Shown here one piece after another: positions 1 to 64,000 of a stretch of DNA of 64,000 nucleotides. Numbering within the stretch: the stretch's first letter is position 1; every line of letters begins with the position of its first letter. Source of the DNA: Xanthobacteraceae bacterium (lineage in GTDB: Bacteria; Pseudomonadota; Alphaproteobacteria; Rhizobiales; Xanthobacteraceae); assembly GCA_022844485.1 (NCBI GenBank), contig JALHLQ010000005.1, positions 1 through 64,000 of the forward strand, given 5' to 3'. The notes under the pieces were generated by a model. That model had not been told where the DNA came from. It ran no database searches and was given only the letters and a program-made list of their open reading frames with translations. Made by a program: the position numbers and the translations under genes.

Positions 1-22
1 GGAGGTGAATCAGCCAAGTCAG

Positions 23-75
23 CGACCCCCACCCGGCGAGCTTCGCTCGCCGACCTCCCCCTTGCAGGGGGAGGT
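23..75 (+). repeat. Composite palindromic repeat, copy R1
   Basis: A C-rich lead (CCCCCACCC) is followed by stem GGCGAGC-ttc-GCTCGCC (35-51) and then stem ACCTCCCC / GGGGAGGT with a short loop (53-75). The window opens with GGAGGTGAA, which matches the last bases of this unit (67-78), so a further copy probably ends at base 9. It lies downstream of the sucC stop codon, where it may form terminator-like RNA. Other copies with the same module order are at 9269-9432, 27531-27581 and 29985-30033. Confidence 0.7.
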
Positions 76-100
76 GAACCCAGCGGCGGCTCGACCGAAC

Positions 101-1270
101 TCACGCGGCCTCCTTCACGGCCTTGACGATCTTCTGCGCGGCGTCGTCGAGGTCGTCGGCGGGAATGACGTTGAGCTTCGAGTCGGTGATGATCTTCTTG
201 CCGAGCTCGACATTGGTTCCTTCCAGGCGCACGATCAGCGGCACTTTCAGCCCGACCTCCTTCACCGCGGCGACCACGCCTTCGGCGATCACGTCGCAGC
301 GCATGATGCCGCCGAAGATGTTGACCAGGATGCCCTTCACGCTGGGATCGGCGGTGATGATCTTGAACGCCGCCGTCACCTTCTCCTTGGTCGCGCCGCC
401 GCCGACATCGAGAAAGTTCGCCGGCGTCGCGCCATAGAGCTTGATGATGTCCATGGTGGCCATGGCGAGTCCCGCGCCGTTCACCATGCAGCCGATCGTG
501 CCGTCGAGCGCGATGTAGTTGAGATCGTGGTTGGAGGCCTCGATCTCCTTCTCATCCTCTTCGGTGAGGTCGCGCAGGCCGACAATGTCGGCACGGCGGT
601 AGAGCGCGTTGGAGTCGAAGCCGATCTTGGCGTCGAGACAGACGAGCTGGCCGGACTTGGTGACGACCAGCGGATTGACTTCCAGAAGGCTCATGTCCTT
701 GGCCACGAAGGCGGCGTAGAGCTTCGCCACGAGGCTTTCGGCCTGCTTGGCGAGGTCGTTCGAGAGCCCGAGCGCCTTGGCGACGCGGCGGCCGTGAAAC
801 GGCATCACGCCAGTCGCCGGATCGATCGAAAAGGTGACGATCTTTTCCGGATGGCTGTGCGCCACCTCCTCGATATCCATGCCGCCTTCGGTGGAGACGA
901 CGAAAGCGATGCGGGAGGTCGCGCGATCCACGAGGGCGGAGAGGTAGAACTCGCGCTCGATCGCCGAACCTTCCTCGACATAGAGCCGATGCACCACCTT
1001 GCCGCGCGGGCCGGTCTGATGCGTGACGAGCGTCGCGCCAAGGATGCGCTCGGCTTCCTTGCGCAGGTCATTGATCGATTTCACGACCTTGACGCCGCCG
1101 GCCTTGCCGCGGCCGCCGGCGTGAATCTGCGCCTTGACCACCCAGACAGGTCCGCCCAACTGCTCGGCTGCGCGCACCGCTTCCTCGACGCTGAAGGCCG
1201 GGATGCCGCGCGGCACCGGAACGCCGAACTCGGCGAGCACGGCCTTGGCCTGATACTCATGAATATTCAT
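101..1270 (-). CDS. sucC: Succinyl-CoA synthetase (ADP-forming) beta subunit
   Basis: The 389-residue protein has the usual SucC length. It begins [10 protein letters not shown], the conserved start of the ATP-grasp domain, and carries the [10 protein letters not shown] nucleotide-binding stretch near residue 50, the metal/phosphate region LLEVNPLVV, and the C-terminal CoA-ligase motifs GGGATKEKV and [10 protein letters not shown]. The enzyme forms succinate and ATP (or GTP) from succinyl-CoA in the TCA cycle and works with SucD. No sucD is visible; it would lie downstream, left of base 1. The gene follows mdh on the same strand after a 70-bp gap, the mdh-sucC-sucD order common in alphaproteobacteria. 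Confidence 0.97.
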
Positions 1271-1340
1271 GCATGCTTCCCACTCAGGCCCCGAAGCTCC
1301 AATCCAGCGCCGCGGACACCGAGCGCCGTCGCGCCGGCGA

Positions 1341-2396
<1,056 letters not shown>

Positions 2397-2409
2397 TCAA
2401 GTCGTGCGA

Positions 2410-3579
2410 TTACGTCTCGGCGATGCCGCGCATGCTGGTTTCGGTCGGGCGGCGGCCATGCGGAAGCGCCAGATAGGCTTGCGAGCGCATTTCGTTCAGA
2501 CGGGAGGCCGTGCGGCGGAATTCGCGCGCTTCAAAGCCTTCGGTCGCCGTGTAGAGGCCGCCCGGCTCGGCCTCGGCGGAGGCGATCAGCTTCACGCCAT
2601 TCTCGTAGAGCGTGTCGATGAGCAGGATGAAGCGCTTCGCCGGATTGCGCTGCTCGTAGCCCATCACCGGGACGCGATCGATGATCAGCGTGTGGAACTC
2701 GTGCGCCAGCCGCAGGTAGTCGACGGCTCCGAGCGGGCGGTCGCAGAGCTCCTCGAAGGAGAACCGGGCCACGCCCATCGCCGCCACCGGCACCAGCACG
2801 GCGTGGCCACGAATCTTGAGCTGGACCGGCGCGCCTTGATGGCCGCCGGTGAGCCTGCGCCACGCGTCTTCCAGCGCATAGTCCGCGGAGCGGTCCGCCG
2901 GCACGTGCCAGACCGGCACGCCGGCGAGCTTCTCCAGCCGGAAGTCCGTCCTCGCCTCGAGGGTGATAACATCCATGTGCTCCTCGAGCAGGGCGATAAA
3001 GGGCAGAAAGAGCGTGCGATTGAGCCCCTCCTTGTAGAGCTCGCGCGGCGGCACGTTGGAGGTGGCGACCAGGACGACACCCCGTTCGAAGAGCTGCGCG
3101 AACAGCCTGCCGAGAATCATCGCGTCGGCAATGTCGGTCACGTGGAATTCGTCGAAGCACAGCAGCCAGGCTTCCTCGGCGAGCGCGGCGGCCACCGCCG
3201 GGATCGGGTCTTCGCTCTTGGCGTCGCCGCGCTTGAGCGCCTGCCGGTAGGCATGCACGCGCTCGTGCACATCGATCATGAATTCATGAAAATGCGCGCG
3301 GCGTTTGCGGATCACGGGGCTGCGGGCGAAAAACAGATCCATCAGCATCGTCTTGCCGCGGCCAACCTCGCCGTGGATGTAGAGGCCCTTGATCGGCCCG
3401 CCGCGCTTCTGCTCCGTGCCGAACAGCCAACCCAATGCCGACGATTTGCGCGCCAGCCTGTGCTCGGCGATGCGCGCTTCCAGTTGCGCGAGCTTTGCCG
3501 CCAACGCTTCCTGCGCGGGGTCATGCTCGATCTCGCCGGCAACGACCAGTGCATTGTAGTGGGCCGAGACGGTTGGCAT
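2410..3579 (-). CDS. zapE: ZapE/AFG1-family cell division ATPase
   Basis: The 389-residue AFG1-like P-loop ATPase has Walker A GEVGRGKT (70-77), Walker B LLCFDEF (139-145) and a conserved sensor region (VATSNVPP). In Escherichia coli the family member ZapE associates with the Z-ring and modulates FtsZ polymers; eukaryotic AFG1/LACE1 acts in mitochondrial protein quality control. The protein is predicted cytoplasmic, with no signal peptide. The gene precedes mdh with a 103-bp gap, an arrangement common in Hyphomicrobiales. Family assignment is firm; the division role is by analogy. Confidence 0.93.
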
Positions 3580-3930
3580 GGGGAGGCGGGTCTTGTGACT
3601 GGAGGGCTGGACGATCGCGAACCGGCGCGAGGCTTAGACGGGCTCACCAGGCCATCACAAGAGAAAGATCACGCGACCTCCTTTTGCTATGGGCACCGAC
3701 CGCCCACGGCGAAGCAACTTTTCGATTGCGTAGGTTCCAGGCGCACCGCTGTTTCTCGTCCTGGTTGTTCCTCGATGTTGCGCAAAAATTAAGCATGCGA
3801 CGATATGGCTGCATTCCTGCCATGTCTTGTCACGGAAATGCTGCAACGCGATATTAGTTTCTGCGTTGAATGATTCGAGATGAGGAAGCGGCCAAGGGTG
3901 TCCCAGGACGACATGTCAGGAGAACACCCG
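3580..3930. other. Divergent intergenic region zapE / GNAT gene
   Basis: About 350 bp separate the divergent zapE and acetyltransferase starts. There is no convincing ORF, tRNA or palindromic repeat. The right half (about 3780-3880) is more AT-rich than its surroundings and is the likely promoter-bearing part for the rightward gene. Confidence 0.4.
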
Positions 3931-4506
3931 ATGCAAGATGCTTGTGAAGGCGGCGTGATCCGCAAGCTATGGGTCACGGAGACCGCCCAATACGGCGACC
4001 ACCTCTTGCGGCTGGACCAGGAAAGCCGTCGCAACCGATTCGGCGGTGCCGTTTCCGACGAGTTCATCCGCAACTATGTCGAGGTCTCGCTGGGTCTCGA
4101 TGCCGTCATCCATGCCTTCTTCGTGGACGGCGAGCTGCGAGGTGCGGCGGAATTGCGCCCGCTCGGCTCGGCTTTCGCCCATGAGGCCGAGGCCGCCTTC
4201 AGCATCGAAACGCCGTGGCAAAGTCAGGGAGTCGGCTCGGCGCTGCTCGAGCGCACGCTGCTCGCCGCGCGCAACCGCGGCTACCGGCTGCTGCACATGG
4301 CCTGCCTGGCGGAGAATCGCCGGATGCAGCGGCTCGCACGCAAGTTCGATGCGGAGCTGACGTTCGATTTCGGCAGCGTCGTCGGAGAAGTCGAGTCGGC
4401 GCATCCGACGCCGGGCTCGGTCTGGCGCGAAATCGTGGGCGATACGCACGGATTCGCCACGGCGATTCTCGACGTGCAGTCGCGGCTGTGGCGAATGTCG
4501 GCTTGA
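3931..4506 (+). CDS. GNAT-family N-acetyltransferase
   Basis: The start at 3931 is preferred because AGGAG lies 8 bp upstream; earlier in-frame starts lack such a site. This gives 191 residues. The protein has the GNAT fold: the acetyl-CoA loop QSQGVGSALLERTL (around residues 95-110) follows a beta strand with ETPWQ, and a C-terminal ENRRMQRLARKF segment is typical of the last GNAT helix. The substrate (small molecule, protein or tRNA) cannot be inferred. It stands alone between divergent zapE and the convergent sdhB. Confidence 0.82.
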   Translation: MQDACEGGVIRKLWVTETAQYGDHLLRLDQESRRNRFGGAVSDEFIRNYVEVSLGLDAVIHAFFVDGELRGAAELRPLGSAFAHEAEAAFSIETPWQSQGVGSALLERTLLAARNRGYRLLHMACLAENRRMQRLARKFDAELTFDFGSVVGEVESAHPTPGSVWREIVGDTHGFATAILDVQSRLWRMSA

Positions 4507-4570
4507 GAGGGGGCGCGGTTTTCGCGCATTTTCTTGCGGCGAACCGGCGCCCACTTCGCCGGACAATGCG

Positions 4571-5353
4571 CTAGAGAATCTGCCGCTCGACCATCATCTT
4601 CTTGAGCTCGGCGATGGCCTTGGCGGGATTGAGTCCCTTCGGGCAGGTCTTGGCGCAATTCATGATGGTGTGGCAGCGATAGAGCCTGAACGGATCTTCG
4701 ACATCGTCGAGCCGCTCGCCGGCGGCCTCGTCGCGGCTGTCCTGGATCCAGCGATACGCATGCAAGAGCGCCGCCGGGCCGAGAAAGCGCTCGCTCTGCC
4801 ACCAATACATCGGGCATGACGCCGAGCAGCAGGCGCACAGGATGCATTCATAGAGACCGTCGAGCTTGGCGCGGTCCTCGTGCGACTGCCGCCACTCTTT
4901 CTCAGGGACGGCGGTATCGGTCTTCAGCCAAGGCTCGATGGACTGATACTGGGCGAAGAAGTTCGCCAGATCGGGAACAAGATCCTTCATCACCTCCAGG
5001 TGAGGCAGGGGATAGACCTTGACCGCGCCCTTGATGTCCTCGACCGCCTGCGTGCAGGCGAGCGTATTGATGCCGTCGATGTTCATCGAACAGGAACCGC
5101 ACACACCCTCGCGGCAGGAGCGGCGGAAGGTCAGCGTCGGGTCGATGTTGTTCTTGATCCAGATCAGCGCGTCGAGAACCATCGGCCCGCAATCGTCCAT
5201 GTCGACGGCAAAGACGTCCTCGCGCGGATTCTGGCCGTCGTCCGGATTCCAGCGATAGACGCGGAATTCGCGCGTCCTCCGCGCGTCGGCGGGCGCGTTC
5301 CAGGTCTTTCCCTTCGTGACCCTTGAATTCGGTGGCAGGTTGAATTGGACCAT
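4571..5353 (-). CDS. sdhB: Succinate dehydrogenase iron-sulfur subunit
   Basis: The 260-residue protein carries all three iron-sulfur cluster ligand sets: the [2Fe-2S] ferredoxin domain with Cys80, Cys85, Cys88 and Cys100; the CxxCxxCxxxCP motif at 170-181; and Cys227, Cys233 and Cys237 near the C terminus for the remaining clusters. It passes electrons from FAD in SdhA to quinone in the membrane subunits. Its start overlaps the sdhA stop by one base (TGATG at 5351-5355), indicating translational coupling. It is the last gene of sdhCDAB. Confidence 0.98.
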
Positions 5354-7185
5354 CAGTAGACTCGCGCCTTGGGCTCGATATAGGCCACGTCATTGGTGAG
5401 CGTGTAGGTGTGGACGGGGCGGTAATCGATCGCCACCTTGCCGCTCGCCGTGTCGAGCCAGGCCAAGGTGTGCTTCATCCAGTTCTTGTCGTCGCGCTCG
5501 GGGAAATCCTCGCGCGCGTGCGCGCCGCGGCTTTCCGTGCGGTTGCGGGCGGACTCCATCGTCACCACGGCCTGCGCGATCAGATTGTCGAATTCGAGCG
5601 TCTCGATCAGGTCGGTGTTCCATTTGAGCGAGCGATCGGTGACGCGGACGTCGGCGGCTCCTTTGAAGACGTCCTGGATGAGCTTTCGGCCTTCGTCCAG
5701 CACTTCCCCGGTGCGAAAGACGGCGCAGTTGTTTTGCATCACCCGCTGCATGCGAAGGCGCAATTCGGCCGTGGGCGTGGCGCCGTTCGCGTGGCGGAAG
5801 AAGTCGAGCCGAGCCAGCGCCCGGTCGGCCGAACCCTTCGGCAGATCGGCATGTCGTTCGCCGGGGGTGACGACCTCCGCGCAGCGCAAGGCGGCGGCGC
5901 GGCCGAACACGACAAGGTCGGTCAGCGAGTTCGAGCCGAGGCGATTGGCGCCATGCACGGAGACGCAGGCCGCCTCGCCGATCGACATCAGACCGGGGAC
6001 CACGGCGTCCGCGTTGCCGTTCTTCTTGGTGAGAACCTCGCCGTGATAATTCGTGGCGATGCCGCCCATGTTGTAGTGGACCGTGGGCAGGATCGGCACG
6101 GGCTCGCGCGTCACGTCCACGCCGGCGAAGATCTTCGCCGATTCCGAGATGCCGGGCAGGCGCTCATGCAGCACCGCGGGATCGAGATGATCGAGATGCA
6201 GATAGATGTGATCCTTGGTCTTGCCGACGCCGCGGCCCTCGCGGATCTCGATCGTCATCGCGCGCGAGACCACGTCGCGCGAGGCGAGGTCCTTGGCCGA
6301 GGGCGCGTAGCGCTCCATGAAGCGCTCGCCTTCCGAATTCACCAGATAGCCGCCTTCGCCGCGCGCGCCTTCCGTGATCAGGCAACCGGAGCCGTACATG
6401 CCGGTCGGATGGAACTGCACGAATTCCATGTCCTGCAGCGGCAAGCCGGCGCGCAGAACCATGGCGTTGCCGTCGCCGGTGACGGCATGGGCGGCGGTCG
6501 TCGAAAAGTAGGCGCGCCCATAGCCACCGGTGGCGAGAATCGTCATTTGCGCGCGGAAACGGTGGATCGATCCGTCCTCGATGTTCATCGCCACGACGCC
6601 GCGGCAGCGGCCGTCTTCGTCCATGATCAGATCGAGCGCGAAATATTCGGAAAAGATTTCGGCGGCGTTGCGGATGGCCTGCCCGTAGAGCGTGTGCAGG
6701 ATCGCGTGGCCGGTGCGATCCGCCGCCGCGCAGGTGCGCTGAGCGGTCCCCTGGCCGTAATTCGTGGTCATTCCCCCGAACGGGCGCTGATAGATCTTGC
6801 CGTCCTCGGTGCGCGAGAAGGGCACGCCCCAATGCTCGAGCTCGTACACGGCGGCCGGGGCGTTGCGGCAGAGATATTCGATGGCGTCCTGGTCGCCGAG
6901 CCAATCCGACCCCTTGACGGTGTCGTACATGTGCCAGCGCCAATCGTCCGCGCCCATGTTGCCGATGGCGGCCGAGATGCCGCCTTGCGCGGCGACCGTG
7001 TGCGAGCGGGTGGGAAACACTTTCGTGATGCAGGCCGTGCGCAAACCGGCCTGGCTGCAGCCGACGACCGCGCGCAAGCCGGCGCCGCCGGCGCCCACCA
7101 CCAGCACGTCGTGAGTGTAGTCTTCGATCGGGTAAGCGCGCCCATTCACGGCCGGAGCTGCGATGGACGATCCGTTCGTCGGCAT
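5353..7185 (-). CDS. sdhA: Succinate dehydrogenase flavoprotein subunit
   Basis: The 610-residue catalytic subunit of complex II oxidises succinate to fumarate. FAD-binding GAGGAG lies at 31-36, followed by SHTVAAQGG with His62 as the expected covalent FAD attachment site. The substrate-capping domain and the C-terminal helical domain ending [10 protein letters not shown]-like are present at full length. It sits 3 bp downstream of sdhD and overlaps sdhB by one base, within the sdhCDAB operon. A long antisense open frame over this gene is a GC-bias shadow. Confidence 0.98.
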
Positions 7186-7188
7186 TCG

Positions 7189-7587
7189 TTACACTCCGAA
7201 CGAAATCTTCAGCACCGCAAAGCCCGCTGTGAGGCCGATTACGGTGGAGAAGAACGTGTTCAAGATCAGGAGGGTGAGCTTCATTCCCTCGGTATTGGCG
7301 TAATCTTCGATGATCACCTGCATGCCGAGCTTCATATGATAGGCGTTCACGGCGATGAACAGCAGCATGATTGTCGCGACCAGCGGCGAGCCGATGATCT
7401 GCACCACCGCTGCGTGGCTGCGCCCGATCAGCGAGAGCACGATCAGCACGAAGGCGATGGTCAGCGGCACCGCGGCAAGGCCGGTGACGCGCTCTTCCCA
7501 GAAATGCTGCGTGCCCGATTTGGCCGAGCCGAGGCCGCGGGCGCGTGCGAGCGGCGTGCGCATATGCCGTCGCTTCTGCTCGCTCAT
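7189..7587 (-). CDS. sdhD: Succinate dehydrogenase membrane anchor subunit
   Basis: The start at 7587 (MSEQKRRHMR) gives 132 residues and overlaps the sdhC stop by 4 bp (ATGA). A second possible start is at 7563. There are three hydrophobic helices at about 40-57, 65-85 and 105-127. His84 followed by Asp95-Tyr96 matches the haem ligand and quinone-site DY pair known in SdhD. With SdhC it binds haem b and ubiquinone in the inner membrane. Confidence 0.93.
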   Translation of the reverse strand: MSEQKRRHMRTPLARARGLGSAKSGTQHFWEERVTGLAAVPLTIAFVLIVLSLIGRSHAAVVQIIGSPLVATIMLLFIAVNAYHMKLGMQVIIEDYANTEGMKLTLLILNTFFSTVIGLTAGFAVLKISFGV

Positions 7588-7994
7588 CGCAGCCCTCCCA
7601 TCGCAAAGTAGGCCAGGGCCCAAAGGATCACGGTGAGGCTCAAGGAGGCAATCAGGGTCGCCGCCGAAAGCCATTCGCGCTCGCCAGGACCCATGCCGAG
7701 CCCCAGGTCCCAGACGAAATGGCGGATCCCGCCAAACATGTGGTGCAGCAAGGTCCAGGTGTAGCCGAGCAGGACGAAGCGGCCGATCCACGAATCGAGC
7801 AGCCAGGTGATCGTGGCGAAGGCATTCGGGCCGGAGGCCGCGGCGACTAGCCACCAGACGAAAAGAATCGAACCGAAGTAGAGAAAAAAGCCGGTAATCC
7901 GGTGCGCGCCGGACATCACCATCGTAATCGTCAGACGATAGACTTGAAGGTGGGGCGAGAGAGGCCGCTCGATTGGGCGTCTTGCGTCAGTCAT
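7584..7994 (-). CDS. sdhC: Succinate dehydrogenase cytochrome b556 subunit
   Basis: The 136-residue protein begins MTDARRPIERPLSPHLQVYR; the RP-SPHL-Y stretch is the SdhC signature. Ser28/Arg32 in the first helix region correspond to the quinone-site Ser/Arg, and the HH...H segment (84-92) supplies haem-ligand candidates. Three transmembrane helices are evident. It is the first gene of the sdh operon, with a plausible sigma70-type promoter upstream (8021-8049). Confidence 0.95.
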   Translation of the reverse strand: MTDARRPIERPLSPHLQVYRLTITMVMSGAHRITGFFLYFGSILFVWWLVAAASGPNAFATITWLLDSWIGRFVLLGYTWTLLHHMFGGIRHFVWDLGLGMGPGEREWLSAATLIASLSLTVILWALAYFAMGGLR

Positions 7995-8020
7995 TTGAGG
8001 TTCCCAGACGAGACGCTATG

Positions 8021-8049
8021 CATAAAGCAGATGCAGCCCTGCCGTGCAA
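8021..8049 (-). promoter_or_regulatory. Candidate sigma70 promoter for sdhCDAB
   Basis: On the minus strand TTGCAC is separated by 17 bp from TTTATG, about 25 bp before the sdhC start. Spacing and -35 fit a housekeeping promoter; the assignment is by eye only. Confidence 0.35.
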
Positions 8050-8120
8050 TGCCACTTCCGGCGGGCCTGGATCGCGACAAATGCGGACCTCGGGCTTCCC
8101 GCGCGGCGCGGTTTCCGCAA

Positions 8121-9170
8121 TCAGCGCGGGATGAGCGCCCAGTAGTCAAGATCGAGGATCACGGAGGGATCGTAGCCGTCTCCAGATTCGGCCGGGAAAT
8201 CGCCGCAGGGGCGGTCCTTGGCGGCGATGGTGCGAAGGCGCAGCGCGCCGACATCGCGGCGGCCGGGCAGCTCGGCCTTGGTCACGACCTGCGACCAGGC
8301 GAACACCGTCTCGCCGGCGAACAGCGGAGCGACGTGGCGGCCGCCATTGATCGCGGCGATATGGAAAGCATTGGCGAGCCCGTTGAAGGAGAGTGCGCGA
8401 GCCAGCGAGATCACGTGGCCGCCATAGATCAGGCGGCGGCTGAAGCGGCCTTGCGCCTCGGTGAACTGGTTGAAATGCACGCGCGCGGTGTTCTGGTAGA
8501 GCCGCGTCGCCAGCTGATGCTCGGCCTCCTCGACCGTCATTCCATCGATGTGGTCGATCTTCTCCCCCTGCAGATAGTCGCCGAAGCGGTGCGGGCTGCC
8601 GGCCAGCGCGTCGTCGTAGGCTCGCGTTTGCAGGAGCGGGCAGGCGGCGCCCAGCGCATCCGGATCGAGCGCCTTCGGCAAGGTGGGGACGTGATTGGCG
8701 GGCGCCGGCGCGCCCTCGTTCCGCTTTCGCACCATGACCCAGCGCACATAGTCCAACACCTCGGCGCCGTGCTGGTTGAAGCCGGTCGAGCGGACATAGA
8801 CCACGCCGCTCTTGCGGTTCGAGTTCTCCTTCAGGCCGATCACCTCCGACAGTGCCGTCAGCGTGTCGCCCCGATAGACCGGCGCCAAAAAGCGGCATCC
8901 GGCATAGCCAAGATTGGCCACGGCGTTGAGAGAGACGTCCGGCACGGTCTTGCCGAACACGATGTGAAAGACCAGGAGGTCATCAAGCGGCGCGCGCGGG
9001 TAGCCGAGGGCTTGCGCGAAGGCATCGGATGATTGGACGGCGAAGCGCCCGCCATAGAGAGCGGTGTAGAGCGCGGCGTCGCCTTGGGTCAGGGTCCGCG
9101 GCGTCGCATGCTTGATCACCTCGCCGAGGCGGAAATCCTCGAAGAAGCGGCCGGAATTCGTTTTCGTCAT
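8121..9170 (-). CDS. MaoC-family double-hotdog hydratase, mesaconyl-CoA hydratase-like
   Basis: The start at 9170 (MTKTNSGRFFEDF) gives 349 residues; the 17 extra upstream residues are not family-like. The protein has two hotdog/MaoC halves with YTALYGGRFAVQSSD in the N half and YGGHVISLARAL in the C half. The length and the opening FFEDFRLGEVIKHATPRTLT resemble mesaconyl-C1-CoA hydratase (beta-methylmalyl-CoA dehydratase) of the ethylmalonyl-CoA pathway; that call rests on recollected family features, not a search. It lies directly upstream of sdhC on the same strand, and a CoA ester lyase of the matching type is at 20607-21482. It could instead be a general acyl-CoA hydratase. Confidence 0.75.
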   Translation of the reverse strand: MTKTNSGRFFEDFRLGEVIKHATPRTLTQGDAALYTALYGGRFAVQSSDAFAQALGYPRAPLDDLLVFHIVFGKTVPDVSLNAVANLGYAGCRFLAPVYRGDTLTALSEVIGLKENSNRKSGVVYVRSTGFNQHGAEVLDYVRWVMVRKRNEGAPAPANHVPTLPKALDPDALGAACPLLQTRAYDDALAGSPHRFGDYLQGEKIDHIDGMTVEEAEHQLATRLYQNTARVHFNQFTEAQGRFSRRLIYGGHVISLARALSFNGLANAFHIAAINGGRHVAPLFAGETVFAWSQVVTKAELPGRRDVGALRLRTIAAKDRPCGDFPAESGDGYDPSVILDLDYWALIPR

Positions 9171-9268
9171 CCCTGAAACCGTCACCCGCGCGACCCTCGT
9201 TCGCAGCGCACGCATCTTCATCGACCGGCGCCGCGCCGGTGTAAAGGGACGTCATCGTCAGCGCTCAT

Positions 9269-9362
9269 CCCTCCCCCTGCAAGGGGGAGGGCAGCGAGCG
9301 ACACGCAGGCAAGTTTACGCAGCCTGCGTAAACTTGGCTGCGCGGTCGCGAGAGGGTGGTGG
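9269..9362 (-). repeat. Composite palindromic repeat, copy R2, with a perfect 27-bp palindrome
   Basis: Stem CCCTCCCCCT-gca-AGGGGGAGGG (9269-9291) is followed by a perfect palindrome with 13-bp arms CAAGTTTACGCAG and a one-base centre (9310-9336), then a GGGTGGTGGT tail. Read on the minus strand this is the same module order as R1. Confidence 0.75.
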
Positions 9363-9372
9363 TCAGCCGATG

Positions 9373-9432
9373 ACCCCACCCCGCTCGCCTTCGCTTCGCT
9401 CAGCGAGCGACCCTCCCCTTTCAGGGGAGGGT
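9373..9432 (+). repeat. Composite palindromic repeat, copy R3
   Basis: Lead ACCCCACCCC, variable stem GCTCGC...GCGAGC (9383-9408), and stem ACCCTCCCC-tttca-GGGGAGGGT (9410-9432). It is inverted relative to R2, so the two form a back-to-back pair. Confidence 0.75.
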
Positions 9433-9554
9433 TTCGGGTTGTATGCGGCTCGCTCCGGCCGCGGCTTACGGTGGCCATGTTCGAGCGCGCTTGCACCCTC
9501 GCGGCTTCCGCCGTAAGCCGACCTCCCGCCTTCCCCACCTTAGCGAGCGCGATC

Positions 9555-10652
9555 ATGCCCCCCTTCAAGCTCCTGCTCCTGCCCGGCGACGGCATCGGCC
9601 CGGAAGTCATGGCGGAGGTGCGCCGCCTGATCGCGCATCTGGAGCAGAAAAAGCTCGCCGCCTTTGCGTTCGAGGAGGGGCTGGTCGGCGGCTGCGCCTA
9701 TGACGCGCATGGCATGGCCATCACCGAGGAGACGATGCAAAAGGCGCATGCCGCGGACGCGGTGATCTTCGGCGCGGTCGGCGGGCCGAAATGGGACAAG
9801 GTGCCCTATGACGTGCGTCCGGAAGCGGGCCTGCTTCGCCTGCGCAAGGAACTCGGCCTGTTCGCCAATCTGCGCCCCGCCGTGTGCTACCCGGCGCTGG
9901 CGGACGCCTCCTCGCTCAAGCGCGAGCTGGTCGACGGGCTCGACATCATGATTTTGCGTGAGCTCACCGGCGGCGTCTATTTCGGCGAGCCGAAAACCAT
10001 CACCGATCTCGGCAACGGGCAGAAGCGCGCGATCGATACGCAGGTCTACGACACCTACGAGATCGAGCGCATTTCGCGCGTCGCCTTCGAGCTGGCGAAG
10101 AAGCGGCGCAACAAGGTGACGTCGATGGAAAAGCGCAACGTCATGAAAACGGGCGTGCTCTGGCACGAGGTGATCGAGGCGGTGCACGCGCGCGAATTCC
10201 CCGAGGTCACGCTCGAGCACATGCTGGCGGATGCCGGCGGCATGCAGCTCGTGCGCAACCCCAAGCAGTTCGACGTCATCGTCACCGACAACCTGTTCGG
10301 CGACATGCTCTCGGACGTGGCGGCGATGATGACCGGCTCGCTCGGCATGCTGCCCTCGGCCTCGCTCGGCGAGGTCGACGCGAAAACGAAGAAGCGCAAG
10401 GCGCTCTACGAGCCGGTGCATGGCTCGGCGCCGGACATCGCCGGCCAGGGCAAGGCGAACCCGATCGCCATGCTCGCCTCCTTCGGCATGGCGCTGCGCT
10501 ATTCGTTCAACATGGGGCCGGTCGCCGACGCGCTCGACGCGGCGATCGCGCGCGTGCTCGCGCGCGGCTTGCGCACCGCCGACATCGCCACCGTGGGCGG
10601 CAAGGCGGTGTCGACCGAGGAGATGGGCAAGGCGGTGGTAGGGGAGATGTGA
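9555..10652 (+). CDS. leuB: 3-isopropylmalate dehydrogenase
   Basis: The start at 9555 ([18 protein letters not shown]) gives 365 residues, near the family norm. The N-terminal [11 protein letters not shown], the Arg-rich substrate site ([21 protein letters not shown]), the metal-binding [16 protein letters not shown] segment and the C-terminal [18 protein letters not shown]/substrate motif are all intact. The enzyme oxidises and decarboxylates 3-isopropylmalate in leucine synthesis. leuD and leuC, the other genes of the branch, are unlinked at 22.2 and 26.1 kb on the opposite strand. Confidence 0.97.
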
Positions 10653-10678
10653 CGGCAGGGTTAGTGGCGATGGATGAA

Positions 10679-10692
10679 GCCCGGCTCCGGGC
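10679..10692. terminator. Short GC hairpin between convergent leuB and GGDEF/EAL gene
   Basis: GCCCGG-CT-CCGGGC lies in the 42-bp gap between the two stop codons. There is no T-run; it is at most a weak bidirectional terminator. Confidence 0.3.
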
Positions 10693-10694
10693 GC

Positions 10695-12578
10695 CTATCT
10701 GATCGCGCGCAACTTGCGGCCGGGATTCCTCAGCAGCTTGACGAACTCGCGCGCGGGCCGCGGCGGGCTGAAGATATAGCCCTGCATTTCCGTGCAGCCT
10801 TCCTCGCGCAGCACGGCGAGTTGCTCGGCCGTCTCTACGCCTTCGGCGGTCGTCGCCATGCCGAGGCTCGATCCGAGCCCGGTCACCGCGCGCACGATCG
10901 ACAGGGAATCGATTTCGCCCGGCAGATCCTGGATGAACGAGCGGTCGATCTTGATCTTGTTGAACGGAAAGCGCCGCAGATAGCTCAGGCTCGAATAGCC
11001 GGTGCCGAAATCGTCCATCGAAATGCGCACGCCGAGCGCGCGAAACTGGTGCAAGGTCTTCAGCGTGCTGTCGTTGTCTTGCATCAGCACGGATTCGGTG
11101 ATTTCGAGCTCGAGACGCGAGGCCGGCAGACCGGATGAGGCGAGCGCCGACACGACGGTCGTGACCAGGTTGTTGCTCTTGAACTGCACGGGCGAGAGAT
11201 TCACGGCGACGCTGATGTCCTGTTCCCAGGTCGCCGCATCGGCGCAGGCCGTGCGCAGGACCCATTCTCCGAGCGGGATGATCAGCCCGATTTCCTCCGA
11301 CAGCGAGATGAACTCGACCGGCGGCACCATGCCGCGTTCGGGATGGTTCCAGCGCAGCAATGCCTCCGCCCCGGTGATCTCGTTCGTGCTCACATTGACG
11401 ACGGGCTGGTAGAACAGCTCGAACTCCCCCTGCGCCAAAGCCTTGCGAAGATCGAGCTCGAGGCTGCGGCGCAGCTTCATCTTCACGTCCATGTCGTGCT
11501 CGAAGAAGCGGAAGGCGTTGCGGCCGTCCTGCTTGGCGCGATAGAGCGCGAGATCGGCGTTCTTCATGAGCTGTTCCGGGCAATCGCCGTCATTCGGCGA
11601 CACCGCGATGCCCACGCTCGCACCGGTCACGAGCTGATGGCCGCCGATCTCGATCTGCGTCGACAGAACGTCGAGAATGCGCTGCGCAAGCGCCGTCGCG
11701 GCGGTCGGCTGCGCCGCGCCGACCTGCAGGATCGCGAATTCGTCGCCGCCAAGCCGCGCCACCGTGTCGGATTCGCGGACGCAGCCGCGCAGCCGGTCGG
11801 CCACCGCCTGCAGCATCGCGTCGCCCACGGCATGGCCGAGCGAGTCGTTGACGCTCTTGAAATGGTCGAGGTCGAGGAAGAACACCGCGAGCGATTCGCC
11901 GCGGCGCACGCGCGCCAGGCACTGCTCCATTTTTTCGCGCAGGAGCACGCGATTGGCGAGGTCCGTCAGCGCATCATGGCGCGACATGTGCGCGATCTGC
12001 GCCTCGTTGCGCCGCCGCTCGGTGATGTCCTCGAAAGTCGAAACCCATCCGCCGTCGGCCATCGGCTGATGGAAGGTCTGCACGATGCGGCCGTTGGCAA
12101 GGCGCTGCTCGAAGGTCTTGGGCTTGCGGTCCTTGTGGATCGCCAGACGCTCGGCCAACAGTTCGTCGATGCTCCGTCCCGGGTAGTGCCCGTGCGCGAG
12201 CCGCGCCTCGAGAATCGCGCGAAAGCTCGTGTTCGGTCGTCCGAGATCGCGCGGCACGTCGAACAGATCGAGCCAGCGATGATTGCAGATGATGAGCCTG
12301 TACTCGCCGTCGAACATGCACAGGCCCTGCGTCATGTTCTCGACGGCGGCCTCAAAGCGATTGTTCTGTTGCTTCAGCTCGGCAAGCAATTTCCCGCGAT
12401 CGCGGCTGTTCAGGAGATCGAGCTCCTCGACCATGAGCGCAATCGAGCGATCGGTTCGGCGGCGGTCCTGATCGGCCTCCTCGTAGGCGTCGCTCACCGC
12501 GCTGCAGAGCGCGTCGAGATCGACCGCGCCCGCCCGGTCCGTCGTCTTGGCGAGCTGCTTGGCGAGCAGCTTGTGCAT
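10695..12578 (-). CDS. PAS-GGDEF-EAL cyclic-di-GMP turnover protein
   Basis: The 627-residue cytoplasmic protein has an N-terminal coiled/alpha segment (1-75), a PAS domain (about 76-190; GLCMFDGEYRLIICN), a GGDEF domain with intact GGDEF at 277-281 and an inhibitory-site RESD at 268-271, and an EAL domain with EAL at 405-407 and DDFGTGYSSL further on. Both diguanylate cyclase and phosphodiesterase motifs look functional, so the net activity cannot be told. Its start overlaps the stop of the upstream FIST gene by one base (TGATG at 12576-12580). This coupling suggests the FIST protein provides sensory input. Confidence 0.95.
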   Translation of the reverse strand: MHKLLAKQLAKTTDRAGAVDLDALCSAVSDAYEEADQDRRRTDRSIALMVEELDLLNSRDRGKLLAELKQQNNRFEAAVENMTQGLCMFDGEYRLIICNHRWLDLFDVPRDLGRPNTSFRAILEARLAHGHYPGRSIDELLAERLAIHKDRKPKTFEQRLANGRIVQTFHQPMADGGWVSTFEDITERRRNEAQIAHMSRHDALTDLANRVLLREKMEQCLARVRRGESLAVFFLDLDHFKSVNDSLGHAVGDAMLQAVADRLRGCVRESDTVARLGGDEFAILQVGAAQPTAATALAQRILDVLSTQIEIGGHQLVTGASVGIAVSPNDGDCPEQLMKNADLALYRAKQDGRNAFRFFEHDMDVKMKLRRSLELDLRKALAQGEFELFYQPVVNVSTNEITGAEALLRWNHPERGMVPPVEFISLSEEIGLIIPLGEWVLRTACADAATWEQDISVAVNLSPVQFKSNNLVTTVVSALASSGLPASRLELEITESVLMQDNDSTLKTLHQFRALGVRISMDDFGTGYSSLSYLRRFPFNKIKIDRSFIQDLPGEIDSLSIVRAVTGLGSSLGMATTAEGVETAEQLAVLREEGCTEMQGYIFSPPRPAREFVKLLRNPGRKLRAIR

Positions 12579-13711
12579 CAGGCGGCCTCGCGGATCGTGG
12601 TCACGGTCATGGTCTGGTTGTGCAGCTCACAGCAGCCGGAGGCCTCGTGCGGCGAGAATTCGCCATACGAATAGAAACCGATACGGCAGAGCCGCGGGTC
12701 CAAGGCCGCGCCGGCCGCTTCCAACTCGTCGACGACGCGCTGCCCCATGAGCAGGCGCCGACCGATGCAGCTGACCAGGAGGGCGACGCCGTCGCCTTTG
12801 GCCGCGGTGTCGTCGGACGTCTGACGCGCGGCGTCCGCAGACCCGGCCGCCAGCCGGTCGAAATTGCCGCGCATGAGCTGCGCCATCCAGCCTTGCGGCA
12901 TGTCGCCGGCGAAGGTCATCGAACGCGCATCGGGGTCGACGCCGAGAATGGTGCGGACGACGACATGGTCCGGCCGCCCCGGATCGTAGATCTGCAGCGG
13001 GAAGAGCAACGCCGTGCCCGGAAGGCCCTTCGCGTCCTCGCCGAGGTAGCGCTCGTAAAGGTCGAGGGCCGGCTCGCCGTCGAGCTCATAGAGGATGTTG
13101 CCGCTCGCGCGCGTGATCTTGCGCCGAGGTCCGAACACGTCCCAGCCGCCGGCGCTGCCATGCCGAATGCGGATGTCGGGCCCGCAAAAACCAACCGCCG
13201 CGACGAGGCGGCTGCGGGGGGCGCAATCGGCGCCCACCAGCGTCTCGCCGAACTGCGCTCCGTCGCCGGCCAATCCGCCGGAGACGGGCACCTGCTGGCC
13301 GACCGCCGCCGTGATGCCGGCGACGAGCTCGCTGCCGTTCACGTTGAGGCCGTCGGAGAGGACGAAGATGCCGGACAGCCCGGCGCCCGCGAGCTTGCGG
13401 CCGATCTTCTCGCCGCAGGCGCGCGAGTCGCGCGCCGACGTCAGCGGTTCGGCTGCAAGACGCAGCGTCGTCGTCTCGAAACGCAGCGCCACGGCCGCCA
13501 CCGTATCGTCGCTCACGTCGCCTTCGAGGATCTGGCCGCCGGTGCTGCAGCCCACGACATGCGCGCGCGGAAACAGCCGTCGGAGTTCACTGTAGCGTGC
13601 TTCGTCCGCAAGGACGCGGCGGCTGCCGAAGTAAAGGACGAGGTTGGCGTCGGGAGCCTTCTCGCCGCTCCAACCATCGGCTTCCGTCCAAAGAAGTTTC
13701 GAAACCTGCAT
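12578..13711 (-). CDS. FIST-domain sensory protein (FIST_N/FIST_C)
   Basis: The ATG at 13711 gives 377 residues; a GTG nine bases upstream is the alternative. The N half matches the FIST_N pattern (ANLVLYFGSRRVL...VVGCSTGGQIL, later FVLSDGLNVNGSELVAGI and GGLAGDGAQF), and the C half matches FIST_C (CIGRRLLMGQRVVDE...GFYSYGEFSPH). FIST proteins are thought to bind small ligands such as amino acids and to feed signal-transduction partners. There is no membrane segment. It is translationally coupled to the GGDEF/EAL gene, so the pair is probably a ligand-sensing c-di-GMP module. Confidence 0.88.
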   Translation of the reverse strand: MQVSKLLWTEADGWSGEKAPDANLVLYFGSRRVLADEARYSELRRLFPRAHVVGCSTGGQILEGDVSDDTVAAVALRFETTTLRLAAEPLTSARDSRACGEKIGRKLAGAGLSGIFVLSDGLNVNGSELVAGITAAVGQQVPVSGGLAGDGAQFGETLVGADCAPRSRLVAAVGFCGPDIRIRHGSAGGWDVFGPRRKITRASGNILYELDGEPALDLYERYLGEDAKGLPGTALLFPLQIYDPGRPDHVVVRTILGVDPDARSMTFAGDMPQGWMAQLMRGNFDRLAAGSADAARQTSDDTAAKGDGVALLVSCIGRRLLMGQRVVDELEAAGAALDPRLCRIGFYSYGEFSPHEASGCCELHNQTMTVTTIREAA

Positions 13712-13954
13712 CGCGCGCACCCGTCGGTAGAATGTGCGAGATATTTGCGATGCCGGAATTAAACACTTGCTTACGCCACCGACAGAATGTCGACAGGGCT
13801 AAGCAAGCCCTAACGGCCGATGCCTCGGCCGTTGGCCGAACGGGAAACCGTTAATGCTTGGCAAGCCCAAGTGAGGGAATTCCCAACGCTTTCCTCTGCG
13901 CTTAACACTCCAAACAAAGTCCTCACAGAGCGGAACGAGGAGCCGAATGCGCAA

Positions 13955-14599
13955 TCACCGCTTCGCCAACGGATGCGGATGCTCCTTGGCGAGCGCATCG
14001 TCGATCTCCTTGGCGCGCTGCGCCGCCGGGCGGGCGCTGATGCGCTTGCAATAGGCATCGAAAGCCGGGCGCTTCTCGATCGTGCCGAACGCCATGCCCC
14101 AGCCGATCTGCGAGCCGAGATAGACATCCGCGGTGCTGAACCGATCGCCCAAAATGTAATCGCCGTTCGACACGGCGCCTTCGAGCGCGGCAATTACATC
14201 CTCGAGCGTGCCATAGCCGATCTGGCCGCGCCGCTCCTTCGGCACTTCGAAGCCGAGCGCCGTGTTCGAGGTCGCCGCCTCGAGCGGGCCCGCGCCGAAG
14301 AACAGCCAGCGGTAATAGGGGCCGCGCAGACGGTCGGTCGACGGCGGCGCGAGGCCTTTCTGCGGGAAGGCGTCGGCGAGATAGGCGCATATGGCGCCCG
14401 CTTCGGTGACCACCGTATCGCCGTGGCGGATCGCCGGCACCTTGCCCATCGGATTGATGGCGCGATAGGCCGGCGCCTTCATGGTGGTGCCGTAGTCGAG
14501 GACTTCGGTCCGGTAGGGGCAGCCGAGCTCTTCCAGCATCCAGCGCACGATGCGCCCGCGCGACATCGGGTGCGTGTAGAACACGAGTTCGTCAGACAT
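13955..14599 (-). CDS. Glutathione S-transferase family protein
   Basis: The 214-residue protein starts after a clear AAGGAG. The N-terminal thioredoxin-like domain begins MSDELVFYTHPMSRGR, and KVPAIRHGDTVVTEAGAICAYLAD carries the cis-Pro and the Glu-Ser-like glutathione gamma-glutamyl site (here EAG, with Ala replacing the usual Ser). The all-alpha C-terminal domain includes FSTADVYLGSQIGW. It probably acts in detoxification or as a peroxidase; the substrate is unknown. It stands alone, followed by FIST after 243 bp. Confidence 0.88.
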   Translation of the reverse strand: MSDELVFYTHPMSRGRIVRWMLEELGCPYRTEVLDYGTTMKAPAYRAINPMGKVPAIRHGDTVVTEAGAICAYLADAFPQKGLAPPSTDRLRGPYYRWLFFGAGPLEAATSNTALGFEVPKERRGQIGYGTLEDVIAALEGAVSNGDYILGDRFSTADVYLGSQIGWGMAFGTIEKRPAFDAYCKRISARPAAQRAKEIDDALAKEHPHPLAKR

Positions 14600-14645
14600 C
14601 GGGGGCTCCTTGTTTCAACAGGAGCCTAGCAAGCCGGACGGAGGA

Positions 14646-14972
14646 TCAGAAGCTCAGGCCGCTTCCGTTCGGAAAGCCCGGCAGGTCCCAGGGGCGCGGA
14701 AGCGAGAAGCGCGTGTTCCCGATCGGATCGTAGACGTCGCTCGGGCGATAGTTCGGCGGATAGACATAGTCCGTGAACTTGCGCTCGCCCGGCTTCACTT
14801 CCGTTCCGGCGTCGAGGAAGGAGCGGCGCTTGGTGACAATCACCTTCGTGCGCGCCTCGCGCTTGATGACGATGATCTCGCCGCGATCGCGCGGGCGGGC
14901 TTCGGCCTCCGCGGTCAACACGAGCCCGAGCCCAACTCCAAGACCCAGCACCACCGACAGAACGCGCCGCAT
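14646..14972 (-). CDS. Small exported hypothetical protein
   Basis: A good Shine-Dalgarno (GGAGG) precedes a 108-residue protein with a clean signal peptide (RR, hydrophobic VLSVVLGLGVGLGLVLT, cleavage near AEA-RP). The mature part is basic and Pro/Tyr-rich with no cysteines and no domain I recognise. It is probably periplasmic. It lies 46 bp from the GST gene on the same strand. Confidence 0.65.
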   Translation of the reverse strand: MRRVLSVVLGLGVGLGLVLTAEAEARPRDRGEIIVIKREARTKVIVTKRRSFLDAGTEVKPGERKFTDYVYPPNYRPSDVYDPIGNTRFSLPRPWDLPGFPNGSGLSF

Positions 14973-15060
14973 GAAAAGCCTCCGATTCGAACGGGGCAGG
15001 CTAACCTGATTTATCCCCCGCCGGTAGTGCGCGCGGGCAACAGTTTGAGCGGACCTTTGC

Positions 15061-15138
15061 CTCGTGTGGCGGTTCAGAAGTCCGCATCATTCTTGCCGCA
15101 AGTCCCGGATGCGGACTTCTGAACCAAAGCCACCCTAG
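15061..15138 (+). repeat. CTAG palindrome element A
   Basis: Perfect 18-bp arms GGTTCAGAAGTCCGCATC (15071-15088 and complement at 15108-15125) enclose a 19-base loop. The stem continues outward through GTGGC/GCCAC to CTCG on the left and CTAG on the right. The right arm has three extra bases (AAA) relative to the left. Confidence 0.75.
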
Positions 15139-15150
15139 ATCAATAAGTTG

Positions 15151-15225
15151 CTAGTGTCCTTCGATTCCGAAGTTCGCAAACGAGGGTGCCGCACAATAAT
15201 GCGAACTTCGGAATCGGGACACTAG
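15151..15225 (+). repeat. CTAG palindrome element B
   Basis: Terminal CTAGTGTCC...GGACACTAG with inner arms GATTCCGAAGTTCGCA (complement at 15200-15215) and a 21-base loop. The left arm has two extra bases. It is separated from element A by a 12-base linker ending AAGTTG. Confidence 0.8.
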
Positions 15226-15337
15226 CGGGCGCTTACATTCAATTGATCGAATGCGTACTTGCCGGCGGGCGGGCCCGCAGGATAGCTTTCTCCGATCAAG
15301 GGAACACACGGCAAAAATCATCCAAAGAGGAGGCCGC

Positions 15338-16693
15338 ATGCCGAAGATCGAACGCACCATCGACGAACTCTATGGCGACGACCCCGAGCGCGCCGATGCC
15401 ATGGTGTTCGGCCGCGCGCCCGACGTGAACCGGCGCGGCTTCCTCGGCACTGCGGGCCTTGCGGCGATGGGCGCCGCCGTCGGCGGCGTGATCCCGTTCG
15501 CGGCGGACATGCCGGCCGGGCTTTTTCCCGCCGCCTTGGCGCAAGCGCCCTCCCCGCCGGCTGGCGGCGCTCCCGCCGCGCCGAAGGGGCCGCAGCCGTT
15601 GAAATTCCCCGGCAAGGACCAAGGACTCACGGTGCTTGGCGACCGGCCGCTGGTGGCGGAGACGCCGGAGCATCTGCTCGACGACGACACCACGCCGTTC
15701 GCGAAATTCTTCATCCGCAACAACGGGCAAACGCCGGACGAGGCGAAGGACCCGGACAAGTGGACCATCACGGTCGACGGCGAAGTCAACAACAAGCTCG
15801 ACCTGACGCTCGGCCAGCTCAAGTCGCGCTACAAGCCGCAAACCTTCCGCATGGTGCTCGAATGCGGCGGCAACGGCCGCTCGTTCTTCACGCCGCCCGC
15901 GCGCGGCAACCAGTGGACGAATGGCGGCGCAGGCTGCGCCGAATGGACCGGCGTGCGGCTTGCCGACGTGCTGAAGGCCGCGGGCGTCAAGCCGTCCGGC
16001 ATCTACACCGCGCATTATGGCGCGGACCTGCATCTCTCCGGCGACCCCAAGCAGCCGCCGATCTCGCGCGGCATGCGGATGGACAAGGCGATGGAGCCGC
16101 ATACGCTCATCGTCTGGGCGATGAACGGGCAGCCCCTGCCCAACATTCATGGCGGACCGGTGCGGTTGATCGTGCCGGGATGGGCAGGCTCGCTGTCGCA
16201 CAAGTGGCTGACGCGCATTTGGGTCCGCGACAAGGAGCATGACGGCCCCGGCATGACCGGCACGTCCTATCGCGTGCCGATCCGCCCGATGGTCCCGGGC
16301 GACAAGGCCGATGAGAAGAATTTCAAGATCCTCGAGTCGATGCCGGTCCGCGCGATCATCACGAGCCCCGCGAACGGCGCGAAACTCGCCGCCGGCACGC
16401 GCGAGATCGCCCTGCGCGGCACGTCATGGGCGGGCGATCGTTCGGTGAGCGCCATCGACGTGTCCACTGATTTCGGCGCGACCTGGCAGAAAACGAACGT
16501 ATCGAAGCCGAAGAACCGCTTCGACTGGCAGCGCTGGAGCGCGCGCGTGAAGGTGCCGAGCGACGGGTACTACGAGATCTGGGTGCGCGGCACGGATTCC
16601 CGGGGCGTGATGACGCCGCATGTCGCCGGCAACTGGAACCCGCAAGGCTATGGCGGCAATCCGATGCATCGCGTCGCGGTGCTGATCGGGTAG
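15338..16693 (+). CDS. Periplasmic molybdopterin sulfite oxidase (SorA/SoxC family)
   Basis: The start at 15338 follows AAGAGGAGG and gives 451 residues. A Tat signal is visible (NRRGFLGTAGLAAMGAAVGG, about residues 30-50), as expected for an exported molybdoenzyme. The Moco-binding domain contains LECGGNGRSFF with the molybdenum-ligand Cys, HYGADLHLS, and GGPVRLIVPGWAGSLSHKWL; the C-terminal dimerisation domain has GTSWAGDRSVSAIDVSTDFG. It oxidises sulfite to sulfate, passing electrons to cytochrome c. A small cytochrome gene follows after 79 bp, the SorA-SorB layout; there is no other Sox gene nearby, which argues against SoxC. Its natural sulfite source is unknown. Confidence 0.87.
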   Translation: MPKIERTIDELYGDDPERADAMVFGRAPDVNRRGFLGTAGLAAMGAAVGGVIPFAADMPAGLFPAALAQAPSPPAGGAPAAPKGPQPLKFPGKDQGLTVLGDRPLVAETPEHLLDDDTTPFAKFFIRNNGQTPDEAKDPDKWTITVDGEVNNKLDLTLGQLKSRYKPQTFRMVLECGGNGRSFFTPPARGNQWTNGGAGCAEWTGVRLADVLKAAGVKPSGIYTAHYGADLHLSGDPKQPPISRGMRMDKAMEPHTLIVWAMNGQPLPNIHGGPVRLIVPGWAGSLSHKWLTRIWVRDKEHDGPGMTGTSYRVPIRPMVPGDKADEKNFKILESMPVRAIITSPANGAKLAAGTREIALRGTSWAGDRSVSAIDVSTDFGATWQKTNVSKPKNRFDWQRWSARVKVPSDGYYEIWVRGTDSRGVMTPHVAGNWNPQGYGGNPMHRVAVLIG

Positions 16694-16697
16694 GTGT

Positions 16698-16735
16698 TCC
16701 CTCTCCCGCCGGCGGGGGGCGGCGGCGCCGCCCTC
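16698..16735. repeat. GC-rich hairpin between sulfite oxidase and cytochrome genes
   Basis: CCTCTCCCGCCGGCGGGGGG and the adjacent GGCGGCGGCGCCGCC form stems within the 79-bp spacer. It may stabilise or attenuate the upstream message. Confidence 0.4.
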
Positions 16736-16772
16736 CTTACGCTTTTTCAGATTTCTTCGCTCAGAGGATGCG

Positions 16773-17138
16773 ATGCGATTTCGTCCGTCGGTTGTTTTGG
16801 CGCTGATGCTGGCCTTGTTGACGCCGCACGGCGCCGTCGGGCAGGGGTCGGCGCCCGCATTTCAGCCGCGCGAGGAGAGCCCGGAGGAATTCCCGGCTCA
16901 TCCGAATCGCGATGACGCCTTCTACGGCTGCACCGCCTGCCACAACTTCAAGCTCGTCGCCGCGCAAGGCCTCTCACGCGCGCAGTGGGACGAGACGATC
17001 GACCTCATGGTGAAGCGGCACAAGATGCCGGAGCCGGACGCCAAGGAGCGGCAGGCGATGCTCGACTACCTCGAGACAGCGTTTCCGCCGCGCGCGCCCG
17101 CGGGCCGCGGCTGGCAGAATCCCTTCCTGCGGCGGTGA
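16773..17138 (+). CDS. Small periplasmic c-type cytochrome (SorB-like)
   Basis: The 121-residue protein has a signal peptide (VVLALMLALLTPHGAVGQ) and a single haem-attachment motif CTACH near residue 50 (GCTACHNF). The C-terminal KMPEPDAKERQAMLDYL contains the likely axial Met. It is probably the electron acceptor of the preceding sulfite oxidase, as in SorAB, delivering electrons to the respiratory chain. It sits tail to tail with the next gene. Confidence 0.85.
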   Translation: MRFRPSVVLALMLALLTPHGAVGQGSAPAFQPREESPEEFPAHPNRDDAFYGCTACHNFKLVAAQGLSRAQWDETIDLMVKRHKMPEPDAKERQAMLDYLETAFPPRAPAGRGWQNPFLRR

Positions 17139-17167
17139 CTTCCCGTCCGGGGAACCGGCTTCAAGGA

Positions 17168-17956
17168 TCATTGTGCCGCCAGCCGTCCGCGCAGCTTCGG
17201 ATCCTTGGCCGCGTCGATCCAGTCGAGCGCCCGTTTGGGCGTCGCGGCGAGGATCGGACCCTTGAGGCCGCAGAACGTGCGCTTCAGTTCGGCGCGCGCA
17301 AAGAGCGCACCGATTTTGGGCTCGCTGCCCGCCGAAAGCAGCGTGAGCCGGTCGAGTGCGCAAGCGACGATGTCGCGCTCCACGATCTCCACGCCCGCGT
17401 TGCAGAACCAGCCGGCGATTTGCAGCCGCGGATCGTCGAAGCCGCGCACGAAGCCGAGGCAGCGCCGCGGCGCTTCGCCGTGATGGGCGACAAAATCGAC
17501 AAGCGCCACGGGGCCGAATTTCGTGTCCAGCGTCTCCGCTGCCGAGAATCGCTCGCCCTCGATCGGTGCCGCGCGGCGGGCGACCTCGGCTGTGGGCGCG
17601 TCGAAGCCTGTGGTCTCGGCGCCTGGACGATACAGCTCGATCTCCGCCACGGCTCCGTCCTCGCCCGCAACGCCGAAGCGCATGATGTCCTTGCGGCCGT
17701 ACCCGTTGACATGACGGCGGATGGCGTGGCGGGCGGGAGTTTCGATTTCGTCGAAGGACGTGGAGAAGGCCGCATGCGGCCGGTGCACCTCGATCCATTC
17801 GGCCGGGGGCGTGCGGCCCATGCGCAACGTCGCCTTTGGCGGGGCGAGCAGTTCGGCGCACAGCAAGGACAGAATGGACAGGCCGCCGAGGTAGGCCAGC
17901 ACGCGCACGAAGGATTCGCGCAGGTCGTTGGGGAAGGTCCGCAGTGCGGGATGCAA
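17168..17956 (-). CDS. Hypothetical membrane-anchored protein
   Basis: The protein has 262 residues from a TTG start supported by AGAGG 8 bp upstream. One hydrophobic segment at about 18-36 (VLAYLGGLSILSLLCAELL) is followed by a soluble, probably periplasmic domain with several cysteines (RRCLGFVRGF, GWFCNAG, ACALDRLTLL, RTFCGLKGP). I do not recognise the family. It is flanked by the convergent cytochrome gene and divergent asd. Confidence 0.65.
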   Translation of the reverse strand: MHPALRTFPNDLRESFVRVLAYLGGLSILSLLCAELLAPPKATLRMGRTPPAEWIEVHRPHAAFSTSFDEIETPARHAIRRHVNGYGRKDIMRFGVAGEDGAVAEIELYRPGAETTGFDAPTAEVARRAAPIEGERFSAAETLDTKFGPVALVDFVAHHGEAPRRCLGFVRGFDDPRLQIAGWFCNAGVEIVERDIVACALDRLTLLSAGSEPKIGALFARAELKRTFCGLKGPILAATPKRALDWIDAAKDPKLRGRLAAQ

Positions 17957-18128
17957 AGAGCGCGCCTCTTTGTCGTCCGTTCCGGGATTTGTCCCGCCAG
18001 CCGCTCCGGCCGACGCGACAATGGCCCCGAAAGGCGGCGTTGTGTTCTCGCCGCTTCTCGCCTAGAAGCGGCTTCGCTGCGGTTTCCGCGCGTCGTTAAC
18101 GGCGCGCTATCTCACCGGAGAGTGAACG

Positions 18129-19163
18129 ATGGGTTTCAAGGTCGCCGTCGTCGGCGCCACGGGCAATGTGGGCCGCGAAATGCTGGACATCCTGGCCGAG
18201 CGGAAATTCCCCGCCGACGAGGTGGTCGCGCTCGCCTCGCGCAGGAGCCTGGGCGTGGAGATCAGTTACGGTGAAAAAACCCTGAAGGTGAAGGCGCTCG
18301 AGCACTATGATTTCGCCGATGTCGACATCTGCCTGATGTCGGCGGGCTCGGCCGTGTCGAAGGAATGGTCGCCGAAGATCGCGGCAGCCGGCGCGGTCGT
18401 GATCGATAACTCCTCGTGCTGGCGCTATGATTCCGACGTTCCGCTGGTCGTGCCGGAAGTGAATGCCGCAGCCGTCGCCGACTTCCGCAAGAAGGGCATC
18501 ATCGCCAATCCGAATTGCTCGACCGCGCAGCTCGTCGTCGCGCTGAAGCCGCTGCACGACCGCGCGACGATCAAGCGCGTGGTGGTCGCGACCTACCAGT
18601 CCGTCTCCGGCGCCGGCAAGGACGCGATGGACGAATTGTTCGATCAGACCAAGGCGGTGTTCACCGCCGGCGAGATCGGGACCAAGAAGTTTCCCAAGCG
18701 CATCGCCTTCAACCTGATCCCGCATATCGACGTGTTCATGGAGGACGGGTACACGAAGGAAGAGTGGAAGATGATGGTCGAGACGAAGAAGATTCTCGAT
18801 CCGAAAATCAAGCTCTCGGCGACCTGCGTGCGCGTGCCGGTGTTCATCGGGCATTCGGAATCGGTGAACATCGAGTTCGAGCAGCCGATCACGCCGGATG
18901 AGGCGCGCGAGGTGTTGCGCAACGCGCCGGGCTGCATCGTGATCGACAAGCGCGAACCCGGCGGCTACGTCACGCCCTACGAGGCGGCGGGCGAGGACGC
19001 CACCTATATCAGCCGCATTCGCGAGGACGCCACCGTCGAGAACGGGCTCGCCATGTGGGTCGTGTCCGACAATCTGCGCAAGGGCGCGGCGCTGAATGCG
19101 ATCCAGATCGCGGAGGCGCTGATCAACCGCAAACTGATCCAAGCGAAGAAGAAGGCGGCTTAG
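18129..19163 (+). CDS. asd: Aspartate-semialdehyde dehydrogenase
   Basis: The 344-residue protein follows a GGAGA site. NADP-binding GATGNVG lies at 10-16, the phosphate/active-site segment SAGSAVSKEW at 71-80, and the catalytic Cys130 is in NPNCSTAQ. The substrate His lies in CVRVPVFIGHSESV. It reduces aspartyl phosphate to aspartate semialdehyde for lysine/DAP, threonine and methionine synthesis; dapF of the DAP branch is at 33.9 kb. Confidence 0.97.
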   Translation: MGFKVAVVGATGNVGREMLDILAERKFPADEVVALASRRSLGVEISYGEKTLKVKALEHYDFADVDICLMSAGSAVSKEWSPKIAAAGAVVIDNSSCWRYDSDVPLVVPEVNAAAVADFRKKGIIANPNCSTAQLVVALKPLHDRATIKRVVVATYQSVSGAGKDAMDELFDQTKAVFTAGEIGTKKFPKRIAFNLIPHIDVFMEDGYTKEEWKMMVETKKILDPKIKLSATCVRVPVFIGHSESVNIEFEQPITPDEAREVLRNAPGCIVIDKREPGGYVTPYEAAGEDATYISRIREDATVENGLAMWVVSDNLRKGAALNAIQIAEALINRKLIQAKKKAA

Positions 19164-19198
19164 AGCGGTTCCTGCTTCGATTGAATCGGACGCCGCTC
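19163..19198. terminator. Palindromic repeat / terminator after asd
   Basis: GAGCGG(19163-19168)...CCGCTC(19193-19198) encloses CGATT-g-AATCG. It lies between the convergent asd and FAD oxidoreductase genes. This form (GAGCGGTTCCTGCTTCGATTG) is one I associate with dispersed alphaproteobacterial palindromes; it could end transcription from both sides. Confidence 0.5.
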
Positions 19199-19208
19199 CA
19201 GGCGCCCA

Positions 19209-20369
19209 TCAAATCACGTTCAGTTCGCGCATCGCGCGGCCCGTCATGATGCGCTCGTAGCCGAAAACGGAGAGATCGAGCGAACGATAGCGGCCCAGCA
19301 CGATCAGTTCAGCGATGGCGCGTCCGACGGCCGGCGCCTGCTGCAGGCCGTGGCCGGAAAAGCCGTTCGCAAAAAGGAAATTCGCGATCTGCGGATGCGG
19401 GCCGAGAATCGCGTTCTGATCGAGCGTGTTGAAATCGTAATGCCCGGCCCAGGCGCGCACGAGCTTCAGCGCTTCCATCGCCGGAATGCGGTTCGCGAGC
19501 GCGGGCCAGATCATGTCGTCGAACAGCGCATCGTCGACCTCGAGATCGTCGGCCCGCGCGTCGTCTTGCGGGGAGATTCCGCAGATGTAAACCTGTCCCT
19601 CCGGACGCAGCCACGCGCCGCTGGTATCGACGATGAGCGGCATGCCGGGCAGCGGCGCGCGGCAGTCGGCAACGAACACGCAGCGCTTGCGCGGCTCCAC
19701 CGGAAGGGGAATTTCCGCCAGCGCCGCAAGATCGCCGGCTTGCGGGCCTGCCGCATTGACGAGCGTGCCGCAGGCGATGCGCCGGCCATCGGCGAGGCTA
19801 ACGGTTTCGATGCGGTTGCCTGCGCGCGAAATTGCGACGACCTCTCCGTGCAGGTACGCCGCACCGCCTTTGTGCGCCGCGCGGCGCAGCAGCGTCAGCA
19901 GCGCATGCGCATCGAACCAGCCTTCGCCCGAGCGGCCGAAGCTGCCGAGCGCAAGATCGTCGGTCCTGAGCCAGGGCCAGCGGGAGGCGACCTCGCTTGG
20001 CGTCATCTGGATGATGTCCGCCCCTTCGCCGCGCTGGATCGCGTGATTGCGCTCGAGCGCCGCGCGCCCCGCTTCGCCTGCGAGCAGGAGATAACCGTTT
20101 TCGCGGAAACCGATGTCGGCATCCGCGCCGAAGCGCTCCGTCACGGTGCGGAAGAACTCCACGCCGAAGCGGCTCATGCGGATGTTCTCCGGCGTGGAAA
20201 ATTGCTGGCGGATGGAGGCCGCCGACAGCGTCGTCGCCGCGCGCGCGTAAGAGGGATCGCGCTCGATCACGGCCACGGAGCCGGCGAACCCGAGATCGTG
20301 GTTGAGGAAATAGGCGACGCTCGAACCGATCGCGGCGCCGCCGACGATGACCACGTCGTAGTGCTGCAT
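19209..20369 (-). CDS. FAD-dependent amine/amino acid oxidoreductase (DAO family)
   Basis: The 386-residue protein begins MQHYDVVIVGGAAIGSSVAY, a GxGxxG-type FAD site (with GGAAIG). Further DAO features are SAASIRQQFSTPENI, a central substrate region, and the C-terminal ANGFSGHGLQQAPAVGRAIAEL, which contacts FAD. Such enzymes (sarcosine, dimethylglycine or FOXRED1-like dehydrogenases) oxidise secondary amines or amino acids. The substrate cannot be inferred from the neighbours. Confidence 0.85.
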   Translation of the reverse strand: MQHYDVVIVGGAAIGSSVAYFLNHDLGFAGSVAVIERDPSYARAATTLSAASIRQQFSTPENIRMSRFGVEFFRTVTERFGADADIGFRENGYLLLAGEAGRAALERNHAIQRGEGADIIQMTPSEVASRWPWLRTDDLALGSFGRSGEGWFDAHALLTLLRRAAHKGGAAYLHGEVVAISRAGNRIETVSLADGRRIACGTLVNAAGPQAGDLAALAEIPLPVEPRKRCVFVADCRAPLPGMPLIVDTSGAWLRPEGQVYICGISPQDDARADDLEVDDALFDDMIWPALANRIPAMEALKLVRAWAGHYDFNTLDQNAILGPHPQIANFLFANGFSGHGLQQAPAVGRAIAELIVLGRYRSLDLSVFGYERIMTGRAMRELNVI

Positions 20370-20409
20370 GGGGGCGTCTTAGCGCACTGGCGCCGCCCGC
20401 GCGACCTCG

Positions 20410-20485
20410 CTAGTGGTCCGATTCTAACATTCGCATCCCGTTGCGGCAGGCCATTTTGCGAATGTTAGAATCGAAGGACCACTAG
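20410..20485 (+). repeat. CTAG palindrome element C
   Basis: CTAGTGGTCC...GGACCACTAG ends with inner arms GATTCTAACATTCGCA (complement 20457-20472) and a 21-base loop. The right arm carries three extra bases (AAG in TCGAAGGACC), the same polarity as element A. Confidence 0.8.
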
Positions 20486-20498
20486 CAAATTCAAGTTG

Positions 20499-20573
20499 CT
20501 AGTGGAGTTTTGGATTTGACATTCGCTTGTGAACCCGCTGCTAGATGGGCGAATGTCAAATCCACTCCACTAG
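20499..20573 (+). repeat. CTAG palindrome element D
   Basis: CTAGTGGAG...CTCCACTAG ends with inner arms GGATTTGACATTCGC (complement 20549-20563) and a 22-base loop. The left arm has three extra bases (TTT), as in element B. The linker from C is 13 bases and again ends AAGTTG. Confidence 0.8.
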
Positions 20574-20606
20574 TTTGCCGGCGCCTTGCACCCGAGGGAA
20601 CCGCGA

Positions 20607-21482
20607 ATGACCATCCGTCCGCGCCGCAGCGTGCTCTACATGCCCGGATCGAACGCGCGCGCGCTGGAGAAGGCGAAGACGCTTCCCGCCGACGCGCTGA
20701 TCCTCGACCTGGAAGACGCGGTCGCGCCGGACGCGAAGGATACGGCGCGCAACCAGGTCGCCGAGGCCGTGCGCGCGGGCGGCTACGGCCATCGCGAGAT
20801 CATCATCCGCATCAATGGGCTCGATACGCCGTGGTGGATCGATGACCTCGAAGCGGCGGCCAGGGCGAAGCCCGACGGCATCCTGCTGCCGAAAGTGTCC
20901 ACGCCCGACCACCTGATGGGAATCGCCGATCGGCTCGGCGACATCGGCGCCGAGCATTCCATCCGCGTCTGGGCGATGATGGAGACGCCGCTCGCCATCC
21001 TCAATGCGCGCGACATCGCGGCTGCCGCGCGCGATGCCGAGACGCGGCTCGCCGGCTTCGTGCTCGGCACCAACGATCTTGCCAAGGAGACGCGCGCGCG
21101 CATCGTTCCGGGCCGCGCGCCGATGCTGCCTTGGCTGATGACGGCAGTGGCGGCGGCGCGCGCTTTCGGGCTCGACGTCATCGACGGCGTCTTCAGCGAC
21201 ATCAACGATGCGGAAGGATTAGCGCGCGAATGCGCCGCGGCGCGCGACATGGGGTTCGACGGAAAAACGCTCATTCATCCGAATCAGATCGCGCCCTGCA
21301 ACGCGGCGTTTTCGCCCGGCGCGGCGGAGGTGGAGCAGGCGGCGGCGATCATCGCCGCGTTCGACCGGCCGGAAAACAAGGGCAAAGGCGCGATCCAGCT
21401 CGACGGGCGCATGGTCGAGCGCATGCATGCGGAGATGGCGCGGCGCACGGTGGCGGTCGCGCAAGCGATTGCCGGCCGGTAG
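20607..21482 (+). CDS. HpcH/HpaI-family CoA ester lyase (CitE / malyl-CoA lyase type)
   Basis: The ATG at 20607 follows GAGGGA and gives 291 residues; a TTG 21 bases upstream is less likely. The TIM-barrel lyase has RRSVLYMPGSN at the N terminus, the metal and substrate motif LILDLEDAVAPDAK, the ETPLAILN segment with the metal-ligand Glu, and GVFSDINDAEG with the ligand Asp. The family cleaves malyl-, methylmalyl- or citramalyl-CoA. With the mesaconyl-CoA hydratase-like gene at 8.1-9.2 kb it would fit the ethylmalonyl-CoA route of acetate/C1 assimilation, but crotonyl-CoA carboxylase and ethylmalonyl-CoA mutase are not in the window. Confidence 0.83.
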   Translation: MTIRPRRSVLYMPGSNARALEKAKTLPADALILDLEDAVAPDAKDTARNQVAEAVRAGGYGHREIIIRINGLDTPWWIDDLEAAARAKPDGILLPKVSTPDHLMGIADRLGDIGAEHSIRVWAMMETPLAILNARDIAAAARDAETRLAGFVLGTNDLAKETRARIVPGRAPMLPWLMTAVAAARAFGLDVIDGVFSDINDAEGLARECAAARDMGFDGKTLIHPNQIAPCNAAFSPGAAEVEQAAAIIAAFDRPENKGKGAIQLDGRMVERMHAEMARRTVAVAQAIAGR

Positions 21483-22152
21483 AGCGCGTTCCCCGGCCGA
21501 AGCGAGCGCGGAGTGCGAGCGAGCGCCGAAGTCCGGCGCCGTAGGGTGGGCTTCGCCGCGCGAAGCCCACGCTTTTCCTTGCGTGGGCGCGCGCCTTCGG
21601 CGCTTCGCCCACCCTACGCTCACTGCGCCCACCGGAAAAAAATTTGTGCGTTTCTCTTGCGCTTCGTCCCCTGGTTTTGCTTTCCTCCATGCGTCTTGCT
21701 CACTGAGGGGCGTCAACCGGTGACGTTCGGACGATGGAGCGGGATGCGGCGCCTGCGGGCTTGGGCCTCGTCAGCCTGGGCACTCGGGAGGCCTCGGCGT
21801 CAACCGTCCGGGCCCATTATGGGGTTCTGCCTTCAATGGCTGGACTGGCGACTGGTGAGCGGAAGCCGAAAGCTTCCGTGCTCAGGGCGGCGAAGAGCCG
21901 ATCCGCCTCGTCCCAGGAAGCACGGTGCCGAGGCTAAAAAAACGCCGCGGTGGAGCGCCGACAGGCGAGCGCGCTTTCGCACAAGCGCGCGGCCAGCGCC
22001 TCGCAAGCGCCGGCCTCACGTTACAATCACGCGCCTTTCGGCGCTCCGCCCCCCTCATGGTCGCAAGAGGGGGACAATCGTAAACCCCGGAGGCAAAAAG
22101 CGCCTCGCGGGAGGCGACGCTATTTTACAGACGTTGCGTCGGGCGCAAACGC
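21483..22152. other. 670-bp non-coding, repeat-like region
   Basis: No reading frame here has convincing coding character. The left part holds the GTAGGGTGGG palindrome (21541-21617). An A/T-rich spot (about 21630-21650) is followed by a long stretch with local inverted repeats, and the right end has CGCCTCGCGGGAGGCG. It reads like a dispersed non-coding repeat with a mobile or structured-RNA history; from memory, similar text occurs in Bradyrhizobiaceae intergenic regions, but that was not checked. Confidence 0.4.
21541..21617. repeat. GTAGGGTGGG...CCCACCCTAC palindromic element
   Basis: Outer arms are GTAGGGTGGG (21541-21550) and CCCACCCTAC (21608-21617), with an inner hairpin GTGGGCTTCG...CGAAGCCCAC (21546-21570) and a small GCGCC/GGCGC stem. 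This form of dispersed palindrome is widespread in proteobacteria. Confidence 0.65.
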
Positions 22153-22758
22153 TCACGCCCAGGGCCGAGCGGCCTTGGTCTTCGCCTCGTAGGCGTCGAT
22201 GCGATCCTTCTTCACCAGCGTGAGCCCGATATCGTCGAGGCCGTTCAGCAGGCAGTGCTTGCGAAACGCGTCGATGTCGAAACGGATCACGCCGCCGTCG
22301 GGTCCGCGGATTTCCTGCTTCGCCAGATCGACGGTGAGGGTTGCGTTGGCGCCGCGCCCTGCGTCGTCGAACAGCTTCTCGATGTCCTCCGGCGAGACCT
22401 TGATCGGCAGAATGCCGTTCTTGAAACAGTTGTTGTAGAAAATGTCGCCGAACGAGGTCGAGATCACGCAGCGGATGCCGAAATCGAGCAGGGCCCAGGG
22501 CGCGTGCTCGCGCGAGGAGCCGCAGCCGAAATTGTCGCCGGCGACGAGAATCTTTGCGTTCCGGTAGGCCGGCTTGTTGAGCACGAAATCCGGATTCTCG
22601 CTGCCGTCGTCGTGATAGCGCTTTTCGGCGAAGAGACCCTTGCCGAGCCCCGTGCGCTTGATCGTCTTCAGGTACTGCTTCGGGATGATCATGTCGGTGT
22701 CGACATTGATCATGTCGAGCGGCGCGGCGACGCCTTCCAATACGGTGAATTTGTCCAT
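22153..22758 (-). CDS. leuD: 3-isopropylmalate dehydratase small subunit
   Basis: The 201-residue protein has the normal length. N-terminal [25 protein letters not shown] and the swivelling-domain motif [17 protein letters not shown] are diagnostic. With LeuC it isomerises 2-isopropylmalate to 3-isopropylmalate. It is the last gene of a minus-strand group downstream of a metallopeptidase, DUF6152 and a membrane protein, and is not next to leuC. Confidence 0.97.
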
Positions 22759-22860
22759 GACTCCTCGCGCGGACGCTCTTGGTGGCGGTGTTCTAGAGGA
22801 GGAGAGCGGTCGAGGGAAGCTCGTTTCCGACCGTGGCCAACGCGACGCTCCGGCCCACCG

Positions 22861-23316
22861 TCAGAGATAGGCGATCATCCGGCCCATGGCGGCGACGAAA
22901 AGCCACAGCGCAAGCGAGACGGCGGCGGTCGCGCGGGCAAGCGCGGACGCCTCGCCGCCCGAGCGCAACGCGCGAAGATTCACCGCGACGTTGACGATCC
23001 CGATCGCGAGCACAAGCATCTTGAGCTGGAACGCGGGATTGCGCGACACGGCCAGTGCCTCCGGCACGAACAGCGTCGCGCCGGTGAACGCGATCACCAC
23101 AAGGGCCGCGATCGAGAGCGGGCGCAGCCGCGCGATGAGGGCCTTCGCCGGTTCGCCGCGGATGGCGCCGAGAAGCCGAAGATCCATCGCCGCAACCGCG
23201 GCGAAGAAGACGAGCACGGCGAGAACATGGGTGACGTTCGCGCTCGGATAGAGCCATACCGAGTCGCGCACATAGGCGCCGGCCGCCGACTCCTGGATTG
23301 CGGCGAACAGGTCCAC
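22861..23316 (-). CDS. Integral membrane protein, DUF6644-like
   Basis: The proposed GTG start at 23316 lies one base after the stop codon of the upstream DUF6152 gene and gives 151 residues. Longer starts would read through that gene in another frame. Four hydrophobic helices are visible (VTHVLAVLVFFAAVAAM, ALVVIAFTGATLFV, KMLVLAIGIVNVAVNL, VSLALWLFVAAMGRM). The pairing of a small exported DUF6152 protein with a membrane protein recurs in proteobacteria; the function is unknown. Confidence 0.7.
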   Translation of the reverse strand: MDLFAAIQESAAGAYVRDSVWLYPSANVTHVLAVLVFFAAVAAMDLRLLGAIRGEPAKALIARLRPLSIAALVVIAFTGATLFVPEALAVSRNPAFQLKMLVLAIGIVNVAVNLRALRSGGEASALARATAAVSLALWLFVAAMGRMIAYL

Positions 23317-23317
23317 G

Positions 23318-23665
23318 TCAGCGCAGCTCGAAGCGCTTGCCGTCGATCTCGATCCATTCGGCGCGCATTTCCGGCGTGCCGTCGCGCTTGGGATATCCGT
23401 AGGCCTTGACGCGCTTGCCCTTGGCGACGATGTCGGTGTGGGCACCGCGCGCCTGCATGCGCGAGAGCGGCGCAAGCGTCACCTCCCAGCGCCGTCCGCC
23501 GGTCGTCAGCATCATCATGCCGTGCGGATTCGACAGCGACACCTCTTCGATCACCGCTTCGATGGTGAGCGGATTATTGGCGTCGTAGGAGCCCCAGCCG
23601 TGATGGGCGAGCGCGGCCGCGGGTGCGAGCAGCGTGAGGGCGATCAGCATGCGGATGAATGGCAT
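23318..23665 (-). CDS. DUF6152-family small exported protein
   Basis: The ATG at 23665 with GGGAG 7 bp upstream is preferred over an upstream TTG and gives 115 residues. A signal peptide (MLIALTLLAPAAALA) is followed by HHGWGSYDANNPLTIEAVI, the hallmark start of DUF6152. The His-His-Gly after cleavage could bind metal. It lies between the metallopeptidase and the membrane-protein gene with gaps of 17 and 1 bp, so it is surely in one operon with them. Confidence 0.78.
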   Translation of the reverse strand: MPFIRMLIALTLLAPAAALAHHGWGSYDANNPLTIEAVIEEVSLSNPHGMMMLTTGGRRWEVTLAPLSRMQARGAHTDIVAKGKRVKAYGYPKRDGTPEMRAEWIEIDGKRFELR

Positions 23666-23682
23666 CAGCTGTCTCCCAGGTT

Positions 23683-24114
23683 TCAATCCACGGAGGCCTC
23701 GATCGCCTCGATGTCGTCGTCCGAAAGTCCGAAATGGTGTCCGATCTCGTGCACCAGAACATGCGTGACGATATGGCCCAGGCTCTCCTCGTGCTCGGCC
23801 CAGTAGTCGAGAATAGGCCGGCGATAGAGCCAGATCATGTTCGGCATTTTCACCGGATCGCTGTCCGATTGGAACGGAATCCCCACGCCCTGAAAGAGCC
23901 CCAGCAAGTCGAATTCCGATTCGAGCTTCATCGCTTCGGCGACGTCGTCATTCGGGAAATCGTCGACGCGGATGACGAGATCGCGGCAGAGCGCGCGGAA
24001 TTCCTCCGGCAGCTTGCGGTAGGCCTCGAATGCGAGCGCCTCGAATTCCTCCAGCGAGGGCGCGCGCACAGGACGCCAGTCAAAGAGGTCGGGTCGCACT
24101 GTCGCCTTCAGCAT
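23683..24114 (-). CDS. Zincin-like metallopeptidase family protein (PF06262 type)
   Basis: The start at 24114 (MLKATVRPDLF) gives 143 residues. The zinc motif is HEIGHHFGLSD at 122-132, with His122, His126 and Asp132 as ligands and Glu123 as catalytic base, in the HExxHxxGxxD pattern of this small-zincin family. There is no signal peptide, so it is cytoplasmic. The family is widespread, usually uncharacterised, and may act as a protease or a metal-binding factor. Confidence 0.87.
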   Translation of the reverse strand: MLKATVRPDLFDWRPVRAPSLEEFEALAFEAYRKLPEEFRALCRDLVIRVDDFPNDDVAEAMKLESEFDLLGLFQGVGIPFQSDSDPVKMPNMIWLYRRPILDYWAEHEESLGHIVTHVLVHEIGHHFGLSDDDIEAIEASVD

Positions 24115-24240
24115 TGTCCTGCCCCAGCGGGCGCTTTCCCCTAGACTAGTGGCTGGAGCGGGTGGATGCCATGCCCGGCAGGCGTTGACCTTGTCGCGCC
24201 AATCGGTGAGCGTGAGGCGTTCGGGAGAGGGGAAGCGGCA

Positions 24241-24513
24241 ATGGCGCGGGGCAGGATTTTGACGGCGATGGCCGTCCTGGCGGCGGCGATGATCGCGGGT
24301 TCCCATGCGGCCGCTTTCGGGCTGGACCGGCCCGGCGCCGCAGCCGAGTCACAGGATATCTCCGCGCAACGGTCATGGCGGCGGGCGCGCCCGGCCATTC
24401 GCGTCTACCCGCGACCGCTTACTCGCGAATGCCGCGTCCGTTATGTGCGCGAGTGGCGGGTGAGCGGTCCGGTGATCGTGCCCGCCATGCGCTGCTGGTG
24501 GGCGCCAGGCTGA
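24241..24513 (+). CDS. Small exported hypothetical protein
   Basis: GAGGGGAAG precedes an ATG giving 90 residues. A signal peptide (ILTAMAVLAAAMIAGSHAAA) is followed by a basic, Arg-rich mature part with two cysteines (RECRVRYVREW and MRCWW). The C-terminal pattern ECRVRYVREWRVSGPVIVPAMRCWW is a kind seen in small secreted Hyphomicrobiales proteins. No function is known. Confidence 0.6.
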   Translation: MARGRILTAMAVLAAAMIAGSHAAAFGLDRPGAAAESQDISAQRSWRRARPAIRVYPRPLTRECRVRYVREWRVSGPVIVPAMRCWWAPG

Positions 24514-24693
24514 ACCGTTTTTCATGAAGCCGCCATGGCGTGGCTGCATGCCGCGTCTGCGCACAAAGGCAAGTAGAAGCGGAACGATCACAATGGCTCC
24601 GCGTTGGGCGACGTCGTTGCACGGTCAGACGTGCCGCGAGAGCGCGGGCTTGTGTCGCTCGCGTAAATGGACGCGTACAGAAGGATTCACACG

Positions 24694-25098
24694 ATGCGCA
24701 AGACTGTTCTGGGTATCGCAGCCGCCGCGCTTCTCGCGGCGGGATCGTTTTCAACCACGGCTGAAGCGCGCAGCGGCTGGTACGGTGGATATCATCATGG
24801 ATATCACCACCGGAGTGATCGCTGGATCGGACCGGCCATCGCGGCCAGCTTTGCGCTGCCGCTGATCGCCGCCGCGAGCAGCGGCTATGGCGGCTATGGC
24901 TACGGCTATCCGTCTTACGGCTATGGCGGTTATCCGGCCTATGGCTTTGGCGGCTTCGGCTATCCCGGTTACGCCTATGCCGGGTTTCCAGGCTTTTTCG
25001 GCGGCTTTGGAGGCTACGGCTATCCGGGCTTCGGCTATTGGGGCGGGCACCGTCATCGGCACGTGATCGTCCACCGCCGCGTTCATCGCAGCCGATAA
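24694..25098 (+). CDS. Gly/Tyr-rich exported protein
   Basis: The ATG at 24694 follows AAGGA and gives 134 residues. A signal peptide (MRKTVLGIAAAALLAAGSFSTTAEA) is followed by a short His-rich stretch, a hydrophobic segment (AIAASFALPLIAAASS), a low-complexity Gly-Tyr-Pro region of about 60 residues and a basic His/Arg tail. It is likely surface or envelope located. The composition resembles GY-rich envelope proteins whose function is unknown. Confidence 0.7.
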   Translation: MRKTVLGIAAAALLAAGSFSTTAEARSGWYGGYHHGYHHRSDRWIGPAIAASFALPLIAAASSGYGGYGYGYPSYGYGGYPAYGFGGFGYPGYAYAGFPGFFGGFGGYGYPGFGYWGGHRHRHVIVHRRVHRSR

Positions 25099-25118
25099 GT
25101 CCATCGAAGACCAGTCAA

Positions 25119-25150
25119 CGAATGGGCCGGCCAGCGCGTCGGCCCATTCG
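25119..25150 (+). terminator. Hairpin after Gly/Tyr-rich gene
   Basis: CGAATGGGCCG (25119-25129) pairs with CGGCCCATTCG (25140-25150) around a 10-base loop, 20 bp after the stop. There is no T-run, so it is terminator-like only. Confidence 0.5.
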
Positions 25151-25301
25151 CATGTCGGGTGGTTCCCATGGAGGAACCTGAACGCCCGTTAAGCTCCTTC
25201 CGAGACAAAGGAATTCGGAACGGATCGCACCATCGCGCGTTGGCCGGAAAGCCGGCTTCCCGCAGGAGCTCGGCAGATGTTGCAACACAAGGGAAACAGT
25301 T

Positions 25302-25610
25302 ATGCGTAACAAACTCTTCGGAATCGCGGCGGCTGCCGCGTTGTCTCTGGGCACGTTCACGACATCAGCTAACGCGCAGTATTACTATCACGGCGGCTGG
25401 CACGGTGGTTGGCATGATCACCACCGCGTCCGGTTTGGCGATGTCTTCTGGCCGACTTTCGCTGCCAGCATCGCAGCCCCGCTGGTGTTCTCGTTGCTCG
25501 CGCCCCGCCCGCCGGCTTACGCCATGGGTCCGCAGCCGGTCGCTGCCGCCGCGCCGGTCGCAACGACCACCACCGTGCGGCGCACCAGAGCCGTTCGCGC
25601 GCGCTACTGA
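25302..25610 (+). CDS. Small exported hypothetical protein related to its upstream neighbour
   Basis: The 102-residue protein begins MRNKLFGIAAAAALSLGTFTTSANA, a signal peptide strikingly like that of the gene at 24694. The mature protein opens YYYHGGWHGGWHDHHR and has a similar hydrophobic FWPTFAASIAAPLVFSLL segment (compare ASFALPLIAAASS), so the two are probably diverged paralogues with the Gly/Tyr tract lost here. The C terminus is Ala/Thr then Arg-rich. Confidence 0.68.
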   Translation: MRNKLFGIAAAAALSLGTFTTSANAQYYYHGGWHGGWHDHHRVRFGDVFWPTFAASIAAPLVFSLLAPRPPAYAMGPQPVAAAAPVATTTTVRRTRAVRARY

Positions 25611-25653
25611 GTTCGTTTGTTCCGCTGAACTCCTTCAAAGAAGGAGCGTTGAG

Positions 25654-25681
25654 CAAGGGCCGGCAATCACGCCGGCCCTTG
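25654..25681 (+). terminator. Rho-independent-like terminator
   Basis: CAAGGGCCGGC...GCCGGCCCTTG is a perfect stem with a 6-base loop, 44 bp after the stop of the preceding gene, followed by a T/G-rich stretch. Confidence 0.6.
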
Positions 25682-25700
25682 TTGCGTTTGGAGTGTTCCC

Positions 25701-26003
25701 ATGCGTTTGCGTTGGTGGTCGATCCTGGGGGTATTTTTCTTGACGATGACAACGGCCTCCGCGCCTGCTTCGGCGGTTCCGATGGGGCCGCTCGGCGCCG
25801 CGCTGTCGGATGCGGTCGCCGACGATGAGTTGGTGCTGGTCCATCGGCGCCGCGGCGCTTGGCATTGTCACACGGTGCGCTATCGCAGCGGACGGCGCGT
25901 GCGTGATTGTCACGGCTTCCGCGGACCGGCCGTGCGTCCGGCCTGGCGCTGCTACAGCCGCGTCAACCGCTTCGGCCGCGTCGTGCGTGTGTGCCGGCGG
26001 TGA
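25701..26003 (+). CDS. Small exported Arg/Cys-containing protein
   Basis: The 100-residue protein has a signal peptide (WWSILGVFFLTMTTASAPASA). The mature domain is strongly basic with four cysteines spaced as two pairs (WHCHTVRY, RDCHGF, WRCYSRV, RVCRR). It is likely a disulfide-containing periplasmic or surface protein. A terminator follows. It is the fourth small exported gene in a row on this strand. Confidence 0.62.
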   Translation: MRLRWWSILGVFFLTMTTASAPASAVPMGPLGAALSDAVADDELVLVHRRRGAWHCHTVRYRSGRRVRDCHGFRGPAVRPAWRCYSRVNRFGRVVRVCRR

Positions 26004-26022
26004 GGCTCATGCAGCAACAAAC

Positions 26023-26046
26023 AAAAGGCCCCGGTCAGGGCCTTTT
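26023..26046. terminator. Bidirectional terminator between convergent small gene and leuC
   Basis: AAAAGGCCC (26023-26031) and GGGCCTTTT (26038-26046) enclose a 6-base loop, with T-rich sequence on the right and A-rich on the left, as expected for termination on both strands. Confidence 0.75.
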
Positions 26047-26055
26047 ATTTCGTTC

Positions 26056-27462
26056 TCACCGCCACTCGCGTATGTCGACGAAGCGGCCGGCGATCGCGGC
26101 CGCCGCCGCCATGGCCGGCGAGACGAGATGCGTGCGCCCGCGATAGCCTTGGCGGCCTTCGAAATTGCGGTTGGAGGTCGAGGCGCAGCGTTCTCCGGGC
26201 ATGAGCTTGTCGGGGTTCATCGCCAGGCACATCGAGCAGCCGGGCTCGCGCCAGTCGAACCCCGCAGCGATGAAAATCTTGTCGAGGCCTTCGGCTTCCG
26301 CCTGATCCTTCACCAGCCCCGAGCCGGGCACGATCATCGCATTCACGTTCGCGTTCACGCGCTTGCCTGCGACGATGCGCGCGACCTCGCGCAAATCCTC
26401 GATGCGCGCATTGGTGCAGGAGCCGATGAAGACGCGGTCGAGCGTGATGTCGGTGACCTTCTCGCCGCCCTTCAGGCCCATGTAGTCGAGCGCGCGCTCG
26501 GCGGCACGGCGCTTGTTCTCATCGGCGATGTCCGAGGGCGCCGGCACGCGGCCGCTCACTGAAATCACCTGCTCGGGGCTCGTGCCCCAGGTGACGAGCG
26601 GCGGCAGCTTGGCGGCGTCGAGCCGGATCTCGCGGTCGAAGACGGCGCCGTCGTCTGCCCGCAGCGTCTCCCAATAGCGCATCGCGGTCTCCCAGGCGCC
26701 GGCCTTCGGCGCCTTGGGACGGCCCTTGAGATAGTCGAAGGCCTTCTCGTCCGGCGCAATCATGCCGGCGCGTGCGCCGCCCTCGATCGACATGTTGCAC
26801 ACCGTCATGCGGCCTTCCATCGACAGCGAACGGATCGCCTCGCCCGCATATTCGATCACATGTCCGGTGCCGCCGGCGGTGCCGATCTCGCCGATGATGC
26901 CGAGGATGATGTCCTTCGCGGTGACGCCGGCCGGCAACTTGCCGTCAACGGTCACGCGCATGTTCTTCGCCTTCTTCTGGATCAAGGTCTGCGTCGCGAG
27001 CACGTGCTCGACTTCCGAAGTACCGATGCCGTGCGCCAGCGCGCCAAAGGCGCCGTGCGTGGAGGTGTGGCTGTCGCCGCAGACGATGGTGGTGCCGGGC
27101 AGCGTGAAGCCCTGCTCGGGACCGATGATGTGGACGATGCCCTGACGCTTGTCGAACTCGTCGTAGTATTCGATGCCGAAGTGGCGCACGTTCTCGGCCA
27201 GCGCCGCGATCTGCGCCGCGCTTTCCGGGTCCTCGTTCGGTTTGTTGCGGTTGGTGGTCGGAATATTGTGGTCGACGACGGCCAGCGTCTTGTCCGGCGC
27301 GCGCACCTTGCGGCCGGCGACGCGCAATCCTTCGAAGGCCTGCGGACTCGTCACCTCGTGCACGAGATGACGGTCGATGTAGATCAGGCAGGTTCCGTCG
27401 GGCTGCTCATCGACGAGATGGTCGTCCCAGATCTTGTCATAGAGGGTGCGGGGCTTGGCCAT
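26056..27462 (-). CDS. leuC: 3-isopropylmalate dehydratase large subunit
   Basis: The start at 27462 ([17 protein letters not shown]) has GGAAG upstream and gives 468 residues; an ATG 12 bases earlier lacks an RBS. Aconitase-family [4Fe-4S] ligands are visible in [13 protein letters not shown] and in [10 protein letters not shown] near the C terminus, with [14 protein letters not shown] in the N half. It acts with LeuD in leucine synthesis. It lies downstream of rplS, separated by repeat R4. Confidence 0.97.
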
Positions 27463-27530
27463 GGCGGCTTCCATAGGTGCGCGAGACGTTCTGACCCTGC
27501 ATGGGCGAGGCGGGATCGGGGTTCGTCAAT

Positions 27531-27581
27531 GATCCCCGGCCGGTTTGCTTCGCAAACCGGCCACCCCTTTTCAAGGGGAGG
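27531..27581 (+). repeat. Composite palindromic repeat, copy R4
   Basis: Perfect stem GGCCGGTTTGC-ttc-GCAAACCGGCC (27538-27562) is followed by CCCCTT-ttc-AAGGGG (27564-27578) and AGGT. It sits between rplS and leuC and could terminate or attenuate transcription of the leftward operon. Confidence 0.75.
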
Positions 27582-27600
27582 TGAAGAATTGGCCGATGGG

Positions 27601-28023
27601 CTATTCCGCCGCGGCGCCGGCAGGCTCTTTCCCGACGCTCGAATCGCCCTCGACCTTGCCGGCCCGGTCCGTGCGCTCGACAATGCGTGCCGACTTGCCG
27701 CGACGCTCGCGCAGATAATAAAGCTTGGCGCGGCGCACTTTGCCGCGGCGTACGACGGTGATCGAGTCGATCATCGGCGAATAGAGCGGGAAGACGCGCT
27801 CGACGCCCTCGCCATAAGAAATCTTCCGCACGGTGAAGTTCTCGTTCAGCCCCTGGCCGGAGCGGCCGATGCAAACGCCTTCATAGGCCTGCACGCGCGA
27901 GCGCTCGCCCTCCACCACCTTGACGTTGACGGTGAGCGTGTCGCCGGGCCCGAAATCCGGAATCGGCCTGCCCGCAGACAGTTTCTTGATCTGCTCCTGC
28001 TCGAGCTCTTTGATGATATCCAT
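27601..28023 (-). CDS. rplS: 50S ribosomal protein L19
   Basis: The start at 28023 ([15 protein letters not shown]) gives 140 residues. The L19 core [28 protein letters not shown] and [30 protein letters not shown] is intact. An acidic, Ala-rich tail of about 25 residues after the core is a common alphaproteobacterial extension. L19 sits at the 30S-50S interface. It follows trmD after a 158-bp gap containing a palindrome. Confidence 0.97.
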
Positions 28024-28065
28024 GAATATTCTCCGTCGGCTGCGCCGGACCACCTCTGATGGGCT

Positions 28066-28115
28066 GCGCGTGATCTCGTCCCGAAAACCGGGGTCCGCTT
28101 TTCGGGATCACGCGC
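28066..28115. repeat. GATCACGC palindromic repeat between trmD and rplS
   Basis: Outer arms GCGCGTGATC / GATCACGCGC and inner arms CCCGAAAA (28080-28087) / TTTTCGGG (28099-28106). I recognise the form as a dispersed Hyphomicrobiales intergenic palindrome; it lies just before the rplS start. Confidence 0.65.
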
Positions 28116-28181
28116 CAGGGCGCACAATCCGGTCGGTCTCTGTCGGGTTGGCACCGCCTATACGCCATCGGAATGCCTTTG

Positions 28182-28898
28182 TCACCCGTTCCCCGGGTCT
28201 TTCGGTGCTTTCCGGCCAGCGACATAGGCCGCCCAGAGGTCGGGACGGCGCCGCGCGGTCAGGCGTTCCGCCTCGGCGCGGCGGAAGGCTGCGATTTTCT
28301 TGTGGTCGCCCGACAGCAGGACGTCCGGGATAGGCCGGCCTTCGAACGCCTGCGGGCGGGTGTAATGGGGGTATTCGAGGAGGCCGGCGCCGAAACTTTC
28401 CTCCAAGCCCGAAGCCTCCTTTCCCATGACGCCGGGGAGCAGGCGGACGCAGGCGTCGAGCAGCGCCAGCGCCGCGATCTCGCCGCCCGAGAGGACGAAA
28501 TCGCCGATCGAGACCTCCTCGAGATCGCGCGCCTCGATGACGCGCTGGTCGACGCCTTCGAAGCGGCCGCAGACGATCACGGCGCCCGGGCCTGCGGCGA
28601 GTTCTCGCACCCGCGCTTGGGTCAGCGGTCTGCCGCGCGCGCTCGTCAGAAGGCGCGGACGGCCGTCAGCCACGACGTCGAGCGCGCGGGCGAGCACGTC
28701 GGCGCGCATCACCATGCCGGGTCCGCCGCCGGCCGGCGTATCGTCCACGGAGCGGTGCTTGTCGGTCGCAAAGTCGCGGATGTCGCGCGCCTCCAGCGCC
28801 CACAGGCCCCGCTCCAGCGCCTTGCCGGCAAGGCTCAGCCGAAGCGGGCCGGGGAGCATGTCGGGAAAGAGGGTGAGGATCGTGGCGCGCCACACCAT
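28182..28898 (-). CDS. trmD: tRNA (guanine37-N1)-methyltransferase
   Basis: The 238-residue SPOUT methyltransferase begins [19 protein letters not shown]. The knot contains [32 protein letters not shown], the S-adenosylmethionine site, and YPHYTRP is the conserved C-terminal motif. It methylates G37 of tRNAs to prevent frameshifting. Its ATG directly abuts the rimM stop codon, so the two are coupled. Confidence 0.97.
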
Positions 28899-29534
28899 CT
28901 AATACGCCCCATTCTCGGGAGGGAGGCCGCTTGCATACGCCTCCGCGTCGATCACCAGCCTGCCGCCGGCGACATCGACCACGGGCACCGCGGATTTCGT
29001 GAACGGCACAAGGAGGGTCGGCCCGCCGCCCGTGGGCGCGATTTCGATGACGTCTCCGGCGCCGTAATTGTGGATCGCAGCGACGACGCCGAACGCATTG
29101 CCATTCCTGTCGTCGACCGCCAGACCGACCAGGTCCGCGTGGTACCAGGTCTCCTCCTCGTCGATCTTCGGCAGGCGCTCGCGCGGCACGTAGAGGCGCA
29201 GGTGCTTGAGCAATTCGGCGGCGTCACGATCGGCGACGCCTTCGATTCGCGCGACCAGCATGTCTTTCGCCGGACGCAAGGAGAGCAGCTTGAATCGCCG
29301 CGCGCCATCTTCGGTCTCGAGCGGACCGTATTCGGCGAGGGCCAGGGGATCCGTGGTGAAAGCCTTCAGCCGCAGCTCGCCGCGCACCCCATGCGGCGCG
29401 CCGATTTGCGCGACGAGAATGCGTTTTCGGTTCTCGCGACCCTCGCCCGAAAGGGGAACCGGCTTGCGACCATGCGACCGCCCGCGCGTCGCGCGGGCAG
29501 GGCGAGGGGCGTTGGGTCGCGGGCGTCTGTCCAT
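28899..29534 (-). CDS. rimM: Ribosome maturation factor RimM with repeat-derived N-terminal extension
   Basis: The core RimM fold runs from RILVAQIGAPHGVRGELRLK to the PRC-barrel (ETWYHADLVGLAV...PFTKSAVPVVDVAGG). It assists 30S maturation by binding S19. The only good in-frame start is the ATG at 29534, giving 211 residues, which puts about 36 Arg/Pro/Gly-rich residues before the core; RimM proteins usually have only a few. These codons coincide with a composite palindromic repeat (29439-29510): a perfect CCCGCGCG-t-CGCGCGGG stem plus the CCCTCGCCC...GGGG module. No ATG or GTG exists nearer the core, only an ATT. Confidence 0.9.
   Translation of the reverse strand: MDRRPRPNAPRPARATRGRSHGRKPVPLSGEGRENRKRILVAQIGAPHGVRGELRLKAFTTDPLALAEYGPLETEDGARRFKLLSLRPAKDMLVARIEGVADRDAAELLKHLRLYVPRERLPKIDEEETWYHADLVGLAVDDRNGNAFGVVAAIHNYGAGDVIEIAPTGGGPTLLVPFTKSAVPVVDVAGGRLVIDAEAYASGLPPENGAY
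29439..29510 (-). repeat. Composite palindromic repeat inside the rimM 5' coding region
   Basis: On the minus strand a CCCTCGCCCTG lead is followed by CCCGCGCG-a-CGCGCGGG (29481-29497) and, after 24 bases, CCCCTTTCGGGCGAGGGT (29439-29456). The last block matches the CCCCTTTCAGGGGAGGGT block of R3 at all but two positions. It is in frame with rimM. Confidence 0.6.
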
Positions 29535-29592
29535 TCGTCGAACCCCCGGCCGCATTCGGCGCGCCGCCCGCTCCCACGCGGGAGCGGAAAAC

Positions 29593-29949
29593 CTAGCTCG
29601 CAGCGGCGCCTGCGGTACCTGCGCCGCTGGCGGCGGCCGCGCGCTCCTGCGCCTTCTTCTTCGGCTTCGACTTTTCGGGGTTGTTGCGCGCCTCGCGCTT
29701 CTTCACGCCGGCGGCGTCGAGGAAACGCATCACGCGGTCGGAGGGCTGCGCGCCCTTGGCGAGCCAGCTCTTCACCTTGTCCATGTCGAGCTTGAGGCGG
29801 TGCGGCGCGTCCTTTTCGGTCAGCGGATTGAACGTGCCGATCTTCTCGATGAAGCGGCCGTCGCGGGGGCTGCGCGAGTCGGCGACCACGACGTGATAGT
29901 AGGGGCGCTTCTTGGCGCCGGCGCGGGCAAGGCGGATGACGACAGGCAT
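29593..29949 (-). CDS. rpsP: 30S ribosomal protein S16
   Basis: The 118-residue protein has the S16 core [24 protein letters not shown]...[13 protein letters not shown] and the [11 protein letters not shown] segment. A Lys/Ala-rich C-terminal tail of about 35 residues is longer than in E. coli but usual for this group. It is part of the ffh-rpsP-rimM-trmD-rplS translation block. Confidence 0.97.
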
Positions 29950-29984
29950 GGGTGGTCCTTTCTCTCAGATGCTTGGATTCATTT

Positions 29985-30033
29985 TCCCCTGAAAGGGGAG
30001 GGCCGGATCGCAACAGCGATCCGTCGGAGGGGT
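29985..30033 (-). repeat. Composite palindromic repeat, copy R5
   Basis: On the plus strand TCCCCT-gaa-AGGGGA (29985-29999) is followed by GGATCGC-aaca-GCGATCC (30005-30022) and GGAGGGGT. Read on the minus strand the module order equals R1, R3 and R4. It fills the ffh-rpsP gap. Confidence 0.72.
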
Positions 30034-30047
30034 GACGCGGTTGAAAC

Positions 30048-31583
30048 TCATTTTTTCTTCCCCAATCCCGGCAGGCCGCCGAGGCCGGGGAATTTGCCGC
30101 CGAGGCCGGGAAGCCCTTGTCCCTTCGGCAGGCCGGGGAAATTCGGCGGCAGCGACGGTGCGCCGGGCATGCCCGGCGGCAAACCGCCCGGCATCTTCTC
30201 GGCAAGCTTCGCCATCTCTTCCGGTGACGGCATGCCGCCGCCCATGCCGAACATGTTGGCGAGCCCGGCCAGCGGCCCGCGCTTCGACCCGCCCATCGCC
30301 TTCATCAGGTCGGCCATGGTCCGGTGCATTTTCAGCAGCTTGTTGACGTCCTCGACCCGCGTGCCTGAGCCCGCCGCGATGCGCTTCTTGCGGCTTGCCT
30401 TCAGGAGGTCGGGATGGCGCCGCTCGGCCGGCGTCATCGAGTCGATGATGGCGACTTGACGCTTGAGCACGCTCTCGTCGAGGTTTGCGCTCGCGAGTTC
30501 CTTCTTCATCTTGCCGATGCCGGGCATCATGCCGAGGAGCCCCGACATTCCGCCCATCTTCTGCATCTGCCCGATCTGATCGCGCAGGTCGGACAGGTCG
30601 AAGGCGCCCTTGCGCATCTTCTCGGCGACCTTGGCGGCGCGCTCGGCGTCGATCGTCTCCGCCGCCTTCTCGACCAGCGAGACAATGTCGCCCATCCCGA
30701 GGATGCGGCCGGCGATCCGCTGCGGGTCGAAATCCTCCAATGCATCCATGCGCTCACCGGCGCCGATCAGCTTGATCGGCTTGCCGGTTACGGCGCGCAT
30801 GGAGAGCGCCGCGCCGCCGCGTCCGTCGCCATCCACGCGGGTGAGCACGATTCCGGTGAGACCGACGCGCTCGTCAAAGGCGCGCGCGAGATTGACGGCG
30901 TCCTGACCGGTGAGGCTGTCGGCGACGAGCAGCACTTCGTGCGGGCTGGCGGCGCGCTTCACCTCGGCCGCCTCCGTCATCATCGCCTCGTCGAGGGTGA
31001 TGCGGCCGGCGGTGTCCAGAAGAACCACGTCATAGCCGCCCAGCCGCGCGGCCTCGATGGCGCGTCGCGCAATCTGCACGGGCGTCTGTCCGGCGACGAC
31101 GGGCAGCGTGTCGACTCCGATCTGCCGGCCGAGCACCGCCAGCTGCTCCATCGCCGCCGGGCGGCGCGTGTCGAGCGAGGCCATCAGCGCCCGGCGGTTG
31201 CCGCGCTCGCGCAGGCGGCGCGCGATCTTCGCCGTCGTGGTCGTCTTGCCCGAACCCTGCAGGCCCACCATCATGATCGGAACCGGCGCGGGGGCGTTGA
31301 GATCGATCGGCTCCGCCTCGGAACCGAGCATGTTCACGAGCTCGTCGTGCACGATCTTGACGACCATCTGGCCGGGCGTCACCGACTTGATCACCTCGAC
31401 TCCGACCGCGCGCACGCGCACGCGATCGACAAAGGCGCGCGCGACATCGAGCGCGACGTCGGCCTCCAGCAGCGCGCGGCGCACCTCGCGCAGCGCCGTA
31501 TCCACGTCGGCCTCCGACAGCGCGCCGCGGCCGGTGAGCCGGTCGAGAATGCCCGAAAGACGCTCGGAGAGATTATCGAACAT
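30048..31583 (-). CDS. ffh: Signal recognition particle protein Ffh (SRP54)
   Basis: The 511-residue protein has an N domain (1-100), a G domain with GLQGSGKTTTT at 107-117, DTAGR, TRVDGDGRGGAAL and the GAGERMDALEDF closing motif, and a Met-rich M domain with MQKMGGMSGLLGMMPG and SGTRVEDVNKLLK for 4.5S RNA and signal-sequence binding. A Gly/Pro/Leu-rich tail ends in KKK. It targets nascent membrane proteins together with FtsY (37.2 kb). The preceding small gene lies 6 bp upstream. Confidence 0.98.
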   Translation of the reverse strand: MFDNLSERLSGILDRLTGRGALSEADVDTALREVRRALLEADVALDVARAFVDRVRVRAVGVEVIKSVTPGQMVVKIVHDELVNMLGSEAEPIDLNAPAPVPIMMVGLQGSGKTTTTAKIARRLRERGNRRALMASLDTRRPAAMEQLAVLGRQIGVDTLPVVAGQTPVQIARRAIEAARLGGYDVVLLDTAGRITLDEAMMTEAAEVKRAASPHEVLLVADSLTGQDAVNLARAFDERVGLTGIVLTRVDGDGRGGAALSMRAVTGKPIKLIGAGERMDALEDFDPQRIAGRILGMGDIVSLVEKAAETIDAERAAKVAEKMRKGAFDLSDLRDQIGQMQKMGGMSGLLGMMPGIGKMKKELASANLDESVLKRQVAIIDSMTPAERRHPDLLKASRKKRIAAGSGTRVEDVNKLLKMHRTMADLMKAMGGSKRGPLAGLANMFGMGGGMPSPEEMAKLAEKMPGGLPPGMPGAPSLPPNFPGLPKGQGLPGLGGKFPGLGGLPGLGKKK

Positions 31584-31589
31584 GCCGCA

Positions 31590-31808
31590 TCACAATCCGG
31601 GAGCCAGCACGCTCGCCTTCTTCCTGTCGAACGCCTCTTCGAAATGGGCGATGGCCTTTTCGAACTTGTCGCGGCAGCCCGGATTGCAGAAGCCGACCAC
31701 GGCGCCCTTGTATTCCGTCAGCGAATCGGCGGCGATCGGCTTGCCCGACCACGGACAGGTGTCGTTCACAGCGTTTTCAATGCTGAGCTTCGAATGATCG
31801 ACCGGCAT
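31590..31808 (-). CDS. Small YHS/TRASH-like cysteine protein upstream of ffh
   Basis: The start at 31808 (MPVDHSKLSIENAVN) gives 72 residues; a longer form of 85 residues is possible. The pattern TCPWSGKPI...YKGAVVGFCNPGCRDKFEKAIAHFEEAF resembles YHS/TRASH metal-binding modules: a Cys-Pro-x-x-Gly-Lys-Pro start, an aromatic/Gly strand, then CNPGC before a helix. It probably binds a metal ion. It lies 6 bp before ffh on the same strand, so the two are probably co-transcribed. Confidence 0.7.
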   Translation of the reverse strand: MPVDHSKLSIENAVNDTCPWSGKPIAADSLTEYKGAVVGFCNPGCRDKFEKAIAHFEEAFDRKKASVLAPGL

Positions 31809-32061
31809 CGGCTCCACTCCAAACGCGTTTCGCGCCCGAGGGCGCATCGCGCTGTCGGGCGTTGACCTCCGGCCTCGAAAGGGCCGGTCGGCGGCTCAGG
31901 CGAAAAATTGCGAGAGCGGCCCGAGGTTAGATAGGGGCTCGCGGCGGGAGTCAAGCATCCGGTTCGCGCCGCAAGCGGCGGAGCGGCGGCGAAACGCCCC
32001 AGGATCCGCCATGCCGCGTTCACGATTGGCGCCCTATATTCCCCCGCAACCCGAGTAGCCC

Positions 32062-33123
32062 ATGCCGCTCAGCCGCCGCCGCCTGCTTGCCCTCTTGGCC
32101 GCCCTGACCGCTGCCGGTCTCGGCGGGATCGGCGTGCGCTCGGCGCGGGCGCGCTACTATTCCGGGCCGATTTCGGATCACTTCGACGGGGAGCGCTTTT
32201 TCGACCCGCATGGGATGGCGCCAAAAAGCCTCTACGACCTGCTGCGCTGGTGGTCGACGAACGGACGATCGGAATGGCCGGAACGGGCGCCAAGCCCCTA
32301 TTCGGATCGGCCGCCGGCCCGCGTGCCCGGTGCGCCATGGCGCATCTCCTATGTCGGTCACGCGAGTTTCCTCCTGCAGACCGCGGGGCTGAATATCCTG
32401 ATCGATCCGGTATGGTCGGAGCGTGTTTCCCCCGTGAGTTTCGCCGGCCCGAAACGCGTGAACGATCCCGGAATCGCCTTCGAGGCGCTGCCGCCGATCG
32501 ATGTCGTGCTCGTCTCGCACGGGCACTACGATCACCTCGATCTGGAAACGCTGTCGCGGCTGCATGCGGCGCATCGCCCGCGCGTGGTCACCACGCTTGG
32601 GCACGACACGGTCATCGGCGAGCATGACGAGGCGATCCGAGCGGAGGCTTACGACTGGGGCGATCGCGTCGCGCTTTCGGCGGATGTCGCCGTGACGCTC
32701 GTGCCGGTGCGCCATTGGAGCGCGCGTACCCTGTTCGATCGAAACAAGGCGCTGTGGGCTGGGTTCGTCATCGAGACGCCCGCGGGGAAAATCCTTCAGG
32801 TCGCCGACTCGGGCTATGGCGACGGCTGGCATTTCAAGAACGCGCGTGACAGGCACGGGCCGTTTCGGCTCGCCATCCTGCCGGTCGGCGCGTATGAGCC
32901 GCGCTGGTTCATGCGCGACCAGCACATGAACCCCGAGGAGGCCGTGCGCGCGTTTTTCGATTCCGACGCCGAGCTTGCGCTGGGCCATCACTATGGCACG
33001 TTCCAACTCACGGACGAGGCGATCGATGCACCCGAGAAGGCGCTGGCCGCCGCCCGCGAAGCGGCGGGCCTCGCGGCGGAGCGCTTTCGGCTGCTCAGGC
33101 CGGGACAGGTGTGGGAGATCTGA
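32062..33123 (+). CDS. Metallo-beta-lactamase-fold hydrolase (NAPE-PLD/RomA-like)
   Basis: The 353-residue protein has an N-terminal Tat- or Sec-like export signal (SRRRLLALLAALTAAGLGG). The metal motif SHGHYDHLD (around 150) and a following ...VPVRHWSAR, VADSGYGDGWHF and LGHHYGTFQL supply the usual His/Asp ligands of the zinc-dependent MBL fold. HWS...D and the overall length match the N-acylphosphatidylethanolamine phospholipase D-like subgroup. It is probably an envelope phosphodiesterase; the substrate is unknown. Confidence 0.85.
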   Translation: MPLSRRRLLALLAALTAAGLGGIGVRSARARYYSGPISDHFDGERFFDPHGMAPKSLYDLLRWWSTNGRSEWPERAPSPYSDRPPARVPGAPWRISYVGHASFLLQTAGLNILIDPVWSERVSPVSFAGPKRVNDPGIAFEALPPIDVVLVSHGHYDHLDLETLSRLHAAHRPRVVTTLGHDTVIGEHDEAIRAEAYDWGDRVALSADVAVTLVPVRHWSARTLFDRNKALWAGFVIETPAGKILQVADSGYGDGWHFKNARDRHGPFRLAILPVGAYEPRWFMRDQHMNPEEAVRAFFDSDAELALGHHYGTFQLTDEAIDAPEKALAAAREAAGLAAERFRLLRPGQVWEI

Positions 33124-33130
33124 ATTATTC

Positions 33131-33154
33131 GCCTCTGCCCGGTTGCAGGGAGAG
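33131..33154. repeat. CCTCTCCC/GGGAGAGG hairpin between convergent genes
   Basis: CCTCTGCCCGGTTGCAGGGA followed by GAGG forms a short imperfect stem just after the MBL-fold stop and before the next gene's end. It is a weak relative of the C/G-run repeats. Confidence 0.4.
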
Positions 33155-33164
33155 GGTTTCATCG

Positions 33165-33743
33165 TCAGCGCAGCAGCACATAGACCTCCACGACGAGCTT
33201 GTCTTCCGCCGTGGTGAGGGGATCGGTCATATACTGCTCGATAAAGAGATCCTTGGCGTCGAGCTTCTTCTCGTCGAGATGATTCGTGATCGCGTCGTAG
33301 GTCGTGTCCATGGCGTCGTATGATCCGCGGTGGACGAATTTCAGCGCTCGGCCGGTCGGGGATTTTCCAAATCCCATGTCCTTCGGCAGCGTCTTTGGCG
33401 GTTCGCCGGCGGCAATCGGAATCGCGGCTTCGAACTGAAAGCCGGTGTCGTCGGTCGCGGTGTAGATCGTCATCAGCGGGCCGTCGGCTTTGATCTTCTC
33501 GCGGTCAAGAAACGCGCGGACCGCTTTGAAAGCCTCGACCAGCGTCTCAAAGGCGCTGTCCCAATTGGCGGCGCCCTTCTTGAAAACAATCGCTTTCTCC
33601 CCCAACGTCACCTCCTCGCCGAAGGGATCGGCCGTCTGCACGGCGGGCGGCTGGGATGGGGGTGCTTGCGCCGCCGCAGGGACTGCCGCGGTGGCTGCCG
33701 CAATTGCTAGAATGACGGCGCGCAACAGGGACCGAACGACCAT
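33165..33743 (-). CDS. Exported GyrI-like domain protein
   Basis: The 192-residue protein has a signal peptide (SLLRAVILAIAAATAAVPAAAQA). The mature domain (YTATDDTGFQFEAAIPIAAG...GRALKFVHRGSYDAMDTTYDAITNHL...FIEQYMTDP) matches the GyrI-like/SOUL-type small-molecule binding fold, with the Glu of FIEQYMTDP at the usual ligand-pocket position. It is predicted periplasmic, probably a ligand-binding protein. It is divergent from dapF. Confidence 0.78.
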   Translation of the reverse strand: MVVRSLLRAVILAIAAATAAVPAAAQAPPSQPPAVQTADPFGEEVTLGEKAIVFKKGAANWDSAFETLVEAFKAVRAFLDREKIKADGPLMTIYTATDDTGFQFEAAIPIAAGEPPKTLPKDMGFGKSPTGRALKFVHRGSYDAMDTTYDAITNHLDEKKLDAKDLFIEQYMTDPLTTAEDKLVVEVYVLLR

Positions 33744-33868
33744 CGATCATCTCCCTCTGAGGACCTCTCCTTAGCATGCCCTGGCGGTCCTGACGCGGGC
33801 CAAAATGCCCCGGACCCGGCTGGTCAAGCCGCCGAAGTTTAGCCATATAGACGCCGCGCAACACCGCC

Positions 33869-34747
33869 ATGAATGCACTCGCCGGCCACGCTTTCACAAA
33901 AATGAACGGTCTCGGAAACGAGATCGTGGTGGTGGACATGCGCGCGGACCCAAAGCCGATCTCGACCGATGAGGCGCGCGCGGCCGCAGGCCCGGGTGGC
34001 GCGTCCTTCGACCAGATGATGGCGCTGTATCCCCCGCGTTCGGCTGGGACCGATGGGTACGTGCGCATTTTCAATTCGGACGGCTCGGAGTCTGGCGCCT
34101 GCGGCAACGGCATGCGCTGCATCGCCTCGCTCGTGTTTGCCGAGTCGGCAAAGGACGCGCTGACATTCGAGACCGCAGCGGGGCTGCTGCGTTGCTGGAA
34201 GGCGGGCGACGGGCTATTCACGGTCGACATGGGAAAACCGCGCTTCCGCTGGAACGAAATTCCGTTGTCGGAGGAATTCCGCGACACGCGCGCCATCGAA
34301 TTGCAGATCGGGCCGATCGATGCCCCGATCCTGCATTCGCCCTCCGCCGTGAACACGGGCAATCCGCATGCGGTGTTCTGGGTCGAGGACGTGAGCGCCT
34401 TTGATCTCGGCAAGATCGGGCCGCTGCTCGAACATCATCCGATCTTCCCCGAGCGCGCCAACATCACGCTCGCCGCCATCAGGGCGCGCGATCACATCGT
34501 CATCCGCACCTGGGAGCGGGGCGCCGGACTGACGAGAGCCTGCGGCTCGGCGGCCTGCGCGGCGGCGGTTGCGGCGGCGCGCCTCAAGCGCGCGGATCGC
34601 ACGGTGCGCGTCACATTGCCCGGCGGCGATCTCATGATCGCGTGGCGCGATGACGATCACGTGCTGATGACCGGCCCGGTCGAGCGTGAGTTCGAAGGGC
34701 GGTTCGATCCGGCGCTCTTTGCGGGCGTTGAGGCGGCGCGCGCATGA
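33869..34747 (+). CDS. dapF: Diaminopimelate epimerase
   Basis: The 292-residue protein starts [18 protein letters not shown]. The two catalytic cysteines lie in ACGNGMRC and RACGSAACA, and GNPHAVFWV and [10 protein letters not shown] are conserved substrate segments. It converts LL-DAP to meso-DAP for peptidoglycan and lysine. It overlaps mtaB by 4 bp (ATGA), so the genes are coupled. Confidence 0.97.
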
Positions 34748-36012
34748 GCATCCAGATTCTGACATTCGGCTGCCGGCTGAACGCCTACGAGTCGGAAGCC
34801 GTGCGGCGGAAAGCCCAAGAGGCGGGGCACTCCGACCTCGTCGTCGTCAATACGTGCGCGGTGACCGGGGAAGCCGTGCGGCAGGCGCGCCAGGCGATCC
34901 GCAAGGCCAAGCGCGAGCGGCCGAAGGCGCGGATCGTGGTCACGGGCTGCGCGGCGCAGACCGAACCGGACGCCTTCGCGCAGATGCCGGAAGTCGCGCG
35001 CGTGCTCGGCAACCAGGAGAAGCTGAGCGCGGCGGCCTGGCGCGACACGCGCGAGGCCCTGGCCAACGATTTCGGCGTCGCCCGCGACGAGAAGGTGCGA
35101 GTCAGCGACATCATGGCGGTGACGGAGACCGCGCCGCATCTGATCGAGGGATTCGAGGGGCGGGCGCGCGCCTTCGTGCAGGTGCAGAACGGCTGCGATC
35201 ACCGCTGCACCTTCTGCATCATCCCTTTCGGGCGCGGAAATTCGCGTTCGGCGCCGATGGGCGACGTGGTGGCGCAGGTGCGTCGGCTGATCGAGAACGG
35301 CTATCGCGAAGTGGTGCTGACAGGCGTCGACATCACGAGCTATGGCGGGGGTCTGCCCGGCGCGCCGAAGCTCGGCATGCTGGTGAAGCAAATTCTCAAG
35401 CACGTCCCGGAGCTCGAACGGCTGCGGCTCTCCTCGATCGATTCGGTCGAAGCGGACCGCGATCTGCTCGATGTGCTCGCGAACGAGCCGCGGCTGATGC
35501 CGCATCTGCATCTGTCGCTGCAGGCGGGAGATGACCTGATCTTGAAGCGCATGAAGCGGCGGCACCTGCGCGCCGACGCGGTCGCGTTCTGCGATGAAGT
35601 GCGGCGTTTGCGCCCGGACGTGGCGTTCGGCGCCGATATCATCGCCGGCTTTCCGACCGAGACCGAGACGATGTTTGCGCGCTCGCTCGATCTCGTCGAC
35701 GAGTGCGGGCTCACGCACCTGCATGTGTTTCCTTTTTCGCCGCGGCCGGGCACGCCGGCGGCGCGCATGCCGCAGGTTGCGCGCGAGACCGTAAAGGAGC
35801 GCGCCAAGCGATTGCGCGACAAAGGTGAGAGCGCGTTTCACGCACGCCTCGCGCGCGACGTGGGCGCGCAGCGGCGCGTGCTCGTCGAGACGAACGCGAC
35901 CGGCCGCACGGAGCATTTCATGCCCGTGCGCTTGTCGGCTCCGGTCGAGCCCGGCGTCATTCTCGACGTCTCGATCGCCGGGCATGACGGCCGGCGCTTG
36001 CTCGCGGCATGA
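34744..36012 (+). CDS. mtaB: tRNA t6A37 methylthiotransferase MtaB
   Basis: The 422-residue radical-SAM methylthiotransferase begins [17 protein letters not shown] with the first Cys of the auxiliary [4Fe-4S] cluster; the others lie in NTCAVT and TGCAAQ. The radical-SAM motif CDHRCTFC is preceded by VQNG. It converts t6A to ms2t6A at position 37 of ANN-decoding tRNAs. It is coupled to dapF and to the following MaoC gene by 4-bp overlaps. Confidence 0.96.
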
Positions 36013-36443
36013 GCGAGGCGTTGACGGAGACGAAGCCCGGCGAGCGCTTTTCGTCTCAGGTGTCGCTTACGCCGGAGAAGGTGAGCGTCTTCGCGACTTC
36101 GGTCGGCGACGAGAATCCGCTCCATCATGATCCCGCGCACGCGGCGACGACGCGCTACAAACGCCTGATCGCCAGCGGACCGCAGACGACGGCGCATCTG
36201 ATGGCCTTGACCGCCGCGCATTTCGCCAAGCGCGGCGCGGTGGTCGGGCTGGAATTCAGCTTCCGTTTCAAGAAACCGGTCTTCGCCGACGAGACGGTCA
36301 CGCTCGAATGGCTGATCGTCTCGGTCGAGCACAGCGCGCGGCTGAAGGGCGATGTCGTCGATATGCGCGGGCGCGTCCTGAACGCGGCGGGCGAGACGGC
36401 GGTCAGCGCCACGGGCAAGGTGCTGATCGCCAACAGCTTCTAA
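36009..36443 (+). CDS. Single-hotdog MaoC-family acyl-CoA hydratase/dehydratase
   Basis: The 144-residue protein is a single MaoC hotdog. The hydratase signature appears as FATSVGDENPLHHDPAHA (Asp and His catalytic pair near 33-40) and SGPQTTAHLMAL follows. It probably hydrates an enoyl-CoA (R-specific). The start overlaps mtaB by 4 bp and the end overlaps the convergent pseudouridine synthase gene by 4 bp. Confidence 0.85.
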   Translation: MSEALTETKPGERFSSQVSLTPEKVSVFATSVGDENPLHHDPAHAATTRYKRLIASGPQTTAHLMALTAAHFAKRGAVVGLEFSFRFKKPVFADETVTLEWLIVSVEHSARLKGDVVDMRGRVLNAAGETAVSATGKVLIANSF

Positions 36444-37204
36444 GGTCTAACAGTAGCGCTGCCGCACATCTGAAGCCGCTCGCGCATATGCGCCGGCACT
36501 GGCGCCGTGACGCGGATCGGGTCGCGCCTGGCGTAAAGCGGCACGATTACTTCGCGCGCGTGCAGATGCAGGCCGGGGCCGCCAAAGCGCGGCGCGGTTC
36601 CGTAGATGTTGTCGCCGACAATCGGCCAGCCCATGGCGGCGCAGTGGACCCGCAACTGATGGGTGCGGCCGGTCAGCGGTTCGAGGGCGAGCCAGGTGAC
36701 TTCCTTGCGCGATGCGTCGCCTTCGACTCGAGGTGGTTCCTCCCCGCAAGGGCGCGCGGCACCAACAGGCGTGCCGCCTGCGAACCGCCCCAGCACCGTC
36801 CACCTTGTAAGAGCCTTCTGTCCCCTCGGGTCCGGCTTCATCCACCAGCCGCGGGTGTCATCAAGACGGCCCAAGGGCAGGTCGATCGTTCCTTCGGCGG
36901 CGTCGGGGCCGCCTTCGACCACCGCCCAATAGGTCTTCCCCACCTTTCCGTGCTTGAACAGAAGCCCCAGATGCGCCAGCGCTTTGCGATGGCGGCCGAG
37001 CACGAGGCATCCCGAGGTCTCCTTGTCGAGCCGGTGGGCGAGCGCGGGCGCGCGCGGCAGCCCGAAGCGGAGCGCGTCGAAGAAATCTTCCAGGCTGTCG
37101 CCGCCCTTCGGTCCGCGATGCACGGGCAGACCCGCCGGCTTGTCGATGACCAGCATCAGCCCATCGCGAAACAGGACGCGGCTCTCCATCTCTTCCGGTG
37201 TCAT
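36440..37204 (-). CDS. RluA-family rRNA/tRNA pseudouridine synthase with repeat-derived insertion
   Basis: The ATG at 37204 gives 254 residues; a longer form would overlap ftsY upstream sequence. The catalytic Asp lies in AHRLDKETSGCLVL, and GRTHQLRVHCAAMGWPIVGDNIYG is the C-terminal family motif. Between WTVLGR and TWLALEP, where relatives have a short loop, there is an insert of about 27 residues (FAGGTPVGAARPCGEEPPRV and on) whose DNA (36735-36790) contains a palindrome and a CCCTTGCGGGGAGG block like the composite repeats. Specificity (23S rRNA or tRNA) is not resolvable. Confidence 0.9.
   Translation of the reverse strand: MTPEEMESRVLFRDGLMLVIDKPAGLPVHRGPKGGDSLEDFFDALRFGLPRAPALAHRLDKETSGCLVLGRHRKALAHLGLLFKHGKVGKTYWAVVEGGPDAAEGTIDLPLGRLDDTRGWWMKPDPRGQKALTRWTVLGRFAGGTPVGAARPCGEEPPRVEGDASRKEVTWLALEPLTGRTHQLRVHCAAMGWPIVGDNIYGTAPRFGGPGLHLHAREVIVPLYARRDPIRVTAPVPAHMRERLQMCGSATVRP
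36735..36790 (-). repeat. Composite repeat inside the RluA-family gene
   Basis: Minus strand: GCGGCAC...GTGCCGC stem (36756-36777) then CCCTTGCGGGGAGG; outer GGTTC/GAACC (36735-36739, 36782-36786). The module order matches R1 and R4. It is in frame and encodes about residues 139-157. Confidence 0.5.
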
Positions 37205-37245
37205 CGGGGAACGGCTATCACGGCGGGCACCGGACAAGAGGGCGC

Positions 37246-38187
37246 ATGACGGATCAGGATACGCCAACGCGCGGGAACTGGTGGCGGCGGCTGAGCCAGG
37301 GGCTCAAGCGCACCTCGACGAATATCTCGACCTCCATCACCGACCTCGTCGTCAAACGCAAGCTCGATGCACGCACGATCGCAGACCTGGAGGACGCGCT
37401 GATCCGCGCCGATCTCGGCGTGCGGGTCGCGGCCCGCATTGCGGAGGCGATCGCGGACGGGCGCTACGACAAGGAAATCAGCGAGGCAGAGGTGCGGGCG
37501 GTGCTCGCCTCGGAGGTGGAGAAGGCGCTGGCGCCGGTGGCGACGCCGCTCGTCATCGACTTTGCCAGGAAGCCGTTCGTCGTTCTCGTGGTCGGAGTCA
37601 ACGGCTCGGGCAAGACCACGACCATCGGCAAGCTCGCGGCCAAGATCCGCCGCGACGGGCGTACGGTCATGCTGGCGGCAGGCGATACGTTTCGCGCGGC
37701 GGCCATCGATCAGCTGAAGATCTGGGGCGAACGCGTCGGAGCAAAGGTCGTCGCGCGCGAGCCGGGTGCCGACCCCGCAGGACTTGCTTTCGACGCGATC
37801 AATGCGGCGCGCGCACAGAACGCCGATGTGCTGCTGATGGACACGGCGGGGCGTTTGCAGAACAAGGCGGCGCTGATGGGAGAGCTCGAAAAGATCGTGC
37901 GGGTGATGAAGAAGCTCGACGCCGAGGCGCCGCATGCGGTCCTGCTCGTGCTCGATGCGACCGTGGGTCAGAATGCGCTGTCGCAGGTCGAGGAATTCGC
38001 AAAGAGCGCCGGGGTGACGGGCCTTGCGATGACCAAGCTCGACGGCACGGCGCGGGGCGGCATCCTGGTCGCCATCGCGGAGAAATACGGGATACCCATT
38101 CACTTCATCGGCGTCGGCGAAAAGGTGGAGGATTTCGAGCCGTTCTCGGCGCGCGAGTTCTCCCGGGCGCTTGCGGGGCTGCAATGA
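37246..38187 (+). CDS. ftsY: Signal recognition particle receptor FtsY
   Basis: The start at 37246 (MTDQDTPTRGNWW) gives 313 residues, with a very short A region before the NG domain. G1 is GVNGSGKTTT at 117-126, with DTAGR, TKLDGTARGG and the GVGEKVEDFEPF closing motif. It docks Ffh-ribosome complexes at the membrane. It is divergent from the pseudouridine synthase (41 bp between starts) and overlaps yciB by 4 bp. Confidence 0.97.
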   Translation: MTDQDTPTRGNWWRRLSQGLKRTSTNISTSITDLVVKRKLDARTIADLEDALIRADLGVRVAARIAEAIADGRYDKEISEAEVRAVLASEVEKALAPVATPLVIDFARKPFVVLVVGVNGSGKTTTIGKLAAKIRRDGRTVMLAAGDTFRAAAIDQLKIWGERVGAKVVAREPGADPAGLAFDAINAARAQNADVLLMDTAGRLQNKAALMGELEKIVRVMKKLDAEAPHAVLLVLDATVGQNALSQVEEFAKSAGVTGLAMTKLDGTARGGILVAIAEKYGIPIHFIGVGEKVEDFEPFSAREFSRALAGLQ

Positions 38188-38750
38188 CACAGAGGACGCC
38201 GCTCAATCCGGCGCTGAAGCTCCTGCTCGAACTCGGGCCGCTGGCGCTGTTCTTCTTCGCCAACGCGCGTTCGGGCCTCTTCGCCGCCACCGCGGCGTTC
38301 ATGGCCGCGGTCGCCATCGCGCTCGCGGTGTCCTATGCGCTGACGCGCCGCCTGCCCATCATGGCCGTGGTCTCGGCGATCGTCGTCGCGATCTTCGGCG
38401 GACTGACGCTCGCGCTCGAAAGCGAGACGTTCATCAAGCTCAAGCCGACCATCGTCTATGCGCTGTTTGCCGCGACGCTTGCGGCCGGACTCCTCTTCAA
38501 CAAGCCGTTCCTCGCCATCGTGTTCGATTCGGCTTTCCATCTGACCGAGGAGGGCTGGCGCAAGCTCACCCTGCGCTGGATCGTGTTCTTCATCGTGATG
38601 GCCGCGCTGAACGAGATCGTCTGGCGAACGCAATCGACGGACTTCTGGGTGAGCTTCAAGCTGTTCGGCTTCGTGCCGCTGACATTCGCCTTTGCCGCGC
38701 TCCAGTATCCCTTGCTGACGCGCTATGCGCGGAAGGATGACGCGGCGTAG
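38184..38750 (+). CDS. yciB: YciB/IspZ-family septation protein (inner membrane)
   Basis: The ATG at 38184 overlaps the ftsY stop (ATGA) and gives 188 residues. Five to six transmembrane helices are evident, with the family segments LELGPLALFFFANAR, KPTIVYALFAATL, FNKPFLAIVF and NEIVWR-x-QSTDFWVSFKLFGF. The family affects cell-envelope integrity and septum or cell length. ftsY-ispZ linkage is usual in alphaproteobacteria. Confidence 0.94.
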   Translation: MTQRTPLNPALKLLLELGPLALFFFANARSGLFAATAAFMAAVAIALAVSYALTRRLPIMAVVSAIVVAIFGGLTLALESETFIKLKPTIVYALFAATLAAGLLFNKPFLAIVFDSAFHLTEEGWRKLTLRWIVFFIVMAALNEIVWRTQSTDFWVSFKLFGFVPLTFAFAALQYPLLTRYARKDDAA

Positions 38751-38754
38751 GCGC

Positions 38755-39966
38755 TCAACTCCCGCGCCGTAGCCGCTGCAGCAACTCGGGCGTCGGATAG
38801 GAGTCGGCGGGCAGGCCGAGCTTGATCTGGGTCTTCTTCACCGCCGCGCGCGTCGCCATCCCGATCCGGCCATCGATGTTGCCGACGTCGTGGCCTTGCT
38901 GCTGCAAGATCTGCTGCAGGTCTTTCACCTGTTCGACGCTGAGGACCGGGATATTGCCCTGACCGCGGCTCAAGGCCGGCGCGCCGGCGAGGCGCGTCGC
39001 GTAATAGGCCGCCGTCGTCGCGTAGACCAGCGAACTGTTCCACTTCAGATAGGCCTGGAAATTCTCATAGGCGAGAAAGGCCGGCCCCAAACGGCCCATG
39101 GGCAGGAGAAGCGAGGCCTTGAGGTCGTCGCTCGGCAGCGCGCGTCCGTCCGCGGCCGTGACGCCCCATTTGATCCACTGGGCGCGCGGGTGCTGGATCG
39201 CGAGGTCGGCCTGGTCCCAGGGAAGGTTCGCCGGAACGCGGACCTCCTGCAGCCACGGCTCGCCGCGCCGCCAGCCGAGGCTCGCGAGGTAATTGGCGGT
39301 CGAGGCGAGCACGTCCGGCACGCTGTGCATGAGATCGCGCCGGCGGTCGCCGTCGTAGTCGACCGCATGCTTGAAATATTCCGAGGGCATCATCTGCGTC
39401 TGACCCAACTCGCCCGCCCAGGAGCCGATCATTTCGTCGGGCGTAAGGTCGCCGCGCTCGATCAGGCGCAAGGCGTCGAACAGATGGGCGCGAAACATCG
39501 CCGAGCGGCGGCAGTCATAGGCGAGCGTCGCAATCGAGCGCAGCACCGACAGCTTGTTATGGCTGGCGCCGAAATCGCTCTCGAGGCCCCAGAAGCCGAC
39601 GATGACCGCGGGCGGCACCCCATACTGCTTTTCGATGCGCGAAAAAATGTCCGCATGCGTCCGGATCAATTGCGCGCCGCGCTGCATCCGGTAGGCAGGC
39701 AGCATCTTGGAGGAGAAATCCAGGAAGCTTTGCGCGAAGAAGCGCTGGCCGCGGTCGCGGCGGATGATGTCGGGATCAAGCGTGAGATAGGGCGCGGCCG
39801 CGGCCATGGCATGGGGTGAAATCCCCTGGGCCGCCGCTTCCTGCTTGAAGGCGTCGAGCCAGCGCTCGAACGAATCGGTATTGCGGCAGTTCGCGCCGGG
39901 CGCCTGGGCGGCAGCCGGAGTGGTGAGCCAAGCGAAGGCAACGAGGCCGATGAGTGGTCTGCGCAT
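38755..39966 (-). CDS. Lytic murein transglycosylase (MltB type) with peptidoglycan-binding domain
   Basis: The ATG at 39966 (MRRPLIGLVAFAWL) gives 403 residues with a signal peptide (cleavage near AAA-QA). The SLT domain has the catalytic Glu129 in GFWGLESDFGA, with GELGQTQMMPSEYF and DGDRRRDLM further on. The C-terminal 60 residues form a PG_binding_1 domain (VKDLQQILQQQGHDVGNIDGRIG). It cleaves glycan strands to 1,6-anhydromuropeptides in the periplasm. There is no lipoprotein Cys at the cleavage site, so it is probably soluble. Confidence 0.93.
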   Translation of the reverse strand: MRRPLIGLVAFAWLTTPAAAQAPGANCRNTDSFERWLDAFKQEAAAQGISPHAMAAAAPYLTLDPDIIRRDRGQRFFAQSFLDFSSKMLPAYRMQRGAQLIRTHADIFSRIEKQYGVPPAVIVGFWGLESDFGASHNKLSVLRSIATLAYDCRRSAMFRAHLFDALRLIERGDLTPDEMIGSWAGELGQTQMMPSEYFKHAVDYDGDRRRDLMHSVPDVLASTANYLASLGWRRGEPWLQEVRVPANLPWDQADLAIQHPRAQWIKWGVTAADGRALPSDDLKASLLLPMGRLGPAFLAYENFQAYLKWNSSLVYATTAAYYATRLAGAPALSRGQGNIPVLSVEQVKDLQQILQQQGHDVGNIDGRIGMATRAAVKKTQIKLGLPADSYPTPELLQRLRRGS

Positions 39967-40363
39967 GTCTCCCCCTCCGTATTTGCACTGTCTCATGCGC
40001 GCGCGAGTCGTCAAGCTTCGCTTCCCCAGGGACGCGATGGCGACGAGCCAACCACTTGCGCTCACGTCGCGAAGGCGATTGGATACGCCGCCACAAAGAG
40101 CAACCGCGTGCATCGCCGCGGACGGGAGGAGTCGCTTGAATCCGGCGCCATTCGCCTGTGCGAGGGCACGCTCGCTCGATCATGCGATTTCTCTTCTCGG
40201 AGAGGATAGCGGCGGCGCGCGGCTCCGAACTCGACCCGAAAGCCGGCGCGCCAGGCTGCGTCATGAACGCCGCGCAAGACCGATCACCGCCATGCCGATC
40301 ACCGCCGGCCGCGCGCTCGAAGCGCTGGGGAAAATTTGAACCGCAACATTAGGAGCGTCAATC
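39967..40363. other. Divergent gap at the left edge of the catabolic island
   Basis: The 397 bp between the transglycosylase and the first catabolic gene hold no convincing ORF and none of the palindromes described elsewhere. The right end has AGGAG before the BKACE start and an AT-rich spot (about 40330-40356) that may hold a promoter. Confidence 0.4.
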
Positions 40364-41299
40364 ATGGCCAAGAGCCAAAAAGTCATCATCACCTGCGCGG
40401 TCACGGGGTCGATCCATACGCCGACGATGTCGCCGCACATTCCGATCACGGCGCAAGAGATCGCCGATGCCGCGATCGGCGCGGCGGAAGCGGGTGCGGC
40501 GATCGTCCATCTGCACGCGCGCAATCCCAAGGACGGGCGGCCGGATCAGTCGCCGGAGGCTTTCGCGCCCTTTCTCAAGGTGATCAAGCAGCGCTCGGCT
40601 TGCGTCATCAACATCACGACCGGCGGCGCGCCGACCATGGCGATCGAAGAGCGCGTGCGGCCGGCGGCGACGTTCAAGCCGGAAGTCGCCTCGCTCAACA
40701 TGGGCTCGATGAATTTCGGCCTGTTTCCCATGCTCGCGCGCCACAAGACCTTCAAATACGACTGGGAGAAGCCGTATCTGGAAGGCTCGCGCGAACGCAT
40801 CTTCAGAAACACCTTCGCAGACATCGAATACATCCTCACCACCTGCGCCGAGAACGGCACCCGCTTCGAGATCGAGTGCTATGACATCGGCCATCTCTAC
40901 ACGCTGCTGCATTTCGCCGAGCGCGGCGTGGTGAAGCCGCCGTTCTTCATCCAGTCGGTGTTCGGCATTCTCGGCGGCATCGGCCCGCATCCGGAAGACG
41001 TGATGCATATGCGCCGCACGGCGGACCGTCTGTTCGGCCGCGATAATTACCGCTGGTCGGTGCTCGGCGCCGGCCGCAATCAGATGCCAATCGCGGCCCA
41101 GGCGGCGGCGATGGGCGGCAATGTGCGTGTCGGCCTGGAAGATTCGCTGTGGCTCGGGCCGGGCAAGCTCGCCGAGTCGAACGCCGCGCAGGTGCGCCAG
41201 GCGCGGCAGATCATCGAAGGGCTCGGGCTCGAACTCGCGACACCGGACGAGGCGCGCGACATTCTGCAGCTCAAGGGCGGCGACCAGGTTGGGTTCTGA
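40364..41299 (+). CDS. BKACE-family beta-keto acid cleavage enzyme
   Basis: The 311-residue TIM barrel is of the 3-keto-5-aminohexanoate cleavage (Kce/DUF849) family. Zinc ligands His49 and His51 lie in VHLHARNP, and the distal Glu ligand in VRVGLEDSLWLG. The VINITTGGAP and SLNMGSMNFG strands form the CoA/keto-acid site. These enzymes condense acetyl-CoA with a beta-keto acid and split it into acetoacetate and a new CoA ester. It is the first gene of the island; substrate class cannot be fixed from sequence alone. Confidence 0.92.
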   Translation: MAKSQKVIITCAVTGSIHTPTMSPHIPITAQEIADAAIGAAEAGAAIVHLHARNPKDGRPDQSPEAFAPFLKVIKQRSACVINITTGGAPTMAIEERVRPAATFKPEVASLNMGSMNFGLFPMLARHKTFKYDWEKPYLEGSRERIFRNTFADIEYILTTCAENGTRFEIECYDIGHLYTLLHFAERGVVKPPFFIQSVFGILGGIGPHPEDVMHMRRTADRLFGRDNYRWSVLGAGRNQMPIAAQAAAMGGNVRVGLEDSLWLGPGKLAESNAAQVRQARQIIEGLGLELATPDEARDILQLKGGDQVGF

Positions 41300-41317
41300 C
41301 GCACAGGAGGACGAGGA

Positions 41318-42271
41318 ATGAACATCAAGGTCGGCCTCAAGGCCATCGAAGAAGCGTCGGAGAAACTCTCCAACTGGGGCCGCTGGGGCAAGGACGACCA
41401 GATCGGGACGCTCAATCACATACGCCCGGAGGACATCGTCGCCGCGGCGAAGCTCATCAATACGGGAAAAGTGTTTGCGCTCGGTATCCCGCTCGACCGC
41501 AATGGTCCGCAAACCGGGCTCTTCGGCGGCCGGTTCAATCCGATCCACCAGATGCTCGCGACCGGCACCGACGCGATCGCCGGCCAGCAGGACTGGAACA
41601 GGCTCCGCTATTCCGACGACACGCTCAACCTGTGCGTCCAGGGCGCGACACATTGGGACGCCCTCGGGCACATCTTCTACGAGGATCGAGCATATAACGG
41701 ACACGATCCGAAACGGATCAATTCCACCGGGCTAAATGTGCTCGGCATCGAGCATTCGAAAGACAAGATGGTCGGGCGCGGCGTCTTGCTCGACATCGCG
41801 CGCTTCAAGGGCGTCGAATACCTCGAAGACGGATACGGCATCTCGAACGAGGAGCTCGATAAATGCGCGCGCGCGCAAAACGTGCAGATCAAGCGCGGCG
41901 ATTTCGTCATCATCCGCACTGGGCAGATGGAGAACTGCCTCAAACGCAAGGAATGGGGCGGCTATGCCGGCGGCGACGCGCCCGGAGTGAGATTCGAGAA
42001 TTGCTACTGGTGCCAGGACAAGCAGATCGCGGCGATCTGCTCGGACACCTGGGGCGTCGAGGTGCGGCCGAACGAGACGACAGAGGCGAACCAGCCCTGG
42101 CACTGGGTGGTGATCCCGGCCATGGGGCTCTGCATGGGCGAGATCTTCTACCTCAAGGAGCTTGCCGATGACTGCGAGGAGGACGGGATCTACGAATTCT
42201 TCTTCTCGGGACCGCCGCTCATCATCACCGGGGGAACGGGCTCGCCGATCAATCCGCAGGCGATAAAATAG
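41318..42271 (+). CDS. Cyclase-family metal hydrolase (kynurenine-formamidase-like)
   Basis: The 317-residue protein follows AGGAGG. The metal motif of the family (HxGTHxDxPxH) appears as [11 protein letters not shown] with His112, Asp114 and His118; the first His is replaced by Gln. [12 protein letters not shown]-like sequence near the C terminus gives further ligands. The family includes kynurenine formamidase, isatin hydrolase and ring-opening amidases or lactonases. In this context it may open a cyclic or amide intermediate. Confidence 0.85.
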
Positions 42272-42318
42272 TCCGCGCTCTCCCCCGGGGCAGGACGGAA
42301 ACCGGCAAGGAGGAATCG

Positions 42319-43626
42319 ATGCCGCGGTATCTCAAGCGCGGGCTTGATGCCAGCGCGATCAAGGCGGCGGACGCGCAGGTCCGTGAAACCGTGGAGGAGA
42401 TTCTCGCCGACATCGAGGCGCGGCGCGACGAAGCGGTGCGCGAACTCTCGGCGAAGTTCGACAAATGGTCGCCGCCGAGCTTCCGTTTGGGCAGCGACGA
42501 TATCGAGCGCGCCATCGCCCAGGTCCCGCAACGCGATCTCGACGACATCCAGTTCGCGCAGTTGCAGGTGCGCAATTTCGCCGAGAAGCAGAAGGCGACG
42601 CTGCAGGATCTGGAAGTCGAGACGATTCCCGGCGTGATCCTCGGGCACCGGCATATTCCGGTCGAAAGCATCGGCTGCTACGTGCCGGGCGGCCGCTATC
42701 CCATGGTGGCCTCGGCGCACATGTCGATTGTCACCGCAAAAGTCGCGGGCGTGAGGCGCATCATCGCCTGCGCGCCGCCCTACAAAGGCGGGCCGCATCC
42801 GGCGATCGTGGCCGCGATGCATTTCGGCGGCGCGGACGAAATCTACGTGCTCGGCGGCGTGCAGGCGGTCGCCGCGATGGCGCTCGGGACCGACAGGATC
42901 GCGCCGGTCGACATGATCGTCGGGCCGGGCAACGCCTATGTGGCCGAAGCCAAGCGCCAGCTGTTCGGGCGCGTCGGCATCGACCTGCTTGCGGGACCGA
43001 CCGAGACGCTGATCATCGCCGACGACAGCGTGGACGCCGAAATCTGCGCGACCGATCTTCTCGGCCAGGCCGAGCACGGGCCGACGTCGCCGGCGGTGCT
43101 CATCACCAATTCCGAAAAGCTCGCGCGCACGACGATGGACGAGGTGCAGCGCCTCTTGCGGATCCTTCCAACCGCCGACGCCGCCGGCAAGGCCTGGGAG
43201 GATTACGGCGAGGTGATCGTCTGCGAAAACGAAGAGGAGATGCTGCGCGAAGCCGACCGCATCGCCTCCGAGCACGTGCAGGTGATGACGCGCGATCCGG
43301 ATTTCTTCCTCGATCGTATGGTCAATTACGGCTCGCTGTTTCTCGGGCCACGCACGAACGTGGCCTATGGCGACAAGGTGATCGGCACCAATCACACGCT
43401 GCCGACCAAGAAGGCCGCGCGCTATACCGGCGGGCTGTGGGTCGGGAAATTCCTCAAGACCTGCACCTATCAGAAGGTGACGACCGACGAGGCGAGCGCG
43501 ATGATCGGCGAATACTGCTCGCGGCTGTGCATCCTCGAGGGGTTCTCCGCGCATGCCGAACAGGCCAATGTGCGGGTGCGGCGCTATGGCGGACGCAATG
43601 TCGGCTACGCGCAGGCGGCGGAGTGA
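42319..43626 (+). CDS. HisD-family NAD dehydrogenase, sulfopropanediol dehydrogenase (HpsN)-like
   Basis: The 435-residue protein follows AAGGAGG. HisD landmarks are [46 protein letters not shown] and ASEHVQV with the Glu-His pair. The segment after it ([23 protein letters not shown]) has GDK instead of the GDY of biosynthetic HisD and resembles HpsN, which oxidises dihydroxypropanesulfonate to sulfolactate. There is no other his gene here. It is probably an alcohol dehydrogenase of the catabolic pathway; the resemblance to HpsN is from memory. Confidence 0.82.
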
Positions 43627-44396
43627 TGACTGTCTCCCTCCCCACCACGCCTTCCTTTCGTCTCGACGGCCAGCGTGCGCTCGTGACCGGTGCCGGGCGC
43701 GGGATCGGGCTCGCCGCCGCGGCGGCGCTGGCGGAGGCTGGCGCGCAGGTGACGCTCTGCGCGCGCACGCGCGAAGAGGTCGAGGCGGCGGCCGAAGCCA
43801 TCCGCAAGCGCGGCGACACGGCCGAGGCGCTGGCGCTCGACGTCACCGACCTCGATGCCATGCGCGCCGCCATCGCGGCGGCTGCGCCGTTCGACATTCT
43901 GTTCAACAATGCCGGCACCAACCGGCCGGCGCCTTTTCACGAGGTGAAGGTCGAGGATTTCGACCTCGTCTTCGGCATCAATGTGCGCGCGGCGTTCTTC
44001 GTGGCGCAGGCGGTCGTGCAGCGGCTGCTCTTGGCCGGGCGGCCGGGCTCGATCATCAATGTCTCGTCGCAGATGGGACATATCGGAGGCCCGCGCCGTA
44101 CGGTCTATTGCGGCAGCAAGCATGCGATCGAGGGTTTCACCAAAGCGATGGCGGTCGAGCTTGCGCCGCAGGGAATCCGCGTCAACGCGATCGCGCCGAC
44201 CTTCATCGAGACGCCGATGACCCGCCCGTTCCTTCAGAACGAAGCGTTCAGGGCCGACGTGCTCTCAAAAATCAAGCTCGGCCGGCTGGGCCAGGTCGAG
44301 GACTTGATGGGCGCGATCGTCTATCTCGCGTCTGCAGCCTCTGCGCTCGTCACCGGCGCGTCCTTGCGCATCGACGGCGGCTGGACGGCGGAGTGA
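43626..44396 (+). CDS. Short-chain dehydrogenase/reductase
   Basis: The start at 43626 shares one base with the stop of the HisD-family gene (TGATG) and gives 256 residues. The classical SDR motifs are TGAGRGIGLA (N-terminal cofactor site), NNAGTNRPA, INVSSQMGHI (catalytic Ser) and YCGSKHA (Tyr and Lys). The acidic residue after beta2 is replaced by CARTRE, which favours NADP. It probably oxidises or reduces a hydroxy/keto intermediate in step with its neighbours. Confidence 0.92.
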   Translation: MTVSLPTTPSFRLDGQRALVTGAGRGIGLAAAAALAEAGAQVTLCARTREEVEAAAEAIRKRGDTAEALALDVTDLDAMRAAIAAAAPFDILFNNAGTNRPAPFHEVKVEDFDLVFGINVRAAFFVAQAVVQRLLLAGRPGSIINVSSQMGHIGGPRRTVYCGSKHAIEGFTKAMAVELAPQGIRVNAIAPTFIETPMTRPFLQNEAFRADVLSKIKLGRLGQVEDLMGAIVYLASAASALVTGASLRIDGGWTAE

Positions 44397-44400
44397 ATTT

Positions 44401-44430
44401 TCTGCTCCCTCCCTGTTGCGGGGAAGGGGA
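44401..44430. repeat. CTCCC/GGGGA hairpin in the SDR-CMD gap
   Basis: CTCCCTCCCTGTTGCGGGGA and the following AGGGGAG can form a short stem in the 61-bp spacer; it is a weak relative of the C/G-run repeats. Confidence 0.35.
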
Positions 44431-44457
44431 GCTTGCACTTTAAGACAAAGGGACCCC

Positions 44458-45009
44458 ATGGCTCGCCTTCCCGATATCGTCCCCGACAAACTCTCGCCCG
44501 AGCAGAAGCGCGTGTACGACGCGATCGTGGCCGGCCCGCGCGGACGCGTCCAAGGCCCCTTGCGCGTGTGGCTGGAAAGCGCGGAGCTTGCCGACCGCGC
44601 GCAGGCGCTCGGCGCGTTCTGCCGCTTCGGCACGAGCCTGCCGCCGCGGCTCTCGGAGCTTGCCATCCTCGTCACCGGCGCGCACTGGAAAGCGGGGTTC
44701 GAGTGGTGGGCGCATGCGCCAATCGGCATCAAGGCCGGGCTCGATCCGGCCATGGTTGAGCTGGTCCGCATCGGACAGCAACCGGCGTTCAAGAATGCCG
44801 ACGAAGACATCGTCTACGCCTTCTCGCGCGAGGCGTGGGATACGAAGCGCGTTTCCGAAAAGACCTATCGGCGTGCCGTGGACGCGCTCGGGCAGAAGGC
44901 GGTCGTCGAACTCGTCGGCATTCTCGGCTATTACGGCCTGATCTCGATGACCATCAACGTGTTCGAGGTGCCCTTGCCCGCGGGCGAGCCGGAGCCCTTC
45001 GCGCGCTGA
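44458..45009 (+). CDS. Carboxymuconolactone decarboxylase-family protein
   Basis: The start at 44458 (MARLPDIVPDKLSPEQ) gives 183 residues. The helical CMD fold shows in SELAILVTGAHWKAGFEWWAHAPIGIKAGL, and the family proton-relay His is present (WWAHAP). The AhpD-type CxxC is absent, so it is not a peroxidase; a decarboxylase or isomerase role is more likely. Such single-domain members often sit in aromatic catabolic operons. Confidence 0.83.
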   Translation: MARLPDIVPDKLSPEQKRVYDAIVAGPRGRVQGPLRVWLESAELADRAQALGAFCRFGTSLPPRLSELAILVTGAHWKAGFEWWAHAPIGIKAGLDPAMVELVRIGQQPAFKNADEDIVYAFSREAWDTKRVSEKTYRRAVDALGQKAVVELVGILGYYGLISMTINVFEVPLPAGEPEPFAR

Positions 45010-45049
45010 ACCGCCGGGACACATTCAATCGAGACAATTGAGGAGCTGC

Positions 45050-45943
45050 ATGAGCACGTCGAAAGGGACGGTCGGCATTGTCGGCCTCGGCATCATGGGG
45101 GGCGCGATTGCCGGCCATCTCGCAAAAGCCGGGTGGCGCGTCATCGGCTACGATATCGATCCCGAGCGCTGCCGCGAGGCGAAGGCGTCCGGCGCCGAGG
45201 TCGCAACGGGCACTGCGGAGGTTGCCAGGGCCGCGCCGGTGATCTTCACGAGCCTTCCGAATCCGGAGGCGCTGCACATGACCGTGCAGGCGATCGCGGA
45301 AGCGAGGGTCGAGCGGCGCATCGTCGCCGAGCTTTCGACCTTCTCGCTCGGCGACAAGGAAGCGGCGGCTGCGGCATTACGCAAAGCCGGACACGTGACG
45401 CTGGACTGTCCGCTCAGCGGCACCGGATCGCAGGCCAAGGTCAAGGACATCGTCGTCTATGCGAGCGGCGACAGCCAGAGCATCGCGCACCTGATGCCGG
45501 CCTTTGCCGATTTTTCCCGCCTTGCGCGCGATGTCGGCCCCTTCGGCAACGGCACGAAAATGAAGTTCGTCGCCAACCTCCTGGTCGCGATCCACAACGT
45601 GGCGGCGGCCGAGGCGCTCGTGCTCGGCATGAAGGCGGGCCTTGCGGCGCAGGACGTGTTCGAGCTCGCCACATCGGGCGCCGGGAATTCGCGCATGTTC
45701 GAAGTGCGAGGGCCGATGATGGTCGAGAACCGCTATGATGGCGACAATCTCACGATGCGCAACTCGACCTGGCAGAAAGACATGAAGGCGATCGGCGGCT
45801 TTGCGCAAAGCATCGGCTGTCCGACGCCGATGTTCAGCGCTAGCGAGGCGATCTATCGCGCGACGCTCGGCATGGGTTATGCGGAGCAGGACACGGGGGC
45901 CGTCTGCGCCGTGCTTGCCGAGATGGCGGGCGTCGCACGGTGA
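45050..45943 (+). CDS. 3-hydroxyisobutyrate dehydrogenase-family oxidoreductase
   Basis: The start at 45050 follows AGGAG 4 bp upstream and gives 297 residues. The cofactor site is GIVGLGIMGGAIAGHL, the substrate motif DCPLSGTGSQAK, and the catalytic Lys lies in FGNGTKMKFVANLL. The family oxidises beta-hydroxyacids such as 3-hydroxyisobutyrate, tartronate semialdehyde or sulfolactaldehyde. Neighbouring dehydrogenases suggest a hydroxyacid intermediate. Confidence 0.88.
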   Translation: MSTSKGTVGIVGLGIMGGAIAGHLAKAGWRVIGYDIDPERCREAKASGAEVATGTAEVARAAPVIFTSLPNPEALHMTVQAIAEARVERRIVAELSTFSLGDKEAAAAALRKAGHVTLDCPLSGTGSQAKVKDIVVYASGDSQSIAHLMPAFADFSRLARDVGPFGNGTKMKFVANLLVAIHNVAAAEALVLGMKAGLAAQDVFELATSGAGNSRMFEVRGPMMVENRYDGDNLTMRNSTWQKDMKAIGGFAQSIGCPTPMFSASEAIYRATLGMGYAEQDTGAVCAVLAEMAGVAR

Positions 45944-45954
45944 AGGGGACGCAC

Positions 45955-47019
45955 ATGGAAAGCTGGAACAAATACGGGCCTACGGCGGCGCGCCGTCACG
46001 GCCGGCCGGGCCGCGAGCTGCGCCCGCAAAGCGTCACGATCGACATCCACTCGCATGTCGCCGTGCCGCAAGCGGCCGAGTTCGTGAAGCCGCATCTCGA
46101 TTGGTCCACCATTCCGCTCGCGTTCTTCTCGACGCCGGAAACGAAGGCGCTGAATCAGAAGCAGGACGCCGACCGCGCCGCCGTGATGACGACCTACGAC
46201 GAGCGGCTGCGCGATCTCGACGCCATGGGCATCGACATGCAGGTCGTGAAGCCGCCGCCGGGGCAGTGCTACTTCACCCTGCCCATCGACATTGCGGTCC
46301 CGGCGGCACGCATGGTGAATGACGGCATCGCCGAGTATGTCTCGAGAAAGGCCGACCGTTTCATCCCGTTCGGGACCGTGCCGCTTCAGGACGGCAAGGA
46401 GGCCGCCATCGAGCTCGAGCGCTGCGTGCGGGAGCTCGGCTTCAAGGGCGTGCAGATCCTCACCAATGTGGCGGGCCAGGAATTGTCCGATCCCGCCATC
46501 GCGCCGTTCTGGGCGAAAGCCGAGGCGCTCGGCGTACTGGTGGTGCTGCATCCGAACGGATTCACCGAAGGCAAGCGGCTGACGCGGTTCTACTTCAACA
46601 ACGTCGCCGGCAATCCATTCGAGACGGCGCTGGCGCTGCATTTCCTGATTTTCGACGGCGTGCTCGAGCGGCATCCGAACCTGAAAATTCTGGCCGTGCA
46701 CGGGGGCGGCTATCTCGCGAGCTATTCGGGGCGCATCGATCACGCCTGGGGCGCGCGCTCGGACGTCGCCGGCCATCTGCCGCGGCCGCCGACGACATAC
46801 TTGAAGACAATCTACTTCGACACCGTCGTGTTCACCCCGCACCAGTTAAAGAGCCTGATCGAGACGTTCGGCGCGGACAGACTCGTGATGGGTACCGACT
46901 ATCCGTTTGACATGGCGGAATACGACCCGATCGGACACCTGGCGTCGGTCGGGACGCTCGATGGCCCGACCTTCGCCGAGATCGCCGGAGGCAATGCGAA
47001 GCGATTGTTGGGGATGTAA
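45955..47019 (+). CDS. ACMSD-type amidohydrolase family decarboxylase or hydrolase
   Basis: The start at 45955 gives 354 residues. Amidohydrolase_2 features are DIHSHVAVP with His32 and His34, LHPNGF, VHGGGYLASYSGRIDHAW and the C-terminal GTDYPFDM with the metal Asp. The clade includes aminocarboxymuconate semialdehyde decarboxylase, gamma-resorcylate decarboxylase and 5-carboxyvanillate decarboxylase. A decarboxylation of an aromatic acid or its ring-cleavage product is the most natural guess. It is the last gene of the plus-strand run that starts at 40364. Confidence 0.86.
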   Translation: MESWNKYGPTAARRHGRPGRELRPQSVTIDIHSHVAVPQAAEFVKPHLDWSTIPLAFFSTPETKALNQKQDADRAAVMTTYDERLRDLDAMGIDMQVVKPPPGQCYFTLPIDIAVPAARMVNDGIAEYVSRKADRFIPFGTVPLQDGKEAAIELERCVRELGFKGVQILTNVAGQELSDPAIAPFWAKAEALGVLVVLHPNGFTEGKRLTRFYFNNVAGNPFETALALHFLIFDGVLERHPNLKILAVHGGGYLASYSGRIDHAWGARSDVAGHLPRPPTTYLKTIYFDTVVFTPHQLKSLIETFGADRLVMGTDYPFDMAEYDPIGHLASVGTLDGPTFAEIAGGNAKRLLGM

Positions 47020-47065
47020 TCGCCTCTTCGCCTCTGTGTACACGGAAGCAGCGATTTCAGACAAG

Positions 47066-47134
47066 TAGCCCGGATTGAGCGCAGCGAAATCCGGGAAGGT
47101 CCGCCCCGGATGTCGCTTCGCTCCATCCGGGCTA
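47066..47134. repeat. TAGCCCGGAT...ATCCGGGCTA palindromic element
   Basis: Outer arms TAGCCCGGAT (47066-47075) and ATCCGGGCTA (47125-47134) with inner GAGCGCAGCGAAATCCGGG and its degenerate complement. It is a widely dispersed proteobacterial element and lies between convergent genes, possibly ending transcription. Confidence 0.7.
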
Positions 47135-47154
47135 CAGGACGAAGCAACTGAGTT

Positions 47155-48378
47155 TTATCCCCGCGCAAAATCCAGGACCGCCGTTTCCTTCATCATCACG
47201 TCGGGGCGGCGCCAGCGTTCGGTCGCGCGGCGTTCCGAGTCGTCGCGAAATTCCACGCGCAAGCATTGGCCGAGCTCGCGGGCGCGGGCAACGATGAGAT
47301 TGCCGAAGGCGAGGCGGGGGCGCTCGAACCGTTCCAGCGCGGTCTCGACATCGCTGGAGGACTCGAGCGCGTCGGCGAGCGCGATCGCATCGAGCCAGGC
47401 CTTTGCGACGCCGGCGCCGACATGCGGGCGCGCGACGAACGCCGCGTCCCCGATGATCGCCACGCGGCCGAAAGCCAGCCGAGGCGAAACGAGGTCATAG
47501 ATCGGCTGCAAGAATGGCTGCGCGGTGGCGTGCACGACGTCACGAAACTGCGGCGTCAGCACGGCCTCCGCATGTGCGCGCATCTCCTCGATGAAACGCT
47601 TGCGGATCAGCGGCGGCGGAATCGAAATCGGGTGGCGCCTGCCGCGCTCGTCGGTGAGGAGTTCCGGCAGTTCGCTGATCGCGTCATAGCGGCGATACCA
47701 GACCGTGTTGTAGCGGCGATGGCCTTTGCGCAAGTCCTCGTTCGGACCGGCGACGGGGTAGCCCAGCATCTGCTCGCCAGGCGGAAGATCGAAGGCAAAG
47801 GCCTCGAAAATCTCCTCGCGAACCGACGGCGAGAGGTCGGCCTCGTTGGCAAGCCCGCGCCAGGCGACGTAACCTGCATAGTGCGGCTTCACGTCCGGCT
47901 GATATTGCGCGCGGACGCTCGAGCGGATGCCGTCGGCGCCGATCAGGACATCGCCTTCCGCGCTGCCGCCGTCGGCGAAATGGGCGACGACCCCGCTTGG
48001 GCGCTGCTCGACGCGGCGCAGCTCGAGGCCGCGATGATAGCGCTCGCGCGGGACCTTCGCGGCGAGCATCGTGTAGATCCGGTCCCATGAGGTCATGGTC
48101 TGCGGCAATTCCAGTTGCGCCGCGAGGCCGCCGCCCGGCGCCAGCGTCTTGCGCCAGACAATGTCGACGCCGAGGTCCGGGCCGGGATCGAGGTCGATGC
48201 GCGCAAGCGCCTCGCGAATTTCGGGGTGCGTTGCGAGCCCCGCGCCGCGGCCCGACAGTTCGGCCTCGACGCGCTCGAAAATGTCCACCTCCCAGCCGCT
48301 CTTGCGCAGGGCGAGCCCGGCATAGAGCCCGGCCATCGAGCCGCCGATGATCAGGGCGCGTCTGCTCTTGTTTTGCAC
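47155..48378 (-). CDS. FAD-dependent aromatic monooxygenase (2,6-dihydroxypyridine hydroxylase-like)
   Basis: A GTG at 48378 gives 407 residues; a TTG 48 bases upstream is possible but lacks an RBS. FAD motif ALIIGGSMAGLYAGLAL, the DG motif VLIGADGIRSSVR, and GRVAIIGDAAFVARPHVGAG (GD motif) define a class A flavoprotein hydroxylase. GGSMAGL and HVGAGVAKAW are features I associate with the dihydroxypyridine hydroxylase subgroup. It uses NAD(P)H and O2 to hydroxylate an activated ring. It is divergent from the cupin gene. Confidence 0.85.
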   Translation of the reverse strand: MQNKSRRALIIGGSMAGLYAGLALRKSGWEVDIFERVEAELSGRGAGLATHPEIREALARIDLDPGPDLGVDIVWRKTLAPGGGLAAQLELPQTMTSWDRIYTMLAAKVPRERYHRGLELRRVEQRPSGVVAHFADGGSAEGDVLIGADGIRSSVRAQYQPDVKPHYAGYVAWRGLANEADLSPSVREEIFEAFAFDLPPGEQMLGYPVAGPNEDLRKGHRRYNTVWYRRYDAISELPELLTDERGRRHPISIPPPLIRKRFIEEMRAHAEAVLTPQFRDVVHATAQPFLQPIYDLVSPRLAFGRVAIIGDAAFVARPHVGAGVAKAWLDAIALADALESSSDVETALERFERPRLAFGNLIVARARELGQCLRVEFRDDSERRATERWRRPDVMMKETAVLDFARG

Positions 48379-48380
48379 GG

Positions 48381-48450
48381 TCAAGTTTGCTCGCTGGTGA
48401 CTCTGCCTCGGTTCGGGCGTTGCCAATTAACACGCAGGCGCTAAACTTGC
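48381..48450. promoter_or_regulatory. Candidate operator: inverted AAGTTT half-sites between divergent genes
   Basis: TCAAGTTTGC (48381-48390) and CTAAACTTGC (48441-48450) form an inverted pair in the gap between the FAD monooxygenase and the cupin gene. A regulator gene is not adjacent. The call is by eye only. Confidence 0.25.
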
Positions 48451-48477
48451 CGACCTGAATTCTGGAGGAACGCCCCG

Positions 48478-48924
48478 ATGGCCATGACCATGGTCGACAA
48501 GGCCGCCGTAATGAAGCAAACGAGCGCCTGGCCCCCTGCCATTCAACAGGAATTCGAACGCGAGCGACAGAATCCCAATCCGTGCGTCGGCAGCCGGCTC
48601 TTGTCGGAGGACGAGAGGGTGCGCGTGTGGATGATCGCGCTGAAGCCCGGCGAGCGCATCGGCTTTCATCGCCATGTGCTCGATTATTTCTGGACTTCGG
48701 TGACGGGCGGACGCGGCCGGCAGCATGTGCATGACGGCACGACCGTCGAATACACCTATGTGCCCGGCGAGACGCGGCACGAAATCTATGGCGCAGGCGA
48801 GTTCAAGGTGCACGATCTCGAAAACATCGGAGATCAGGACATGATCTTCATGACCGTTGAGTTCCTGAACAGCGCCAACAAGCCGATGCCGCTGCCGGCA
48901 GGTGTTCGGGCCAGGGCAGCGTAA
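48478..48924 (+). CDS. Single-domain cupin protein
   Basis: TGGAGG precedes a 148-residue protein. The cupin core has KPGERIGFHRHVLDYFW and, after a gap, HDGTTVEYTYVPGETRHEIYG; His-x-His and a later His give likely metal ligands. It is too small for known intra- or extradiol dioxygenases of two cupin domains, but small cupins include ring-cleaving and isomerase enzymes. Its position among aromatic hydroxylases suggests a catalytic or binding role on an intermediate. Confidence 0.75.
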   Translation: MAMTMVDKAAVMKQTSAWPPAIQQEFERERQNPNPCVGSRLLSEDERVRVWMIALKPGERIGFHRHVLDYFWTSVTGGRGRQHVHDGTTVEYTYVPGETRHEIYGAGEFKVHDLENIGDQDMIFMTVEFLNSANKPMPLPAGVRARAA

Positions 48925-48935
48925 GTCGCGCGGTC

Positions 48936-51050
48936 TCACGTCGCCAGTAGGGCACCCATGATCCGCTCGCGGTTGAGCGGGAGATCGCGGATGCGCGCGC
49001 CGAGCGCGTGCGCCACGGCGTTTCCGATGGCGGCGGCGGTCGGGCCATGCGCGATTTCGCCGATGCCGAGCGGCGGCAGATCGCGCGCGTCGATCAGCGC
49101 AATGTCGATCGACGGCACCTCCGAGAAGCGCAGGATCGGGTAGTCGTCCCACGTCGTCGAGACAAAGCGGCCATCTTCGATGCGGGCGGCTTCTTTCAGC
49201 GTCCAGCTCGCGGCCTGGATGATGCCGCCCTCGATCTGGTTTTTCGCGCCATCGGGATTGATGATGAGGCCGGCATCGGCTGCGCTCCAGACCCGCAGCA
49301 GGCGGACCTCCTCCTCGACGTCCACTTCGGCGACGACCGCGCAATAGCCGGCGCGATTCTTGTAACGCGCGAGCCCCAAGCCCTTCGCGCGTCCCGCGCC
49401 CTTTTCGCCGCGCTCGCGCCAGTTCGCCATCTGCGTGGCCCGCTCGATCACCACGCGCGCGCGGTGATCGCCAAGCAGCGAGAGGCGGTATGCGGCCGGG
49501 TCTTCTCCCGCGCGCTCGGCCAATTCGTCGATGAACGATTCGATGGCGAAGACATTGGCGAAGGCGCCGAGCCCGCGCAGCGCCGAGGTGCGGACCGGAA
49601 GCTCGGGGAGGAGATGATGCACGACTCGCTGCGGCATGTCGTATAGCGCGAAAGCGTTGCGCGTCGCGCCGCCGCCATTGGCGTCGGGCACGTCGACGAT
49701 CTCCGGCCTGGGCGGCGGGTTCGGCAGCGCCTGCGCGCCGAGCAACTGGCCGGGATGGAGAGGCCGCTGGTTGTGCGTGCCGCTCCAGACTTCGAGCGTC
49801 CATGCGGCGGGGCGCTTCGTGTCATCAAGCGCGGCGCGGAGCTTGATCGCCATGGCTGCGCCGACCGGGCCGGACGCCAACTCGTCCTCACGCGTCCATT
49901 GCACGCGAACGGTTCGCCCGGGATGACGCAGCGCGAGCAGGGCGGCGTCGAACGCCGCGTCATCGGCCGGGTTGTGGCCGTAGCAGCCGGCGCCCTGCCG
50001 ATGCAGGACGGTCACGTCATCGACAGGAAGGCCGAGCGCGCCGGCGAGCGAATTGCGCAGCACGAAGACGCCTTGCGAATGCGTCCAGACGGTCAGGCGG
50101 CCGTGTTCATAAAGCGCGAGCGCGCAGGAGGGCGCAATCGAAGCGTGAATAATGTAGGGCCGCGAATAGGTCGCTTCGACCGTCTCCGTCACGCGGGTCG
50201 TGCGCGCTTCGCCCAAGTCGATGGCGCGGCTTTTCGCCGTCTGCTTTTGCAAGAAGTCCGGCTGATCCGCCGCATCCGGGATCGCGGCGCCGCCTTGCCA
50301 GTCCATGGCGCGCCGCGCCGGCTCGACCGCGGCCATGACGGCGGCTTCGTCATCCGACAGAAGGGCGACGAAGTCGCCTTCGCGAAAGAGGCGGACGCGG
50401 CCCTGGCCGGCGCGCGCAATCGCCTGTTCGTCGACGGACCCGAGCCGCGCGCCGCGCCTCGGCCGGCGGATCACGCGCGCATGCAGCGCGTCATCCGGCG
50501 CCATGTCGTGAATGAAGGCGGCGCCGGAAATCTTCGCCGGCAGGTCGATGCGCAGCCGATCCGTGCCGACGACGCGAAATTCGCTCGGGCGTTTCACGGC
50601 GGCATTCCCGGCGGCGTCGCGGGCGAGGTCGACATCATCGACCAGGCGCCAGTAATCGGCGCCGGTCGGCTTTCCCTGGCGGAGCATCGCGCCGTTCTCA
50701 ACCGACAGCTCGCGCGGATCGCAGCCGAGAAGCTCCGCCGCGCGCGCGACAAAAAGCGCGCGCACCTCCGCGCAGACAAGGCGGATCGCCCCGCCCGAAA
50801 CCTCAATCGAGAGGCTTCCCGTGGTCATGCCTTCGTTGGGCGTCACGTCCGTCTCGCCGGACACGAGGCGCACGCGCTCGGCCGGCACGTCGAGTTCCTC
50901 TGCCGCGATCTGCGTGAGCGCCGTGAGAATTCCCTGGCCGATCTCGATCTTGCCCGAACGCACCGTCACCGTGCGGTCCGGCTCGAAGCGCACCCATTGA
51001 TCAAGCCGCGGATTATCCTGCAGGCTCTTGGGCAAGACGTTCGGGATCAT
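48936..51050 (-). CDS. Molybdenum hydroxylase large subunit (xanthine dehydrogenase family)
   Basis: The 704-residue protein has the Moco-binding architecture of nicotinate dehydrogenase or isoquinoline oxidoreductase large subunits: KIEIGQGILTALTQIAAEEL at the N terminus, GTDRLRIDLPAKISG, and the C-terminal PPLGIGEIAHGPTAAAIGNA loop with the active-site Glu (GIGE). It hydroxylates a ring carbon next to nitrogen using water. It overlaps its 2Fe-2S partner by 4 bp (ATGA). No cytochrome c domain or FAD subunit accompanies it, so the electron acceptor is unclear. Confidence 0.9.
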   Translation of the reverse strand: MIPNVLPKSLQDNPRLDQWVRFEPDRTVTVRSGKIEIGQGILTALTQIAAEELDVPAERVRLVSGETDVTPNEGMTTGSLSIEVSGGAIRLVCAEVRALFVARAAELLGCDPRELSVENGAMLRQGKPTGADYWRLVDDVDLARDAAGNAAVKRPSEFRVVGTDRLRIDLPAKISGAAFIHDMAPDDALHARVIRRPRRGARLGSVDEQAIARAGQGRVRLFREGDFVALLSDDEAAVMAAVEPARRAMDWQGGAAIPDAADQPDFLQKQTAKSRAIDLGEARTTRVTETVEATYSRPYIIHASIAPSCALALYEHGRLTVWTHSQGVFVLRNSLAGALGLPVDDVTVLHRQGAGCYGHNPADDAAFDAALLALRHPGRTVRVQWTREDELASGPVGAAMAIKLRAALDDTKRPAAWTLEVWSGTHNQRPLHPGQLLGAQALPNPPPRPEIVDVPDANGGGATRNAFALYDMPQRVVHHLLPELPVRTSALRGLGAFANVFAIESFIDELAERAGEDPAAYRLSLLGDHRARVVIERATQMANWRERGEKGAGRAKGLGLARYKNRAGYCAVVAEVDVEEEVRLLRVWSAADAGLIINPDGAKNQIEGGIIQAASWTLKEAARIEDGRFVSTTWDDYPILRFSEVPSIDIALIDARDLPPLGIGEIAHGPTAAAIGNAVAHALGARIRDLPLNRERIMGALLAT

Positions 51051-51523
51051 CCGCGCGCCTCTTGGCGAAGCGCCGCAGCCGCCCGCTCCACCGCATGGAT
51101 GATCCGGTTATGCGCCCCGCAGCGGCAGAGATGCTTGTCGAGCGCCGCCGCGATGTCCTCCCGGCGCGGCGCAGGATGGCGATCGATCAGCGCCTTGGCC
51201 GACATGATGATGCCGGAGAGACAGTAGCCGCACTGACCGGCCTGGGTGTCGAGAAAGGCGCGATGCAGCGCACGCAGCGTCGCGTCGTCCGCAAAAGCTT
51301 CGATGGTGGTCACGCGCTTGTTCGCAACGGAGCCGACCTCGCGCGCGCAGGCATAGACCGGCTCGCCGTCCACGAGCACCATGCAAGCGCCGCATTGCTC
51401 GAGCCCGCAGCCGAAGCGGGAGCCGCGCAAGTCCAGCTCGTTGCGCAGCACGTGCAGCAATGGAGTCACTGCGTCGGACTCCGTCTGCATTGCGCGCCCG
51501 TTGACGACCAACGCAATGGGCAT
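51047..51523 (-). CDS. 2Fe-2S subunit of the molybdenum hydroxylase
   Basis: The start at 51523 (MPIALVVNGRAMQ) has AAGGA 8 bp upstream and gives 158 residues; a longer form starts at 51586. Plant-type [2Fe-2S] ligands are in RFGCGLEQCGACMVLVDG and YAC; the second cluster uses QCGYCLSG and HLCRCGAHN. It shuttles electrons out of the molybdenum site. It forms one transcription unit with the large subunit and is divergent from the next FAD monooxygenase. Confidence 0.93.
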   Translation of the reverse strand: MPIALVVNGRAMQTESDAVTPLLHVLRNELDLRGSRFGCGLEQCGACMVLVDGEPVYACAREVGSVANKRVTTIEAFADDATLRALHRAFLDTQAGQCGYCLSGIIMSAKALIDRHPAPRREDIAAALDKHLCRCGAHNRIIHAVERAAAALRQEARG

Positions 51524-51617
51524 TCCGGCGATCCTTACTTCCCGCTTGACTTGGCCGGCTTGGGCCGGGTTTGCTCGACGCAACATCTATCAGCTTGCGC
51601 GGTTTTAAGGAGTCCCC

Positions 51618-52799
51618 ATGCCCAAGGGAAACGGCGGGTCGCTGCCCATCCTGATCGCGGGAGGCGGCATCGGCGGATTGGCTGCCGCGCATGCGATCGC
51701 GCGCAAGGGCTTTTCGGTGCGGGTGCTCGAACAGACCGGCGAGTTCCGGGAGATCGGCGCCGGCATCCAGCTCGGGCCCAATATCTTCCGCGCGCTCGAG
51801 CCGCTCGGCTTGCGCGACGCCATGCTCGCGGACGCCTGGCGGCCGGGCGGCATGGAGATGCGCTGCGCGCTCTCCGGCGAGCTCGTCACGCGCATTCCGC
51901 TCGGAGAGGAGGCCGAAAGGCGCTTCGGACATCCCTATGCCGTAACGCATCGGGCGGACATTCACGGCGTGTTCCTGCGTGCGTGCCAAGGCAATAACCG
52001 CATCGCGCTCGAGACCGGAGCGCGTGTCGCCAGCTTCGTCGACCGGGCGGATCGGGTGACGGTCACGCTTGAAAGCGGCGAGGAGATCGAGGGCCAAGCC
52101 CTTGTCGGCTGCGACGGCATGTGGTCGCGCGTGCGCGAGGAGATCGTCGGCGACGGCGCGCCGCGCGTCTCGGGCCATATCGCCTATCGCGCCGTGCTGA
52201 AGCGTGAGGATGTTCCCAAAGACCTGTGGCGTCCTGATGTCGTGTTGTGGGCGGGGCCGCGCACGCATTTCGTGCACTATCCCTTGCGGCGCGGCGAACT
52301 CTACAACCTGGTCGCGGTCTTTCACTCGAGCCGTTACGCCGAAGGCTGGAACAGCGAAGGCGATGCGGCCGAATTGTGGGCGCATTTCAAGGGCCAGCGG
52401 CCGGAAGTGCTGCGCATGCTCGAACGCATCGAGACCTGGCGCATGTGGGTCCTATGCGACCGCGAGCCGATCAAGGACTGGTCGCGCGGCCGCACGACGC
52501 TGCTCGGCGACGCGGCGCATCCGATGCTGCAATACCTGGCGCAAGGCGCCTGCATGGCGACCGAGGATGCCTATTGCATTGCAGAAGAGATGGCGAAAAC
52601 GCCGGAGGATCTGCCGGCGGCCTTTCGCGCCTATCAGAACGCGCGCTATCTGCGCGCGGGCCGCGTGCAGATCATGGCCCGCGTCTATGGCGAATTCTAC
52701 CACGCGCGCGGCGTCGCCGCGGAATTGCGCAATCAGATGCTGTCCGCGCGCACTCCACAGGACTCCTACGACGGAATTGCGTGGCTCTATGGGGGCTGA
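51618..52799 (+). CDS. FAD-dependent monooxygenase (3-hydroxybenzoate 6-hydroxylase / salicylate hydroxylase type)
   Basis: AAGGAG precedes a 393-residue class A flavoprotein hydroxylase. Motifs are IAGGGIGGLAAAHAI, GCDGMWSRVREE (DG motif) and TTLLGDAAHPMLQYLAQGACMATEDA (GD motif). The segment SSRYAEGWNSEG...MWVLCDREPIKDW recalls 3-hydroxybenzoate 6-monooxygenase from memory. It would give a para-dihydroxy ring such as a gentisate-type product; no dioxygenase for this is in the window. Confidence 0.88.
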   Translation: MPKGNGGSLPILIAGGGIGGLAAAHAIARKGFSVRVLEQTGEFREIGAGIQLGPNIFRALEPLGLRDAMLADAWRPGGMEMRCALSGELVTRIPLGEEAERRFGHPYAVTHRADIHGVFLRACQGNNRIALETGARVASFVDRADRVTVTLESGEEIEGQALVGCDGMWSRVREEIVGDGAPRVSGHIAYRAVLKREDVPKDLWRPDVVLWAGPRTHFVHYPLRRGELYNLVAVFHSSRYAEGWNSEGDAAELWAHFKGQRPEVLRMLERIETWRMWVLCDREPIKDWSRGRTTLLGDAAHPMLQYLAQGACMATEDAYCIAEEMAKTPEDLPAAFRAYQNARYLRAGRVQIMARVYGEFYHARGVAAELRNQMLSARTPQDSYDGIAWLYGG

Positions 52800-52933
52800 G
52801 ATCCGGCCTGCCGACGCGCGGCATCGCTAATGAATCGTGTCGCGGACCCCCGGTTTTTTTGTTGCGGCGCGATAAAGGCGACACCCTTTGTGCATGAACG
52901 CATCGCGCTTAGGCGATCTGGCATACTTTATAA

Positions 52934-52963
52934 TTGACAATCCAGGATAGCGGTCCGCTATGG
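52934..52963 (+). promoter_or_regulatory. Candidate promoter of the tctC gene
   Basis: TTGACA (52934-52939) is followed 18 bp later by CTATGG (52958-52963), a -10 form used in alphaproteobacteria. A GGCATA...AATT pattern begins at 52920, overlapping the -35 region, and resembles one found before the GntR gene. Confidence 0.45.
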
Positions 52964-53044
52964 TGGGTTCAATCAACAGGCCGCGACCATGCGATCGCGG
53001 CAGCGCGTCAAGCGCGCAATGGGAAAACGCAACAGGAGAACGCC

Positions 53045-54058
53045 ATGCACCTCAGACTACGTGCCGGACTCTTTGCAGCGGTTGCATTCGGCGCCGGTTT
53101 TGCATCAGCAAGCCTTCCCGCGGCGGCGGCCTGGGAGCCGACGCGTTCCGTCGAATTCATCGTGCCGGCCGGCACGGGCGGCGGCGCCGACCAGATGGCG
53201 CGCGTCATTCAGGGCATCATCGCCAAGCACGGTTTGATGAAGCAGTCGATGGTCGTCATCAACAAGGCGGGCGGTGCCGGCGGCGAAGGTTTCCTCGACA
53301 TGAAGAGCTCGCGCGGCAATCCGCACAAGCTGGTCATCACGCTGTCGAACCTGTTCACGACGCCGCTCGGCACGGGCATCCCCTTCAACTGGAAGGACCT
53401 GACGCCGGTCGCGATGATGGCGCTCGACGAGTTCGTGCTGTGGGTCAATGCGGAGTCGCCGATCAAGTCGGTGAAGGACTATGTCGCCGCCGTCAAGGCG
53501 GTGCCGGCCGGCCAGTTCAAGATGGGCGGCACGGGCTCCAAGCAGGAAGATCAGATCATCACGGTGGCGCTGGAAAAGGCTATCGGAGCGAAGTTCACCT
53601 TCATCCCGTTCCGGGGCGGCGGCGAAGTGGCGGTGCAGCTCGTCGGCAAGCATGTCGATTCGACCGTGAACAATCCGATCGAGGCGGTCGCGCAGTGGCG
53701 CGCGGGTCAGCTTCGCCCGCTCTGCGTCTTCGACGCGAAACCTTTGCCGGTGACGGACAAGATCGTGGGCGACCTGTCGTGGAGCTCCATTCCTACCTGC
53801 AAGTCGCAAGGCCTCGATGTCGAATACCTGATGCTGCGCGGCATTTTCATGGCGCCGGGCGTCACGCAAGAGCAGGTCACCTATTACATCGATCTCCTGA
53901 AGAAAGTGCGTGAGACACCGGAATGGCAGCAGCTCATGAAGGACGGCGCTTTTAATCCGACCTTCATGACCGGCGACCAGTACAGGAAGTGGGTCGAGAA
54001 CGAAGAAAACCGCCACCGCGTCCTGATGAAGGACGCAGGCTTCCTCGCCACCAACTAA
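53045..54058 (+). CDS. tctC: Tripartite tricarboxylate transporter substrate-binding protein (TctC/Bug)
   Basis: AGGAG precedes the ATG at 53045, giving 337 residues with a signal peptide (LFAAVAFGAGFASASLPAAAA). The Bug-family domain has RSVEFIVPAGTGGGADQMARVIQ, GGAGGEGFLDMKS and IPFRGGGEVAVQLVGKHVDS. It captures a carboxylate in the periplasm and delivers it to TctA/TctB. Strong expression is likely because a GC hairpin separates it from tctB. The ligand is probably the island's substrate. Confidence 0.93.
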   Translation: MHLRLRAGLFAAVAFGAGFASASLPAAAAWEPTRSVEFIVPAGTGGGADQMARVIQGIIAKHGLMKQSMVVINKAGGAGGEGFLDMKSSRGNPHKLVITLSNLFTTPLGTGIPFNWKDLTPVAMMALDEFVLWVNAESPIKSVKDYVAAVKAVPAGQFKMGGTGSKQEDQIITVALEKAIGAKFTFIPFRGGGEVAVQLVGKHVDSTVNNPIEAVAQWRAGQLRPLCVFDAKPLPVTDKIVGDLSWSSIPTCKSQGLDVEYLMLRGIFMAPGVTQEQVTYYIDLLKKVRETPEWQQLMKDGAFNPTFMTGDQYRKWVENEENRHRVLMKDAGFLATN

Positions 54059-54069
54059 CACCTCACAAG

Positions 54070-54100
54070 CCCGGCGCCGGCGTCAGCCGCCGGCGCCGGG
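54070..54100 (+). terminator. Strong GC hairpin between tctC and tctB
   Basis: CCCGGCGCCGGCG (54070-54082) pairs perfectly with CGCCGGCGCCGGG (54088-54100), 5-base loop, followed by TCTTG. It sits 12 bp after the tctC stop. It likely acts as a stabiliser or attenuator, letting tctC be made in excess of tctBA. Confidence 0.7.
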
Positions 54101-54127
54101 TCTTGCCGCGCGCACGGACTTCCATCC

Positions 54128-54634
54128 ATGACAGACCATAGCCAAGCCGGCGCTTCCGGCGGTCCTTCGCATCGCTCCGTGGAATTGACCGTGGCTGCGC
54201 TCATGATCGTCTTCGGGGCGGTCGTCGTCTTCGGCAGCCTGCAGGTCGGAGTCGGCTGGGGCGTCGAGGGTCCGCGCGCCGGATTCTTCCCGTTCTATAT
54301 CGGCCTCATCATCACCGCCGCGAGCGTGTTCAACGTCGTCCAGGCGCTTCCGGGGAGCTCGCGCGGGCGAGTGTTTGCAAGCTGGGCGCAGCTGCGTCAG
54401 GTGCTTTCAGTCGTCATTCCTACCGGCATCTATGTCTTTGTGATTCCCGTTGTCGGAATCTACCTGTCTTCGATGGTGCTGATCGGCCTCTTCATGCGCT
54501 GGCTCGGCCGCTATTCCTGGCCGCTCGTCCTCGCCATCGCGATCGGTGTTCCGCTGGTCTTCTACTTCATGTTCGAACGGTGGTTTCTCGTGCCCTTGCC
54601 GAAAGGGCCGATCGAGGACTGGTTGCATCTCTGA
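54128..54634 (+). CDS. tctB: Tripartite tricarboxylate transporter small membrane subunit TctB
   Basis: The 168-residue protein has four hydrophobic helices (about 18-37, 52-70, 86-121, 122-150) typical of TctB: GPRAGFFPFYIGLII is the conserved first loop. It forms the membrane complex with TctA. The order TctC-TctB-TctA is the usual one. Confidence 0.92.
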   Translation: MTDHSQAGASGGPSHRSVELTVAALMIVFGAVVVFGSLQVGVGWGVEGPRAGFFPFYIGLIITAASVFNVVQALPGSSRGRVFASWAQLRQVLSVVIPTGIYVFVIPVVGIYLSSMVLIGLFMRWLGRYSWPLVLAIAIGVPLVFYFMFERWFLVPLPKGPIEDWLHL

Positions 54635-54685
54635 GCGCCTGCAAAGAGGCGTTCGAACCGAAAACGGGTTGTCAGGACACGTCAC

Positions 54686-56188
54686 ATGGAAGAACTCGCC
54701 AACCTGTTTCACGGCTTTTCGATCGTCCTCCAGCCCTTCAATATCGGGCTGATGGTGATCGGGATCCTGCTCGGGGTGATCATCGGCGTTCTGCCCGGCC
54801 TCGGCGGCGCAAACGGGATCGCGATCCTTCTTCCGCTCACCTTCTCGATGTCGCCGACCTCGGCGATCATCATGCTCTCATGCATCTATTGGGGCGCGCT
54901 GTTCGGAGGCGCGATCACCTCGATCCTGTTCAATATCCCCGGCGAGCCGTGGTCGGTTGCGACCACATTCGACGGCCATCCGATGGCGCAGCAGGGGAAG
55001 GCCGGCGAGGCGCTCACCGCGGCCTTCACCTCGTCGTTTGTCGGTGCGCTGTTTGCGGTGATCATGATCACGCTGATCGCGCCGCTGGTCGCAGCCTTCG
55101 CGCTCAAGTTCGGGCCGGCGGAGAAATTCTCCGTCTATTTCCTGGCCTTTTGCAGTTTCATCGGCATGAGCAAGGAACCGCCGATGAAGACGCTGGCTTC
55201 GATGATGATCGGCTTTGCGCTCGCGGCTGTCGGGCTCGACGCGGTGACGGGGCAGCTTCGCCTGACCTTCGGCATCACCGAACTTCTCACCGGCTTCGAT
55301 TTTCTCATCGCGGTGATCGGACTTTTCGGCATCGGGGAAATTCTCCTCACGATGGAGGAGGGACTGAGCTTCCGAGGCAAGGCAGCCGCCATCAATCCCA
55401 AGGTCGTGTGGCAGACCTGGGCCGAACTGCCGCGCTATTGGATGACAAGCCTGCGCTCCTGCCTGATCGGCTCGTGGATGGGCATATCGCCTGCCGGTGC
55501 GACGCCGGCCTCGTTCATGAGCTACGGCATCGCCAAGCGCATCTCCAAGCGCGGAAACAATTTCGGCAAAGGCGAAATGGAGGGCGTGGTCGCGCCGGAA
55601 ACGGCGGCGCATGCGGCCGGCACGGCGGCGCTGCTGCCCATGCTGTCGCTCGGCGTGCCCGGCTCGCCGACGGCGGCCGTGCTGCTCGGCGGCCTGTTGA
55701 TCTGGGGCCTGCAGCCGGGGCCGCTGCTGTTCGTCGAGCAGAAGGAGTTCGTCTGGGGACTGATCGCCTCGATGTATATCGGCAACCTGGTGGGCCTCGT
55801 CATCGTTCTGACCTGCGTCCCGCTGTTCGCCGCCATCTTGCGCATTCCGTTCAGCATCATCGCGCCGGTCATTCTCGTGATCTGCGCCATCGGCGCCTAT
55901 ACGGTGCACAACTCGACATTCGACGTGGTCATGATGTTCGTGTTCGGCATCATCGGCTACGCGCTGAAAAAGACGAACTATCCGCTTGCCCCGCTCGTCC
56001 TGGCCATCGTGCTGGGCGACAAAGCGGAAGAGTCGTTCCGGCAGTCCCTGCTCGGCTCGCAGGGCAATCTGTCGGTGTTTTGGTCAAACGGACTCGTGGG
56101 CTCGATCATGGCCCTAGGTCTGATCGCGCTGTTTTGGCCGATCTTGCAAACGCTGTGGAGCCGGTTTCGTCGCCCCGCCGTGGCGTGA
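54686..56188 (+). CDS. tctA: Tripartite tricarboxylate transporter large membrane subunit TctA
   Basis: The 500-residue permease has 11-12 transmembrane helices. Conserved TctA segments GVLPGLGGANGIAILLPLTF, YWGALFGGAITSILFNIPGEP and the second half GVVAPETAAHAAGTAALLPMLSLGVPGSPTAAVLLGGL are present; the two related PGxP/GxxG elements form the substrate path. It imports carboxylates with a cation gradient. The stop is followed after 47 bp by the GntR gene. Confidence 0.95.
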   Translation: MEELANLFHGFSIVLQPFNIGLMVIGILLGVIIGVLPGLGGANGIAILLPLTFSMSPTSAIIMLSCIYWGALFGGAITSILFNIPGEPWSVATTFDGHPMAQQGKAGEALTAAFTSSFVGALFAVIMITLIAPLVAAFALKFGPAEKFSVYFLAFCSFIGMSKEPPMKTLASMMIGFALAAVGLDAVTGQLRLTFGITELLTGFDFLIAVIGLFGIGEILLTMEEGLSFRGKAAAINPKVVWQTWAELPRYWMTSLRSCLIGSWMGISPAGATPASFMSYGIAKRISKRGNNFGKGEMEGVVAPETAAHAAGTAALLPMLSLGVPGSPTAAVLLGGLLIWGLQPGPLLFVEQKEFVWGLIASMYIGNLVGLVIVLTCVPLFAAILRIPFSIIAPVILVICAIGAYTVHNSTFDVVMMFVFGIIGYALKKTNYPLAPLVLAIVLGDKAEESFRQSLLGSQGNLSVFWSNGLVGSIMALGLIALFWPILQTLWSRFRRPAVA

Positions 56189-56221
56189 GCGCGGCCAACG
56201 ATTGAACACGAAAGCATTTTG

Positions 56222-56243
56222 AGGCATATAGAATTATGTATAC
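56222..56243. promoter_or_regulatory. Candidate GntR operator (imperfect 22-bp palindrome)
   Basis: GGCATATAG...ATGTATACC centred on AATT matches its reverse complement at 16 of 22 positions. It covers the proposed GntR start codon (56236). A related GGCATA...AATT pattern lies at 52920-52943 before tctC. Autoregulation is the simple reading. Confidence 0.4.
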
Positions 56244-56997
56244 CAGAGCACCTCGACGCGCCGGCTCCAGGCGGGACGATGCTGCCCCGACACCCCGCAG
56301 GCCCGCGGAGCGCGTGGCGCTCGCGCCGCTCCAGGACGTCTCAACCTTCGCCGACCGCGCCTATGCCGCCTTGCGCGACGTCATCGTGTCCCTCGACATC
56401 TACAGCCAGTCGGACGAGGTGCGGCTCGACGAACGCAGGCTCGCCGAGGACCTCGGCATCAGCCGGACGCCGGTGCGCGAGGCGATGGCGCAGCTTGAGC
56501 GGGAAGGCTTTATCCGATCGGTTCCGCGGCGGGGCGTCTATGTCGTGCGCAAGACCAAGCAGCAGGTGATCGAGATGATCACCGCCTGGGCGGCGCTCGA
56601 GAGCATGGCTGCGCGGCTGATCACGCTGCATGCGACGGATGCGGACATCGCGACCTTGCGCAAGATGTTCACGAAATTCGAGAACGGTCAGCTGCACGCG
56701 CGACTCGACGAATATTCCGAAGTGAACATCCGTTTCCATCAGGCGATCATCGCCATGAGCGGCAACGGCGTCCTGATCGATCTCGCAGAAAACCTGTTTA
56801 CGCATATGCGCATGATCCGCCGCAAGACGATCGCTGAAAAGGATCGTGCGGACCGCTCGATCCGCGATCACATGAACATCATCCAAGCCTTGGAAGCGCG
56901 CGACACCGCGCGCGCGGAAGAGCTCGTGCGCCAGCACGCGCTCGGTCTCGCGGAGCATGTGGCTGCGTACGCCGATTATCTGGATTCGGTGCAATGA
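56236..56997 (+). CDS. GntR-family (FCD-type) transcriptional regulator
   Basis: The 253-residue protein has an N-terminal winged helix-turn-helix (LDERRLAEDLGISRTPVREAMAQLEREGFIRSVPRRGVYVV, about 65-110) and a C-terminal FCD all-alpha ligand domain with His residues near LHARLDEYSEVNIRFHQAI. GntR/FCD regulators respond to carboxylates or related ligands. It probably controls the adjacent tct genes or the oxalate genes, or both. The ATG overlaps the palindrome; a GTG at 56314 is an alternative start. Confidence 0.9.
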   Translation: MYTRAPRRAGSRRDDAAPTPRRPAERVALAPLQDVSTFADRAYAALRDVIVSLDIYSQSDEVRLDERRLAEDLGISRTPVREAMAQLEREGFIRSVPRRGVYVVRKTKQQVIEMITAWAALESMAARLITLHATDADIATLRKMFTKFENGQLHARLDEYSEVNIRFHQAIIAMSGNGVLIDLAENLFTHMRMIRRKTIAEKDRADRSIRDHMNIIQALEARDTARAEELVRQHALGLAEHVAAYADYLDSVQ

Positions 56998-57020
56998 GGA
57001 ATTTCTAGGGAGAGAGCGAA

Positions 57021-58763
57021 ATGTCCGCACTCGCACAGAGCATGGATTCGCATGCAGCCGGAGCGGAGCAGGAGCTGACCGATGGCTTCCATCTCGTCAT
57101 CGACGCGCTCAAGCTCAACGGCATCACCACGATCTATGGCGTGCCCGGCATCCCGATCACGGATCTGGGCCGCATGGCGCAGGCGGCGGGCCTGCGCGTC
57201 GTGTCGTTCCGGCATGAGCAGAACGCCGGCAACGCAGCCGCCATTGCCGGCTTCCTGACGAAAAAGCCGGGCATCTGCCTCACCGTGTCGGCGCCGGGCT
57301 TTCTCAACGGACTGACCGCGCTGGCCAATGCGACCACCAACTGCTTTCCGATGATCCTGATCTCAGGCTCGTCGGAGCGCGAGATCGTCGACCTGCAGCA
57401 GGGCGATTACGAAGAGATGGATCAGCTGGCCATCGCCAAGCCCCTCTGCAAGGCGGCCTACCGCGTGCTGCACGCCGCCGACATCGGCATCGGAATCGCG
57501 CGCGCGATCCGCGCCGCCGTGTCAGGGCGGCCCGGCGGCGTCTATCTCGATCTGCCCGCGAAACTCTTTTCCCAGGTGATGGAGGCAAAAGCGGGCGCCA
57601 AGTCCCTCGTCAAGGTCATCGATCCGGCGCCGGCGCAGCTTCCCGCTTCGGCCGCCATCAAACGCGCGCTCGATGTGCTCAAAAGCGCCAAGCGCCCGCT
57701 GATCATCCTCGGCAAGGGCGCGGCCTATGCGCAGGCCGATGATCAGATCCGCGCCCTGGTCGAGAAAAGCGGCGTTCCTTTCCTGCCGATGAGCATGGCG
57801 AAGGGTCTGCTCCCAGACACGCATCCGCAATGCGCGGGCGCGGCGCGCTCGACCGTGCTGAAGGATTCCGACGTCGTCATGCTGATCGGCGCGCGCCTCA
57901 ATTGGCTCCTGTCGCACGGCAAGGGAAAGACCTGGGGCGAGCCCGGATCGAAGAGGTTCATCCAGATCGACATCGAGCCGAAAGAAATGGACAGCAATAT
58001 CGAGATCGTCGCGCCCGTGGTCGGCGATATCGGCTCCTGCGTGTCAGCCCTACTGGAGGGAATGGGCGGCGCATGGCCGGCGCCGCCGGCCGATTGGGTC
58101 GGCGCGGTCAAGGCGAAGCGGGAAGAAAACGTTGCCAAAATGGCGCCAAGGCTGATGAAGAACACGGCGCCGATGGATTTCCACGGCGCGCTCGGCGCCC
58201 TGCGCACCGTCATCAAGGAGCGGCCGGATGCGATTCTGGTCAACGAAGGCGCCAACACGCTCGATCTCGCGCGCGGCGTCATCGACATGTATCAGCCCCG
58301 CAAGCGCCTGGATGTCGGCACCTGGGGCGTCATGGGCATCGGCATGGGGTTCGCCATCGGAGCGGCGGTGGAGACCGGCAAGCCGGTGCTCGCGGTCGAA
58401 GGCGACAGCGCCTTCGGATTCTCCGGCATGGAGGTCGAGACGATCTGCCGCTACAACCTGCCGGTCTGCATCGTCGTCTTCAACAATGACGGAATTTATC
58501 GCGGCACCGACGTCAATCCGACCGGGGGCGCGGACCCCGCGACGACCGTCTTCGTCAAGGGCTCACGCTACGACAAGATGATGGAAGCCTTCGGCGGCGT
58601 CGGCGTCAACGCGACGACGCCAGACGAGCTGAAACGTGCCGTCGACAAGGCGATCGATTCCGGCAAGCCGACGCTCATCAATGCCGTGATCGACCCCGCG
58701 GCAGGAAGCGAGAGCGGCCGCATCGGCAATCTCAACCCGCAAAGCGTGCTTCGCAAGAAGTAG
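57021..58763 (+). CDS. oxc: Oxalyl-CoA decarboxylase
   Basis: GGGAG precedes a 580-residue thiamine-diphosphate enzyme. The cofactor-activating Glu66 lies in [11 protein letters not shown]; the TPP/Mg motif [13 protein letters not shown]...FNNDGIYRG lies near the C terminus; and the central domain has [16 protein letters not shown]. The whole pattern, including [13 protein letters not shown] and the [20 protein letters not shown], matches Oxc. It converts oxalyl-CoA to formyl-CoA and CO2. It lies 23 bp after the GntR gene. Confidence 0.95.
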
Positions 58764-58817
58764 ATGAGCGCGCACCCGTGTCCCCGACACGCGTGGGCCG
58801 CGATTGGAGAGCAAACG

Positions 58818-60260
58818 ATGGCGAAGAAGGCGAAGAGCAAAGTCAAGGCGAGGGCGGCGAGGAAGCCGGCGGCGAAAAAGAAGGTCGTTGCCGCGCGAAG
58901 GCCCGCGAAGCGCGCCGCGAACGGCGTCAAGAAGAACGGCGCGTTGCCGAGGCCGTCGACGAAGCCGTGGGGCCGGGCGGGCAAGGCGCTCGATGGCCTG
59001 CGCATTCTCGACTTCACCCATGTGCAGTCGGGACCGACCTGCACGCAGCTCCTGGGCTACATGGGCGCGGACGTGATCAAAGTGGAGCGCCCCGGCGTCG
59101 GCGACATCACGCGTGGACAGTTGCGCGACGTGCCGAACGCCGACAGCCTCTACTTCACCATGCTCAACGGCAACAAGCGCTCGATCACGATCGACTCCAA
59201 GCATCCGAAGGGCAAGGACATCCTCAACCGGCTGATCAAGCATTGCGACGTGCTGGTTGAGAATTTCGCCCCGGGTGCACTCGATCGCATGGGGCTCACC
59301 TGGGAGCACATCCACAAGCTCAATCCGCGCATGATCGTCGCATCGGTGAAAGGTTTCGGCCCCGGACCCTACGAGGACTGCAAGGTCTATGAGAACGTCG
59401 CGCAATGCGCCGGCGGCTCGGCTTCGACCACCGGCTTCCGCGACGGGCCGCCGCTCGTCACCGGCGCGCAGATCGGCGATTCCGGCACCGGCCTGCATCT
59501 CGCCTTCGGCATCATGTGCGCGATCTATCAGCGCCAGCGCACGGGGCGCGGGCAGAAGGTGCTCTGCGCCATGCAGGACGGCGTGCTCAATCTCGCGCGC
59601 GTGAAGCTGCGCGACCAGCAGCGCCTCAAGCACGGGCCGCTCAAGGAATACAGCCAATACGGCGAAGGCGTGCCGTTCGGCGCGGCCGTCCCGCGCGCGG
59701 GCAACGATTCCGGCGGCGGGCAGCCGGGCTGGATCCTGAAGTGCAAGGGCTGGGAAAGCGACCCCGACGCCTATGTCTATTTCATCACCCAGGCGCCGGT
59801 GTGGGAGAAAATCTGCGATCTGATCGGCAAGCCGGAGTGGAAGACGGATCCGGATTTCGCGACGCCGCCCGCGCGGCTCCCGCGGCTCAAGCACATCTTC
59901 AACACGATCGAGCAGTGGACCATGACCAAGACCAAGTTCGAGGTCATGGACATCTGCAATCCGCTCGACATTCCGGTCGGGCCGATCCTGTCGATGAAAG
60001 AGATCGCGGAGGAGCCGTCGCTGCGGGAGACCGGGACCGTGGTCGAAGTCGATCACCCGACGCGCGGGAAGTATCTCACCGTCGGCAATCCGGTGAAGAT
60101 GTCGGATTCGATCACCGAGGTGCAGCGTTCGCCGCTGCTCGGCGAGCACACCGACGAAATCCTGAAAACGCTCGGCTACAGCGCCAAGGACGTCGCCGAG
60201 ATCAAATCGTCCGGCGCCACCAACGCGCCCGAAAAAGGCGCGCGGGCGGAAGCGGCATAA
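58818..60260 (+). CDS. frc: Formyl-CoA:oxalate CoA-transferase with a basic N-terminal tail
   Basis: GGAGA precedes the ATG at 58818, giving 480 residues. The class III CoA-transferase core starts at about residue 54 ([26 protein letters not shown]). The catalytic Asp221 is in GDSGTG, corresponding to Asp169 of the Oxalobacter enzyme, and the glycine loop is SGGGQPGW. It exchanges CoA between formyl-CoA and oxalate. The first 53 residues are very Lys/Arg/Ala-rich and absent from known Frc proteins. It is 54 bp downstream of oxc. Confidence 0.94.
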
Positions 60261-60319
60261 TGTGCCTCTCCCCGCAGGCGGGAGAGGCATAATGTTCCTC
60301 TCCCCGCAGGCGGGAGAGG
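60256..60319 (+). repeat. Tandem duplication of a 32-bp CTCTCCCC/GGGAGAGG palindrome
   Basis: Two 32-bp units (60256-60287 and 60288-60319) differ at one base and each contains CCTCTCCCCGCAGGCGGGAG plus AGG. The first unit contains the frc stop codon. It belongs loosely to the C/G-run repeats. Confidence 0.75.
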
Positions 60320-60350
60320 CGAAAGAAAACGACGCAGGGAGGACACACCA

Positions 60351-61280
60351 ATGCGCATCGTCGTCCACGGGCAGCAGGCCTTCGGCAAGGCGGTGCTCGA
60401 GGCGCTCATCAAGCGCGGCGAGAACGTGGTCGGCGTCTATGTCGCGCCGGAAAAGGACGGCGCAAAAGCCGATCCGCTGAAGGAAGCGGCGCTGGCGGCG
60501 AAGCTGCCCGTCTACCAGCCCGCGTCCTATCGCAAGCCGGAGGTCTGGGAGGAATTCCGCGCGCTCAAGCCCGACCTGCAAGTGATGGCCTTCGTCACGC
60601 TCTTCGTGCCGGAGGATTTCCTGAACATTCCGACCCACGGATCGATCCAATACCACCCCTCACTCCTGCCGCGATACCGGGGGCCGAGCGCCATCAACTG
60701 GCCGATCATCCAGGGCGACGCGGAAACCGGGCTTTCGATCTTCTGGCCCGACAATGGGCTCGATACTGGCGACGTGCTGCTGCAAAAGAAGACCCCTATC
60801 GGGCCCGACGACACGCTCGGCACGGTCTACTTCGACCGGCTGTTTCCGATGGGCGTCGCGGCGATGCTGGAAGCCGTCGATCTCGTGAAGGCCGGCAAGG
60901 CGCCGCGGATCAAGCAGAACGAAAGCCTGGCGACTTACGAAGGACGCTGCGGCAGCGACAACGCACGCATCGATTGGGGCAAGCCGTGGAAGCAGATCCA
61001 TAACCTCATCCGCGGGTGCAATCCCGCGCCGGGCGCCTGGACGATGCATGACGGCAGGACATTGCAGGTGCTTGAAGCGAAGCCGCTGCCGGCGCGCGAT
61101 CCGAAGGGCATCGCGGGCAAGATGGGCGAGGTGGTCGCCGTCGAACCCGACAGCTTCACCGTCGTCTGCGCCGACGGGCGCATGAAGATCCTGCGCGTGA
61201 AACCCGCCGACGGCGCGAAGACCGGGGCCGGCGAATTCGCCGCCGCCGCAAGGCTCGCCATCGGCGCCAAGCTCGTTTGA
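60351..61280 (+). CDS. Formyltransferase-fold protein resembling the 10-formyl-THF hydrolase domain
   Basis: GGGAGG precedes a 309-residue protein. The N-terminal formyltransferase domain has HGQQAFGKAVLEAL, HGSIQYHPSLLPRYRG and NGLDTGDVLLQ. The order and the VGVYVAPEKDG and AINWPIIQGD segments follow the hydrolase domain of 10-formyl-THF dehydrogenase. Catalytic His102 and Asp138 are in place; the position of the catalytic Asn of Met-tRNA formyltransferase is Gln100. The C-terminal domain resembles Fmt_C. It may move or hydrolyse formyl groups from 10-formyl-THF or formyl-CoA. Confidence 0.85.
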   Translation: MRIVVHGQQAFGKAVLEALIKRGENVVGVYVAPEKDGAKADPLKEAALAAKLPVYQPASYRKPEVWEEFRALKPDLQVMAFVTLFVPEDFLNIPTHGSIQYHPSLLPRYRGPSAINWPIIQGDAETGLSIFWPDNGLDTGDVLLQKKTPIGPDDTLGTVYFDRLFPMGVAAMLEAVDLVKAGKAPRIKQNESLATYEGRCGSDNARIDWGKPWKQIHNLIRGCNPAPGAWTMHDGRTLQVLEAKPLPARDPKGIAGKMGEVVAVEPDSFTVVCADGRMKILRVKPADGAKTGAGEFAAAARLAIGAKLV

Positions 61281-61295
61281 CCCGGAGAAATTTGC

Positions 61296-63020
61296 ATGGC
61301 CGCCGTTCCCGCAAAAGCCGCGACCGTGTCGTCGCAACACGCCAATCCGAAAAGCGACATCGAGATCGCGCAGTCGGTGAAGCCTCGCCGCATCGCCGAT
61401 GTCGCGAAAGAGAAACTCGGCATCTCCGTCGAGAACCTCGAGCCCTATGGCCACTACAAGGCCAAGGTCTCGATGGAATTCATCAAGTCGCTGCAGGGGC
61501 GGCCGAACGGCAAGCTGATCCTCGTCTCCGCGATCACGCCGACGCCCGCCGGCGAGGGCAAGACGACGACGACGGTGGGGCTCACCGACGCGCTGAACCA
61601 CATCGGCAAGAAGGCGATGCTGTGCCTGCGCGAGCCCTCGCTCGGCCCCTGTTTCGGCGTGAAGGGGGGCGCTGCGGGCGGCGGCTATGCGCAGGTGATC
61701 CCGATGGAGGACATCAACCTGCATTTCACCGGGGATTTCCACGCGATCGGCACGGCGCACAATCTGCTCTCGGCGCTGATCGACAACCACATCTATTGGG
61801 GCAACTCGCTCGGCATCGACGGGCGGCGTGTCGCCTGGCGGCGCGCCATCGACATGAACGACCGCTCCCTGCGCCAGATCGTCTCCTCGCTCGGCGGAGT
61901 CGCCAACGGCTTCCCGCGCGAGGACGGCTTCGACATCACCGTCGCGTCGGAAGTGATGGCGATCTTCTGCCTCGCCAAGGATGTCGATGACCTGAAGAAA
62001 CGGCTCGGCAGCGTCATCATCGGCTATACGCGCGACCGCAAGCCGATCCGCGCGAGCGACCTCAAGGCGCAGGGGCCGATGACGGCGCTGTTGAAGGACG
62101 CCATCGCGCCGAACCTCGTGCAGACGCTGGAAGGCACGCCCGCCTTCGTGCATGGCGGGCCGTTCGCCAATATCGCGCATGGATGCAATTCGGTGCTGGC
62201 GACCACGACTGCGCTGAAGCTCTGCGACTATGTCGTGACGGAGGCCGGCTTCGGCGCCGATCTCGGGGCGGAGAAATTCATCGACATCAAGTGCCGCAAG
62301 ACCGGGCTTTCGCCCGATGCCGTGGTGCTGGTCGCGACCATCCGCGCCTTGAAGATGCATGGCGGCGTGAAGAAGGAGGACCTCAAGAGCGAGAATCTGA
62401 AAGCGCTCGAGGTCGGCATCGCCAACCTGCAGCGCCACATCGAGAACGTGCAGAAGTTCGGGCTTGTGCCGGTCGTCTCCATCAACCGCTTCAGCGCCGA
62501 TACCGATGCGGAAATCGAGCTCGTCAAGAAGGGCTGCGCAAAGCTCGGCGTGGAAGCCGTGATGGCGGATCACTGGGCGGAGGGCGGCAAGGGCGCGGCC
62601 GATGTCGCGCGCGCGGTGGTGAAGGTGATCGACAGCGGCAAGAGCAGGCTGAAGCTGCTCTATCCCGACGACATGCCGCTGTTCGAGAAGATCCGCACTA
62701 TCGCCAAGGACATCTATCGGGCGAAGGATGCGAGCGCGGACAAGTCGGTGCGCGACCAGCTCGCCTCGTTCGAGGCCATGGGCTATGGCCATCTTCCGGT
62801 CTGCATCGCCAAGACGCAGTATTCGTTCACGACCAATGCGGATGCGAAAGGCGCGCCGACGGACCACGTCATACCCGTGCGCGAGGTGCGGCTGGCGGCG
62901 GGCGCGGAGTTCGTCGTCGCGGTGTGCGGCGACATCATGACAATGCCGGGCCTGCCGAGAGCGCCGGCGGCCGACAATATCGATGTCGGGCCGGACGGCC
63001 GCATTGTCGGACTGTTCTGA
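61296..63020 (+). CDS. fhs: Formate-tetrahydrofolate ligase
   Basis: The 574-residue protein follows GGAGA. Walker A-like [14 protein letters not shown] and [25 protein letters not shown] are diagnostic; [15 protein letters not shown] and [11 protein letters not shown](IDIK) form the folate/formyl-phosphate region. It makes 10-formyl-THF from formate, ATP and THF and is a main entry of formate carbon in methylotrophs. It lies 15 bp after the formyltransferase gene. Confidence 0.97.
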
Positions 63021-63031
63021 GGAGCGATCCC

Positions 63032-64000
63032 ATTAACATCGTCGCGGACAAACCGGGCAGCGGACGGCGCAAGCCGGCCAAGACGCCGAAGGGGCGGCAG
63101 GTCGAGCCGCGCGCGCTCGAGGAGGTCCGCGCTCTGCTCGGCGACGAGCCGCGGACGCGCGATCTTCTCATCGAGCATCTGCACAAACTGCAGGACAGGT
63201 TCGGCCATCTCCCGGCGGCGCATCTTGCGGCGCTCGCGGCGGAGATGAAGCTCGCGCTCGCGGAGGTCTACGAGACGGCGACGTTCTACGCGCATTTTGA
63301 CGTCGTGAGGGAGGGCGAGACGCCGCCGCCGAGCGTCACGATCCGCGTGTGCGATTCGCTATCCTGCGCCATGGCGGGATCGGAACGGCTCCTCGGACTG
63401 CTTCAATCCGGCCTCAAACCGGACGTGCGCGTCGTTCGTGCGCCTTGCATGGGCGCGTGCGATCGCGCGCCCGTCGCCGCGGTCGGGCATGTGCAAATCC
63501 CGAATGCGACGACGGAAAGCGCGGCATCGGCGGCGAAGTCATCCGCTCACCCGCATGCGTTTCATACGTCGACCGACTTCGCGGCTTATTCCGCGGCCGG
63601 CGGCTACGCGCTCTTGAAAAGCTGCCTTTCGGGGCAGAGCGCGCGCGATGCGGTCATCGCCGGCGTGAGCGACGCCGATTTGCGCGGGCTTGGCGGCGCG
63701 GGGTTCCCGACGGGGCGGAAATGGTCGCTCGTGCGTGCCGAAGCGGCGCCTCGGCTGATGGCCGTCAATGCCGACGAGGGCGAGCCCGGCACGTTCAAGG
63801 ACCGGCATTACCTCGAGCGCGATCCGCATCGCTTCCTCGAAGGAATGCTGGTCGCGGCCTGGGTCGTCGAGGCCGCCGAGGTCTACATCTATCTGCGCGA
63901 CGAATATCCTGAGATCCGGCTGATGCTGCGCGATGAAATTGCGAAACTCGAGCGTGCCGGCCTGTCGCCGCATGCAAAAGTCCATCTCCGCCGCGGCGCA
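63032..64000 (+). CDS. NAD-dependent formate dehydrogenase, fused NuoE-NuoF-type subunit (partial)
   Basis: An open frame runs from 63032 to the window end (323 codons, no stop). The first 150 residues are thioredoxin-like NuoE: LHKLQDRFGHLP, YETATFYAHFD, then CDSLSC and CMGACD as [2Fe-2S] ligands. After a linker comes NuoF-like sequence GLGGAGFPTGRKWSLV and NADEGEPGTFKDRHYLERDPH, the FMN/NADH site. Methylobacterium-type FDH1 has such a fused subunit. No ATG, GTG or TTG fits; an ATT at 63032 with GGAG 7 bp upstream is the best start. It oxidises formate to CO2 with NAD once joined to its catalytic subunit, which would lie beyond the window. Confidence 0.85.
   Translation, partial: MNIVADKPGSGRRKPAKTPKGRQVEPRALEEVRALLGDEPRTRDLLIEHLHKLQDRFGHLPAAHLAALAAEMKLALAEVYETATFYAHFDVVREGETPPPSVTIRVCDSLSCAMAGSERLLGLLQSGLKPDVRVVRAPCMGACDRAPVAAVGHVQIPNATTESAASAAKSSAHPHAFHTSTDFAAYSAAGGYALLKSCLSGQSARDAVIAGVSDADLRGLGGAGFPTGRKWSLVRAEAAPRLMAVNADEGEPGTFKDRHYLERDPHRFLEGMLVAAWVVEAAEVYIYLRDEYPEIRLMLRDEIAKLERAGLSPHAKVHLRRGA

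Follow-up and report, generated by a model that had tools for sequence, protein, structure and literature searches.

The divergent intergenic gap between a gene for a FAD-dependent oxidoreductase (DAO) and one of the HpcH/HpaI aldolase/citrate lyase family is occupied for the most part by two hairpins, C and D, that are delimited by CTAG tetranucleotides. A second such pair, A and B, lies elsewhere in the window, by which we mean the whole 64-kb stretch of DNA analysed. The features are:

19209..20369, minus strand: neighbour gene, FAD-dependent oxidoreductase (DAO; PF01266)
20410..20573, plus strand: whole CD element, 164 bp, organised as CTAG-hairpin C-CTAG-linker-CTAG-hairpin D-CTAG
20411..20412, no strand: left TA within CTAG, putative target-site duplication, judged from the TA/CTAG flanks in copies and from one-CTAG empty sites
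20410..20439, plus strand: left terminal inverted repeat (TIR), CTAGTGGTCCGATTCTAACATTCGCATCCC, comprising the outer arm of C and the first loop bases
20457..20485, plus strand: inner arm of hairpin C, with three extra bases at 20473-20475
20486..20498, plus strand: linker CAAATTCAAGTTG
20499..20526, plus strand: inner arm of hairpin D, with three extra bases, TTT, at 20509-20511
20549..20573, minus strand: right TIR, outer arm of D; the minus strand reads CTAGTGGAGTGGATTTGACATTCGC
20571..20572, no strand: right TA within CTAG, putative target-site duplication on the same basis as the left end
20607..21482, plus strand: neighbour gene, HpcH/HpaI aldolase/citrate lyase family (PF03328)
15061..15225, minus strand: AB element, second subfamily (CM score 149 bits), with A at 15061-15138, linker at 15139-15150 and B at 15151-15225

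Hairpin C (20410-20485) has a perfect arm stretch of 17 bp and a loop of 21 nt, hairpin D (20499-20573) a stretch of 16 bp and a loop of 22 nt; the full stems of the element measure 25–26 bp. Both hairpins lie where the original prediction had placed them, the expected loop lengths of 21–22 bases are found, and the extra bases it described amount to 3 nt in either hairpin, on the right arm for C and on the left arm for D. The loop motif TGCCGCA/TGCGGCA claimed for A, B and C is also seen. Across the window, no perfect hairpin of at least 16 bp with a loop of up to 80 nt occurs other than A, B, C and D. Folded as single-stranded DNA, the CD pair reaches –50 kcal/mol (z = –11 against shuffles), and the element has a CM score of 178 bits (E 2.5e-44), a value obtained with the sequence itself in the training set. 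CTAG is scarce in the window, with 20 occurrences seen against about 200 expected by base composition, several of them inside elements.

An Rfam scan of the window returned nothing at gathering score on the CD element; its sole match, to the ffh sRNA family (RF01793), lies at 31825-31876 on the minus strand. A sigma-70 promoter scan was likewise negative on the element. The terminator scan revealed one weak terminator-like site at the linker and no U-tract after the main stems.

The minus strand of the AB element aligns with the plus strand of CD, such that A corresponds to D and B to C. By this alignment, AB and CD are two diverged subfamilies of one element, and not two copies of a single composite as had been proposed, while the proposal that the pair is the unit stands. 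The left CTAG of AB has decayed to CTCG. The 13-base linker predicted for both loci holds for C/D, whereas that of A/B measures 12 nt. Their common AAGTTG ending is real, but given the opposite orientation of the two elements it does not lie in homologous register. More subfamilies occur at L134, L136, L146 and L107, where AB-like and CD-like arms are mixed and both hairpins are altered together.

Copies and movement of the pair

The draft genome (4.15 Mb, 44 contigs) contains about 25 CD-type and about 17 AB-type matches, partial ones included, and several of its contigs terminate within an element. Its young full-length CD copies are 94–98% identical, with unrelated flanks. The element has no coding capacity and measures 163–170 nt in 98 of 101 copies. 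Two loci, L002 and L003 (G000 C1:313380 and C2:115302), hold decayed or chimeric elements; at L003 an A-type left end and a B-type right end flank unrelated sequence.

Of 61 related genomes, 13 contain CD relatives, as do 18 out of a class-wide sample of 289; others lie on plasmids of Aminobacter, Bradyrhizobium, Martelella, Rhizobium and Ochrobactrum. With the AB element as query, neither plasmids nor phages gave a match. A scan of public genomes yielded at least 111 stretches, in Afipia, Bradyrhizobium, Nitrobacter, Rhodoplanes, Pseudolabrys, unclassified Xanthobacteraceae and Hyphomicrobiales. One copy is common to G022 and a Xanthobacteraceae MAG (L129, L277), with element and flanks identical, which makes Xanthobacteraceae the probable family of the window. 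The element also sits on MAG contigs titled Candidatus Marinimicrobia (L222, L231, L232, L262, L273 and L284), which are probably mislabelled alphaproteobacterial DNA. No published description of the element was found.

The public scan was queried with hairpin C alone. Among the matches listed, 80 loci were taken, and all but a handful of these carry the complete C-linker-D pair; the few others form chimeras with an AB-type element or lie at the end of a contig. Order and orientation are constant across 101 copies, and linker length, which the original prediction had expected to be conserved, is exactly 13 nt in 78 of these 101 further copies. In each hairpin the extra bases number exactly 3 nt in 85 of the 101 copies; with one or two exceptions, they are located on the inner arm.

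Empty sites were sought by comparing the joined flanks of 12 Afipia elements with ten genomes. Sites filled in one species were found empty in others, and the empty ones lack both hairpins. Three of them (L322, L332 and L343) are pristine and retain one CTAG; at the remainder the element is absent and no clean CTAG is left. No one-hairpin intermediate was seen at the orthologous Afipia sites of the 12 elements in the ten genomes, in line with the prediction that the whole pair, never just one hairpin, should be missing. At L339 and L323, the Afipia counterparts of the site of L224, about 20 bases remain in an otherwise empty site, with GGACCACTAG or a variant of it at their end; these are perhaps deletion or excision scars.

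Nested insertions tell of the same unit. At C7, C37 and C3 a CD element has received an AB element in its D-linker CTAG, and a CTAG flanks the insert left and right; intact CD copies provide the paralogous empty site. Adjoining pairs elsewhere overlap by exactly four bases, CTAG. These comparisons of sequence support the pair as the mobile unit. At C3 a further IS, with a 447-aa transposase, is inserted beside hairpin D of a composite D-B-A-C (L095, G000:C3:179000-183000, at about 1100-2650), and CTCCACTAG is apparently repeated on both sides of this IS insertion.

Target site and IS630 relatives

The element starts with NTAG and finishes with CTAN, N showing a strong bias towards C and G, respectively, as expected from duplication of TA in a CTAG target. 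Young copies keep the TA while the outer base varies. Since most targets are CTAG, duplication of TA cannot be fully told apart from duplication of CTAG. ISY100 inserts into TA and duplicates it (PMC2170065), and a preference of IS630 for TA in CTAG is given in the title of Tenzen & Ohtsubo 1991, as cited in the same paper. By simple ORF calling, 38 of 130 elements provide a flanking gene with its stop codon, the TAG of their CTAG, and all of the roughly 127 elements that could be classified lie outside called ORFs. Neighbouring genes are co-directional in 78 cases, divergent in 28 and convergent in 21, with no clear orientation preference.

The left TIR of CD matches its right end in inverted orientation at about 21 of 30 positions (~70% over 30 nt). 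It resembles an IS630 end in L158, and the right TIR resembles IS630 ends in L158/L159; these best ends for the CD subfamily are only about 70% identical by hand count. For the AB outer arms, IS630-family ends in the same bacterial class are about 87–96% identical. Elements with such matching ends occur in the relatives L153 and L154 and in Roseomonas, Komagataeibacter and Bradyrhizobium plasmids, where the ends begin CTAGTGTCCCGA and have an AAGTT core; IS630s in the same family have CTAGTGG ends with cores TGACATTT or TCTAACA. Both transposases tested belong to NF033545 transpos_IS630 (NCBIfam) and DDE_3 (Pfam).

The search for a cognate transposase in this genome was negative, with no homologue of P0001 at E 1e-20. 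The sole DDE_3 transposase of this genome (C7:176587) was rejected as a partner, as its ends are ATACCAACCC. Among 14 element-rich genomes, seven gave no DDE_3 match, and no better CD-type ends were found among the IS630s of the 14. MITEs often occur without a partner transposase in the same genome. A likeness of hairpin A to IS110 records was dismissed as coincidence; the match inspected (L124) lies within IS110 coding sequence.

Given outer arms that act as TIRs at TA in CTAG, together with matching IS630 ends, we most likely see here a MITE some 165 bp long, non-autonomous and belonging to the IS630 family (Tc1/mariner superfamily). At 164–169 bp the element is short, and it is non-coding and dispersed among unrelated flanks, and has TIRs, TA duplication and IS630-like ends. 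It shares TA in CTAG, TIRs and similar ends with IS630/ISY100 and IS630-family MITEs, and with the latter the lack of coding capacity. It differs from IS630 in that its ends fold to 25–26-bp hairpins with a 3-nt bulge on the inner arm, whereas the IS630 ends examined do not form hairpins.

Arm covariation and rival explanations

The covariation of arm bases that the original prediction proposed to examine is strong. Of the arm cells, 96.6% are paired, and double changes occur in 35 of 51 pairs, with 165 double-change cells (9% of cells) against 36.7 in shuffles; G-U pairs make up about 1.5%. In the D hairpins, 221 cells are double changes, 11 are G-T and 34 are one-sided in other ways. At the target-derived position outside the TA, inner and outer arms have changed together in five of seven cases, and matched outer-base changes give a Fisher p of 5e-6 from a 2x2 table filled by hand. 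Relative to C7, hairpin A at C3 has an inverted loop and has lost its bulge. Orthologous Afipia copies diverge by 1.7% in the arms, 7.1% in loops, bulges and linker and 11.4% in the partly coding flanks, in six comparisons at four sites with short helices predicted within loops scored as arm; the arm changes are one-sided.

Such covariation, and arms far less diverged than loops and flanks, could point to a structured RNA or regulatory element (a terminator, processing site or sRNA) under selection for RNA structure, with mobility secondary; as Rfam holds no match, an undescribed RNA is conceivable. We nevertheless regard this as unlikely. G-U pairs are rare next to double changes, the paired changes extend into target-derived flank bases, the gene context is without clear orientation preference, and the main stems are not followed by a U-tract, the one terminator-like site at the linker being weak. 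Template switching between inverted repeats, as reported in PMC8604942, homogenises arms and inverts spacers, and it has been reported to maintain hairpins (PMC8794818). Paired changes reaching into target-derived bases and the inversion of a loop are what template switching at the DNA level would produce. The low divergence of the arms and the one-sidedness of their changes suggest that the ends may in addition be under selection, or that gene conversion may occur among copies.

In outward form the pair recalls REP/BIME systems: its hairpins are inverted relative to each other, and each bulges asymmetrically and stands on a tetranucleotide. On that reading every hairpin would be mobilised on its own by a RAYT (Y1 HUH) transposase, and a pair would represent the BIME-type inverted arrangement. 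Here, in contrast, the stems (25–26 bp) and loops (21–22 nt) are longer, CTAG is left on both sides, the unit is the pair, and it is DDE-type IS630 elements that have matching ends. Nor is there a consistent RAYT: Y1_Tnp (PF01797) is absent from eight of ten element-bearing genomes, and this genome has one weak match (E 7.5e-6). A REP/BIME origin is very improbable. Much the same holds for a reading of C and D as two separate solo-hairpin MITEs with frequent insertion next to each other. CTAG does bound each hairpin on both sides, lone D hairpins occur occasionally (for example L060, C27:46517-46594), and chimeras exist at L251, L260 and L263. Independent hairpins would, however, be at odds with 101 copies that agree in linker length, order and orientation and with empty sites that lack the whole pair, and lone hairpins are few and consistent with deletion.

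Other repeats of these bacteria were also compared. The rhizobial RIME, AB, C and Sm elements are intergenic and repeated, with conserved sequence and secondary structure (PMC2573895). The present element is likewise intergenic, repeated and structured, a likeness drawn for RIME from its description, and the pair model gave no match in the 3.7-Mb S. meliloti pSymB record. Br-REP1 and Br-REP2 are intergenic palindromes of Bradyrhizobium, from the same bacterial family (PMC5082802). Br-REP1 (CCGGAATCTCGAGATTCCGG) and Br-REP2 (CGAGATTCCGGGTTCGGCTCTT-...) were rejected as relatives, since their consensus sequences differ and they lack a CTAG-bounded pair.

A proposed doubled-end model and its implications

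Returning to the IS630-family MITE, an IS630 transposase acting in trans would bind the outer arms and cut at the TA of the element ends, and the whole pair would be inserted into TA in CTAG with duplication of the TA. In the inner arms the outer end recurs in inverted form, its core separated by three bases from the 10 bases next to CTAG. IS ends do not fold into hairpins, so inner arms are peculiar to the MITE. As inverted copies of the outer end whose core lies 3 nt out of phase from their CTAG, the inner arms may block cleavage at the inner ends. With their core so shifted, the inner arms would be unusable as ends, so that the pair would move as one. After insertion, arm complementarity would be maintained at the DNA level by template switching between the arms, a step partly borne out by the paired changes.

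We thus hypothesise, tentatively, that both ends are accompanied by an inverted copy of their own sequence, 3 nt out of phase, that only the outer one is usable, and that the arms are rewritten by template switching, so that the copies record mutation; we hold this fuller model to be possible rather than probable. The doubled-end form is a new form of IS630-type MITE. What is new is the bulged snap-back hairpin at each end, which is absent from IS ends, and the paired arm changes.

These findings name and explain a widespread, apparently undescribed repeat of the Xanthobacteraceae (Afipia, Bradyrhizobium, Nitrobacter, Rhodoplanes and others), which interrupts assemblies and frequently overlaps the stop codons of genes. 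Moreover, with matched arm changes in hundreds of copies, both dispersed and orthologous, it provides data to separate RNA selection from DNA template switching as the cause of covariation, a distinction of consequence since covariation is commonly taken to prove that an RNA is functional.
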